The translations under genes and the position numbers were made by a program. The notes below the pieces were generated by a model, which worked only from the letters and a program-made list of their open reading frames with translations, had not been told where the DNA came from and did not search any database. This document shows positions 1-36,034 of a stretch of 36,034 nucleotides of DNA, one piece after another. Origin of the DNA: Muribaculaceae bacterium Zag1 (GTDB taxonomy: Bacteria; Bacteroidota; Bacteroidia; Bacteroidales; Muribaculaceae); the NCBI GenBank assembly GCA_002633115.1, contig NWBJ01000124.1:12946-48979 (forward strand). Direction: 5' to 3'. Position 1 is the first letter of the stretch; every line of letters begins with the position of its first letter.

Positions 1-340
1 AGGATATGTCAAGGAAGACAATGCTCCCTATTTCACCAGCGAGGGGAAAACTAAGATTTACTATACTGGCAAGACTCGCAGTTTTCCATCAACCATAGCT
101 CTCAACAAGCTATATTATTTCATGCCATTCATCCCCAAAACTGGAGTGCGTGACCTATATCTAATCAAATTTGCGCGCATTGGCAACAAGGCTGAAGTGC
201 ATCCTGAGTCTAAGGATTCTGACCCACGCATCGTGCTCGAACTAGAGCGCATCGCCAGCCTCCCTGCCTACAAAATGGTGCGTCTAAACATCTTCCACAC
301 CTACACCGACACCTTCCTCGGCAAGGTATGGGAAAAATAG
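1..340 (+). CDS. C-terminal part of an unidentified protein (truncated by window edge)
   Basis: The frame beginning at base 2 is open from the window edge to the TAG at 338-340, giving about 112 residues. The first in-frame ATG is only at 122, so the gene almost certainly begins outside the window. The visible part is basic and aromatic, with stretches such as YLIKFARIGNK and VRLNIFHTYTDTFLGKVWEK at its end. It has no signal peptide, membrane segment or motif I can assign. It lies beside toxin-antitoxin and phage-defence-like genes, so an accessory or restriction-type protein is possible, but that is context only. It converges on hicB. Confidence 0.55.
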   Translation, partial: GYVKEDNAPYFTSEGKTKIYYTGKTRSFPSTIALNKLYYFMPFIPKTGVRDLYLIKFARIGNKAEVHPESKDSDPRIVLELERIASLPAYKMVRLNIFHTYTDTFLGKVWEK

Positions 341-353
341 GATACCCAAAGAG

Positions 354-426
354 ACCATAATTGTCATTTTTAGACATCAAAGTTGAGAAAAATCTTCCTT
401 TCCTGTCTAAAAATGACAATTATGGT
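354..426. terminator. 23-bp perfect inverted repeat between convergent genes
   Basis: Bases 354-376 and 404-426 are exact reverse complements (ACCATAATTGTCATTTTTAG...), separated by 27 bases. The element sits between the stop of the truncated plus-strand gene (340) and the stop of hicB (469), the position expected for a bidirectional terminator. The arms are long and AT-rich with no clean T tract, so it could equally be a mobile-element remnant. Its right arm overlaps the next palindrome by five bases. Confidence 0.5.
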
Positions 427-450
427 ACAGGGGACAGTCCCCTGTACCAT
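422..450. repeat. GGGGACAGTCCCC-type palindromic repeat, copy 1
   Basis: A perfect 13-bp inverted repeat (ATGGTACAGGGGA / TCCCCTGTACCAT) around a CAG centre. Close relatives occur at 6016-6042 and 6049-6075, and a shorter variant at 1196-1213. Dispersed, intergenic, highly conserved palindromes of this kind are typical of REP-like elements moved in trans by Y1 (REP-associated) transposases. No such transposase is in the window. Confidence 0.75.
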
Positions 451-468
451 ATGACAGCAAGGTGAGCG

Positions 469-876
469 TCAGATTAATTGCACCTTGGCCAAATCTTCAG
501 CAAAGGCATGGAGCCCCCGTGATATTTTTTCTACTGTGGCTGCATTAGGGCGTCGTCGCCCAGTGATGTAGTGGCTGAGTTGACCTTGCGCCACCCCAGT
601 GATTCTCGACAGCCCTGCCAACGACAGCTTGCCACTGTAATAGGCCAGGAAAGATGGCACGTCATAGCTAAACTGCATCTCAATCTCGGTGAATTTAAGG
701 CCTTCCTTTGCAAAGAGTTCTTTCAGTTCGCTATAAGCATTAAGCATATCCTGCCTGGCTTCGGTCGCACTTGCCCCAAGGCCAGTTACTCCATATTCCA
801 AATTATTGTCATCGGGCAGATAGGCGCTATAGCTCCCATCGCTTGCCCTCTCTATTAATGCTCTTACTGTCTTCAT
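469..876 (-). CDS. hicB: HicB-family antitoxin with C-terminal helix-turn-helix
   Basis: Antitoxin of a HicAB type II system: it should bind and block HicA and repress its own operon. From the ATG at 876 the protein has 135 residues. The N-terminal half is the partly degraded RNase-H-like HicB fold (MKTVRALIERASDGSYSAYL, then an EARQDM helix). The C-terminal half is an XRE-like HTH (LAGLSRITGVAQGQLSHYIT, then RRRPNAATVEKI). A TTG codon at 915 would add 13 residues; I prefer the ATG because HicB proteins start just before this first strand. It follows hicA by about 41 bases on the same strand. A decayed second copy lies at 3682-3783. Confidence 0.88.
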   Translation of the reverse strand: MKTVRALIERASDGSYSAYLPDDNNLEYGVTGLGASATEARQDMLNAYSELKELFAKEGLKFTEIEMQFSYDVPSFLAYYSGKLSLAGLSRITGVAQGQLSHYITGRRRPNAATVEKISRGLHAFAEDLAKVQLI

Positions 877-917
877 ATCTATTCTATTCAATGTTTTATG
901 ACTTTTTCTACTCAATG

Positions 918-1109
918 TTATGATTTTATTCCTGCATCGCGTAATATGGACCTCAATGTTCCAGATGCTACTTCCTGAGAGCGGTGGTTGCTGAGAGTAA
1001 AAATTTTACCGGTAGTTGGGCTATACCATTTAGGATGTCCACTCTGTTGCTCGTCCAGTGAGTAACACCCATGCTTTTTTAGTAATCGCTCCAATTCTTT
1101 ATATTTCAT
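918..1109 (-). CDS. hicA: HicA-family mRNA interferase toxin
   Basis: Small (63 residue) HicA toxin, predicted to cleave mRNA through a dsRBD-like fold and to be neutralised by HicB encoded just downstream. The family pattern is clear: an N-terminal helix (KELERLLKKHG), the region with the active-site histidine (SGHPKWYSP), then FTLSNHRSQEVASGTLRSIL and the short C-terminal helix. Toxin-first order is the usual hicAB arrangement. A good promoter lies upstream at 1138-1169. The length is normal and the gene looks intact. Confidence 0.9.
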   Translation of the reverse strand: MKYKELERLLKKHGCYSLDEQQSGHPKWYSPTTGKIFTLSNHRSQEVASGTLRSILRDAGIKS

Positions 1110-1137
1110 TGAATAAGTATCTAAAAGAATAACAACG

Positions 1138-1169
1138 CAAAGGTAATGATATTATTTTTAATATCCAAA
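1138..1169 (-). promoter_or_regulatory. Predicted hicAB promoter (-7 TACCTTTG, -33 TTTG)
   Basis: On the minus strand a TACCTTTG box (1138-1145) is preceded by TTTG (1166-1169) with 20 bases between them, matching the Bacteroidetes TTTG / TAnnTTTG consensus. It lies about 30 bases upstream of the hicA start. Confidence 0.65.
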
Positions 1170-1195
1170 TTATTGTTAAAAATTTAATGAACCTG

Positions 1196-1213
1196 GGGAC
1201 AGGTACTTGTCCC
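1196..1213. repeat. GGGACA-n6-TGTCCC palindrome
   Basis: Arms GGGACA (1196-1201) and TGTCCC (1208-1213) flank GGTACT. It resembles the core of the GGGGACAGTCCCC repeats at 422, 6016 and 6049 and is directly followed by a gene fragment at 1219. Confidence 0.5.
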
Positions 1214-1218
1214 ACTCC

Positions 1219-1305
1219 CAGCTCACCGACATTGAGCGCGAGCACCGCTTTGACCAGCAGCTGCAGGGCTCATGGGACTATTATTGGACCGACAGCCTGT
1301 TATGA
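1219..1305 (+). pseudogene. Possible 28-codon gene remnant (3' end of an unknown gene)
   Basis: After the palindrome at 1196-1213, one frame reads QLTDIEREHRFDQQLQGSWD and then YYWTDSLL before TGA (1303-1305). Composition is GC-rich and codon use resembles the core genes, in contrast to the AT-rich flanks on both sides. There is no start codon. It looks like the tail of a deleted or displaced gene; I cannot name the parent. Confidence 0.3.
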
Positions 1306-1382
1306 CTTTCGGCATGGGGCAGGCTTAAGCCAAAAACAGCATAAATGAAATAAAAACATTAATACTTTTGATTTTAATTTGG

Positions 1383-1407
1383 AAATTAGAGAAAAAGTCT
1401 CTAATTT
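1383..1407 (+). promoter_or_regulatory. 10-bp hairpin in the leader of the AbiL-like operon
   Basis: AAATTAGAGA (1383-1392) and TCTCTAATTT (1398-1407) pair perfectly around AAAAG. It lies 22 bases upstream of the ATG at 1430 and just downstream of a TACTTTTG box at 1363-1370 that could be the -7 element. A leader hairpin or operator is plausible. Confidence 0.4.
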
Positions 1408-1429
1408 TGTGATTAAAATTAAAGATTTT

Positions 1430-2614
1430 ATGATTCAAGAGATAACACTGAAGAATTTTAAGTCGTTTAGGGACGAAGTGACGTTGAGCTTTGAGGCCAC
1501 AGGAGATGATCGTTACAACAGCCAGATTGAAATGCCAGATGGGGTGAAGCTGCTGCGTTTTGCCGTTGTATTAGGCGCAAATGCCAGCGGAAAGTCTAAC
1601 TTGCTTGAGGCTTTAGAGTTTCTGCGCAGGTTTTGGCACACTATCCCCAATGCCAATGACCAAGGCACCGAGGTAGAGCCTTTTTTGCTGATGCCTGATG
1701 CGCTATCAAAGGACAGCACTTTTGAGGTCAAGATTTACATCGATGGCGTCAAATATTGGTATAAGCTCGCAATAAACCCAGCGAAGGTAATGAGCGAGGA
1801 ACTCTTGGTGTATCTCTCTAACCGACCGACAAGAGTGTTTCAGAGAGTTGATGACAATGGAATCTCTCGGATTTCCTTCAACCCATCATTAGTAAAGATT
1901 TCGCAAGCCGAGCAAGAAGTGCTGACCATGAATTGCCTTTGCAACATGTCGCTTTTGAGCTCATTGAAGAAAGTCAACATAAAGATTCCATATCTTGTCA
2001 ATATACGGCGTTGGGTGGACACAGCATTTATGCCCATGCAAAAGGGAGGGGGAGCAGAAATATCCCCGGAAGCAAAAGAGATGCTGGAAAGAGACGATGC
2101 ATTCAGGGAGTATATAGTGAAGTTCGCCCAAAATGCTGATTTCAACATTTCTGACATAAAGATCAAGAAATTGGCGGCGCTTTTCGCCCACACCGTCCAT
2201 ACTGAAGAGGGTGAAGAGCAATATGTGTTGCCCGAAAGGTGCCAGAGCGCTGGTACTACTCGTATGGTGCAACTTGAGTCCTTGATATACCAACTGCTGA
2301 AATGCCAGGGCTTTTTGTGCATCGATGAGGTAGAATCCTCGATGCACCCTCGCTTGCTGGAATTTATCTTGACACAGTTTGTCAACGAGCGTGACAACCA
2401 ATCGCAACTATTGGTTACAACCCATTATGACCCTTTGCTAAACGATATCGATGACATCTTTGGCAAAGATTCAGTTTGGTTTACTGAAAAAGAGTCGGAT
2501 GGCGCCTCCCAACTATATTCTCTGACTGAGTTTAGAGGGCTCAACAAACTGTCCTCAATCCACAAAGCCTACCTCAATGGCCAATTTGGCGCCGTCCCTA
2601 ATGTAATGATGTGA
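1430..2614 (+). CDS. AAA (ABC/SMC-like) ATPase, AbiLi/RloA-like defence component
   Basis: ATP-binding partner of the RloB protein encoded four bases downstream. The 394-residue protein has the AAA_21 layout: an N-terminal strand pattern (MIQEITLKNFKSF), Walker A GANASGKS near residues 49-56, a signature-like SAGTTRM near 275, Walker B FLCIDEVESSMHPRL near 296-310 and an H-motif LLVTTHYDPLL. ATPase plus RloB pairs are known as AbiL-type abortive-infection systems and resemble split OLD nucleases (ATPase plus Toprim). I start at the ATG at 1430; a TTG at 1379 is also in frame but would run through the leader hairpin. Phage defence is inferred from family and pairing, not shown here. Confidence 0.85.
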   Translation: MIQEITLKNFKSFRDEVTLSFEATGDDRYNSQIEMPDGVKLLRFAVVLGANASGKSNLLEALEFLRRFWHTIPNANDQGTEVEPFLLMPDALSKDSTFEVKIYIDGVKYWYKLAINPAKVMSEELLVYLSNRPTRVFQRVDDNGISRISFNPSLVKISQAEQEVLTMNCLCNMSLLSSLKKVNIKIPYLVNIRRWVDTAFMPMQKGGGAEISPEAKEMLERDDAFREYIVKFAQNADFNISDIKIKKLAALFAHTVHTEEGEEQYVLPERCQSAGTTRMVQLESLIYQLLKCQGFLCIDEVESSMHPRLLEFILTQFVNERDNQSQLLVTTHYDPLLNDIDDIFGKDSVWFTEKESDGASQLYSLTEFRGLNKLSSIHKAYLNGQFGAVPNVMM

Positions 2615-2618
2615 TAGT

Positions 2619-3200
2619 ATGGCTCGCAAGAAGGATAGCAATAGAGACATTCGTAATCCTGAGGTAGTAATCATAGGAGAAGGGATGACTGAAAGATTTT
2701 ATTTCCAGCATCTAAAAAGACTCAAGGGATTTCGCTACATGTGTAAGCCACGGTATTTTACCCAACAGACAATTACCGATCTTGATAGGCAGATTGGGCG
2801 TGTGCTGTCAGATGGAGGGGTAGCGGTCTGCGTGTTTGATGCGGATGTCACAAGACTCCATGATTCCGATAGGAAACAGCTCAAAGAGATGAGAACGAAA
2901 TATGCACAGAATCCTAATGTGATTCTATGTGACAGTATGCCTTCAATAGAATTTTGGTTTCTACTACATTTTATCAGTACGAGCCGGTATTTCGCAAATT
3001 CCAATGAGGCTGAAGCCCAACTGAGAAGATATCTCACCGAATATGAGAAAAAAGAAAAGTTCCTACAACGTGAAAAATGGGTTATCGATTTAATCTCAAA
3101 TGGGAAATTTGAAGATGCCCTAAAGAGGGCTAAGCAGATTGGTGAAACTGGGGAATCCTATACTAACCTATATCGAGCCTTTGATGCCTTTAAAATGTAA
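2619..3200 (+). CDS. RloB-family protein, Toprim-like nuclease partner (AbiLii-like)
   Basis: 193-residue RloB domain protein, the expected effector of the two-gene AbiL-like system. Landmarks are VVIIGEGMTERFYFQHL near the N-terminus (the conserved GEGxTE glutamates), VCVFDADV near residues 66-73 (the DxD) and PSIEFWFLLHF near 108-118. The acidic pattern E...DxD fits a Toprim-like metal site. It starts four bases after the ATPase stop, so the two are surely co-transcribed and probably co-translated. Its stop codon (3198-3200) abuts that of the convergent antitoxin gene with no gap. Confidence 0.85.
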   Translation: MARKKDSNRDIRNPEVVIIGEGMTERFYFQHLKRLKGFRYMCKPRYFTQQTITDLDRQIGRVLSDGGVAVCVFDADVTRLHDSDRKQLKEMRTKYAQNPNVILCDSMPSIEFWFLLHFISTSRYFANSNEAEAQLRRYLTEYEKKEKFLQREKWVIDLISNGKFEDALKRAKQIGETGESYTNLYRAFDAFKM

Positions 3201-3488
3201 TCATTTCATCGTGGCTCTTGCTGCGGCAATTTCGGCATTGATTTCATCAAGAGTCATGTCTGACAGGCCATTTTCTTGAGCTTGGCGGCGGAGTGCCTCA
3301 AAAGCCTTTTTCCCTCTTTCGGCTGGATCCTCAATCTCAATCTTGAAGGGGATGCTGCGGGTACGCACCACTGTCTTTATGAATATGTTCACTGCCGTGT
3401 TGAGAGTCATTCCAAATTCAGCACAGAGCAAGTCGAATTTTGTCTTCAGCTCGCTATCCAATCTTATTGTTGTGGCTGTTTGTCCCAT
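3201..3488 (-). CDS. RelB/DinJ-family antitoxin without an adjacent toxin
   Basis: 95-residue ribbon-helix-helix protein. The DNA-binding part is the N-terminal TATTIRLDSELKTKFDLLC followed by GMTLNTAVNIFI, typical of RelB/DinJ. The C-terminus (EALRRQAQENGLSDMTLDEI) is the usual toxin-binding extension. I start at the ATG at 3488; the longer form from 3515 adds nine residues that do not fit the family. Normally a RelE/YafQ toxin follows directly. Here the gene ends against the stop of rloB, so the antitoxin is an orphan. It could regulate in trans or be a relic of a lost pair. Confidence 0.85.
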   Translation of the reverse strand: MGQTATTIRLDSELKTKFDLLCAEFGMTLNTAVNIFIKTVVRTRSIPFKIEIEDPAERGKKAFEALRRQAQENGLSDMTLDEINAEIAAARATMK

Positions 3489-3514
3489 ATAATTTAATTT
3501 TTTGTTGATGATCA

Positions 3515-3522
3515 CAAAGTTA
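3515..3522 (-). promoter_or_regulatory. Predicted -7 element (TAACTTTG) for the RelB-like gene
   Basis: TAACTTTG on the minus strand matches the Bacteroidetes -7 consensus and lies 26 bases upstream of the ATG at 3488. No clear -33 TTTG at ideal spacing. Confidence 0.5.
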
Positions 3523-3681
3523 ACAATTTGATTTCAAAAATAATATCATTGAAATCAATTTTAACATTTATTTTGCACATTTTTCTTTCAGAGCTGGAGC
3601 GAATAGTACCATCTCCACCTCCAAGAGGAATGGACATAATATCTTCCGCCACTGCCCTAACAACTCACAGACAAAGTGCAA

Positions 3682-3783
3682 TTATATCAGTTGCACCTAG
3701 GCTAAATCTTCAGCAAAGGCGTGTAGGCCTGTACCTGACGCTACTTCTTGGGAACCATGGTTACTCAATGTGAAGGTTTTACC
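3682..3783 (-). pseudogene. Decayed hicAB remnant with internal deletion
   Basis: Reading the minus strand, 3783-3733 gives GKTFTLSNHGSQEVASG, almost the HicA segment GKIFTLSNHRSQEVASG of the intact gene at 918-1109. After about ten bases, 3723-3682 gives HAFAEDLA-stop-VQLI-stop, matching the HicB tail HAFAEDLAKVQLI with Lys changed to a stop. The end of HicA and nearly all of HicB between these pieces are missing. It is therefore the scar of a second hicAB locus that suffered one large deletion and a nonsense change. The surrounding 3516-3690 holds no other gene I can support. Confidence 0.8.
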
Positions 3784-3785
3784 AA

Positions 3786-5138
3786 TCATAGACATGGGGC
3801 CATATAGAGAGGCAAATACAACACTCCCCCATCGCGAGACAAGTCAGCGGTGTGGAGCACGTAGGGCTGCGCCAAGGCATTGGGGTATTTCTTGATGAGT
3901 TTGTTTAGTGAGGAAAGAGAATAATCCGCTCCTGACTTTACCTCAATGGGCGAAATGTTGTGTCGAGATGTGGCCACAGGCTTAGAAATCAGAAAATCAA
4001 TTTCCATCTGTTCTTCAGATTTTGGGGAGTATTTCGAGAAGAAAAACAGATTATGCCCCGAAGCTCGCAACATCTGCGCTACCACATTCTCTACTAGCAT
4101 ACCTTTGTTTAACTCAAGTTTCCCTAATGCCAACTTGAGATAGAGTTGTTCATTGCGCAACACTTGATCAGAAAACGCATGGCTAATCAATAGTCCGGTA
4201 TCTCCCATATAGCACTTCACCGTAGTGCGCTCTTCGTTGAGCCGCAATCCCATGTCGGGTGAGGTAGCGTTGAAGCATAGATTGACTACCATTGACTCCC
4301 CAAGCCATAGAAAAGCTGATTCATATTCCCTAAACCGGGCCTTATCGCTGATATCGGCCAATCTGAATTTCTTTTCGTGTCGCCCTAACGCCGAGGGTAT
4401 TTCATCAAACACCGCTTTGACCTTTAGTTCATTACCCTGGGCATACTTATGTATGTCGGCGCGGTAGAGTTGCAAGATGTCCCGCTTTACCATATCGGTA
4501 AGCAGGAAATCACCGGTTTCGACATATTTAGCCACTGCTTGAGGCATGCCGCCTACTATTATGTAACGGCGCATCAGCTCCATGGCTTTGCGATGAAGGG
4601 GTCCCATGGGTTTGCCCGACACAAAGCAATCCCTGATGTGCGGCATCAGCCTGTCTTCACCTACTGCCCAAAGAAACTCCTCAAAATCCATCGGGTACAT
4701 ATTTACTCGATGCTCTTCTGACGGAATCACTATGTCTTTAACATTGGCGTTGATGCTTACAAGAGACCCCGTCTCTATGTAATCATATCGGCCATCTTTC
4801 ACCAAATATTTTATGGCCGCTCTGGCGCGTGGATAAAGTTGCACCTCGTCAAAGATTATTACAGATTCTCGCGGATAGAGCTTGACATTGTAATAGAGGC
4901 TCAGATAATTGAAAAAGTCATCCAAGCGATTGAGGTACCCATCGAAGATTTCTATCAATTCAGCATCGGCCTGATTAAAGTCTACAAAAATATAGGACTT
5001 GTATTCTGAACGAGCAAATTCCTCAGCAATATAGCTCTTGCCCACACGGCGAGCGCCATCTATCATAATGGCCGTCTCTCCTGCCCTATTTCGTTTCCAA
5101 TCGAACAATTCATCATATATCTTACGTCTCATACACAT
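3786..5138 (-). CDS. AAA_14 / DUF4143 ATPase
   Basis: Family of archaeal/bacterial ATPases with an N-terminal AAA_14 domain and a C-terminal DUF4143 (restriction-endonuclease-like fold) domain; the cellular role is unknown. Visible motifs are Walker A DGARRVGKSYIAEEF, Walker B VIIFDEVQLYPRARAAIKYL, the sensor ETGSLVSI, the middle YIIVGGMPQAVAKY, and the DUF4143 core MGDTGLL, KGMLVENVVAQML and EIDFLI...PIEVKSG, the last a PD-(D/E)XK-like E-x-K pattern. I use the ATG at 5138; an ATG at 5132 and a TTG at 5153 are alternatives. Length (450) is normal. Such genes are accessory and often multi-copy in Bacteroidetes. Three 33-bp spaced repeats precede it. Confidence 0.85.
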   Translation of the reverse strand: MCMRRKIYDELFDWKRNRAGETAIMIDGARRVGKSYIAEEFARSEYKSYIFVDFNQADAELIEIFDGYLNRLDDFFNYLSLYYNVKLYPRESVIIFDEVQLYPRARAAIKYLVKDGRYDYIETGSLVSINANVKDIVIPSEEHRVNMYPMDFEEFLWAVGEDRLMPHIRDCFVSGKPMGPLHRKAMELMRRYIIVGGMPQAVAKYVETGDFLLTDMVKRDILQLYRADIHKYAQGNELKVKAVFDEIPSALGRHEKKFRLADISDKARFREYESAFLWLGESMVVNLCFNATSPDMGLRLNEERTTVKCYMGDTGLLISHAFSDQVLRNEQLYLKLALGKLELNKGMLVENVVAQMLRASGHNLFFFSKYSPKSEEQMEIDFLISKPVATSRHNISPIEVKSGADYSLSSLNKLIKKYPNALAQPYVLHTADLSRDGGVLYLPLYMAPCL

Positions 5139-5158
5139 ATTATTGCTTATCAATTAGT

Positions 5159-5240
5159 TCACGTTTCTTGGGTAAAAAACTACCCAAAAAATCACGTTTC
5201 TGAGGCAAAATTACCCACCGAAAATCACGTTTCTGAGGTC
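5159..5240. repeat. 33-bp spaced direct repeats upstream of the DUF4143 ATPase
   Basis: TCACGTTTCT begins at 5159, 5192 and 5225, an exact 33-bp period. The first two copies are alike over most of the unit (TCACGTTTCT, then a GG core, an A-rich run and TACCCA); the third diverges after TCACGTTTCTGAGG. Minus-strand TAATTTTG boxes at 5206-5213 and 5245-5252 could be -7 elements. The period is close to three helical turns, which would place copies on one face of the DNA, as expected for cooperative operator sites. Confidence 0.6.
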
Positions 5241-5331
5241 AATGCAAAATTAATATAAAATTTTGAGATTTCCAAAATAATAGGTACTCTATGGTCGTAA
5301 TTTTATAATTTGGTTAACTTTACAAGTAAGT

Positions 5332-6010
5332 ATGAAACAGATTAGTGCATTTTTGAGGCGGCTTGACGCCAATAATAATAGGGAGTGGTTTCAGGCCCAT
5401 AAGGATGAATTCAGAGAGCATCAGCAGCGATTCTTCGGCTTTGCCCTCGAGCTGGTGGGCCGAATCAGAGAGTTTGACCCGTCGATAGGCGACCTCGACA
5501 TCAAGCAGTGCACCTACCGGATATACCGCGATACGCGGTTCTCGCAAGACAAGACCCCCTACAAGATACAGATGGGCGTATTCGTCGCGCCCATGGGCAA
5601 GAAGTCGGGATATTCCGGATACTATCTGCAGGTCGGTGCCTACGACAAGGGCTACCCCCGGCGGCTGCATGCTCGCCGTGGGGGACTACCAATGCGAGCC
5701 AGCAGTGCTGAAAATCCTGCGCGAAGACATCGACCTCGACGAGGGCAAAGAGTTTGGAGAGACTCTGCGCCAGGCCGAGGGTTTCACCCTCGACTACGAC
5801 CAAGCCCTCAAGCGAGTGCCTCGCGGCTTTGACCCCCAGGCCCCCTGGGCCGACTATTTGAGACTGAAAAATTTCTGCCTCACCAAGGAGCCGGGCCTCG
5901 AGTACATGCACGCCCCAGCCCTGCTCGACCGAGCCGTGGCCGACTTCAAGCGCTGCAAGCCCTTCCTCGACTACATCAACCGCGCCATCGCCTACTCCCG
6001 CCATCAATAA
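5332..6010 (+). pseudogene. DUF2461 (TIGR02453) family gene, frameshifted
   Basis: Two overlapping frames encode one DUF2461 protein. Frame one (from the ATG at 5332) gives MKQISAFLRRLDANNNREWF through GYYLQVGAYDKGYP. Frame two continues with GGCMLAVGDYQCEPAVLKIL to FLDYINRAIAYSRHQ and stops at 6010. Removing one base from the C5 run at 5655-5659 joins them as GYPGGCMLAVGDY, a normal 225-residue protein. The shift is therefore one inserted C. Both halves are well conserved, so this is either a recent mutation or a sequencing error. The family function is unknown. It stands alone on its strand. Confidence 0.8.
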
Positions 6011-6015
6011 AAAAC

Positions 6016-6075
6016 TGGAACAGGGGACAGTCCCCTGTTCCAAAAGTCTGGTACAGGGGACAGTCCCCTGTTCCA
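6016..6075. repeat. Pair of GGGGACAGTCCCC-type palindromes
   Basis: Copy one (6016-6042) is a perfect 12-bp inverted repeat TGGAACAGGGGA / TCCCCTGTTCCA around CAG. Copy two (6049-6075) starts 33 bases later and has one arm mismatch (GTAC against GTTC). Both relate to the copy at 422-450. They fill the gap between the convergent DUF2461 and GNAT genes and may also stop transcription. Confidence 0.75.
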
Positions 6076-6092
6076 TTTTATTTATCTTATAA

Positions 6093-6545
6093 TCATTGGG
6101 TTAATTTCATTATTCCAGGCAGGGGGGTAAAGCCCAGCGAGGAATAGAGGGATGCGGCCATTTGGGTGGCCTCAAGATAGATTTTAGGGATGGAGAGAGC
6201 TTGCGCCTTTTGCGTCAAGTAGCGCACAATGGCTGAGGCGCAACCCTGATGGCGATGACTGGGCCGCACATATATATTCATCAGATAAGCGCAGCGGCCA
6301 GTGGGATTGTCGGGCGATGGCATCTCAGCCTGCAGGCACATACCGCCGCAGCCTATAGGCACATCGCCCTCGTAGGCGAATACCGCGATGTGCGAGCCGT
6401 CGGCCAATGCGCTACGATAATACTGCTCATTGGCCTGTCGCAATGCCTCATCAGGCTCTGCTCCAAACACAGCCCCCAGCACCTCGATTCGCCACGCCAT
6501 CAGCTGCTCCAAATCACTAATATCTGCCTCTCGTATATTCATCAT
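6093..6545 (-). CDS. GNAT-family N-acetyltransferase
   Basis: 150-residue Gcn5-related acetyltransferase, transferring an acyl group from acyl-CoA to an amine; the substrate is unknown. It shows the GNAT order: MNIREADISDLEQLMAWRIEV, the strand IAVFAYEGDVPIGCGGMCL, then the acetyl-CoA loop YVRPSHRHQGCASAIVRYL (motif A, Q/RxxGxG/A type with Cys-Ala) and IYLEATQMAASLYSSLGF (motif B). The start at 6545 makes an ATGA overlap with the stop of the adenylating enzyme upstream, so the two are translationally coupled. That suggests it acts on, or with, the aminoacyl product of its partner. Confidence 0.85.
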   Translation of the reverse strand: MMNIREADISDLEQLMAWRIEVLGAVFGAEPDEALRQANEQYYRSALADGSHIAVFAYEGDVPIGCGGMCLQAEMPSPDNPTGRCAYLMNIYVRPSHRHQGCASAIVRYLTQKAQALSIPKIYLEATQMAASLYSSLGFTPLPGIMKLTQ

Positions 6546-8020
6546 AAACACCTTATGGCATTGATGTTGGGTTTCCCATTTGGCGTAAGCGGAATCTCAG
6601 CGAGGCGCACAAACGATTCAGGAATCATATACGTGGGCAGGAATTGCGCCATCTTGCGTTTGAGGGCCGAGAGGCTGAACCGGCTTTTGCGCGGCACATA
6701 GTAAGCTGTCAGGTGCGATAGCCCCGCATCATCAGTATTTGGCACCACCACCCCGGCCTCAACCTCGGGGCAATTGCACAGCACATTCTCTACCTCGCTC
6801 GCCTCGACACGCCGCCCAAGTATCATCACTTGGCTGTCCTTGCGATAGAAAAACAGAAACTCGCCATCCTCGCGCCGCATACCCATGTCGCCGCTGCGAT
6901 ACATGCGCCGCCCATCGGGAAGAAGTACAAAGGCCTTATTCTCCTCCTTGCGGTCGCCCAGATAGCCATTGCTGACCCCCTCGCCGAAGATACAGATCTC
7001 GCCCTCGGTGCCGTCTGGCACTTTCCGCATCTGCTCATCCCGGATTTCGATTTGCGTACCATCGACAGGCAGCCCTATCGGGTAGGTGCCGTCAGGCAGT
7101 GAGTTGTCGGGCGTGCAGCGGAAATATGAGGCGCACACTGTGGTCTCTGATGGGCCGTAGGTATTATATATCGGATAGCGGTCGATCAGATGCTCGACAT
7201 AGTGCTTGCGCAGCACGTCGCCTCCGCTGATGAGCAGACGCAACGACTGCGGCAAAGCCGGCAGTTTGTCCATCTCGAGCAGCAGATACGGGAATCCGCT
7301 GACAATAGTCACACCCGTGCGCTCGGCAAAGTCCATAAGGGCGCGGATATCTTTTTTTTCTGCCTCGCTGGGTATTGCCAGCGCAGCGCCAGAAAGCAAG
7401 GTGGTGAAGACCTCCTCGACAAAGATATCAAACGAGCATACCGAGTTTTGCAGCATCACATCGCCCGGACCGGGATGGAACTCCTTGTCGAAGGCGCGTA
7501 CGTAATGGCACACATTGGCATTGGTCACCATCACCCCCTTGGGCAGACCGGTCGACCCAGAGGTGTACAGCACGTAGGCAAGCCTATCAGGCACTGACAA
7601 ATCGGGACGAGCCTCAGCCGGCTTTGGCAATTTCTGATGGGGAGCAAGCATCAACTGGGCAAATCCAGCTGTAAGGCGAGCATATTTCCGCTGGGTGATG
7701 ACAAAGTCAACCCCGCATTCAGCCATAACAAACTGTATGCGCTTTTTGGGGAATGATGGTTCGACCGGCACGTAGGCCCCTCCTGATTTCAGCACGGCAA
7801 AGATTGCCGCTATCATCAGCGGTGTGTGGTCCATGACCACCCCAACGCGACCCAGAGGCTCGGGCGGAAACATTGACGCGACCGCGTCAATCATCTGGTC
7901 GAGCTGGGCAAACGTGATATTCTGCTTGCCGTCGGTGATGGCCAAAGCGTCGGGATGCTCCTGCACCTGGCGTTGTAAGTATGCGTAGATTGTATCTTTC
8001 ATCGTGTGTATCTTTTTCAT
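6542..8020 (-). CDS. Stand-alone amino-acid adenylating enzyme (NRPS A-domain / DltA-like)
   Basis: ANL-superfamily AMP ligase of 492 residues that should activate an amino acid as aminoacyl-AMP. Adenylation motifs are present in order: A2-like LKSGGAYVPVEPSFPKKRI, A3 LYTSGSTGLPKGV near 151-163, A4 FDIFVEEVF with the Asp that binds the alpha-amine, A5 NTYGPSETT, A7 YRSGDMG, A8-like YRKDSQVMILGRRVEASEVE and A10 PNGKPNI with the catalytic Lys. No carrier-protein, condensation or thioesterase domain is fused, and no carrier gene lies nearby. The GNAT gene overlaps its stop. DltA-type D-alanine ligase is possible, but no dltB, C or D is present. An ATG at 8002 is an alternative start. Confidence 0.85.
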   Translation of the reverse strand: MKKIHTMKDTIYAYLQRQVQEHPDALAITDGKQNITFAQLDQMIDAVASMFPPEPLGRVGVVMDHTPLMIAAIFAVLKSGGAYVPVEPSFPKKRIQFVMAECGVDFVITQRKYARLTAGFAQLMLAPHQKLPKPAEARPDLSVPDRLAYVLYTSGSTGLPKGVMVTNANVCHYVRAFDKEFHPGPGDVMLQNSVCSFDIFVEEVFTTLLSGAALAIPSEAEKKDIRALMDFAERTGVTIVSGFPYLLLEMDKLPALPQSLRLLISGGDVLRKHYVEHLIDRYPIYNTYGPSETTVCASYFRCTPDNSLPDGTYPIGLPVDGTQIEIRDEQMRKVPDGTEGEICIFGEGVSNGYLGDRKEENKAFVLLPDGRRMYRSGDMGMRREDGEFLFFYRKDSQVMILGRRVEASEVENVLCNCPEVEAGVVVPNTDDAGLSHLTAYYVPRKSRFSLSALKRKMAQFLPTYMIPESFVRLAEIPLTPNGKPNINAIRCL

Positions 8021-8095
8021 AGCGGGGATTGCGGCATCCCCCTCTTTCTATAACAATCAACCCCTACGCCATTTCACCCCTCTCCCCCATTTTTT

Positions 8096-8240
8096 AAGAA
8101 AACGTAAGCACGCAAGAAAACGTAAGCACGCAAGAAAACGTAAGCACGTAAGAAAACGTAAGTACGTAAGATAGGAATTTAATTCACCATCAGTGTGCTT
8201 ACGTTTTCTTGCGTGCTTACGTTATCTTACGTGCTTACGG
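8096..8240. repeat. 18-bp tandem repeat followed by inverted copies
   Basis: Four head-to-tail units of AAGAAAACGTAAGCACGC (8096-8167, last two with C-to-T changes) are followed, after about 25 bases, by inverted units at 8193-8210 and 8211-8228 plus a partial one at 8229-8240. Together they can form a long hairpin. The element fills the gap between the stop of the dehydrogenase gene (8245) and the start of the adenylating enzyme (8020). It may end the upstream operon. There are no CRISPR-like spacers. Confidence 0.8.
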
Positions 8241-8244
8241 TTTA

Positions 8245-9456
8245 TTAGTTGTCGAGCAAGTCGACCTCGAGGGGCTCGTTGATGATTTCGTGCCAGGGGA
8301 GGCCCTGGATGGCGAGCTCGGCGAGGAATGGATCCGGGTCGAATTCCTCGACATTGTGCACACCCGGCTTGCGCCACTTGCCCTGCAGGAACATCATCGC
8401 GCCCACCATGGCCGGCACGCCGGTGGTGTAGCTCACTGCCTGCATGCCAGTCTCCTTGTATGCCTCCTGGTGCGAGCAATTGTTGTAGATATAATAGGTG
8501 AGCGGCTTGTCGTCCTTGCCAATGCCCGAGATGCGGCAGCCAATCGAGGTCTCGCCCGTGTAGTTCTTGCCCAGATCCTGGGGATTGGGCAGCACAGCCT
8601 TGAGGAACTGCAGCGGCACAATCTTCACGCCATTGTAGTCAACCTCGTCGATGCGAGCCATGCCGATGTCCTGGATCACGCGCAGGTGAGTCAGATACTC
8701 CTGCCCGAAGGTCATCCAGAAGCGCGCACGCTTGATGGTGGGATAGTTTTGCACCAAGCTCTCAAGCTCCTCGTGATACAGCAGGTATGAATCGCGCGGC
8801 CCGATGTTGGGATAGGTCAGCTCCATGTGCACCTCGAGCGGACCGGTGGTCACCCACTTGCCATCCTTGTAGTAGCGACCATTCTGGGTGATCTCGCGTA
8901 TGTTGATCTCAGGGTTGAAGTTGGTAGCGAAAGCCTTGCCATGGTTGCCAGCGTTGCAGTCAACGATGTCGAGATACTCCATAGCCTTGAAATAGTGCTT
9001 GGCGGCATAAGCCGTAAACACTCCCGACACGCCCGGGTCGAATCCGCAGCCGAGGATAGCCGTCAGGCCAGCCTTCTCAAATTTCTCGCGGTAGGCCCAT
9101 TGCCATGAGTACTCAAAGTGGGCTACATCCTTGGGCTCGTAGTTGGCCGTATCGAGATAGTTGACGCCGCACTCGAGGCAAGCGTCCATGATGGTGAGGT
9201 CCTGGTAGGGAAGAGCCACATTGATCACAATGTCGGGCTTGTGGCGACGCATCAATTCCACCAGCTGCGGCACACTGTCGGCATCGACCTGGTCGGTTGT
9301 GATATTGGGAGCGCCGATGGCGGCAGCCACGGCATCGCATTTGGCGCGGTTGCGCGAGGCGATTACGATTTCGTTGAATACTTGCGGATTCTGAGCGCAC
9401 TTGTGGGCCACCACGGTGCCTACGCCTCCGCATCCGATGATTAGTACTTTGTTCAT
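8245..9456 (-). CDS. Carboxynorspermidine/carboxyspermidine dehydrogenase (saccharopine dehydrogenase family)
   Basis: NAD(P)H-dependent enzyme that condenses a diamine (putrescine for spermidine) with aspartate semialdehyde to carboxyspermidine, the step before carboxyspermidine decarboxylase in the Bacteroidetes route. From the ATG at 9456 it has 403 residues. Evidence: the Rossmann start MNKVLIIGCGGVGTVVAHK, VINVALPYQDLTIMDACLE, ILGCGFDPGVSGVFTAYAA and a C-terminal YTTGVPAMVGAMMFLQGKW. The open frame extends to 9882 but that part is antisense-like sequence overlapping the next gene. It starts 8 bases after the membrane-protein stop. speA, supplying agmatine for putrescine, lies 5 kb away. 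The decarboxylase is not in the window. Confidence 0.87.
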   Translation of the reverse strand: MNKVLIIGCGGVGTVVAHKCAQNPQVFNEIVIASRNRAKCDAVAAAIGAPNITTDQVDADSVPQLVELMRRHKPDIVINVALPYQDLTIMDACLECGVNYLDTANYEPKDVAHFEYSWQWAYREKFEKAGLTAILGCGFDPGVSGVFTAYAAKHYFKAMEYLDIVDCNAGNHGKAFATNFNPEINIREITQNGRYYKDGKWVTTGPLEVHMELTYPNIGPRDSYLLYHEELESLVQNYPTIKRARFWMTFGQEYLTHLRVIQDIGMARIDEVDYNGVKIVPLQFLKAVLPNPQDLGKNYTGETSIGCRISGIGKDDKPLTYYIYNNCSHQEAYKETGMQAVSYTTGVPAMVGAMMFLQGKWRKPGVHNVEEFDPDPFLAELAIQGLPWHEIINEPLEVDLLDN

Positions 9457-9464
9457 TAAGGGTT

Positions 9465-10523
9465 TTAGGTTTTTGAGTTTATCTGTGTATTTATCTTCGA
9501 GATATTTTTCTTTTTGTCGAGGATGATGGCCACGAATGTGAATATGCCAAGCAGGATGAGCGAGAGTGTGGTGCTGCCAAGCGACAGATTGGCAAAAGCC
9601 ACAGCATTGGTGTGCTCTACGCCATAGAAACTCATGGCAAACACCACAGCCCATTGCCAAGGCCCGATGCCCCCATTTGACGGCACACCCATGGCAATGC
9701 TGCCAAGCACAAAGGTCACAAACGCCATCGACACGCCATATTCCGACACCGCATCGCGAGTAAAGGGGAAGGCGAACATCGACACATACATCTGCAGGAA
9801 ATAGCACCCCCAGATGCCTACCGTGAAGAGCAGCCACCGCCCCTTGCCGCGCATTGTGCCAACCACCGCAAAGCCCTGCCACAGTCCCTTGACAAAATTC
9901 TGTACCTTGCCAAAGAATGTGTCCTTAGCCCCCTTGCGAGTGAGAAACCACCACGCAAAGATCAAACAAGCGGCCGCGGCGATCCACAGCCACGGCGAGG
10001 TCACCACGGTGACTATCCTCTCGTATTGGTCTTGGTTTTGGGCCAGATAGCTGCGTATATGGGACGATGCCAACAGGAATGCCCACACCAGCATCAGGAA
10101 CACCGTGATGGTGTCGGCCAGACGGTCGGCAACCATCGAGCCAAACACGGTCGAGAAGGTGGCTTTTTGCCTCTGGGCCACATAGCCCGTGCGCCACACC
10201 TCGCCCAGGCGCGGGAATAGCAGATTGATGGCGTAGGTGCCAAATATACTGTACACCAAGATATGCAGCGGCGCATTCACCCCGAGGGCTTGCAACTGGA
10301 TATTCCAGCGACAAGCGCGGAAAAATTGCGCCAACACGCTTATGAGCAGACCAAGGGCTATCCACCAATAATTGCATTGGCGATTGATGATATCTATCAT
10401 CTCCCTGAAGTTGATCTCCTTGAACATGAGCCAGCACAGGCCCACGGTGATCACCAGGGGGATTAAGAATTTCATCAGCTGGCTGAGCCAGCCCGGACGG
10501 CCCTTTTGCTTGCTCTTGGTCAT
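9465..10523 (-). CDS. LPG-synthase-type (AglD/MprF N-terminal-like) integral membrane protein
   Basis: 352-residue polytopic membrane protein of the lysylphosphatidylglycerol synthase TM family (UPF0104-like), without the soluble aminoacyl-transferase domain of MprF. About eight hydrophobic segments are visible, for example FLIPLVITVGLCWLMF, WWIALGLLISVLAQFF and TVFLMLVWAFLLA. The family core PRLGEVWRTGYVAQRQKATFS and GSIAMGVPSNGGIGPWQWAVVF is well preserved. Some relatives are thought to flip lipids, but the substrate here is unknown. The ATG at 10523 overlaps the stop of the GYF_2/CD225 gene (ATGA), and the carboxyspermidine dehydrogenase follows 8 bases after its stop, so the three form one operon. 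Confidence 0.82.
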   Translation of the reverse strand: MTKSKQKGRPGWLSQLMKFLIPLVITVGLCWLMFKEINFREMIDIINRQCNYWWIALGLLISVLAQFFRACRWNIQLQALGVNAPLHILVYSIFGTYAINLLFPRLGEVWRTGYVAQRQKATFSTVFGSMVADRLADTITVFLMLVWAFLLASSHIRSYLAQNQDQYERIVTVVTSPWLWIAAAACLIFAWWFLTRKGAKDTFFGKVQNFVKGLWQGFAVVGTMRGKGRWLLFTVGIWGCYFLQMYVSMFAFPFTRDAVSEYGVSMAFVTFVLGSIAMGVPSNGGIGPWQWAVVFAMSFYGVEHTNAVAFANLSLGSTTLSLILLGIFTFVAIILDKKKNISKINTQINSKT

Positions 10524-11029
10524 AAGGCTTGGGTCAGTAGGGTAAAGGGGAACATTATCAAGCTGGTCACGATTGTGATCATGATCCACCATTCAGTGGT
10601 GCGCGACATGCGCCGTGCGCCTTCAAAATTGCGGTTGCGGTAGCGCCCCATCGTCGAGGCTCCAGTGATGATAGGTATGATGCCCACCGGGTTGCAACAA
10701 ACCACTGTGAGCAGTATCGACCACACAAAAAATGTAGGCGGACATTTTGGCGCATGCTCCTCATGAGCCGGCTGGCGCTGAGCCCACTGGTAGCTTTGGT
10801 AGCTGTACGATTCTTGACGCTGCGGCTCGGACTGGGCCGAGGCATCATACTTGGGCTCATCGGCTGCGCCGGCAAAGAGCGAAGCCGTAGCGGGAGCCTG
10901 TCCGGCCGGCAGCCAGTCGGCAAGGCCTTCGTACCATACCGGGGTGGAAGCGTCCATGCGCGCCAAGGGGAGAGCCTCCAGGTCGTAAGGCCCTTCCTGA
11001 GTGCCATTGAGATGGATCCAGATCTTCAT
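10520..11029 (-). CDS. GYF_2 (DUF4339) plus CD225/dispanin-like membrane protein
   Basis: 169 residues in three parts. Residues 1-45 are a GYF_2 domain (MKIWIHLNGTQEGPYDLEAL, then VWYEGLADWLPAGQ). About 55-95 is a Gln/Ser/Tyr-rich linker (SYSYQSYQWAQRQPAHEEHA). About 100-169 is a CD225-like pair of membrane segments (FFVWSILLTVVCCNPVGIIP and WWIMITIVTSLIMFPFTLL) with the NPVG turn. It lacks a signal peptide. Proteins of this layout are common in Bacteroidetes and have no established function. It is the first gene of the operon and is translationally coupled to the downstream membrane protein. Confidence 0.82.
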   Translation of the reverse strand: MKIWIHLNGTQEGPYDLEALPLARMDASTPVWYEGLADWLPAGQAPATASLFAGAADEPKYDASAQSEPQRQESYSYQSYQWAQRQPAHEEHAPKCPPTFFVWSILLTVVCCNPVGIIPIITGASTMGRYRNRNFEGARRMSRTTEWWIMITIVTSLIMFPFTLLTQAL

Positions 11030-11053
11030 TTAGGGTTAGATATTGGGGGTTAG

Positions 11054-11167
11054 AAAACCACAGATTTACACCTATTCTCACAGATTTTGATACAGTGACC
11101 AAGATTGGAGGAGATTGGAATCGCACCAATTGACAATCGGCGAGAATCCGTGTAAATCTGTGGTTTT
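11054..11167. repeat. Inverted repeat with CCACAGATTTACAC arms
   Basis: AAAACCACAGATTTACAC (11054-11071) and its exact complement (11150-11167) enclose 78 bases; pairing continues inwards over ATTCTC/GAGAAT with two mismatches. The element lies between the dispanin-like gene and deoC. The arm resembles short repeats scattered through many bacterial genomes, so this may be a small non-autonomous mobile element. I see no gene in it. Confidence 0.6.
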
Positions 11168-11197
11168 AGTTATGACTTAGCGATGGTGCTTGGGTCT

Positions 11198-12085
11198 TTA
11201 GAAGAATTTTGTCTCCTCGCCGAGGATATCGGTGAGCAGGCTGTTGGCCAGACGGCTGGCTCCGAGGCGGAACCACTCCTTGTCGAGCCACTTGTCGCCG
11301 AGCACTTCCTTGACGATGGTGTAGTACTTGACAGCATCCTCGGTGGTAGAGATGCCACCCGAGGCCTTAAAGCCTACCATGTTGCCAGTCTTCTCGTAGT
11401 ATTCCTTGAGGCACTGGCACATCACATAAGCAGCCTCGAGCGAGGCTCCGGCATATACCTTGCCGGTGCTGGTCTTCAGGAAGTCGGCTCCCGAATACAG
11501 CGACAGCACCGATGCGGCGCGGATATTCTCGGCGGTCTTGAGGGCGCCGGTCTCGAGGATTACCTTCAGGCGGGCGGCATCGCCGCATGCGTCCTTCTGC
11601 TCTGAAATCTCGTCGCAGACTGCCTCCCAGTCGCCATCGAGATAGTTGCCAACGTTGAACACTATGTCGACCTCGTCGGCGCCATCGAGCACGGCCAGCT
11701 TGGTCTCGCTCACCTTGGTCTCAAGGAACGACTGAGCTGTGGGGAAGCAGCCCGACACGCAGGCCACCTCGACCTTGCTCACCTCGAGCACTGTGCGCAC
11801 CACCGAGGTGAAGTTGGGGAATACGCAGATAGCGGCCACGTTGGGCAGCTCGGGATGCTCCTCGTCAAAGGCGTTGACGCGCTCGGTGAAGTTTGACACC
11901 GATACGGGAGAATCGGTAGTATTGAGGGTGGTGAGGTCGATGCAGTTGAAGCATTTTTTCCACACCTCGGGAGTCATGTTTTCTTGGAGATGCTCGTCGA
12001 TGATTTTCTTTACGGCATCAGCCACTTCTTGATCATTGGTTATGACGCGGCTCGCAGCCACGGTGTCATGATACTTGTCGCTCAT
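11198..12085 (-). CDS. deoC: Deoxyribose-phosphate aldolase
   Basis: Class I aldolase that splits 2-deoxyribose-5-phosphate into glyceraldehyde-3-phosphate and acetaldehyde in deoxynucleoside catabolism. 295 residues from the ATG at 12085, longer than the E. coli enzyme but normal for this clade. Catalytic residues are visible: the Asp in DGADEVDIVFNVG (about 140), the Schiff-base Lys in ADFLKTSTGK (about 204) and the second Lys in GFKASGGI (about 240). The open frame runs on to 12175, but that part overlaps the mazG-like gene. It starts 7 bases after the mazG-like stop, so the two form an operon dealing with nucleotides. Confidence 0.95.
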   Translation of the reverse strand: MSDKYHDTVAASRVITNDQEVADAVKKIIDEHLQENMTPEVWKKCFNCIDLTTLNTTDSPVSVSNFTERVNAFDEEHPELPNVAAICVFPNFTSVVRTVLEVSKVEVACVSGCFPTAQSFLETKVSETKLAVLDGADEVDIVFNVGNYLDGDWEAVCDEISEQKDACGDAARLKVILETGALKTAENIRAASVLSLYSGADFLKTSTGKVYAGASLEAAYVMCQCLKEYYEKTGNMVGFKASGGISTTEDAVKYYTIVKEVLGDKWLDKEWFRLGASRLANSLLTDILGEETKFF

Positions 12086-12092
12086 AGTGGTA

Positions 12093-12449
12093 TTATTGGT
12101 TTGATATAGGGTTATGGTTCTGAGGAGAGAATCGGTTGGCATCGCGCCGCGTCTTTTTCTCCAAATTGGCGGCAAAGGCGTCGGTTAGGTCGATGCCAGT
12201 CTGGTTGGCTATTGCCATCACTACCCACACCACGTCGGCAAGCTCATCAGCCAGATTGAGCTTGTCGGTGGACTTGGCTACTTGGTCTCCATAGAGACGA
12301 GCCATCGCACGAGCCACCTCCCCCGTCTCCTCGGCCAGGATGGCCATATTGGTGAGCGGTGAGAAGTAGCCCCCACCGTAGGTGGTAATCCACCTATGCA
12401 CCTCGGCCTGGGCCTGGCGCAGGGTAATTGGGCTATCGTTTTCTGCCAT
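12093..12449 (-). CDS. MazG-like nucleotide pyrophosphohydrolase
   Basis: 118-residue all-alpha NTP pyrophosphatase of the MazG-like superfamily, probably cleaning up non-canonical or excess nucleoside triphosphates. The metal-binding pattern is clear: EETGEVARAMAR (the ExxE) and LADELADVVWVVMAIA (the ExxD). The tail after residue 100 (RFSPQNHNPISNQ) is poorly ordered. It is first in an operon with deoC. A TAATTTTG box ends only 7 bases before the ATG, so the transcript may be almost leaderless. Confidence 0.85.
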   Translation of the reverse strand: MAENDSPITLRQAQAEVHRWITTYGGGYFSPLTNMAILAEETGEVARAMARLYGDQVAKSTDKLNLADELADVVWVVMAIANQTGIDLTDAFAANLEKKTRRDANRFSPQNHNPISNQ

Positions 12450-12456
12450 GTGGCAA

Positions 12457-12464
12457 CAAAATTA
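12457..12464 (-). promoter_or_regulatory. Predicted -7 element (TAATTTTG) for mazG-deoC
   Basis: Minus-strand TAATTTTG fits the TAnnTTTG consensus and ends 7 bases before the ATG at 12449, which would put the transcription start at or next to the start codon. Confidence 0.5.
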
Positions 12465-12559
12465 CACAAAACTTTTAAATATAACAACGATAAAGGGGAA
12501 TTTTATTTCTAAAGAGTGAATTTATTCGGCCAATTAGCCTAAATGTGGTTTTTATTTCT

Positions 12560-12567
12560 TAACTTTG
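12560..12567 (+). promoter_or_regulatory. Predicted -7 element (TAACTTTG) for purB
   Basis: TAACTTTG on the plus strand, followed by an 80-base leader to the purB ATG at 12648. The -33 element is weak. It diverges from the mazG promoter. Confidence 0.55.
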
Positions 12568-12647
12568 TGCTCATAAAATCGTTGATTCTGCCAACGATAA
12601 TACCAAAGACACAAACGATACACAGCATAAAGAACATAAACTGAAAA

Positions 12648-14003
12648 ATGGAACTAACGCCACTCACGGCCATAAGCGCCATCGACGGCCGCTATCGCAG
12701 CAAATGCGAGAGGCTCGACGAGTATTTTTCTGAGTATGCGCTCATCAAATACCGCATAAGGGTCGAAATCGAGTATTTCATCGCCCTCACCCAGCTAGGG
12801 CTGCCTCAGCTGCCCGCGCTGTCGCATATCGACGAGGAGGTGCTGCGCGACATCTACCGCACATTCACCGTAGAGCAAGCCAAGCGCGTCAAGGAGATTG
12901 AGGCAGTGACCAACCACGATGTCAAGGCTGTCGAATACTTCATCAAGGAGCAATTCGCCGCCCTGCATCTCTCAATCGACATCAGCGAGCTCAAGGAATT
13001 TGTGCATTTCGGCCTCACATCGCAGGACATCAACAACACCGCTGTGCCTCTGTCGGTATCCGAGGCATTGCGCGATGTGTACCGCCCCAAGGTGGTCGAG
13101 GTGATCGATGCTCTGCGCGAGCGAGCCAACGAATGGGCTGATATACCCATGCTGGCCAAGACCCACGGCCAGCCGGCAAGCCCAACTCGCCTGGGCAAGG
13201 AGCTGATGGTCTACGTCTACCGCATGGAGCAGCAGCTGGCTCAGCTCGATGCCGTAAAGATCTCGGGCAAATTTGGCGGCGCTACTGGCAACTTCAATGC
13301 CCACCACGCAGCATTCCCACAGGTAGATTGGCGCGAATTTGCCAACAAATTCCTCTCCGAGACGTTAGGTATTGAAAGAGAACAATATACAACCCAGATA
13401 TCCAATTACGACAATCTCGCCGCCCTGTTTGACGCGCTGAGGCGCATCAACACCGTGATGCTCGACCTGGACCGCGACATGTGGATGTACATCTCGATGG
13501 ACTATTTCAAGCAGCAGATCAAGGCTGGCGAGGTCGGCTCATCAGCCATGCCCCACAAGGTGAACCCCATCGATTACGAAAACTCGGAGGGCAACCTGGG
13601 CATCGCCAATGCCCTGCTGTCGCATCTGGCCCAGAAGCTGCCGGTATCGCGCCTGCAGCGCGACCTGACCGACTCGACAGTGCTGCGCAACATAGGCGTG
13701 CCTCTCGCCCACGGCATGATCGCCATGGCCAGCACCCTCAAGGGGCTCGGCAAGCTGCTGCTCAACAAGGCAGCCATCGATGCCGACCTCGACAAGATGT
13801 GGAGCGTGGTAGCCGAGGGCATACAGACCATCCTGCGCCGCGAGGGATATCCCAACCCGTATGAGACCCTCAAGGCCCTGACCCGCACCAACCAGGGTGT
13901 GACCGAGCAGAGCATACAGGACTTTATCGACACGCTGCAAGTCAGCCCCGCCGTCAAAGCCGAGCTCCACGCCCTCACCCCCCACAGCTACACCGGCATG
14001 TAG
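12648..14003 (+). CDS. purB: Adenylosuccinate lyase
   Basis: Purine biosynthesis enzyme that releases fumarate from SAICAR and from adenylosuccinate. 451 residues, the PurB length of the E. coli type. Evidence: the N-terminal MELTPLTAISAIDGRYRSKC, EAVTNHDVKAVEYFIKE, HFGLTSQDINNTAVPL, KTHGQPASPTRLGKEL and the fumarase/aspartase signature GSSAMPHKVNP near residues 296-306 that carries the catalytic loop Ser. No defect is seen. It has its own promoter, and an array of TCGA-rich repeats separates it from speA. Confidence 0.96.
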   Translation: MELTPLTAISAIDGRYRSKCERLDEYFSEYALIKYRIRVEIEYFIALTQLGLPQLPALSHIDEEVLRDIYRTFTVEQAKRVKEIEAVTNHDVKAVEYFIKEQFAALHLSIDISELKEFVHFGLTSQDINNTAVPLSVSEALRDVYRPKVVEVIDALRERANEWADIPMLAKTHGQPASPTRLGKELMVYVYRMEQQLAQLDAVKISGKFGGATGNFNAHHAAFPQVDWREFANKFLSETLGIEREQYTTQISNYDNLAALFDALRRINTVMLDLDRDMWMYISMDYFKQQIKAGEVGSSAMPHKVNPIDYENSEGNLGIANALLSHLAQKLPVSRLQRDLTDSTVLRNIGVPLAHGMIAMASTLKGLGKLLLNKAAIDADLDKMWSVVAEGIQTILRREGYPNPYETLKALTRTNQGVTEQSIQDFIDTLQVSPAVKAELHALTPHSYTGM

Positions 14004-14032
14004 CCCCAGGCCAACTCGATCGCCCTCGATAA

Positions 14033-14190
14033 TCTCGATTCTCTCGATTCTTTCGATTCTTTCGATTCTTTCGATTCTTTCGAGAATTCTCGAAAGTTCT
14101 CGAAAGTTCTCGAAAATTCTCGACAATTCTCGACAATTCTCGACAATTCTCGACAATTCTCGACAATTCTCGATAATTCTCGACAATAAT
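14033..14190. repeat. 9-bp and 10-bp tandem arrays between purB and speA
   Basis: Five units of TTTCGATTC or TCTCGATTC (14033-14077) run into ten full units of CGACAATTCT and variants (14081-14180) plus a partial unit. A perfect 20-bp palindrome CTTTCGAGAATTCTCGAAAG (14077-14096) marks the junction. The array leaves only about 30 bases before the speA ATG. Apparent minus-strand open frames rich in NCRELSRIVE are products of the repeat and not genes. Confidence 0.85.
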
Positions 14191-14218
14191 TAACCCCAAA
14201 AATACCCACTCATTAGGA

Positions 14219-16117
14219 ATGCCAGTAAGAAAATGGCGCGTTGAAGACAGCGCCGAATTGTACAATATCATCGGTTGGGGACGCAACTATTTCTCAATCA
14301 ATGATAAGGGCCACGTGGTGGTGACCCCTCGCCAAGGTTTTGCCTCTGTCGACCTCAAGGAAGTGATGGACGAGCTGCAGCTGCGCGACATCGCAGCCCC
14401 AGTGCTCTTGCGCTTTCCCGACATCCTCGACAACCGCATCGAGAAAATCTCCAACTGCTTTGCCCAAGCAGCCAAGCATTACGACTACAAGGGCCAAAAC
14501 TATCTGATCTACCCTATCAAGGTGAATCAGATGCGCCAAGTGGTCGAGGAGATTGTGACCTATGGCAAAAAGTTCAATATCGGTCTCGAGGCTGGCTCAA
14601 AGCCAGAACTGCACGCCGTACTGGCTACCAACATAGCCGAAAACGCTCTGATCATCTGCAACGGCTACAAGGATGCCTCTTACATCGAGCTGGCCCTACT
14701 GGCCCAGAAGATGGGGCGCCGCATATTCCTGGTAGTCGAGAAATTGCAAGAGCTGAGCATCATTGCTGAGATTTCGCGCAAGCTGGGCATCCGTCCCAAC
14801 ATCGGCATCCGCATCAAGCTGTCGAGCTCGGGCTCGGGCAAGTGGTCGGAATCAGGCGGCGACCAGTCGAAATTCGGCCTCAACTCGTCAGAACTCTTCG
14901 AGGCCATCGACGAGCTCAAGAAATATGACATGAGCGACTGTCTGCGCCTAATCCATTTCCATATCGGCAGCCAAATCACCAAGATACGCCTTATCAAGAA
15001 TGCCCTGCGCGAGGCTTCGCAATTCTACGTGCAGCTCTGCAAACTGGGCTTCCACATCGATTTCGTAGATGTGGGCGGCGGTCTGGGTGTGGACTACGAC
15101 GGCACACGCAGCAGCTCGAGCGAGAGCTCGATGAACTACTCAATCCAAGAGTACGCCAACGACGCTGTGTCGAGCCTTGTCGATGCTTGCACCAAAAACA
15201 ACTTGCCCCAGCCTAATATCATCACCGAGAGCGGTCGCTCGCTGTCGGCCCATCACACGGTGCTGATTTTCCAGGTGCTCGAGACTACATCGCTGCCAAT
15301 CTGGAAGGACGATGAGGAACTCCCCGCCGACGCCCACGAGCTCGCCAAGGAGATGTACGAAATCTGGGACAAACTCAACCAGCCGCGCCTGTTTGAGAGC
15401 TGGCACGATGCCCTGCAGATACGCGAGGAGGCCCTCGACCTGTTCTCCCTGGGCATGCTCGACCTCAACACCCGCGCTCAAATCGAGAAACTATTCTGGA
15501 GCATCGCTCGCGAGGTGGGCGAAATTGCCATGGGCATGAAGCACGCCCCCGAGGAGCTGCGCAAGATTGCCAAGATGATTCCCGACAAATATTTCTGCAA
15601 CTTCTCGCTCTTCCAGTCGCTGCCCGATTCGTGGGCCATAGACCAGCTGTTCCCAATCATGCCGATCGAACGTCTCGACGAGAAGCCTACCAAGAACTGC
15701 ACCCTCCAGGATATCACCTGCGACAGCGATGGCAAGATTGCCAACTTCATCACCCTCAACGATACCTCCAACTCGCTGCCAGTGCATCAGCTCAACCCCG
15801 GCGAACCTTACTATCTGGGCGCATTCCTGGTTGGCGCTTACCAGGAGATTCTGGGCGATATGCACAATCTGTTTGGCGACACCAACGCCGTGCACATCCG
15901 CGTCAACAAGGATGGCTACGAAATCGACCAAGTGATCGAGGGCGAGACCGTGGCCGATGTGCTTGAGTATGTGCAGTACAACCCCAAGAAGCTGGTGCGC
16001 AATGTCGAGACTTGGGTCACCAAGTGTATGAAGGATGGCAAGATCACAGCCGAAGAGGGTCGCAACTTCCTCAGCACCTACCGCTCTGGCCTATTCGGCT
16101 ACACCTACCTTGAATAG
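14219..16117 (+). CDS. speA: Biosynthetic arginine decarboxylase
   Basis: PLP enzyme that converts arginine to agmatine, the first step to putrescine and spermidine in this group. 632 residues, the full alanine-racemase-fold SpeA length. Visible motifs: YPIKVNQ with the PLP Lys near residue 101, GLEAGSKPEL, NIGIRIKLSS, LIHFHIGSQI, FVDVGGGLGVDYDG with the glycine-rich phosphate loop, ITESGRSLSAHH, and the C-terminal GAFLVGAYQEILGDMHNLFG. truA follows two bases after the stop, so they are co-transcribed. It works in the same pathway as the carboxyspermidine dehydrogenase at 8245-9456. Confidence 0.95.
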   Translation: MPVRKWRVEDSAELYNIIGWGRNYFSINDKGHVVVTPRQGFASVDLKEVMDELQLRDIAAPVLLRFPDILDNRIEKISNCFAQAAKHYDYKGQNYLIYPIKVNQMRQVVEEIVTYGKKFNIGLEAGSKPELHAVLATNIAENALIICNGYKDASYIELALLAQKMGRRIFLVVEKLQELSIIAEISRKLGIRPNIGIRIKLSSSGSGKWSESGGDQSKFGLNSSELFEAIDELKKYDMSDCLRLIHFHIGSQITKIRLIKNALREASQFYVQLCKLGFHIDFVDVGGGLGVDYDGTRSSSSESSMNYSIQEYANDAVSSLVDACTKNNLPQPNIITESGRSLSAHHTVLIFQVLETTSLPIWKDDEELPADAHELAKEMYEIWDKLNQPRLFESWHDALQIREEALDLFSLGMLDLNTRAQIEKLFWSIAREVGEIAMGMKHAPEELRKIAKMIPDKYFCNFSLFQSLPDSWAIDQLFPIMPIERLDEKPTKNCTLQDITCDSDGKIANFITLNDTSNSLPVHQLNPGEPYYLGAFLVGAYQEILGDMHNLFGDTNAVHIRVNKDGYEIDQVIEGETVADVLEYVQYNPKKLVRNVETWVTKCMKDGKITAEEGRNFLSTYRSGLFGYTYLE

Positions 16118-16119
16118 TT

Positions 16120-16845
16120 ATGCGTTATTTCATGCGATTGGCATATAGGGGCGAAGGTTTCCTGGGGTGGCAAGTGCAACCCCAGGGCCCCACTGTGCAG
16201 AGCACGCTTGAGCAGGCGCTATCGCGCTTGCTCAAGCAGCCAATCGCTGTTACCGGAGCCGGACGCACCGACACCGGCGTGAACGCCCGCATGATGGTGG
16301 CGCATTTTGATGCTCCCAACTCCTTGCCTTCAGACTTGGTGTATCGCCTCAACTGCACCGTGGGCAAGAATATCGCGGTGTATGAGATATGGCCGGTAGC
16401 CGACGATGCCCATGCGCGATTTGACGCCACCGAGCGCACATATCGCTACTATGCCGCCACGCGCAAGACTCCCTTTTTCTATCCCCTCACCTGGTCGGCC
16501 CCGCCCAGCCTCGACTTCGAGGCTATGAATCAAGGAGCCGCCTATCTGATTGGGCGCCAAGATTTCACCTCATTCTCCAAGCTCCATACTCAGGTCAAGA
16601 CCAATATCTGCGATGTGCGTCGCGCCCAGTGGGTGCAAGCCGATGAGGATATGTGGTACTTTGAGATTAGCGCCGACCGATTCCTGCGCAACATGGTGCG
16701 CGCTGTGGTGGGCACCTTGGTCGATGTCGGGCGGGGCAAGATGCCGGCCGCCGATGTCAAGCGCATCATCGAGCAGCGCGACCGCTGCAGCGCCGGCACC
16801 TCGATGCCTCCCCACGCCCTATACCTCTGGGACATCAAGTATTAG
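16120..16845 (+). CDS. truA: tRNA pseudouridine(38-40) synthase
   Basis: Converts uridines 38, 39 and 40 of the tRNA anticodon stem to pseudouridine. 241 residues, normal for TruA. The catalytic Asp is in GAGRTDTGVNA (about residue 51). Other family blocks are RYFMRLAYRGEGFLGWQVQP, VYEIWPVADDAHARFDATER, YRYYAATRKTPF, DFTSFSKLHTQVKT and RFLRNMVRAVVGTLVDVGRG. It starts two bases after the speA stop. Its own stop codon is the beginning of an 18-unit heptamer array. Confidence 0.95.
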   Translation: MRYFMRLAYRGEGFLGWQVQPQGPTVQSTLEQALSRLLKQPIAVTGAGRTDTGVNARMMVAHFDAPNSLPSDLVYRLNCTVGKNIAVYEIWPVADDAHARFDATERTYRYYAATRKTPFFYPLTWSAPPSLDFEAMNQGAAYLIGRQDFTSFSKLHTQVKTNICDVRRAQWVQADEDMWYFEISADRFLRNMVRAVVGTLVDVGRGKMPAADVKRIIEQRDRCSAGTSMPPHALYLWDIKY

Positions 16846-16970
16846 TTATGAGTTATTAGTTATGAGTTATGAGTTATGAGTTATAAGTTATGAGTTATGA
16901 GTTATGAGTTGTGAGTTATGAGTTATGAGTTATGAGTTATGAGTTATGAGTTATGAGTTATGAGTTATAA
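16843..16970 (+). repeat. Heptamer array, 18 units of GTTATGA, starting in the truA stop codon
   Basis: Units run in unbroken 7-bp register from 16845 to 16970; with its first unit written TAGTTAT the array starts on the TAG stop of truA (16843-16845). Variants are single-base (GTTATTA, GTTATAA, GTTGTGA). Almost every unit contains ATGA, i.e. an ATG overlapping a TGA. The array contains no spacers and cannot fold strongly. Confidence 0.9.
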
Positions 16971-16995
16971 GCACCTGGCTATCGAATAATATACG

Positions 16996-17073
16996 GTAAT
17001 CTTTCCAAAAACCAAAGACCAGAGACATTTTGTAATCTTTCCAAAAACTAAATACCAAAGACCAAAAACCAAC
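16996..17073 (+). repeat. Degenerate repeats upstream of the helicase start
   Basis: GTAATCTTTCCAAAAAC occurs at 16996-17012 and 17032-17048 (36-bp period). ACCAAAG-type heptamers at 17011 and 17018 and at 17047, 17054, 17061 and 17068 lead directly to the helicase ATG at 17074. This looks like an older, decayed version of the heptamer arrays elsewhere in the window. No other feature is seen in this gap. Confidence 0.6.
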
Positions 17074-19374
17074 ATGGGATACGATTTTGATATAGATGTT
17101 GAATTCACCGATTATGCCGCTGAACCCGAGGTCACCTACCAGCGCCGCAACCCCGAGATGCGCATGGCATGGCAATTCGTCGCAGAGACTGGCATCTCAG
17201 TGTTTCTGACCGGCAAAGCCGGCACTGGCAAGACTACATTCCTGCGCCATCTGCGCGAGCTTATGCCCAAGCGCATGGTCGTCCTCGCCCCCACCGGCGT
17301 AGCCGCCATCAACGCCGGCGGCCAAACCATCCACTCCTTCTTCCAGATACCATTCGGACCCTTTATGCCTGGAGGCCACGTAGCTGACAACAAACGAATG
17401 TTCCAGATGTCGGATAAGAAAAAGGCTTTGATACGGTCGGTCGACTTGGTGGTTATCGACGAGGTATCGATGGTGCGAGCCGACCTGCTTGATGCCGTCG
17501 ATGATGTGCTGCGCAAATATCGGGACAGCACTCGTCCTTTTGGCGGTGTGCAAATGCTGCTCATAGGCGACCTGATGCAGCTCTCGCCAGTGACCAAGGA
17601 CCAAGAATGGAGCATGCTGAGCCAATATTACTCTTCGCCTTATTTCTTCTCCAGCAGAGCCCTCCAGCAACTCAAATACGTGACCATAGAATTGCGCCAT
17701 ATCTATCGCCAGCAAGACGAAGATTTCATCTCGCTGCTTGCCAAGGTGCGCACTGGGGATATTACCCCAGAGGTAATAGAGACCCTCAACAGTAGATTCA
17801 TCCCTAATTTCCAACCCAAGGAAGATGGTTGGATTCGCCTTACTACTCATAACTACGCAGCCCAAAATTACAACGAAGAGCGTATGCGCAGACTCCCTGG
17901 AGATGAGATGCGCTTTGTAGCAAGTGTCAAAGGCGATTTCCCAGAATTGAGCTACCCATGCGACTATGAATTGCGCCTTAAGCTCAACGCCCAAGTGATG
18001 TTTGTTAAGAACGACCCTTCAGGGGCCCATCTATATTATAATGGAAAGATTGGCACTGTGGTGGCATTTATGGATGACGAGGAGGAGGGCCAAAGCATAA
18101 TAGTGGCGTGCCAAGAAGATGGCGAGGAGCCAGAACAAATCCGGGTAGTGCCAGTAGTATGGGAGAATCGCAAATATACCATCGACCCCAATACCAAAGA
18201 AATTAAAGAGCAAGTGGATGGCACATTCACCCAATACCCCCTGCGCTTAGCCTGGGCTATCACTGTGCATAAGAGCCAAGGCTTGACATTTGACCATGCG
18301 GTGCTCGACATCAATGCATCGTTTGCTCATGGGCAAGTGTATGTCGCGCTCAGCCGATGCCGTACCCTGCAAGGACTCGTGCTCTCGGCTCCCATCTCAG
18401 GTGCCTCGGTAATTACTGACCGCTCGGTTGAGGCTTATATCGACCGCGAGCTTGAGGCCGAAAGCAAGAATTGCGCCCAGCTCCCAGCCTACAAGAGCGA
18501 ATATCTGCTGTTCCTGCTTGATGAATTGTATTCATTTCGCCAAATCGATGAATCGCTCAGATGGCTTGAGCGCGTAGTCGATGAGTATCTGAGCCGCCAA
18601 TACCCTGACCTGCTCAGGGTTCTCAAAGGAGCGCAAGAGCCAGTGGCGGCTGCGCTGATTAGAGTAGGTCTGTCGTTCCGCCGTGAGTACGCTCCTCAAA
18701 TCGCAGAGAGAGGCACTGCAGCGCTTGAGGCGTTGCAGCCACGCGTACAGAGCTCGGCCAAATATTTTGTCGATAAGCTTGAATCTCTATTCTTGCCGCT
18801 GCTCAAGCAATGCGCCATCAACATCGAAAACAAACAGACAGCCCAAATCTACGGCAACGCCCTGGATAGCCTGCGTGATGCGGTCAGAGCCAAGATGCAG
18901 ATTTTCCAAACCCTGGTTGAGAAGCCTTTCAGCGTAAGCGAGTACCTCGACCTGAAAGCTAAGGCTATGCTCGGCGAGACAATAGCTCCCCCAGCCCGCA
19001 ATCGACGCGACAGAGCTCCGAGACTACCAAGAGCCGACCGTGAGCCAAAGCCCAAGAAGCCCGATACTCGCGAGGAAACATTCAAGCTGTTTGAGCAGGG
19101 CCTATCGGTAAGCGAAATAGCTAAGAAACGTGGCCTGGTCGAGAGCACCATCTATGGACATTTAGCTACTTTGGTCATGGCAGGACGCATAGTCTTGAAT
19201 CAAGTGGTGACTCCAGAGCGTCAGCAACAGATTCTCGAGGCAGTAGATACGTTTGATGGGCCCTACTCACTATCTGATGTGCGTGACAAGCTCTCTGAGG
19301 ATTTCAGCTTTGGCGAGATACGCACAGTGATAAATTGTCTCCGTCGCCCCCAGCAATCATCAGCCGAGGAATAA
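17074..19374 (+). CDS. PIF1-like superfamily 1 helicase with C-terminal HTH_40 domain
   Basis: 766-residue ATP-dependent DNA helicase of the Pif1/RecD2-like SF1B group. Walker A FLTGKAGTGKTTFLRHL lies near residues 44-60, APTGVAAINAGGQTIHSFF is motif Ia, LVVIDEVSMVRADLLD near 125-140 is motif II, IGDLMQLSPV is motif III, and AWAITVHKSQGLTFDHAVLD with YVALSRCR are motifs V and VI. The C-terminal third holds a helix-turn-helix (TFKLFEQGLSVSEIAKKRGL, then VESTIYGHLATLVMAGRI) of the HTH_40 type also found at the ends of RecQ-like helicases. A role in genome maintenance is inferred from family. No deletion is seen. Confidence 0.9.
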   Translation: MGYDFDIDVEFTDYAAEPEVTYQRRNPEMRMAWQFVAETGISVFLTGKAGTGKTTFLRHLRELMPKRMVVLAPTGVAAINAGGQTIHSFFQIPFGPFMPGGHVADNKRMFQMSDKKKALIRSVDLVVIDEVSMVRADLLDAVDDVLRKYRDSTRPFGGVQMLLIGDLMQLSPVTKDQEWSMLSQYYSSPYFFSSRALQQLKYVTIELRHIYRQQDEDFISLLAKVRTGDITPEVIETLNSRFIPNFQPKEDGWIRLTTHNYAAQNYNEERMRRLPGDEMRFVASVKGDFPELSYPCDYELRLKLNAQVMFVKNDPSGAHLYYNGKIGTVVAFMDDEEEGQSIIVACQEDGEEPEQIRVVPVVWENRKYTIDPNTKEIKEQVDGTFTQYPLRLAWAITVHKSQGLTFDHAVLDINASFAHGQVYVALSRCRTLQGLVLSAPISGASVITDRSVEAYIDRELEAESKNCAQLPAYKSEYLLFLLDELYSFRQIDESLRWLERVVDEYLSRQYPDLLRVLKGAQEPVAAALIRVGLSFRREYAPQIAERGTAALEALQPRVQSSAKYFVDKLESLFLPLLKQCAINIENKQTAQIYGNALDSLRDAVRAKMQIFQTLVEKPFSVSEYLDLKAKAMLGETIAPPARNRRDRAPRLPRADREPKPKKPDTREETFKLFEQGLSVSEIAKKRGLVESTIYGHLATLVMAGRIVLNQVVTPERQQQILEAVDTFDGPYSLSDVRDKLSEDFSFGEIRTVINCLRRPQQSSAEE

Positions 19375-19379
19375 AACAT

Positions 19380-19417
19380 AAGCCGCTGCTACGCTCTCGC
19401 GAGCGGGGCAGCGGCTT
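19380..19417. terminator. Hairpin between convergent helicase and epimerase genes
   Basis: AAGCCGCTGC and GCAGCGGCTT form a 10-bp stem, extended inside by CGCTC / GAGCG. It lies just past the helicase stop. On the minus strand the hairpin is followed by ATGTTTTAT, so it can serve the epimerase gene as well. The remaining 19418-19535 shows no gene. Confidence 0.7.
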
Positions 19418-19535
19418 GTCCTATCTAATCAAAAGCCTTTAAATCTGATTAAAAGGTCAGTTTTGGGAAACGAAAAAGTTGTCAATCTAATTCTTTGACC
19501 CCTCCGCTCCTCAAAGGTTTAACCAAACCTAAAGA

Positions 19536-20624
19536 TTATTTGCGGTATACGTCGCGGTACCAGGTGGCAAATTCGCGTATGCCATCAGGCAGCAGGGTTG
19601 AGGGATGATACCCCACCTCGGTCTCAAGCTTCTGGGTATTGGCGTTGGTCTGGTACACATCGCCTTGCTGCATGGGCAGGTAGTTTTTCTGTGCCTCCTT
19701 GCCGATGTTCTTCTCAATCTCGCTGATGAAATCCATCAGTTTCACTGGATGCGAGCAGCCGATATTGTACACTTTGACTGGTACACCATCCTCATTGGCG
19801 GGAGCCACATGGTCGATGGCTTGTATGGTACCACCCACGATATCATCGATATAGGTGAAGTCGCGGATCAGGTCGCCATTGTTGAACACATTGATGGGCC
19901 TACCCTCGGTGATAGCGTTGGCAAAGAGCATGGGAGCCATGTCGGGGCGTCCCCAGGGGCCATAGACGGTGAAATAGCGTAGGCCGGTCGAGGGTATGCC
20001 GTAGAGCTTGCCGTAAGCGTGGGCCATCAGCTCATTGCTCTTCTTGGTGGCGGCATAGATGCTCACCGGGCGTATCACCTCGTCATCCTCTGAGAAGGGC
20101 ACCTTGGTGTTGAGGCCGTAGACGCTGCTCGACGAGGCGTAGACCAAATGCTTGACGCCATTGTAGCGGCAGCACTCGAGCAGATTCATGAATCCCACCA
20201 CATTGCTCTCGACATAAGCCATGGGATTCTTGATCGAGTAGCGCACGCCAGCCTGGGCGGCAAGATTCATCACCTTGTCAAATTTTTCGCGCTCAAAGAG
20301 CTCGGGCACTGCCTTTTGGTCGGCGATATCCATGCGGATAAATCGCAGATTGGGCATCTTGGGTGACACGAACTCCTGGCCGTAGGGCATCTCGGGGAAT
20401 GTCACCTCCGAGCCGTCATTGCCGGTCTCGGGCACAGCCTTGCCCTTAGGCCAAGCCGGGTCAACCTCGATGCCGTAGAATTCTTTCAGGCGGTCATATT
20501 TCAGATTGGGGTCGTAGTAAGTATTGATATTGTCAATAGCTACCACCTCATCGCCGCGCTTAGCGAGCTCATTGGCGAGCTTAGAGCCGATAAATCCGGC
20601 TCCGCCAGTAATCAATATCTTCAT
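19536..20624 (-). CDS. NAD-dependent epimerase, UDP-glucuronate 4-epimerase-like
   Basis: Extended short-chain dehydrogenase of 362 residues, expected to interconvert UDP-glucuronate and UDP-galacturonate for capsule, LPS or exopolysaccharide. Evidence: the Rossmann start MKILITGGAGFIGSKLANEL, AIDNINTYYDPNLKYDRL typical of GlcA epimerases, YASSSSVYG, the catalytic YAATKKSNE (YxxxK), GLRYFTVYGPWGRPDMA and FTYIDDIVGG. A lineage-specific insertion lies at about residues 53-88 (between GIEVDP and NLRFIRMD). It is not in a sugar cluster here. The exact sugar is inferred; other UDP-sugar 4-epimerases are possible. Confidence 0.85.
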   Translation of the reverse strand: MKILITGGAGFIGSKLANELAKRGDEVVAIDNINTYYDPNLKYDRLKEFYGIEVDPAWPKGKAVPETGNDGSEVTFPEMPYGQEFVSPKMPNLRFIRMDIADQKAVPELFEREKFDKVMNLAAQAGVRYSIKNPMAYVESNVVGFMNLLECCRYNGVKHLVYASSSSVYGLNTKVPFSEDDEVIRPVSIYAATKKSNELMAHAYGKLYGIPSTGLRYFTVYGPWGRPDMAPMLFANAITEGRPINVFNNGDLIRDFTYIDDIVGGTIQAIDHVAPANEDGVPVKVYNIGCSHPVKLMDFISEIEKNIGKEAQKNYLPMQQGDVYQTNANTQKLETEVGYHPSTLLPDGIREFATWYRDVYRK

Positions 20625-20659
20625 TCTGTATTTTCTTAATGCTAATCGGTTTTACAGCG

Positions 20660-20667
20660 CAAATTTA
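20660..20667 (-). promoter_or_regulatory. Predicted -7 element (TAAATTTG) for the epimerase gene
   Basis: Minus-strand TAAATTTG lies 35 bases upstream of the ATG at 20624 and matches TAnnTTTG. Confidence 0.5.
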
Positions 20668-20703
20668 GCGATTTTCCCCCTAATATCCAAATAACTAACT
20701 TTT

Positions 20704-20865
20704 CAATTTAGATTATGACAAGGTATTAACAATTTAGATTACGGCAATGTATTATCAGTGCGTAGCACGACTCTTGTTTGTTAACCCCACATGGAGTGCG
20801 TAGCACGGAATGTGGGGTAGGCATCCCTATCGCCATATTGGATGAGTGCGTAGCACGACTCTTGT
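20704..20865. repeat. Intergenic repeats: 26-bp tandem pair and three GTGCGTAGCAC copies
   Basis: CAATTTAGATTATGACAAGG begins a 26-bp unit at 20704-20729 that recurs at 20730-20755 with four changes. GAGTGCGTAGCACG copies follow at 20757 (AGTGCGTAGCACG), 20794 and 20844; the first and third continue with ACTCTTGT. The middle copy is the loop of a hairpin CCCCACAT (20785-20792) / ATGTGGGG (20810-20817). The core GTGC-GTA-GCAC is itself palindromic. This fills most of the gap between the divergent epimerase and lipoprotein genes. Confidence 0.7.
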
Positions 20866-20948
20866 CAGGCGAGATGAAATTTAAAATCGTTTTTTACTTA
20901 GGTGACCGCAATTTTAAACATATTTTTTCCATTGTCAAATAAAATCCG

Positions 20949-20956
20949 TAACTTTG
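20949..20956 (+). promoter_or_regulatory. Predicted -7 element (TAACTTTG) for the lipoprotein pair
   Basis: TAACTTTG lies 31 bases upstream of the ATG at 20988; a TTG at 20932-20934 could be part of a weak -33 element. Confidence 0.55.
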
Positions 20957-20987
20957 TGCCTCAAAGACACTACCATAGATACGAAAA

Positions 20988-22556
20988 ATGAAAATCCTTA
21001 GTCGCTACCCTCTCCTTGCCCTGTTATGGACAGTGCTCACACTGAGCTACTTGACTTCGTGCTCGTCCCATTCCGACCTCTATTCGTTGGCCTGTGCCGA
21101 CCATGCGCTGGTGATGACCGGCAATATGGAATCGGTGCTTGAAAATGCCGACTGCGCCGCCACATCCAGCGGCATACAGCTGTCGGCCCCTCTGCAACGC
21201 TTAGTGAGCGTGCTCAGCCCGGGCGACCGCCGTGATGTCAGCGCAGTGCTCGAAATCAAAGGCATCGACCTCAAACACACGCTGTTGGCCATGTCGCACG
21301 ACGACCAGCTATGCTTTGCCTTCAAGATATCTGACCAGAGCGATTTCCAGGAATTTCTGGCCGAGCGCTCAGGCGGCAAGTTGCAATTGGCCAAAGAGGG
21401 CGATTGCCAGTATTATCGCTTCGACCCCCGCACTGTGATGTTTATCGATGACGACATGGCTGTGCTGCTGCATAGCGAGAGGGTCACGGTTGATGCGCAA
21501 TTCTACCAAGCATACAAGGAAAATGCCCGCCAGCGCCCATTGCTCAGTTGGCAGAAATCGGCCCTCGACGAGGGCAAGACCCTGAATGTGCTGGCCAGCA
21601 TACCCGAAATCAACTCTCTCATCGCCGACCAGACCGGCATCAATCTGATGCAATCGCCCCAAATCTCTAAGGCTTATGATTTAGACCTGCTCAAAAACGG
21701 CTATGGCACCATCGCTTGCTCACTCCAGGATTTGTCGCTCACCATCGAGTGCTGCCTGGTCGACAATACTGGCAAATTCATTCCCAACTATCTTGACGAG
21801 GATGGCACTGTCGAGGTCAATCCCTCGCTGCTGAAATATGCCACCGAGCAAGATTTCATGGTGGCTATGGCGGCTGTGCCTCAGAGCATTGATTGGAACA
21901 GCGTACTCAACGAGGCTGTCGATATGATGGGTGGTCCGGGTGTGTCGGGCATCGATACCATGACCACCACCATGCTGAGCATGCTGCTCAGCGACCTCAC
22001 CGGCACTGTCATGCTGGCTGCGGGCCCACAGTCTTATGACAAAATCGACCACCTGTATGGCTGGCACGCCGTGGTGGCAGCCGAGATGAAGGAGGGCAAG
22101 GCCGCGCAATACATCGACATGCTCAAGGCTTTTGTTGAATCGAACAACCAAGAAAAGCAGCGTGTGGCCAAGGAATACAAAGCCTACGGCTGGACCCAAT
22201 ACCAACCGGTCCTGCTGGGTTGCGAATACAATGATGGCAAACTCGCCATTACCATCCCCAGCGAAGGCACTCTCTACGCCGAGGCTCGCGGCAACGATTT
22301 CGTTGCCTCGCTATCGCCCATCTCAACCTCGGGCGGTTGCAATATCGGCGCTGGCGATTTCCGCCACACGATGGGTGGAATCGTGATTGACATACCTAAG
22401 GACAATCCATTGATCACGGTGTTTAATTTTCCGTTTGGGTGCAATTTCTCGTACACCTGGGATGGCAGCAGCCTGATACTCAAGGCCAAGCAGACCGAGA
22501 CCGACGGCCTATTCCTCAACAATCTATTTGAGCTCATTGCCGGGCAAGCCCACTGA
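20988..22556 (+). CDS. Lipoprotein, DUF4836-like
   Basis: 522-residue secreted lipoprotein of unknown function. Residues 1-25 are a type II signal with lipobox LTSC (SYLTSCSSHSD). The body begins ALVMTGNMESVLENADCAAT, resembling the opening of Bacteroidetes DUF4836 proteins, and has repeated alpha/beta segments up to a C-terminal LNNLFELIAGQ. The family assignment is tentative. The next gene encodes a paralogue with the same architecture, and their stop and start overlap by one base (TGATG), so they are translationally coupled. Confidence 0.75.
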   Translation: MKILSRYPLLALLWTVLTLSYLTSCSSHSDLYSLACADHALVMTGNMESVLENADCAATSSGIQLSAPLQRLVSVLSPGDRRDVSAVLEIKGIDLKHTLLAMSHDDQLCFAFKISDQSDFQEFLAERSGGKLQLAKEGDCQYYRFDPRTVMFIDDDMAVLLHSERVTVDAQFYQAYKENARQRPLLSWQKSALDEGKTLNVLASIPEINSLIADQTGINLMQSPQISKAYDLDLLKNGYGTIACSLQDLSLTIECCLVDNTGKFIPNYLDEDGTVEVNPSLLKYATEQDFMVAMAAVPQSIDWNSVLNEAVDMMGGPGVSGIDTMTTTMLSMLLSDLTGTVMLAAGPQSYDKIDHLYGWHAVVAAEMKEGKAAQYIDMLKAFVESNNQEKQRVAKEYKAYGWTQYQPVLLGCEYNDGKLAITIPSEGTLYAEARGNDFVASLSPISTSGGCNIGAGDFRHTMGGIVIDIPKDNPLITVFNFPFGCNFSYTWDGSSLILKAKQTETDGLFLNNLFELIAGQAH

Positions 22557-23894
22557 TGTCTAACCTCTGCATACAACTGCGCTGGGTTCTTGTCTGCGCT
22601 TTGTCGATTGCGGCGTGGAGCTGCCAAAACTCTATGCCGCCAAGTTTTGCCGATACCATACCGACTCGCTCTGACGCTATCATCGCAGCCGACCTCGACC
22701 AACTGCTCAAGATGGCTGGGTGCGGCAGCAAAGGCGGAGCCATTACCCTCACCAAAGACTTGCAAGACCTGTTGGCTCGCATCGACAGCAATGCCCTGCG
22801 CGGTGTCGAGGCGATAGCGCAGCAAGGGTCGTGGCTTGACCTGAAAAACACCTACGCTTGCCGTAAAAGTCCCGACCTGCCCTGGGTACTTACCGCCGAG
22901 GTAAAGGAGGACGTTGAGCTTCCCCCTCACTACATAGCCGCATCAAAAAGCGATATTCTCGACCGCGCATTTCTGTACCACATCACGGCCGACGTGACGC
23001 TTGTGGCCACCGAGCAGCAAGCATGGTTTATCAGCGGCGACAGCGCAGTGGCGCGTGTAGAGCGGCTTGTCATGTCGGCTGCCGAGTCGTCGGTGGGCAA
23101 CAATCCTGCCCTTAAGGATTTTTTTTGACGGCACCCCACAGCTCAAAGCCCGATTCAAGATCGACGGCGCTGACAACCCTGCTGGCGACCCCTATGACGA
23201 GGTGAGGGTAACGCTGAGCGTGCGCGAACGCACTCTCCTCCTCAATGGTACATCATACAACAAAGGCGTGGCGGTCAATCCTCTGGCTCGGCTGCAAGCC
23301 ATTGACCCTGAGGCACTCGAGTGGATGCCCAACGGGTGCGTGGCAGCTATCGGCGCGGGAGTGTCGCCAAAACTGCTCAAGAGATTGCTGAAGCTATGGG
23401 GAGGAGAACCCAAAACAAACCTGGCCATCGAGGCGCTGATTGCCATGATGGATGCCCAGGGAGGCACAGTGGCAATCGGGGCCGCTCCCGGTGGCAATGC
23501 CGAGACCATACGCCGTCTGACCCTGCGCAACTGGATGCTCAAGGCTATGCTGCCACTGGGCGAGAAAGCCGAACCGGCCGCTATGCTAATCAACAAGTTT
23601 ATCGATGGGCTGTACAGCGAGACAGTCGACGACTATCTGGCTATCACCAATTACGATCCGGAGAATTACCCCAGCGAATACGATGCGTGGCCATCGACTG
23701 CCTATGGTACCAAGGCGTTGCTTACTGCCACCGTGCCATACAAGAGCCAGACCATGAAAGCATTAAGATTTAAAAACGGCTATGAGTTGAGGGTTGTGGC
23801 GCCGGACAGCAGCTTCAATGCTACCCTGCGCCTGCTCGGCAGCGGCGACTACCTGCTCCCAGCCATAATCCGGGATAGCAGACAGATTAAATGA
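22556..23894 (+). pseudogene. Second DUF4836-like lipoprotein, frameshifted at a T8 run
   Basis: Frame one (ATG at 22556) reads MSNLCIQLRWVLVCALSIAA, lipobox WSC, and ends ALKDFF-stop at 23128. A +1 shift at the eight Ts of 23119-23126 restores ALKDFFDGTPQLKARFKIDG, and the second frame runs to the TGA at 23892-23894. With seven Ts the product would be 445 residues, a full paralogue of the upstream lipoprotein (compare RSDAIIAADLDQLLKMAGC with DHALVMTGNMESVLENADC). Both parts look under constraint. The T8 tract could give phase variation or transcriptional slippage, or be an assembly error. Confidence 0.8.
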
Positions 23895-24009
23895 AAAATG
23901 AAAAATGAAAAATGAAAAGTGAAAAGTGAAGAATGGATCGTGAATTGTGAATTGTGAATTGTGGATTGTGAATTGTGGATTGTGAAATGTGGATTGTGAA
24001 TTGTGAATG
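23891..24009 (+). repeat. Heptamer array spanning exactly from stop codon to next start codon
   Basis: Seventeen units in unbroken 7-bp register: ATGAAAA at 23891, 23898, 23905 and 23912, GTGAAAA at 23919, then GTGAAGA, ATGGATC, and GTGAATT/GTGGATT from 23940 to 24002, ending GTGAATG whose ATG is the start of the ABC ATPase. The first unit overlaps the TGA stop of the lipoprotein. Two different repeat sequences therefore share one register. Most units carry ATGA or GTGA. Confidence 0.9.
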
Positions 24010-24651
24010 GAGAGGATAGAGATAAGGGATTTGGTGCCTGAGCCGATGGCTCGGCTAAGGGCCGAGGAATTGGACCGGCGCGTGTGGCACAGGGATCTGG
24101 AGCTGCGGCGAGGGCAGTATTATCTGCTCGAGACAGAATCGGGGCGAGGCAAATCTTCGCTCTGCAGTTTCCTCTATGGCTTGCGCGACGATTATCGGGG
24201 ACAGATACTTTTTGACGGCACCGACATCAGGCAATTCTCCCGTGCCCGTTGGGCTGAGATTCGGCGCAACGAGATAGCGTTGCTGCCGCAGGAGATGCGC
24301 CTATTTCCCGAACTGACAGTGATGGAAAATATCCAACTCAAAAATCGCCTCACCCACCATAAGACCTCTGAGCAAATCGGCGCGATGCTCTCCGCCCTCG
24401 AGGTCGAGGACAAAGCCGACACCCTGGTGTCGCAGCTATCGATAGGCCAGCAACAGAGGGTTGCGATTGTGCGCACCCTGTGCCAGCCATTCTCATTCCT
24501 ACTCTTAGACGAACCCGTAAGCCACCTCGATGCTCGCTGCAATGAGTTGGCCTCCCAGCTAATCTTGGCTGAGGCTTCGGCTCAGTCGGCTGGGATTTTT
24601 GTCACCTCGGTGGGCAATCCCTTGGCTATCACTAATCTCTCAAACCTCTGA
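24007..24651 (+). CDS. ABC transporter ATP-binding protein (MacB/LolD-like)
   Basis: 214-residue ATPase for the permease that follows seven bases later. Signature LSIGQQQRVAIVRTL, Q-loop LLPQEMRLFPELTVMENI and Walker B FLLLDEPVSHLD are good. Two features are unusual. The Walker A reads LLETESGRGKSSL, with Thr where the first Gly of GxxxxGKS is expected. The H-loop His is absent: the strand after Walker B reads GIFVTSVGNPLAITN instead of the usual VTH. Activity may thus be altered. The start codon is the last part of a heptamer array. A small lipoprotein or lipid extrusion system is possible by family. Confidence 0.82.
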   Translation: MERIEIRDLVPEPMARLRAEELDRRVWHRDLELRRGQYYLLETESGRGKSSLCSFLYGLRDDYRGQILFDGTDIRQFSRARWAEIRRNEIALLPQEMRLFPELTVMENIQLKNRLTHHKTSEQIGAMLSALEVEDKADTLVSQLSIGQQQRVAIVRTLCQPFSFLLLDEPVSHLDARCNELASQLILAEASAQSAGIFVTSVGNPLAITNLSNL

Positions 24652-24657
24652 TCAGCT

Positions 24658-25842
24658 ATGTGGCGATTGCTTAGGAAAAATATCAGTGGCTGGCAGATGG
24701 CCGGTTATGCGATAGCCTCGATCGTGGGATTGGCGATTGTGATTATCGCCTATCAATTCTACCGCGATGCGCGGGGATTGCTGGGCGAAAGCGAGACTGT
24801 GACGAGCGAATACGCCGTGCTGTCGCGGCCAGTGTCGATGCTTTCGACCTTTGGCATAGGCGCAAAGGCATCTGAGGGCATCGACCAGGAGGATATCGAC
24901 GCCTTGGCCCAGCAGCCATGGGCCAAGAGGGTCGGAGAATTCACTGCTGCTAATTTCAGCGTCACCGGCTCGGTGGAATTTGGAGGCAAGAGCATGTGGA
25001 GCCATCTGTTTCTCGAGGCAGTCCCCGACGAGTTTCTGGATATTGCGCCTCGCGGCTGGGGGTTCAACCCCGCCGATGGCGCACAGGCCGAAATACCTAT
25101 TATAATATCTAAGGATTATCTGGCCCTCTATAATTTCGGTTATGCCTCATCGCGAGGGCTGCCGCAAATCAACGAGGGGATGATTTCTAAGATTCCTTTT
25201 TATCTTTACCTGTCGGGCAATGGCCATTCCAATCGATATCGGGCGCGGATCGTGGGATTCTCAACTCGCCTCAACACCATAGCAGCGCCGTTGGATTTCA
25301 TCCAATGGGCCAACGAGCGCTACGCGCCCGGCCAGGAAGCCCAGCCATCGCGACTAATCGTCGAGGTTGACGACCCAGGCAATCCTGAGATAGAGAGATT
25401 TCTGAGTCGCGCCGGATTGGAGGTGGCTGGTGCCGGACTTGACAAAAGCCGTGCCGCCACGGTGCTAAAATTGGTGTCATCGGCAATCGGCGCGGTCGGC
25501 ATCGCTATCTGCGCCTTAGCCCTGTTTATACTGAGCCTGAGCGTGACCCTGTTGCTGCAGAAAAATCGGCAGAAAAATAGCAACCTGCTATTTCTCGGTT
25601 ACTCGCCCCGGCGCGTGGCCGGATGCTATCTGCAATTGGTGGGGTGGATAAATCTCGGGGTTACGGCCGCGGCAATAGGCGCCCTGCTGATAGCCTCGTA
25701 TCTATGGCGAGGACCATTGGTCCAGATGGGGGCGCAGCCTTCATCGCCATGGGCAGGGATTTTGTTGGGGGCAATTGTGATGGTTATCATCACAGCTATA
25801 GCTTATCTCTCAATCTGGCGCTCCCTCTCCCACCTTAAATGA
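24658..25842 (+). CDS. ABC transporter permease, FtsX/MacB-like
   Basis: 394-residue permease with the FtsX layout: one N-terminal membrane segment (MAGYAIASIVGLAIVIIAYQFY), a periplasmic domain of about 230 residues (36-270), and three C-terminal segments (AIGAVGIAICALALFILSLS, INLGVTAAAIGALLIASYLW and ILLGAIVMVIITAIAYLSIW). The cytosolic loop LLLQKNRQKNSNLLFLGYSP is typical of the ATPase-coupling helix. It follows the ATPase gene by six bases. The cargo is unknown. The stop codon is the start of the next heptamer array. Confidence 0.83.
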   Translation: MWRLLRKNISGWQMAGYAIASIVGLAIVIIAYQFYRDARGLLGESETVTSEYAVLSRPVSMLSTFGIGAKASEGIDQEDIDALAQQPWAKRVGEFTAANFSVTGSVEFGGKSMWSHLFLEAVPDEFLDIAPRGWGFNPADGAQAEIPIIISKDYLALYNFGYASSRGLPQINEGMISKIPFYLYLSGNGHSNRYRARIVGFSTRLNTIAAPLDFIQWANERYAPGQEAQPSRLIVEVDDPGNPEIERFLSRAGLEVAGAGLDKSRAATVLKLVSSAIGAVGIAICALALFILSLSVTLLLQKNRQKNSNLLFLGYSPRRVAGCYLQLVGWINLGVTAAAIGALLIASYLWRGPLVQMGAQPSSPWAGILLGAIVMVIITAIAYLSIWRSLSHLK

Positions 25843-26014
25843 CTCTTGACTCTTGACTCTTGACTTTTGACTCTTGACTTTTGACTCTTGACTCTTGACT
25901 TTTGACTCTTGACTTTTGACTCTTGACTCTTGACTTTTGACTTTTGACTCTTGACTTTTGACTCTTGACTCTTGACTCTTGACTCTTGACTTTTGACTTT
26001 TGACTTTTGACTTA
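25840..26014 (+). repeat. Heptamer array, 25 units of TGACTCT/TGACTTT, starting in a stop codon
   Basis: Units run in perfect 7-bp register from the TGA stop of the permease gene (25840-25842) to 26014, four bases before the ATG of the ZIP gene. Units alternate irregularly between TGACTCT and TGACTTT; the last is TGACTTA. Each junction forms TTGA, a TTG overlapping a TGA. The minus strand is open (KSQESRV repeats), which is an artefact of the array. Confidence 0.92.
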
Positions 26015-26018
26015 ATAA

Positions 26019-26774
26019 ATGAATGCAATAGGTTTAGCAGCAATCGGCGTGGGTGGCTCGACAATCATCGGGTCGGCCTTGGGATTCTTTATCAAGAATG
26101 TGTCGCATCGCACCAACGACACCATCATCGGCCTCTGCGCCGGGGTGATGCTCTCGGCTGCTGTGCTGGGCCTGTTGTTGCCGGCATTTGATATGTGTCC
26201 TGACTGGAGCCAGGTATGGCTGCCGTGCCTCGGCGTGGCTGGCGGTATCGTGGTGCTCAATCTGCTTGATAGCCTCACTCCCCACCTGCATCACATCACC
26301 GGCATTGATGAGGAGGAGCATCGCCACAACCAGCACCTCAACCATGTGCTGCTGTTTGTGATGGCAATCGCTCTGCATAAATTTCCCGAGGGAATAGCTG
26401 CCGGCGTGGGCTTTGGCGGCGAACCCATCGACCAGGCGGCAAGCGTGGCGATAGCAATCTCGCTGCAAAATGTGCCCGAGGGCATGGTCATAATCTCGCC
26501 CTTGCTGTTGGCCGGGGTGAGCCGACTGCGCACATTCGTGATTGCCATAGTGATTGGCGCGCTTGAGGTGGCCGGGGTATTCACGGGCTACTACGTAGCA
26601 GAGTTGTCCGAGGCTGTGTTGCCATTTATCCTGGCACTCGCTGGCGGAGCCATGCTGTATGTGGTGAGCGATGAGATGATACCCGAGAGCCATGCCCACG
26701 GGTATCAGAAACCTGCCACTTATGCCCTGCTTGCTGGATTTGTGCTGATGATTCTGATCGAACGTCTCAGTTAG
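26019..26774 (+). CDS. ZIP-family divalent metal transporter
   Basis: 251-residue inner-membrane metal importer (zinc, iron or manganese) of the ZIP family with eight predicted membrane segments. The metal site motifs are explicit: LHKFPEGIAAGVGFGG (TM4, HxxxE) and ISLQNVPEGMVIISPLL (TM5, NxxxE). A histidine-rich loop (PHLHHITGIDEEEHRHNQHLNH) between TM3 and TM4 is typical of ZIP regulation. It has no own promoter that I can see and follows the heptamer array, so it may be read from the ABC operon. Its stop overlaps that of the convergent antiporter by a few bases. Confidence 0.92.
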   Translation: MNAIGLAAIGVGGSTIIGSALGFFIKNVSHRTNDTIIGLCAGVMLSAAVLGLLLPAFDMCPDWSQVWLPCLGVAGGIVVLNLLDSLTPHLHHITGIDEEEHRHNQHLNHVLLFVMAIALHKFPEGIAAGVGFGGEPIDQAASVAIAISLQNVPEGMVIISPLLLAGVSRLRTFVIAIVIGALEVAGVFTGYYVAELSEAVLPFILALAGGAMLYVVSDEMIPESHAHGYQKPATYALLAGFVLMILIERLS

Positions 26775-28063
26775 ATTTTCCTGGCGATGGCTATGCCGAG
26801 GATGGCGCAGACCAGCAGCACCATCGGGTAATATAGGTTGGCGATGATTGCGATGGGCGACAGGGCCGATAGACTCGATGCCATCAGCAGTTGGGCACCG
26901 TAGGGGATTACGCCTTGCACCACGCATGAGAATGTATCCAAGATGCTTGCGCTCTTCTTGGCCGGGACTCCGAATCGCTGGGCGATGTCGGCAGCGATAG
27001 GGCCGACGGTGATGATGGCGATTGTGTTGTTGGCGGTACACAGGTTGGCGAGGCTCACGAGCGCGGCGATTGAGAATCCGGCTCCAGTGCGGCCGTGGAT
27101 GCGAGCAGTCAAGGCCTGGAGAATCCAAGCGATGCCGCCGTTGACGCGGATTAACTCCAGCATGCCTCCGGCCAGCAAGGTCACGATTATCAAGTCGCCC
27201 ATTCCGGCTATGCCTTGGCCCATCGAACCTACCCATTGGAACACATCCTCCGAGCCAGTGGTCCATCCTACTATGCCAACCGACAGGATGCCCAGCACCA
27301 ACACGGCTGCCACATTGATGCCGCACAGGGCGCAGCCGAGCACCACCAGATAGGGCAGGATTTTGACGTAATTCACTTCGCCAATCTCTATCATAGCTTG
27401 GTCGCCTTCAAATCCACATAGCAGATAGATGCCCAGCACAATTATGGCGGCTGGAAACACTACGCGAGCGTTGGCTCGGAATTTGTCGAGCATCTGGCAG
27501 CCTTGAGAGCGAGTGGCGGCGATGGTGGTGTCGGAGATGAACGACAGGTTGTCGCCAAAGAATGCGCCGCCCACGATGATAGCTACCATGAATGGGCCGC
27601 TGGCGCCGGTAGCGTCGGCGATTCCGGCTGCCACTGGCACCAAGGCTACGATAGTGCCCACCGAGGTGCCGACGGCGAGGGATATGAAGCATGCGGCAAT
27701 GAATAGGCCGGCTGGCACCAGGTTGCTGGGCAACAGCCGCAAGCACAGGTTGACGGTGGCATCGATGCAACCGATGTCGCTCGCGCTTGCCGCGAATGCT
27801 CCGGCCAGCACGAATATCCATATCATTTGCAATATGTTGGGATTGGCGGCTCCGGCCGAAAAGCTCTCGATGCGTTGTGTCAGTTTCATGCCTCGGGTGA
27901 TGAGCACAGCATAAATCGATGAGGCTACAAATGCCACTGAGATGGGCATCTTGTAGAAATCGCCAATTGCTATCGATGTCACCAGATAAAGGCACAGAAA
28001 CACAACCAGTGGGCTCAGGGCCAGCAACCCCTGCCATAGGGGTATTGGTCTACTTTCTGTCAT
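26771..28063 (-). CDS. nhaC: NhaC-family Na+/H+ antiporter
   Basis: 430-residue polytopic transporter from the ATG at 28063, exchanging sodium for protons or a related organic anion. Evidence: LALSPLVVFLCLYLV near the start, the NhaC core SLAVGTSVGTIVALVPVAAG, VGGAFFGDNLSFISDTTIAA, LLAGGMLELIRVNGG, LCTANNTIAIITVGPIA and DTFSCVVQGVIPYGAQLLMA. The frame upstream to 28186 has no family similarity and overlaps the promoter. Expression probably starts from the TAACTTTG box at 28081. The stop overlaps the ZIP stop (26771-26774). Confidence 0.88.
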   Translation of the reverse strand: MTESRPIPLWQGLLALSPLVVFLCLYLVTSIAIGDFYKMPISVAFVASSIYAVLITRGMKLTQRIESFSAGAANPNILQMIWIFVLAGAFAASASDIGCIDATVNLCLRLLPSNLVPAGLFIAACFISLAVGTSVGTIVALVPVAAGIADATGASGPFMVAIIVGGAFFGDNLSFISDTTIAATRSQGCQMLDKFRANARVVFPAAIIVLGIYLLCGFEGDQAMIEIGEVNYVKILPYLVVLGCALCGINVAAVLVLGILSVGIVGWTTGSEDVFQWVGSMGQGIAGMGDLIIVTLLAGGMLELIRVNGGIAWILQALTARIHGRTGAGFSIAALVSLANLCTANNTIAIITVGPIAADIAQRFGVPAKKSASILDTFSCVVQGVIPYGAQLLMASSLSALSPIAIIANLYYPMVLLVCAILGIAIARKI

Positions 28064-28080
28064 TTCTTTGATTTTGAGCG

Positions 28081-28088
28081 CAAAGTTA
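28081..28088 (-). promoter_or_regulatory. Predicted -7 element (TAACTTTG) for nhaC
   Basis: Minus-strand TAACTTTG lies 17 bases upstream of the ATG at 28063. It is divergent from the promoter at 28179-28210. Confidence 0.6.
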
Positions 28089-28178
28089 CAAAAAATATTC
28101 CAATTTATCACCCTCCCCACCCCCCAACCTGATAATTTCCTACCTCTCCCCCACCAATCCCTTAAAATCAGAGAATAA

Positions 28179-28210
28179 TTTGTCAATCAGGAATTTTATT
28201 GCTAACTTTG
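28179..28210 (+). promoter_or_regulatory. Predicted promoter of mini-Rpn copy 1 (TTTG / TAACTTTG)
   Basis: TTTG (28179-28182) and TAACTTTG (28203-28210) are 20 bases apart, an ideal Bacteroidetes promoter. The sequence from TAACTTTG to the start codon recurs almost unchanged before mini-Rpn copy 2. Confidence 0.7.
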
Positions 28211-28237
28211 CCATACAACCCTATAACCTATACGATC

Positions 28238-28513
28238 ATGTGCACAGAGAGATACATAGACCAAAGCTCCACCGATTTCGAATTCCAGAGGATGTTCGAG
28301 AAATATGAGGCCTATCAGCTCAGCCTCAAGCGCCAGCGCGACAGTGCCAACATCGTCAGCACCGCAAGAGAAGAAGGCCGAGAGGAAGGAATCCATATAG
28401 GCATCGACAAAGAGAAGCAGCGCATGGCTCGTGAAATGAAGCAGGCTGGCGAGCCTATCCCCAAAATCATTCTCTACACCCACCTCACCGAGCAAGAAAT
28501 CTCCAAGTTGTAA
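28238..28513 (+). CDS. Mini-Rpn copy 1: internally deleted Rpn/PD-(D/E)XK-family protein
   Basis: 91 residues. The start MCTERYID...TDFEFQRMF matches the opening of Rpn/PDDEXK_2 transposase-like nucleases (YIDPFTDFGFKRLF), and the rest, FEKYEAYQLSLKRQRDSANI through the charged EEGREEG helix to KIILYTHLTEQEISKL, matches their C-terminal end. The nuclease core of roughly 200 residues between is absent, with the join right after RMF. So no catalytic residues remain. Its DQSST replaces DPFT of copy 2. It has its own promoter and downstream hairpin. Rpn family C-terminal pieces have been described as inhibitors of the full nuclease; this is a possible role. Confidence 0.7.
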   Translation: MCTERYIDQSSTDFEFQRMFEKYEAYQLSLKRQRDSANIVSTAREEGREEGIHIGIDKEKQRMAREMKQAGEPIPKIILYTHLTEQEISKL

Positions 28514-28560
28514 GCCATTGACCATAATTGTATAGAAAGAAAAGCAAAGAAAAATTCCCC

Positions 28561-28597
28561 AAAAGTTACGGAAACAAATTTTCTTTCCGTAACTTTT
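28561..28597 (+). terminator. Hairpin after mini-Rpn copy 1
   Basis: AAAAGTTACGGAAA (28561-28574) and TTTCCGTAACTTTT (28584-28597) form a 14-bp stem with a 9-base loop, ending in a T-rich stretch. The same core follows copy 2 at 29644. It also separates copy 1 from the convergent lipoprotein gene. Confidence 0.75.
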
Positions 28598-28633
28598 TAG
28601 GAAAATTTCTTAAGGATTTAAGTTTGAAGTGAT

Positions 28634-29131
28634 TTAATTTAGGTAGCCGCTGCCATGGCAAGTTTGGCATTTGCCGGAGCTGTGGCAGTAGGTGCATTCA
28701 TGGGTGATGCCCATTTCGGACACATGGCCTCGGCCATGACAGTTGTTGCACTTGCCAGAACCATAGCAATAGCGATGGTCGCCCGATCCTAACCACACCG
28801 ATGGCTCGCATTTCTTTCTTGAAGAGGTAGAAGCTGAGCTTCTTGAAGAGCTCGATGAAGAAGAGCTACTGCTTGTCGATGAGTAGTCACTGCTTGACGA
28901 AGAGTAGCTTGTTGCCACGTATGTGGTAGGGGTATTTGCAAGCGTTGACCATGTGTTGACCGAAGCATTGCTGCCATAGATAGGGGTACTGTAGGCTGAA
29001 TAGTAGGGGGCATATCCCGAGCCATAGCCTCCCATACCGGCGAGGAAGCCTTCGCCGAAGCTTCCGCATGAGGTCATTACTGTCATCACTGCCATTGCGA
29101 CCCAGAGTCGAATTTGATTTTTCAGTGCCAT
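28634..29131 (-). CDS. Lipoprotein with poly-Ser linker and DnaJ-like CxxC zinc knuckles
   Basis: 165 residues. Lipobox MTSC (Cys 22) is followed by GSFGEGFLAGMGGYGSGY. Residues 76-104 are almost pure Ser. The C-terminus has two similar knuckles: YCYGSGKCNNCHGRG (Cys 122, 128, 131) and CTYCHSSGKCQTCHGSG (Cys 146, 149, 155, 158), like the CxxCxGxG modules of DnaJ. No J domain is present. A longer paralogue is at 31294-31962 and a LysM version at 32971-33864. It is predicted to be lipid-anchored, with the knuckle domain held away from the membrane by the linker. Function unknown. Confidence 0.78.
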   Translation of the reverse strand: MALKNQIRLWVAMAVMTVMTSCGSFGEGFLAGMGGYGSGYAPYYSAYSTPIYGSNASVNTWSTLANTPTTYVATSYSSSSSDYSSTSSSSSSSSSSRSSASTSSRKKCEPSVWLGSGDHRYCYGSGKCNNCHGRGHVSEMGITHECTYCHSSGKCQTCHGSGYLN

Positions 29132-29180
29132 AATCCTGTACTTTTAGTTTCTTATTTTACTATTAATGGCAACGAGAAAC

Positions 29181-29188
29181 CAAAAGTA
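29181..29188 (-). promoter_or_regulatory. Predicted -7 element (TACTTTTG) for the 28634 lipoprotein gene
   Basis: TACTTTTG on the minus strand, followed by a leader with CCATTAATAGTAAAA-like sequence. The paralogue at 31294-31962 has the same box and ATTAATGG leader (32006-32013), so the promoters were probably duplicated with the genes. Confidence 0.5.
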
Positions 29189-29304
29189 ACCCCTAGGCCT
29201 AAAAACTTTCAACCGATGGCATACAGAAGGGACCCATATAAGAAAATTTTGTGGAAAATTCGGAAATTCTCAATAGGTATATACCCATATTCAAAATTAA
29301 TTGT

Positions 29305-29312
29305 TAACTTTG
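29305..29312 (+). promoter_or_regulatory. Predicted -7 element (TAACTTTG) of mini-Rpn copy 2
   Basis: TAACTTTG followed by GCCATACAACCCTATAACC and on to the ATG, the same as in copy 1. No good -33 TTTG is present, so this promoter may be weaker than that of copy 1. Confidence 0.5.
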
Positions 29313-29339
29313 CCATACAACCCTATAACCTATACGATT

Positions 29340-29600
29340 ATGTGCACAGAGAGATACATAGACCCATTCACCGACTTCGGATTCAAGAGAATGTTCGAGA
29401 AATATGAGGCCTATCAGCTCAGCCTCAAGCGCCAGCGCGACAGCGCCAACATCGTCAGCACTGCGAGAGAGGAGGGTTGGGAGAAAGGCCGAGACCAAGA
29501 AAAGTTACGCATAGCCTGGGAAATGAAGCAGGCTGGCGAACCCACCGCCAAAATCATTCGCTACACAGGCCTCACCGAGCAAGAAATCTCAGAGCTGTAA
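29340..29600 (+). CDS. Mini-Rpn copy 2: internally deleted Rpn/PD-(D/E)XK-family protein
   Basis: 86 residues, nearly the same as copy 1 over its first two thirds (MCTERYIDPFTDFGFKRMF, then the EKYEAYQLSLKRQRDSANI block) and keeping the canonical DPFTDFGF motif. The join to the C-terminal block is at the same residue as in copy 1, so the deletion predates the duplication. The charged helix is shorter (EEGWEKGRDQEKLRIA), and it ends RYTGLTEQEISEL. The start at 29340 matches that of copy 1. Leader, frame and downstream hairpin form one duplicated cassette of about 400 bases. It has no nuclease centre; a regulatory or immunity role is possible. Confidence 0.7.
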   Translation: MCTERYIDPFTDFGFKRMFEKYEAYQLSLKRQRDSANIVSTAREEGWEKGRDQEKLRIAWEMKQAGEPTAKIIRYTGLTEQEISEL

Positions 29601-29643
29601 GCTAATTACCATAATTATAATAGAAAGGCAAGTAAACAATAGC

Positions 29644-29683
29644 CCCAAGTTACGGGAAACAAATTTGTTTCCCGTAACTTGGG
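29644..29683. terminator. 40-bp perfect palindrome after mini-Rpn copy 2
   Basis: CCCAAGTTACGGGAAACAAA is followed at once by its exact reverse complement (29644-29683). The core matches the hairpin at 28561-28597 but is longer, with compensating changes in both arms (GGGAAAC / GTTTCCC). It separates copy 2 from the convergent DUF4595-like gene. Confidence 0.75.
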
Positions 29684-29718
29684 ATTCGATGAGAATTGAG
29701 TATAGTAGAAATGCGTAA

Positions 29719-30750
29719 TTAGCGAGCCTTCTTCATGGGGGAAGCTTTATGGCGAGCTTCGCGCATCATTTTTCTGTATTCACGTGACAACGGTGGAGTC
29801 ATGCTCTCATCATAATCATACGATGACCATTTCTCAGCCACCTCGCTGCGCGAGCTAGTGAAATCCTTGTAAGTATAGCTCGTAGTGTAGGTACTGCTAG
29901 TTCTGACCCCAATAGAATTTACATAAGTATAATCTTCTGTTTCAGATTTGATGGTCCCATCAGCATTGTACGCCAAGGTATATTCACTGGTCTCTGAATA
30001 TGAACCTCCGGAGTCATAAGTTACATTCTTCACTACGCTATATGGAAAATCGGCAGTAGTTTTTCCAAACAGACCAGCCAGCCAGAAAAGATTATACTCA
30101 CAAGAAAGATAATCCGAAATGGCAGTTGTGAATTGTCCTATCTCGTTCGATTCACTATATTGAATGTGAGTAGTGCGAGTACTACTATCCGAATCAAAAT
30201 TCCCTTCTCTCCATGAGTATGTAGTATTAACCTGGGTTAGGTTGCCATTCGACCAGGACATTGAAGTATTTGTATTTTCTGTATATGTAATATCCATTCC
30301 ATAGTCAGAATCATAATAATTCTCCTGATAGAGTTCAATATACCCTGTTAGATGGCCCGAACTATCATAAGAGAAAGTGGCCTTATATAGGCCTGTATCC
30401 CCGTCAGAATATGTGGTTTCCTCCTCAATTGAAGTGATGCCCCCATACTCGTTCATTGTGAATTGTGATTCGTATATTCCGCTTCCGGTATACCAGAAAA
30501 GTCCCGCATCATAGTCAAAGCTAAAATCATAGACTTTAATTGGCAGTCCGTCAGAATTGTAGGTCATGGTTACACTGCCAATCTTGCTTGCTACAACTTG
30601 CTCGCCGTAATTATTGGTGAAGACAGCATTTGCCTTTACCTTAGATGTATCAATTGAGCCGCCATGCTCATCATCGTCACCGCAGGCTGAGAATCCGAGG
30701 CTCATGGTGATGGCCATAAGGAGCATGGCCAAGAATTTGATTTGTTTCAT
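29719..30750 (-). CDS. Surface lipoprotein, DUF4595-like
   Basis: 343 residues. Lipobox FSAC is followed by GDDDEHGG, an acidic run right after the Cys that fits the Bacteroidetes lipoprotein export signal to the cell surface. The body is a beta-rich series of strands with pattern YNSDGLPIKVYDFSFDYD, ATFSYDSSGHLTGYIELYQ and LAYNADGTIKSETEDYTY, as in DUF4595 and YD-repeat-like proteins. The C-terminal 30 residues are basic (REYRKMMREARHKASPMKKA). It lies 37 bases after the small lipoprotein gene at 30788-31168 and probably shares its transcript. Function unknown. Confidence 0.78.
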   Translation of the reverse strand: MKQIKFLAMLLMAITMSLGFSACGDDDEHGGSIDTSKVKANAVFTNNYGEQVVASKIGSVTMTYNSDGLPIKVYDFSFDYDAGLFWYTGSGIYESQFTMNEYGGITSIEEETTYSDGDTGLYKATFSYDSSGHLTGYIELYQENYYDSDYGMDITYTENTNTSMSWSNGNLTQVNTTYSWREGNFDSDSSTRTTHIQYSESNEIGQFTTAISDYLSCEYNLFWLAGLFGKTTADFPYSVVKNVTYDSGGSYSETSEYTLAYNADGTIKSETEDYTYVNSIGVRTSSTYTTSYTYKDFTSSRSEVAEKWSSYDYDESMTPPLSREYRKMMREARHKASPMKKAR

Positions 30751-30787
30751 TGGGTTTGATATTTGTTTGGTTAGTAACTGTAGTCAA

Positions 30788-31168
30788 CTATTTGAGAAGG
30801 GTTATGGTTTCATACTCGTCCATGTCTATCAAGACCAATTGGGTACTTGTTAGAGAATAGATCAAATAGGTGTTGGTGTAGGCGTTGTTGCTACCGGCTA
30901 CAGCTTTGATATTGATAACAAGAATGTCGCCAGAAACGGAGTAGGTGCCAGTGCGTGTCTGGGTAGCCCCAGCGATAACGGTATTGACGCTCTGGAAGCT
31001 TCCATTACTTGAGAACACCCACTTATCGGTGGTGTCGCCATTCACCCACCATGTACCCACCAGGCTTGAACTGGAGATGTCATCATCATCGTTGCCGCAG
31101 GCTGAGAAGCTGATGCTCATCGTGAAGAGCATCAACAGCATGGTAAGGAATTTGATTCGTTCTTTCAT
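30788..31168 (-). CDS. Small surface lipoprotein, lipocalin-like
   Basis: 126 residues. Signal MKERIKFLTMLLMLFTMSIS, lipobox FSAC, then GNDDDD, again an acidic surface-export signal. The remaining 95 residues are a beta-barrel-like set beginning LVGTWWVNGDTTDKWVFSSN and ending YSLTSTQLVLIDMDEYETIT, the pattern of Bacteroidetes lipocalin-like proteins (GTW near the start). The signal peptide is closely related to that of the downstream gene (KFLAMLLMAITMSLGFSACG). Ligand unknown. Confidence 0.75.
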   Translation of the reverse strand: MKERIKFLTMLLMLFTMSISFSACGNDDDDISSSSLVGTWWVNGDTTDKWVFSSNGSFQSVNTVIAGATQTRTGTYSVSGDILVINIKAVAGSNNAYTNTYLIYSLTSTQLVLIDMDEYETITLLK

Positions 31169-31293
31169 TGTTTTGTAAGTTTTTGATGTAGTGTTTGATA
31201 TGTAATTGTCACAGGGATATTTGGGTTACTTTCCCATTAATCGCACAGAAATGGCAAAGTAGCACTATTGTCAACTAAAATTTTAACATTGTC

Positions 31294-31962
31294 CTAATCG
31301 AGGTAGCCAGAGCCATGGCACCTTTGGCATTTGCCAGAACTTTTACAATATGTACATTGCACTGTATTTCCAAAAGACTCAACATAACCTCTGCCATTAC
31401 AGTTGTGACATTTACCAGAGCCATAACAATAACTATGGTCAGTGGATCCACCCCATTGTGAAAGTGTTGGAATACACTTTCTCCTCGAAGAGGTAGAAGA
31501 ACTCGAAGAGGTATAAGAACCATTAGAGGAACCATAAGATGTAGACCCATAGGAGGTATCGTTTCCGTTTGACTCCGCATAAGCCTGAGCAACCAACATA
31601 CGCCATTCATCTTTAGAAATATTCGAGCCCGTGGCATTCAGAAACCACTGGTATGCTTCCTCTTCTTGGGCGTTGGTTTGCTGGATGGCACTTGACATTG
31701 CCCAATTGCTTACCTGTTGCATTTGGGCATTTTGAGCATTCGTTTGCTGGATAGCACTAGCCATTGCCCAATTGTTTACCTCCTGCAGCGAAGCATTTGC
31801 CCCAGGCATGGAATTTGCCGTGTAGGCATTATAGCCCCCATAGCTTGAATAGCCCATAGGCGAATAGCCTCCCATGCCTGCCAAGAAGCCTTCACCAAAG
31901 CTTCCACATGACTGAAGGGTCAAAATTAAGAATATAGTTACAAAGAGATTAAATTTCTTCAT
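31294..31962 (-). CDS. Lipoprotein with CxxC zinc knuckles, paralogue of 28634-29131
   Basis: 222 residues. The lipobox and following block LQSCGSFGEGFLAGMGGY are shared with the paralogue. Inserted after it are two copies of NWAMxSAIQQTNAQ (about 64-77 and 86-99) and an AYQWFLNATGSNISKDEWRM segment. A Ser-rich linker (about 145-160) leads to two knuckles: YCYGSGKCHNCNGRG (Cys 179, 185, 188) and CTYCKSSGKCQRCHGSG (Cys 203, 206, 212, 215). The knuckles are better conserved than the linker, which argues for a function in metal or peptide binding. Location should be the periplasm or outer membrane. Function unknown. Confidence 0.78.
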   Translation of the reverse strand: MKKFNLFVTIFLILTLQSCGSFGEGFLAGMGGYSPMGYSSYGGYNAYTANSMPGANASLQEVNNWAMASAIQQTNAQNAQMQQVSNWAMSSAIQQTNAQEEEAYQWFLNATGSNISKDEWRMLVAQAYAESNGNDTSYGSTSYGSSNGSYTSSSSSTSSRRKCIPTLSQWGGSTDHSYCYGSGKCHNCNGRGYVESFGNTVQCTYCKSSGKCQRCHGSGYLD

Positions 31963-32005
31963 ATTGTCGGTTTCTAATAGTTTACCATTAATGGCACAAA
32001 AAAGA

Positions 32006-32013
32006 CAAAAGTA
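32006..32013 (-). promoter_or_regulatory. Predicted -7 element (TACTTTTG) for the 31294 lipoprotein gene
   Basis: Same box and similar leader (ATTAATGG region) as before the 28634-29131 paralogue, 43 bases upstream of the ATG at 31962. Confidence 0.5.
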
Positions 32014-32032
32014 ACCAGTGGAATTGAGATTT

Positions 32033-32905
32033 TTATAGATTAACCCAGCCTGAAATGCCTACTTCGAAATAGCCGTCTTCGCCAAAATAGGCCTTTTGAT
32101 GTTTGTTTACGGGGAAATGATAACCAGCGAAAATGCCAAAATCCCATAAATGGATATGTGCCCCTAACTGAAAGTCGACACATGTCTTTGGCGCTTTAAG
32201 TTTAGGTGTCTCAACACTTTCACCCATCGTTGAACTTTTCAGCTTTGATTTCAATCCTATGTTGAAATCAAAGTTTGCAATAGGCGTGATGCCTACTTTT
32301 GAGAAAGAGCCAAAAGAATAGCCCAATCCCAGAGGCACAGTGAGAAAATGATCATTTTGCTCAACATCACTCCAAGATCCAATCTGGCTGGCCCAAGCAT
32401 AAGACCTGGTATTTCGATAACCAACCCCTAAAAACACCTTAGCTCCTTGATAGAAATTGTAAAAGCCATTTATCGTGATAGCCAGAGAAGTTACATCCAA
32501 GCTCGAATTTGTGTGGATAGTATGGTCAGATTCAGATTCGTTCTTAATGAACCCTAAACCCATTTGCAAAAATGCTCCCCATTTCTTGTCTGAAGAGTCA
32601 TCAGCGGTTTCAGAGTATTGGACATTTTGATTCTGATAGGCTTGAACTGCTTGATTTGAAGTTGCATTTGTAGCTGATGTGTTTGCCGAAGAATTCAGAG
32701 TGGCTCCCTCAGGGAGAGTCAGTTCCATGCCGACATAGATGAACTGGCCGGCATCGGGGTTGAGCTCGATGATTTGGGCGCGAGTAATTCCAAACTTCTG
32801 AGCTATGGAATCAAGGTTATCGCCACGCTCCACGACGTAGGTCTCAGCCATTGCGCTCAGCCCCAGCGAGAACAGAAGGCATAGGAATAACAAAACTTTT
32901 TTCAT
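32033..32905 (-). CDS. LysM domain plus outer-membrane beta-barrel protein
   Basis: 290 residues. Signal peptide about 1-20 (LGLSAMA-ET). LysM at about 22-65 (TYVVERGDNLDSIAQKFGIT, then IELNP...FIYVGMELTLP). A Ser/Thr/Asn-rich linker follows (about 68-100). From about 106 the protein is a small barrel: GAFLQMGLGFI, VTSLAITINGFYNFYQGAKV, LGLGYSFGSFSKVGITPIAN and DFQLGAHIHLWDFGIFAGYH. LysM at the periplasmic end would tie a barrel to peptidoglycan. It is last in a four-gene cluster with two other LysM proteins. Confidence 0.8.
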   Translation of the reverse strand: MKKVLLFLCLLFSLGLSAMAETYVVERGDNLDSIAQKFGITRAQIIELNPDAGQFIYVGMELTLPEGATLNSSANTSATNATSNQAVQAYQNQNVQYSETADDSSDKKWGAFLQMGLGFIKNESESDHTIHTNSSLDVTSLAITINGFYNFYQGAKVFLGVGYRNTRSYAWASQIGSWSDVEQNDHFLTVPLGLGYSFGSFSKVGITPIANFDFNIGLKSKLKSSTMGESVETPKLKAPKTCVDFQLGAHIHLWDFGIFAGYHFPVNKHQKAYFGEDGYFEVGISGWVNL

Positions 32906-32970
32906 TCAATCAAAAATTTAAGGGTTAGGTAATAAGTTGATTTTAGGTTGAAAGAGGATAAACTTCAGGA

Positions 32971-33864
32971 TTATTGGCAATATTTGCATTTGCCCGAGCC
33001 ACCGCAGAGAGTGCATTTAAGGGAATTAGCACCTTGGCCAAAACTTCCATTCATCAATCCATCACCACCGCACATACCGCATTTGCCAGTATTTCTGCAG
33101 TACCACTTGCCATTGTTAGCCTTAAGCGAAGGACAGGTTGAGCTGGAAGACGACTTTGATGAGCTCGATGAACTCGAGCTCGAAGAAGATGAGGAGGACG
33201 AGCTCGAATAAGAAGATGACGAGTTCGAGGACGATCTACTTGTCTTTTGCTGTTTGCTTTGCTGCGACTGCTCATAGGCCGTGAGGCCGACTACGGCAAC
33301 CGTTTGCGCAAGCCCAGCCCAGAATTGGGCATTCTCCTGAGATCGCTCCTGCTGGATTCGCTCTATGTCTTTGCAATACTCCTGCGCTTTAGGGAAGTTG
33401 CCTTCGTCGTCATATCTTACGACATATTTCAAGTCCTCGTAGGCTTGTTTATATTTATCACGCTGATATTGGGCCACTCCTCGTTGGTAATAAGCGATGA
33501 GCAGTGCATCCCCTTGCTCGATAATCTGGTCGTACAACTTTACGGCTTGTTTATAGTCGCCTTTACGATATGCAGTCTGAGCCTCGGAATATAGCGAATT
33601 TTTATGGTAAGCCTCTTTCAGTTGCAGATCATAATCCGAAATGGTGACTGGAATCACCAACTCCAGCCCGCAATACACAAAATCGATATCAAAATTCGCT
33701 TTGCTGATTTCCTCGGGAGTGGTGCCGTATAGCTTTGCTATCGAGGCTAAATCTTCGCCACGATCCACCACATGGGTTTTCTGTCGTGCCTCAGGGGCCG
33801 CATAGGCATAAACCGCCATTGTGGCGGCTATAAAAGCCAATAGTAGGTAAAGACTTCGTTTCAT
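32971..33864 (-). CDS. Secreted LysM - TPR-like - poly-Ser - zinc-knuckle protein
   Basis: 297 residues. Signal about 1-22, LysM 29-73 (THVVDRGEDLASIAKLYGTT...GLELVIPV), TPR-like helices about 92-165 (SEAQTAYRKGDYKQAVKLYD and GVAQYQRDKYKQAYEDLKYV), a hydrophobic helix 181-197, a Ser linker 209-242 and two CxxC knuckles: WYCRNTGKCGMCGGDG (Cys 256, 262, 265) and KCTLCGGSGKCKYCQ (Cys 284, 287, 293, 296), the last one ending the protein. The linker uses all kinds of Ser codons, so selection acts on the amino acid and not on the DNA repeat. It ties the knuckle module of the lipoproteins to the LysM cluster. Function unknown. Confidence 0.8.
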   Translation of the reverse strand: MKRSLYLLLAFIAATMAVYAYAAPEARQKTHVVDRGEDLASIAKLYGTTPEEISKANFDIDFVYCGLELVIPVTISDYDLQLKEAYHKNSLYSEAQTAYRKGDYKQAVKLYDQIIEQGDALLIAYYQRGVAQYQRDKYKQAYEDLKYVVRYDDEGNFPKAQEYCKDIERIQQERSQENAQFWAGLAQTVAVVGLTAYEQSQQSKQQKTSRSSSNSSSSYSSSSSSSSSSSSSSSSSKSSSSSTCPSLKANNGKWYCRNTGKCGMCGGDGLMNGSFGQGANSLKCTLCGGSGKCKYCQ

Positions 33865-33868
33865 GGTC

Positions 33869-34759
33869 TCATTTTGTTTGGATTACCAAATAGCTTGACA
33901 CTCGCCAGAAATCTGACGGATTATTGATAACCAAGCGGAATTCCCCACCCGACTTATACATCGAGAATGAGGATTCGGGCATGGTGGTGAGAATCTTCGG
34001 AGCTTTGTTGCAAGAGAAGGTTATCTCTTTCCATGTGCGCATATCCACCTTTACAAACTTGCTCTTATCGAGCATAGAGGCAGGATTGAGGTTTCCCTTG
34101 TTATCCAATACTCCTTTGCGCTTCAAGTCATCCTTGTTGCCAATCAGCACATAGCCGGTGTTGATATACTCGTCTTGCTTCTTAAGTGCCTCGCCTTGGC
34201 GCTGGGTCTGGGTATTGAGAGCAGTAATCTGCTCTGTTTGCTGATTTATGCGTATCGACTGGGTGCGCACTTGCTCGCGCAGCTCAGCGATGTTGGCATC
34301 CTTCTTCTCAAGTTCCTTGCGTAGCTCCGCAATCTGGCGGTCCTTAACTGCCACTTGGGCTTGTAGATTCTCAATAAGCTGCTGAGCCTCAGCGTTGAAG
34401 ACATTGCGCTTCAATTCCTCTTGCAACTCAACTATCTTCTTATGCTGGCGCAGCATCATTTCCTCATAGCGCTCCAAATTGCTCAGAGCATCTTGGCGCG
34501 TTATAGGCATTCCGTCTTTTTGGTCGGTATTCACAAAAATCATATCCTCCTCGCGGGCGATGGAATCCATGGTGGAGTTCATCATATTCACCGCTTTCTC
34601 GATGTTGATGAGTATTTGTGTCTGCACCTCAGCGGCAAACCGCAACGAATCGCGCTCGGCGATAAGCTGCATCAAGTCGCTCTTGCTGCCTGTGCCGCAG
34701 CTCGGCAGCAACAAAGCCAGGGCAAAGAGCACCAATAGTGGCAAAGAATATCTTTTCAT
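33869..34759 (-). CDS. Coiled-coil lipoprotein
   Basis: 296 residues. Lipobox LLPSC (Cys 21) is followed by GTGSKSDLMQ. About 75-200 is a long coiled coil (QHKKIVELQEELKRNVFNAE, VAVKDRQIAELRKELEKKDA, TEQITALNTQTQRQGEALKK). The C-terminal domain, about 205-296, begins YVLIGNKDDLKRKGVLDNKG and continues as beta strands to SSYLVIQTK. Similar lipoproteins exist in many Bacteroidales without known function. It starts 10 bases after the upstream gene and ends 4 bases before the LysM-zinc-knuckle gene, so these are in one operon and may span the periplasm together. Confidence 0.8.
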   Translation of the reverse strand: MKRYSLPLLVLFALALLLPSCGTGSKSDLMQLIAERDSLRFAAEVQTQILINIEKAVNMMNSTMDSIAREEDMIFVNTDQKDGMPITRQDALSNLERYEEMMLRQHKKIVELQEELKRNVFNAEAQQLIENLQAQVAVKDRQIAELRKELEKKDANIAELREQVRTQSIRINQQTEQITALNTQTQRQGEALKKQDEYINTGYVLIGNKDDLKRKGVLDNKGNLNPASMLDKSKFVKVDMRTWKEITFSCNKAPKILTTMPESSFSMYKSGGEFRLVINNPSDFWRVSSYLVIQTK

Positions 34760-34769
34760 AGGGATAGCC

Positions 34770-35546
34770 TTATTCTACTGCCACATATATAATAAGTTGT
34801 GTGCCAATGGGCAGTTGGGCCGATGCCTTTGTGCTCTGAGGCAGGTCATTCCATTCGATAATATCAGCTGGTGTCACATCGTACATCTGAGATATTGTAT
34901 CCAGGGTTTGGCCTTTTTCTACTCGATGGTATTTGAGCTCAAGGATTGGTTCTGCCTCTTCTTTCGGAGCAGTCTGGCTTTGCTCTGCTTGTGCTTCGCT
35001 ACCGACTGGAGGCAGCGGAGTGATAATCTCAGTCACACCACCCTTGTGGATAATCATGAAGACATGGTCACGCAAGAACACTTTATCATCATCAGCCTGC
35101 TCGGCTGCAGCTATCACTCTTTCCTCACGAGGGATCTTGCCCTTTTGCATCTGCTTGGCAGTATTTTCCAGAGCTTTCTTGTCCTCTGGGGTCAGTTGGA
35201 ATACGATTTCATTAGGCAATACCGACTTAATCACTACCGCCTTCTCGCCACCGTTGACAAGATACACTACATCGTTGGCGGTAGATGCCTTTGTGCCTTC
35301 GCCGCTGATGAGCTGCCCCTCGCTATTGACATAGCGGTTGCCTTGCGACTTAGTATAGATCATGTATATGTCGGTATAGGGCAGAGAATATTCCGCCTTT
35401 CTCAACATGTATTTAATGCCAACGGGGTTGTACTGGGTAATTTCGACCTCCATCACATCGCCCTCGCGAGTGATAATTTCGGCTTTTTCGGCAAAACATG
35501 TGCCTACAAACAGGGCAATCAGCAATAAAAGAGAAGCAAGTCTCAT
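34770..35546 (-). CDS. Secreted protein with C-terminal LysM
   Basis: 258 residues. Signal about 1-19 (LFVGTCFA-EK). The N-terminal domain of about 100 residues (AEIITREGDVMEVEITQYNP, SLPYTDIYMIYTK) is beta-rich and seen at the start of other Bacteroidetes envelope proteins. A charged linker (about 120-200) leads to LysM at 206-255 (YHRVEKGQTLDTISQMYDVT...LPIGTQLIIYV). It is the first gene of the four-gene cluster. The cluster combines three LysM proteins, a barrel, a coiled-coil lipoprotein and a zinc knuckle, which suggests a complex bound to peptidoglycan. Confidence 0.8.
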   Translation of the reverse strand: MRLASLLLLIALFVGTCFAEKAEIITREGDVMEVEITQYNPVGIKYMLRKAEYSLPYTDIYMIYTKSQGNRYVNSEGQLISGEGTKASTANDVVYLVNGGEKAVVIKSVLPNEIVFQLTPEDKKALENTAKQMQKGKIPREERVIAAAEQADDDKVFLRDHVFMIIHKGGVTEIITPLPPVGSEAQAEQSQTAPKEEAEPILELKYHRVEKGQTLDTISQMYDVTPADIIEWNDLPQSTKASAQLPIGTQLIIYVAVE

Positions 35547-35599
35547 AGACTATCGGTGGTGCAATGCCGTGGCCCCTGGCTTGCGGGAATTGGGATTTG

Positions 35600-35906
35600 G
35601 ATAAAAAGAAAAGCGCAGGCCGCTGTATCTTTTTGCTTGTCCCGTAGTTCGAGGCCTTCGCATTGCCCATACTCCTCAGAACAAGCAACGCAGAAGCCCA
35701 CGCCAGATATGGAGTGTCCAAGAGAGCAGCCACGCTGCTCTCCCGGCTCGTTACATATCACGTAGCCATCTACCGTTGCCTCGTCTTGGAGAAGTACTGA
35801 AAGTTGCGAAGTTTCGAACTACCAAAACAAAGCGTCAAGTAAACGCCTTTCCATTATGTCTATCAGCCCTTCCTCCCTGGCTTCAGCTAAAGCTCAGAAA
35901 GGATTG
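35600..35906 (-). ncRNA. Candidate structured RNA or long structured leader (unidentified)
   Basis: Between a TAAATTTG box (35913-35920) and a U-rich run (complement of 35602-35614) the minus strand can form several hairpins. One is a perfect 9-bp stem (35722-35730 with 35734-35742). Another pairs 35685-35697 with 35654-35666 at 12 of 13 positions including G-U. The loop of the latter (35679-35685) can pair with 35636-35643, a pseudoknot. A 72-codon frame from a GTG at 35761 crosses it but looks non-coding. It does not match my memory of tmRNA, RNase P or SRP RNA; 6S-like RNA or a leader of the LysM operon are options. Confidence 0.35.
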
Positions 35907-35912
35907 ACCTTG

Positions 35913-35920
35913 CAAATTTA
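35913..35920 (-). promoter_or_regulatory. Predicted -7 element (TAAATTTG) upstream of the RNA candidate / LysM cluster
   Basis: Minus-strand TAAATTTG follows six bases after the stop of the truncated gene at 35926. It is the best promoter-like site for whatever is transcribed through 35900-35547 into the LysM cluster. Confidence 0.5.
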
Positions 35921-35925
35921 GTCAT

Positions 35926-36034
35926 TTATTCGATTAATCCCAAATAACGGCTCATGCGCAAAAGTCCCTGGCTGCCGCTTAGCCAAAGATCATGGCGCAG
36001 CGGTAAAAGAAGAATGGCAAGTCCCTCACTCCGC
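35926..36034 (-). CDS. C-terminal end of an unidentified protein (truncated by window edge)
   Basis: On the minus strand one frame is open from the window edge to the TAA at 35926-35928, giving 35 residues: GLAILLLPLRHDLWLSGSQG, then LLRMSRYLGLIE at the end. The composition is like a normal protein and a promoter box follows directly after the stop, consistent with a real gene end. I do not recognise the family. Confidence 0.5.
   Translation of the reverse strand, partial: RSEGLAILLLPLRHDLWLSGSQGLLRMSRYLGLIE

Follow-up and report, generated by a model that had tools for sequence, protein, structure and literature searches.

DnaJ-type cysteine modules at the C termini of predicted envelope proteins in a Muribaculaceae genome and its relatives

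The closest described relatives of the modules reported here are the cysteine-rich domain of DnaJ (type I Hsp40) and the DnaJ-like zinc proteins of plastids. The algal protein ZnJ2 is reported to lack a J domain, to bind zinc and to keep hold of clients independently of DnaK (PMC5818400); PSA2 of plants is reported from the thylakoid lumen (PMC4806229). We analyzed a window of 36,034 nucleotides from Muribaculaceae bacterium Zag1 in which three proteins end in a DnaJ-type cysteine module, herein a cartridge, of what we call type A; a second type, B, occurs in related genomes. Cartridges resemble BSD2/ZnJ2 and PSA2 in their zinc domain, putative in our case, and ZnJ2 also in being J-less. Unlike them, BSD2/ZnJ2 and PSA2 are eukaryotic plastid proteins, lipid or LysM anchors and cartridge exchange are absent from the accessible parts of their accounts, and against the four CxxCxGxG motifs of BSD2/ZnJ2 the type A motifs I, III and IV are degenerate. 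DnaJ has its half-sites in the same order, with the same long II-III interval; cartridge proteins differ from it in having no detected J domain, in their varied front parts and in being, for the most part among those examined, exported, while half-sites I-II and III-IV lie just 5 residues apart in type A and HxH replaces a CxxC in type B. One would not expect bacteria to use a part of a DnaJ domain outside the cytoplasm, and literature searched at listing level, covering few subscription papers, gave no report of a bacterial exported DnaJ-type zinc module.

Three knuckle proteins and a LysM operon

Each of the three cartridges follows a Ser-rich linker at the C terminus of its protein:

32971-33864, minus strand: LysM/TPR protein, 297 residues (ORF; Pfam LysM and TPR_2; signal peptide by rule), with a Ser-rich linker and C-terminal type A cartridge
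32974-33141, minus strand: type A cartridge of the LysM/TPR protein
33142-33240, minus strand: poly-Ser linker of the LysM/TPR protein, containing the DNA breakpoint relative to genome G006
31294-31962, minus strand: lipoprotein LP222 (ORF), header SCGSFGEG, type A cartridge at 31297-31482
28634-29131, minus strand: lipoprotein LP165 (ORF), header SCGSFGEG as in LP222, type A cartridge at 28637-28816

A sequence-only reading of this DNA had described two zinc knuckles in each protein, and the motif C-x3-GKC-xx-C is indeed present twice in all three. The two copies cover six cysteines; the modules hold eight (LP165: 108, 122, 128, 131, 146, 149, 155 and 158; LP222: 163, 179, 185, 188, 203, 206, 212 and 215; LysM/TPR protein: 244, 256, 262, 265, 284, 287, 293 and 296), two beyond the knuckle motif, and thus form four DnaJ-like half-sites. 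These are degenerate: motif I is widened to C-x(11-15)-C, and in the LysM/TPR protein motif IV ends in CKYCQ. Among 200,000 random 60-mers with 1.2% Cys, none had at least three CxxC in 60 residues.

Export signals were assigned by rule, without a signal-peptide program. LP165 and LP222 carry the lipoboxes MTSC and LQSC, as lipoproteins had been predicted to, and the LysM/TPR protein has a plain signal peptide; past residue 60, no strongly hydrophobic 19-residue stretch occurs in the three proteins (maximum 1.14, in the LysM/TPR protein). Because of these rule-based signals, a cytosolic location was rejected for the three proteins. No J domain appears among the Pfam and NCBIfam families listed for them (for the LysM/TPR protein, the best 25 of 27 Pfam families), which agrees with the earlier description of the modules as exported and J-less. 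The TPR-like helices proposed for the third protein are also borne out, TPR_2 scoring 27.9 bits against a Pfam cut-off of 27.

The LysM/TPR gene lies in a tight operon with three others:

34770-35546, minus strand: secreted protein with C-terminal LysM, operon gene 1 (ORF; Pfam LysM)
33869-34759, minus strand: coiled-coil lipoprotein, divergent Cbp1-family member (NF052320 176.7 bits, cut-off 90)
32033-32905, minus strand: LysM and putative β-barrel protein (LysM above cut-off; OMP_b-brl_2 E 0.006, below cut-off)

Successive genes of the operon are separated by 10, 4 and 65 bp, with LP222 another 70 bp on in the same direction. LysM scores 36.3, 22.4 and 32.3 bits in the three LysM proteins (Pfam cut-off 20.9). 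The operon partners named by the sequence-only reading are thus recovered as a LysM protein, a coiled-coil lipoprotein and a protein with LysM; the barrel assigned to the last depends on a weak, sub-threshold match. Cbp1-family members adjoin a gene that we take to be rsmI-like in the five loci whose neighbors were read. The window copy, which exceeds the family cut-off, is the lower-scoring of two in its genome (the other is G000:C62) and is located in a LysM operon; within about 1.5 kb of the 30 best-scoring Cbp1-family loci there is no relative of the operon LysM proteins (best E 0.49). Cbp1 of Bacteroides fragilis is reported to bind collagen (PMC3949742).

Similarity of the cartridges to the DnaJ cysteine-rich domain

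The type A profile aligned with the DnaJ cysteine-rich domain at 95.8% (hhalign E 6.5e-9), covering all four half-sites, and the type B profile at 96.8% (E 2e-10), covering half-sites II-IV. Column shuffles reached the DnaJ score in 0 of 60 trials per control, with three controls per type, also when the Cys and Gly columns were kept. All eight cysteines are invariant in nine type A sequences, in line with the conservation expected earlier; in 11 type B sequences, with the pattern C2-C2-HxH-C2, six Cys and one His are invariant and the other His nearly so. Turn glycines are conserved in both types. The top PDB sequence match of type A is the cysteine-rich domain of E. coli DnaJ (1exk; E 4.3e-6, profile positions 11-41 of 50). 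These features may reflect a zinc-binding, DnaJ-like fold.

Pfam matches are lower: PF00684 scores 16.6 bits in LP222 and 13.1 in LP165 (cut-off 32.7), is absent from the best 25 of 27 Pfam families listed for the LysM/TPR protein, and stays below cut-off in every scanned non-DnaJ protein for which it is listed. In the PDB, type A also matches UvrA proteins, beginning at E 0.0025, as well as anti-TRAP (E 0.024); for type B, the leading matches are Q antiterminators of phages together with a DnaJ fusion (about E 0.002). The UvrA, anti-TRAP and Q antiterminator matches mean that some of the profile signal may stem from zinc-knuckle resemblance in general, and the fold could have another role. 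Q-type antiterminators and anti-TRAP (RtpA) share short zinc-knuckle motifs with the cartridges as weak matches; unlike cartridge proteins they are transcription regulators with other front parts, and they are taken to be cytosolic. The whole LP222 protein found nothing relevant in the PDB (best E 0.08). An AF2 model of the type A cartridge from four sequences reached pLDDT 51.7, with no Foldseek fold at E ≤ 0.001, and a single-sequence model of the full LysM/TPR protein reached 45.9.

Cartridges on different front parts in related genomes

Related genomes contain further copies of both types. The distribution of the module is sparse and patchy, with non-DnaJ matches in 3 (type A) and 9 (type B) of 295 genomes of the order. 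Of the 25 cartridge proteins examined, 20 have a hydrophobic N-terminal signal of the export type, and 18 of the 20 have the cartridge as their last 52 to 62 residues. Type A relatives without an export signal also occur (L011, twice, and L056), so export is not inherent to the module. Three families of front parts bear either type: the LysM/TPR proteins (87% identical across A/B), the SCGSFGEG lipoproteins (33 residues, E 2e-7) and the L053/L061 family (40%, E 4e-19). The cartridge of the window LysM/TPR protein shares 75% identity with the one on a lipoprotein at locus L050, compared with 44 and 38% with those of the window lipoproteins. One type B copy is located on a mobilizable plasmid, a route by which tips could spread. 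A plasmid search with LP222 gave no match, nor did phage searches with LP165, the L049 lipoprotein and L061; of four scans of viral contigs, three held no relative, and two 15-residue matches in the fourth were treated as chance.

A case of a different tip on the same front comes from G006, the sole other genome with a full-length LysM/TPR protein among 49 of the genus searched, our own included. Here the cartridge is type B, so that in both genomes the protein carries some DnaJ-type cartridge. The DNA breakpoint falls in the poly-Ser linker, where identity drops from about 86% to 40-47%. The stretch concerned is:

32907-33209, no strand assigned: stretch without a blastn match to G006, comprising the cartridge end and intergenic DNA; in G006 its place is taken by a type B cartridge and an additional LysM lipoprotein

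The breakpoint led us to reject the reading that type B evolved at this site out of type A. Exchange of cartridges by recombination in the linker is a candidate route, and selection may maintain some cartridge at this site.

Candidate roles of the cartridge

We lean, tentatively, toward the cartridge as an exchangeable, J-less, exported zinc-binding tip that holds polypeptide outside the cytoplasm, much as in BSD2 or PSA2. The proteins would be modular: a front anchor or scaffold (lipid, or LysM and TPR) joined through a flexible Ser-rich linker to the C-terminal DnaJ-type cartridge, whose zinc-stabilized β-hairpins would most likely hold extended polypeptide. With neither a J domain nor Hsp70 nor ATP, the tip would act outside the cytoplasm; its candidate clients are envelope proteins, unfolded or in transit, or a partner's tail. 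A wider generalization is doubtful: that across Bacteroidales an exported J-less DnaJ zinc domain may be a standard, horizontally exchanged C-terminal tip, with A and B swapped through Ser-rich linkers among lipid-anchored, peptidoglycan-anchored and repeat-scaffold proteins to give an ATP-free chaperone or docking layer, also on mobilizable plasmids.

The same architecture could serve docking, the tip recognizing one specific envelope partner or itself, with A and B as two specificities and a swap rewiring the partner of the scaffold. Two ligand patterns on homologous fronts speak for this, as do the C-terminal position of the cartridge and the TPR, Sel1 and WG repeats of several fronts, such repeats often serving as interaction scaffolds; a common partner gene was not recognized in a non-systematic look, and we consider docking unlikely, if a serious contender. 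Binding, buffering or handing on of zinc in the periplasm or at the cell surface is improbable. Every tip has eight Cys (A) or six Cys and HxH (B), and a metal role is made more plausible by a zinc transporter gene in the neighborhood:

26019-26774, plus strand: gene for a metal (zinc) transporter of the ZIP family, outside the operon and at a distance of about 1.9 kb from LP165 (PF02535 89.6 bits, cut-off 35.1)

This gene, however, lies on the strand opposite to the knuckle genes and behind a gene for a Na+/H+ antiporter (PF03553), and it is not part of the inverted segment; G006 has the same gene without a knuckle lipoprotein, and the cartridge spacing and Gly pattern fit a folded DnaJ domain. 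We rate a thiol-disulfide oxidoreductase or isomerase outside the cytoplasm as quite improbable. CxxC pairs are present, such activity is reported for DnaJ and isomerase activity is proposed for PSA2 (PMC5818400, PMC4806229), but type B has HxH in the expected fourth CxxC position, the turn glycines are conserved as for structural zinc, and ZnJ2 is reported to have shown no such activity (PMC5818400).

The sequence-only reading had suggested that the knuckle lipoproteins could make up, together with the products of the LysM operon, one peptidoglycan-anchored quality-control complex. LP222 lies close behind the operon and co-directional with it, and the three knuckle proteins fall within 5.3 kb. 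Against this, the co-conservation of lipoproteins and LysM genes that a complex implied breaks down in G006, where the operon is present and neither knuckle lipoprotein is found at the syntenic place. Relatives of the four operon proteins are absent from 22 other cartridge loci, L043 and L045 of the same genome included, where the flanks read were mostly about 1.5 kb (best E 0.07), and the knuckle lipoproteins of L049 and L050 have none within the 8.9 and 7.2 kb examined. A single dedicated complex is therefore very improbable; the exported J-less modules, the conserved cysteines and the link to LysM stand. For a polypeptide-holding tip, the two LysM/TPR proteins, with equal fronts and different tips, make a natural swap experiment on what the tip binds and how A and B differ.

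No inverted repeats linking the ends of the inversion were found in the sequence examined. LP165 itself is flanked by two small genes:

28199-28513, plus strand: Rpn-type mini-gene copy 1, adjoining LP165 (TIGR01784 C-terminal match 33.2 bits, below cut-off 52.1)
29301-29600, plus strand: Rpn-type mini-gene copy 2, on the opposite side of LP165 (TIGR01784 36.5 bits, below cut-off 52.1)

These two copies form a repeat of about 400 bp at 82%.

Genomic setting of the knuckle genes

The window covers the final 36 kb of a contig of 49 kb in a genome of 4.46 Mb (G000:C124:12946-48979), and all ORFs named in the sequence-only reading are present. Four of them form a tight minus-strand operon (gaps of 10, 4 and 65 bp), beyond which lie the knuckle lipoproteins LP222 and LP165:

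34770-35546, minus strand, LysM protein (operon)
33869-34759, minus strand, Cbp1-family lipoprotein (operon)
32971-33864, minus strand, LysM/TPR/knuckle protein (operon)
32033-32905, minus strand, LysM-barrel protein (operon)
31294-31962, LP222, 70 bp after the operon's LysM-barrel gene
28634-29131, LP165, beyond LP222 and flanked by two Rpn-type mini-genes

The Cbp1-family gene is a member of an already known family, matched at E<=1e-10 by 123 of 198 order genomes; relatives of this operon's LysM proteins were absent from the roughly 1.5 kb around the 30 loci that scored best. The order is taken as Bacteroidales from the labels on two named relatives of the lipoproteins and from the Cbp1 family, which is common in that order and matched 1 of 14 control genomes (Bacteroides ihuae). 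The Rpn-type mini-genes (28199-28513 and 29301-29600) are short direct copies on either side of LP165, each adjoined by long palindromes, and their similarity to TIGR01784 is limited to its C-terminal part. A ZIP-family zinc transporter gene (26019-26774; PF02535, 89.6 bits) lies beside a Na+/H+ antiporter gene.

A DnaJ-like cysteine module

Two knuckles per protein had been proposed, and these are present in all three; the module is larger, with eight cysteines rather than merely the knuckles' six. LP165 and LP222 share the pattern C-x(13-15)-C-x5-C-x2-C-x14-C-x2-C-x5-C-x2-C, whereas the LysM/TPR protein opens with C-x11-C and has a central x18. The four half-sites of this type A module are ordered as in the DnaJ cysteine-rich domain, with PF00684 scores under the cut-off. 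Profile-profile comparison with a DnaJ domain alignment (eight sequences) gave a probability of 95.8% for type A (nine modules), covering all four half-sites, and 96.8% for the related type B (C2-C2-HxH-C2; eleven sequences), covering half-sites II-IV. When the DnaJ columns were shuffled keeping nothing, the Cys columns, or the Cys and Gly columns, 0 of 60 trials reached the real score in every control for both types. In a PDB sequence search, type A matched the E. coli DnaJ domain best (1exk; E 4.3e-6, profile positions 11-41). A human DnaJ homologue came next, and UvrA proteins appeared from E 0.0025 onwards; with type B, a DnaJ homologue and phage Q antiterminators had similar scores (E about 0.002). 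Predicted models of the cartridge, as we call either module, and of the LysM/TPR protein were of too low quality for use.

Probable replacement of the LysM/TPR tip in a relative

Only one relative with the operon turned up, G006 (locus L048; LysM/TPR match E 3.6e-127). In the genus, 22 of 49 genomes (own included) match the LysM/TPR protein at E<=0.001; near full-length matches come from the window's genome and G006 only, the other listed matches covering some 46-117 residues each. Identities between the two genomes are 90, 89, 80 and 75% for the operon proteins, and 87% over 198 residues for the LysM/TPR front. The C-terminal module of the G006 LysM/TPR protein, unlike the window's, is type B (CxxCxGxG, CxxC, HxH, CxxCxGxG). 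DNA identity, taken in 60-column bins, is 78-94% across the front, 65% in the linker bin and 40-47% in the following four, the final bin (67%) holding merely 15 aligned bases; the blastn match picks up again at the LysM-barrel gene. The simplest reading of these alignments is that a single replacement event, with its edge inside the poly-Ser tract, would account for the difference.

LP165 and LP222 are not at the syntenic place in G006, and neither an LP222 search nor a type A profile search of that genome gave a match; because the G006 genome, in 280 contigs, is given as 98% complete, their absence from the rest of it is probable rather than proven. The proposed dedicated complex of knuckle proteins with the LysM operon, which G006 keeps, is thus unsupported. 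Of 22 other cartridge loci (G006 excluded, own-genome L043 and L045 included), 0 had a relative of the four operon proteins in the flanks read (best E 0.07).

G006 has a single Rpn-type mini-gene (L048 17617-17919) against two in the window. The entire operon-bearing segment (window 28159-35948; L048 8207-17958) is inverted between the window and G006, relative to the adjacent antiporter gene. The far breakpoint is near the contig ends, with 86 and 101 bp beyond it in the window and G006 contigs, and no inverted repeat linking the inversion ends was found in the available sequence of both.

Distribution, architecture and possible role

With the first type A profile, 4 of 295 order genomes matched at E<=1e-5; one of these matched solely in DnaJ itself, so 3 genomes remained. 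The first type B profile matched 19, of which 10 had only a DnaJ or DnaJ-sized match (six excluded by reading, four by length alone), so 9 remained. Across a sample of 345 genomes from the phylum, type B was found at E<=1e-6 in the window's own genome only; the other 20 genomes listed comprise 2 of the same order and 18 of the same class. Within the genus, 5 of 49 genomes carry type B and 2 of 49 type A; type A also occurs in the G159 genus, in 2 of 15 genomes, both already within the order sample. A scan of genome contigs gave two named relatives, L049 (Bacteroidales bacterium SUG1559; type B) and L050 (Bacteroidaceae bacterium RGIG6243, sheep rectum; type A), both with the SCGSFGEG lipoprotein header of the window, a match of just 33 residues, signal peptide included. 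The mobilizable 7.9 kb plasmid pRGF00008 (HG796775.1) encodes a protein that is related to L061 (34% identity over 81%) and bears a type B tip. This protein (L126 4851-5573) is from an uncultured bacterium; its neighbour has, by eye, a signal-like N terminus.

We examined 25 cartridge proteins; some of those from genome loci are stop-to-stop frames. The plasmid protein and L066, which shares its length of 472 aa with L065, were outside this set. An N-terminal hydrophobic signal, assigned by rule (12-residue hydropathy 1.80 or more), is present in 20 of 25, a share biased because the profiles were seeded mainly from exported proteins. The cartridge forms the final 52-62 residues in 18 of these 20. 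The exceptions are L045 of the own genome, where type B directly follows the signal peptide, and L117, where type B precedes an A-like module in one chain. The five without a detected signal comprise L043 and L052, cut by contig ends, and two L011 proteins and L056, which lack any. Fronts include WG repeats, DUF7477, Sel1, TPR and LysM/TPR, and either cartridge type is found on three front families. The window's LysM/TPR tip shares 75% identity with the tip of the L050 lipoprotein, versus 44% with its neighbour LP222 and 38% with its neighbour LP165. Such swap cases are a handful, one (LysM/TPR) with a DNA breakpoint.

The type A proteins at L011 7520-8747 (G018) and L056 (G341) have complete starts; L052, also type A, is from G341. 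Those of G018 adjoin genes read as a dynamin-like GTPase and an AAA ATPase. The protein encoded next to the own-genome type B one (L045 2124-2690) has a front weakly like the LysM protein 34770-35546 (39% over 31 residues, E 0.07).

Exported, J-less DnaJ-type modules, as the sequence-only reading had them, are real as sequence features. A redox role appears less likely from the motifs, because type B has HxH in place of a CxxC and the turn glycines are retained. A metal role is possible: the ZIP gene is about 1.9 kb from LP165, but on the opposite strand and behind the antiporter gene, and G006 has it too, without the knuckle lipoproteins. The reading we favour is that the tips act outside the cytoplasm as exchangeable binding modules, where an exported J-less zinc-domain tip may either hold clients or dock to a partner. 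By analogy, ZnJ2, with a zinc domain but no J domain, is described as binding zinc and preventing aggregation without need for DnaK (PMC5818400), and PSA2 is placed in the thylakoid lumen (PMC4806229). LysM ends may, judging from their similarity, also be exchangeable as cartridges. The G006 gap also contains an additional lipoprotein (L048 11223-11936) with a C-terminal LysM, which resembles the LysM end encoded by the operon's first gene (54% over 72 residues).
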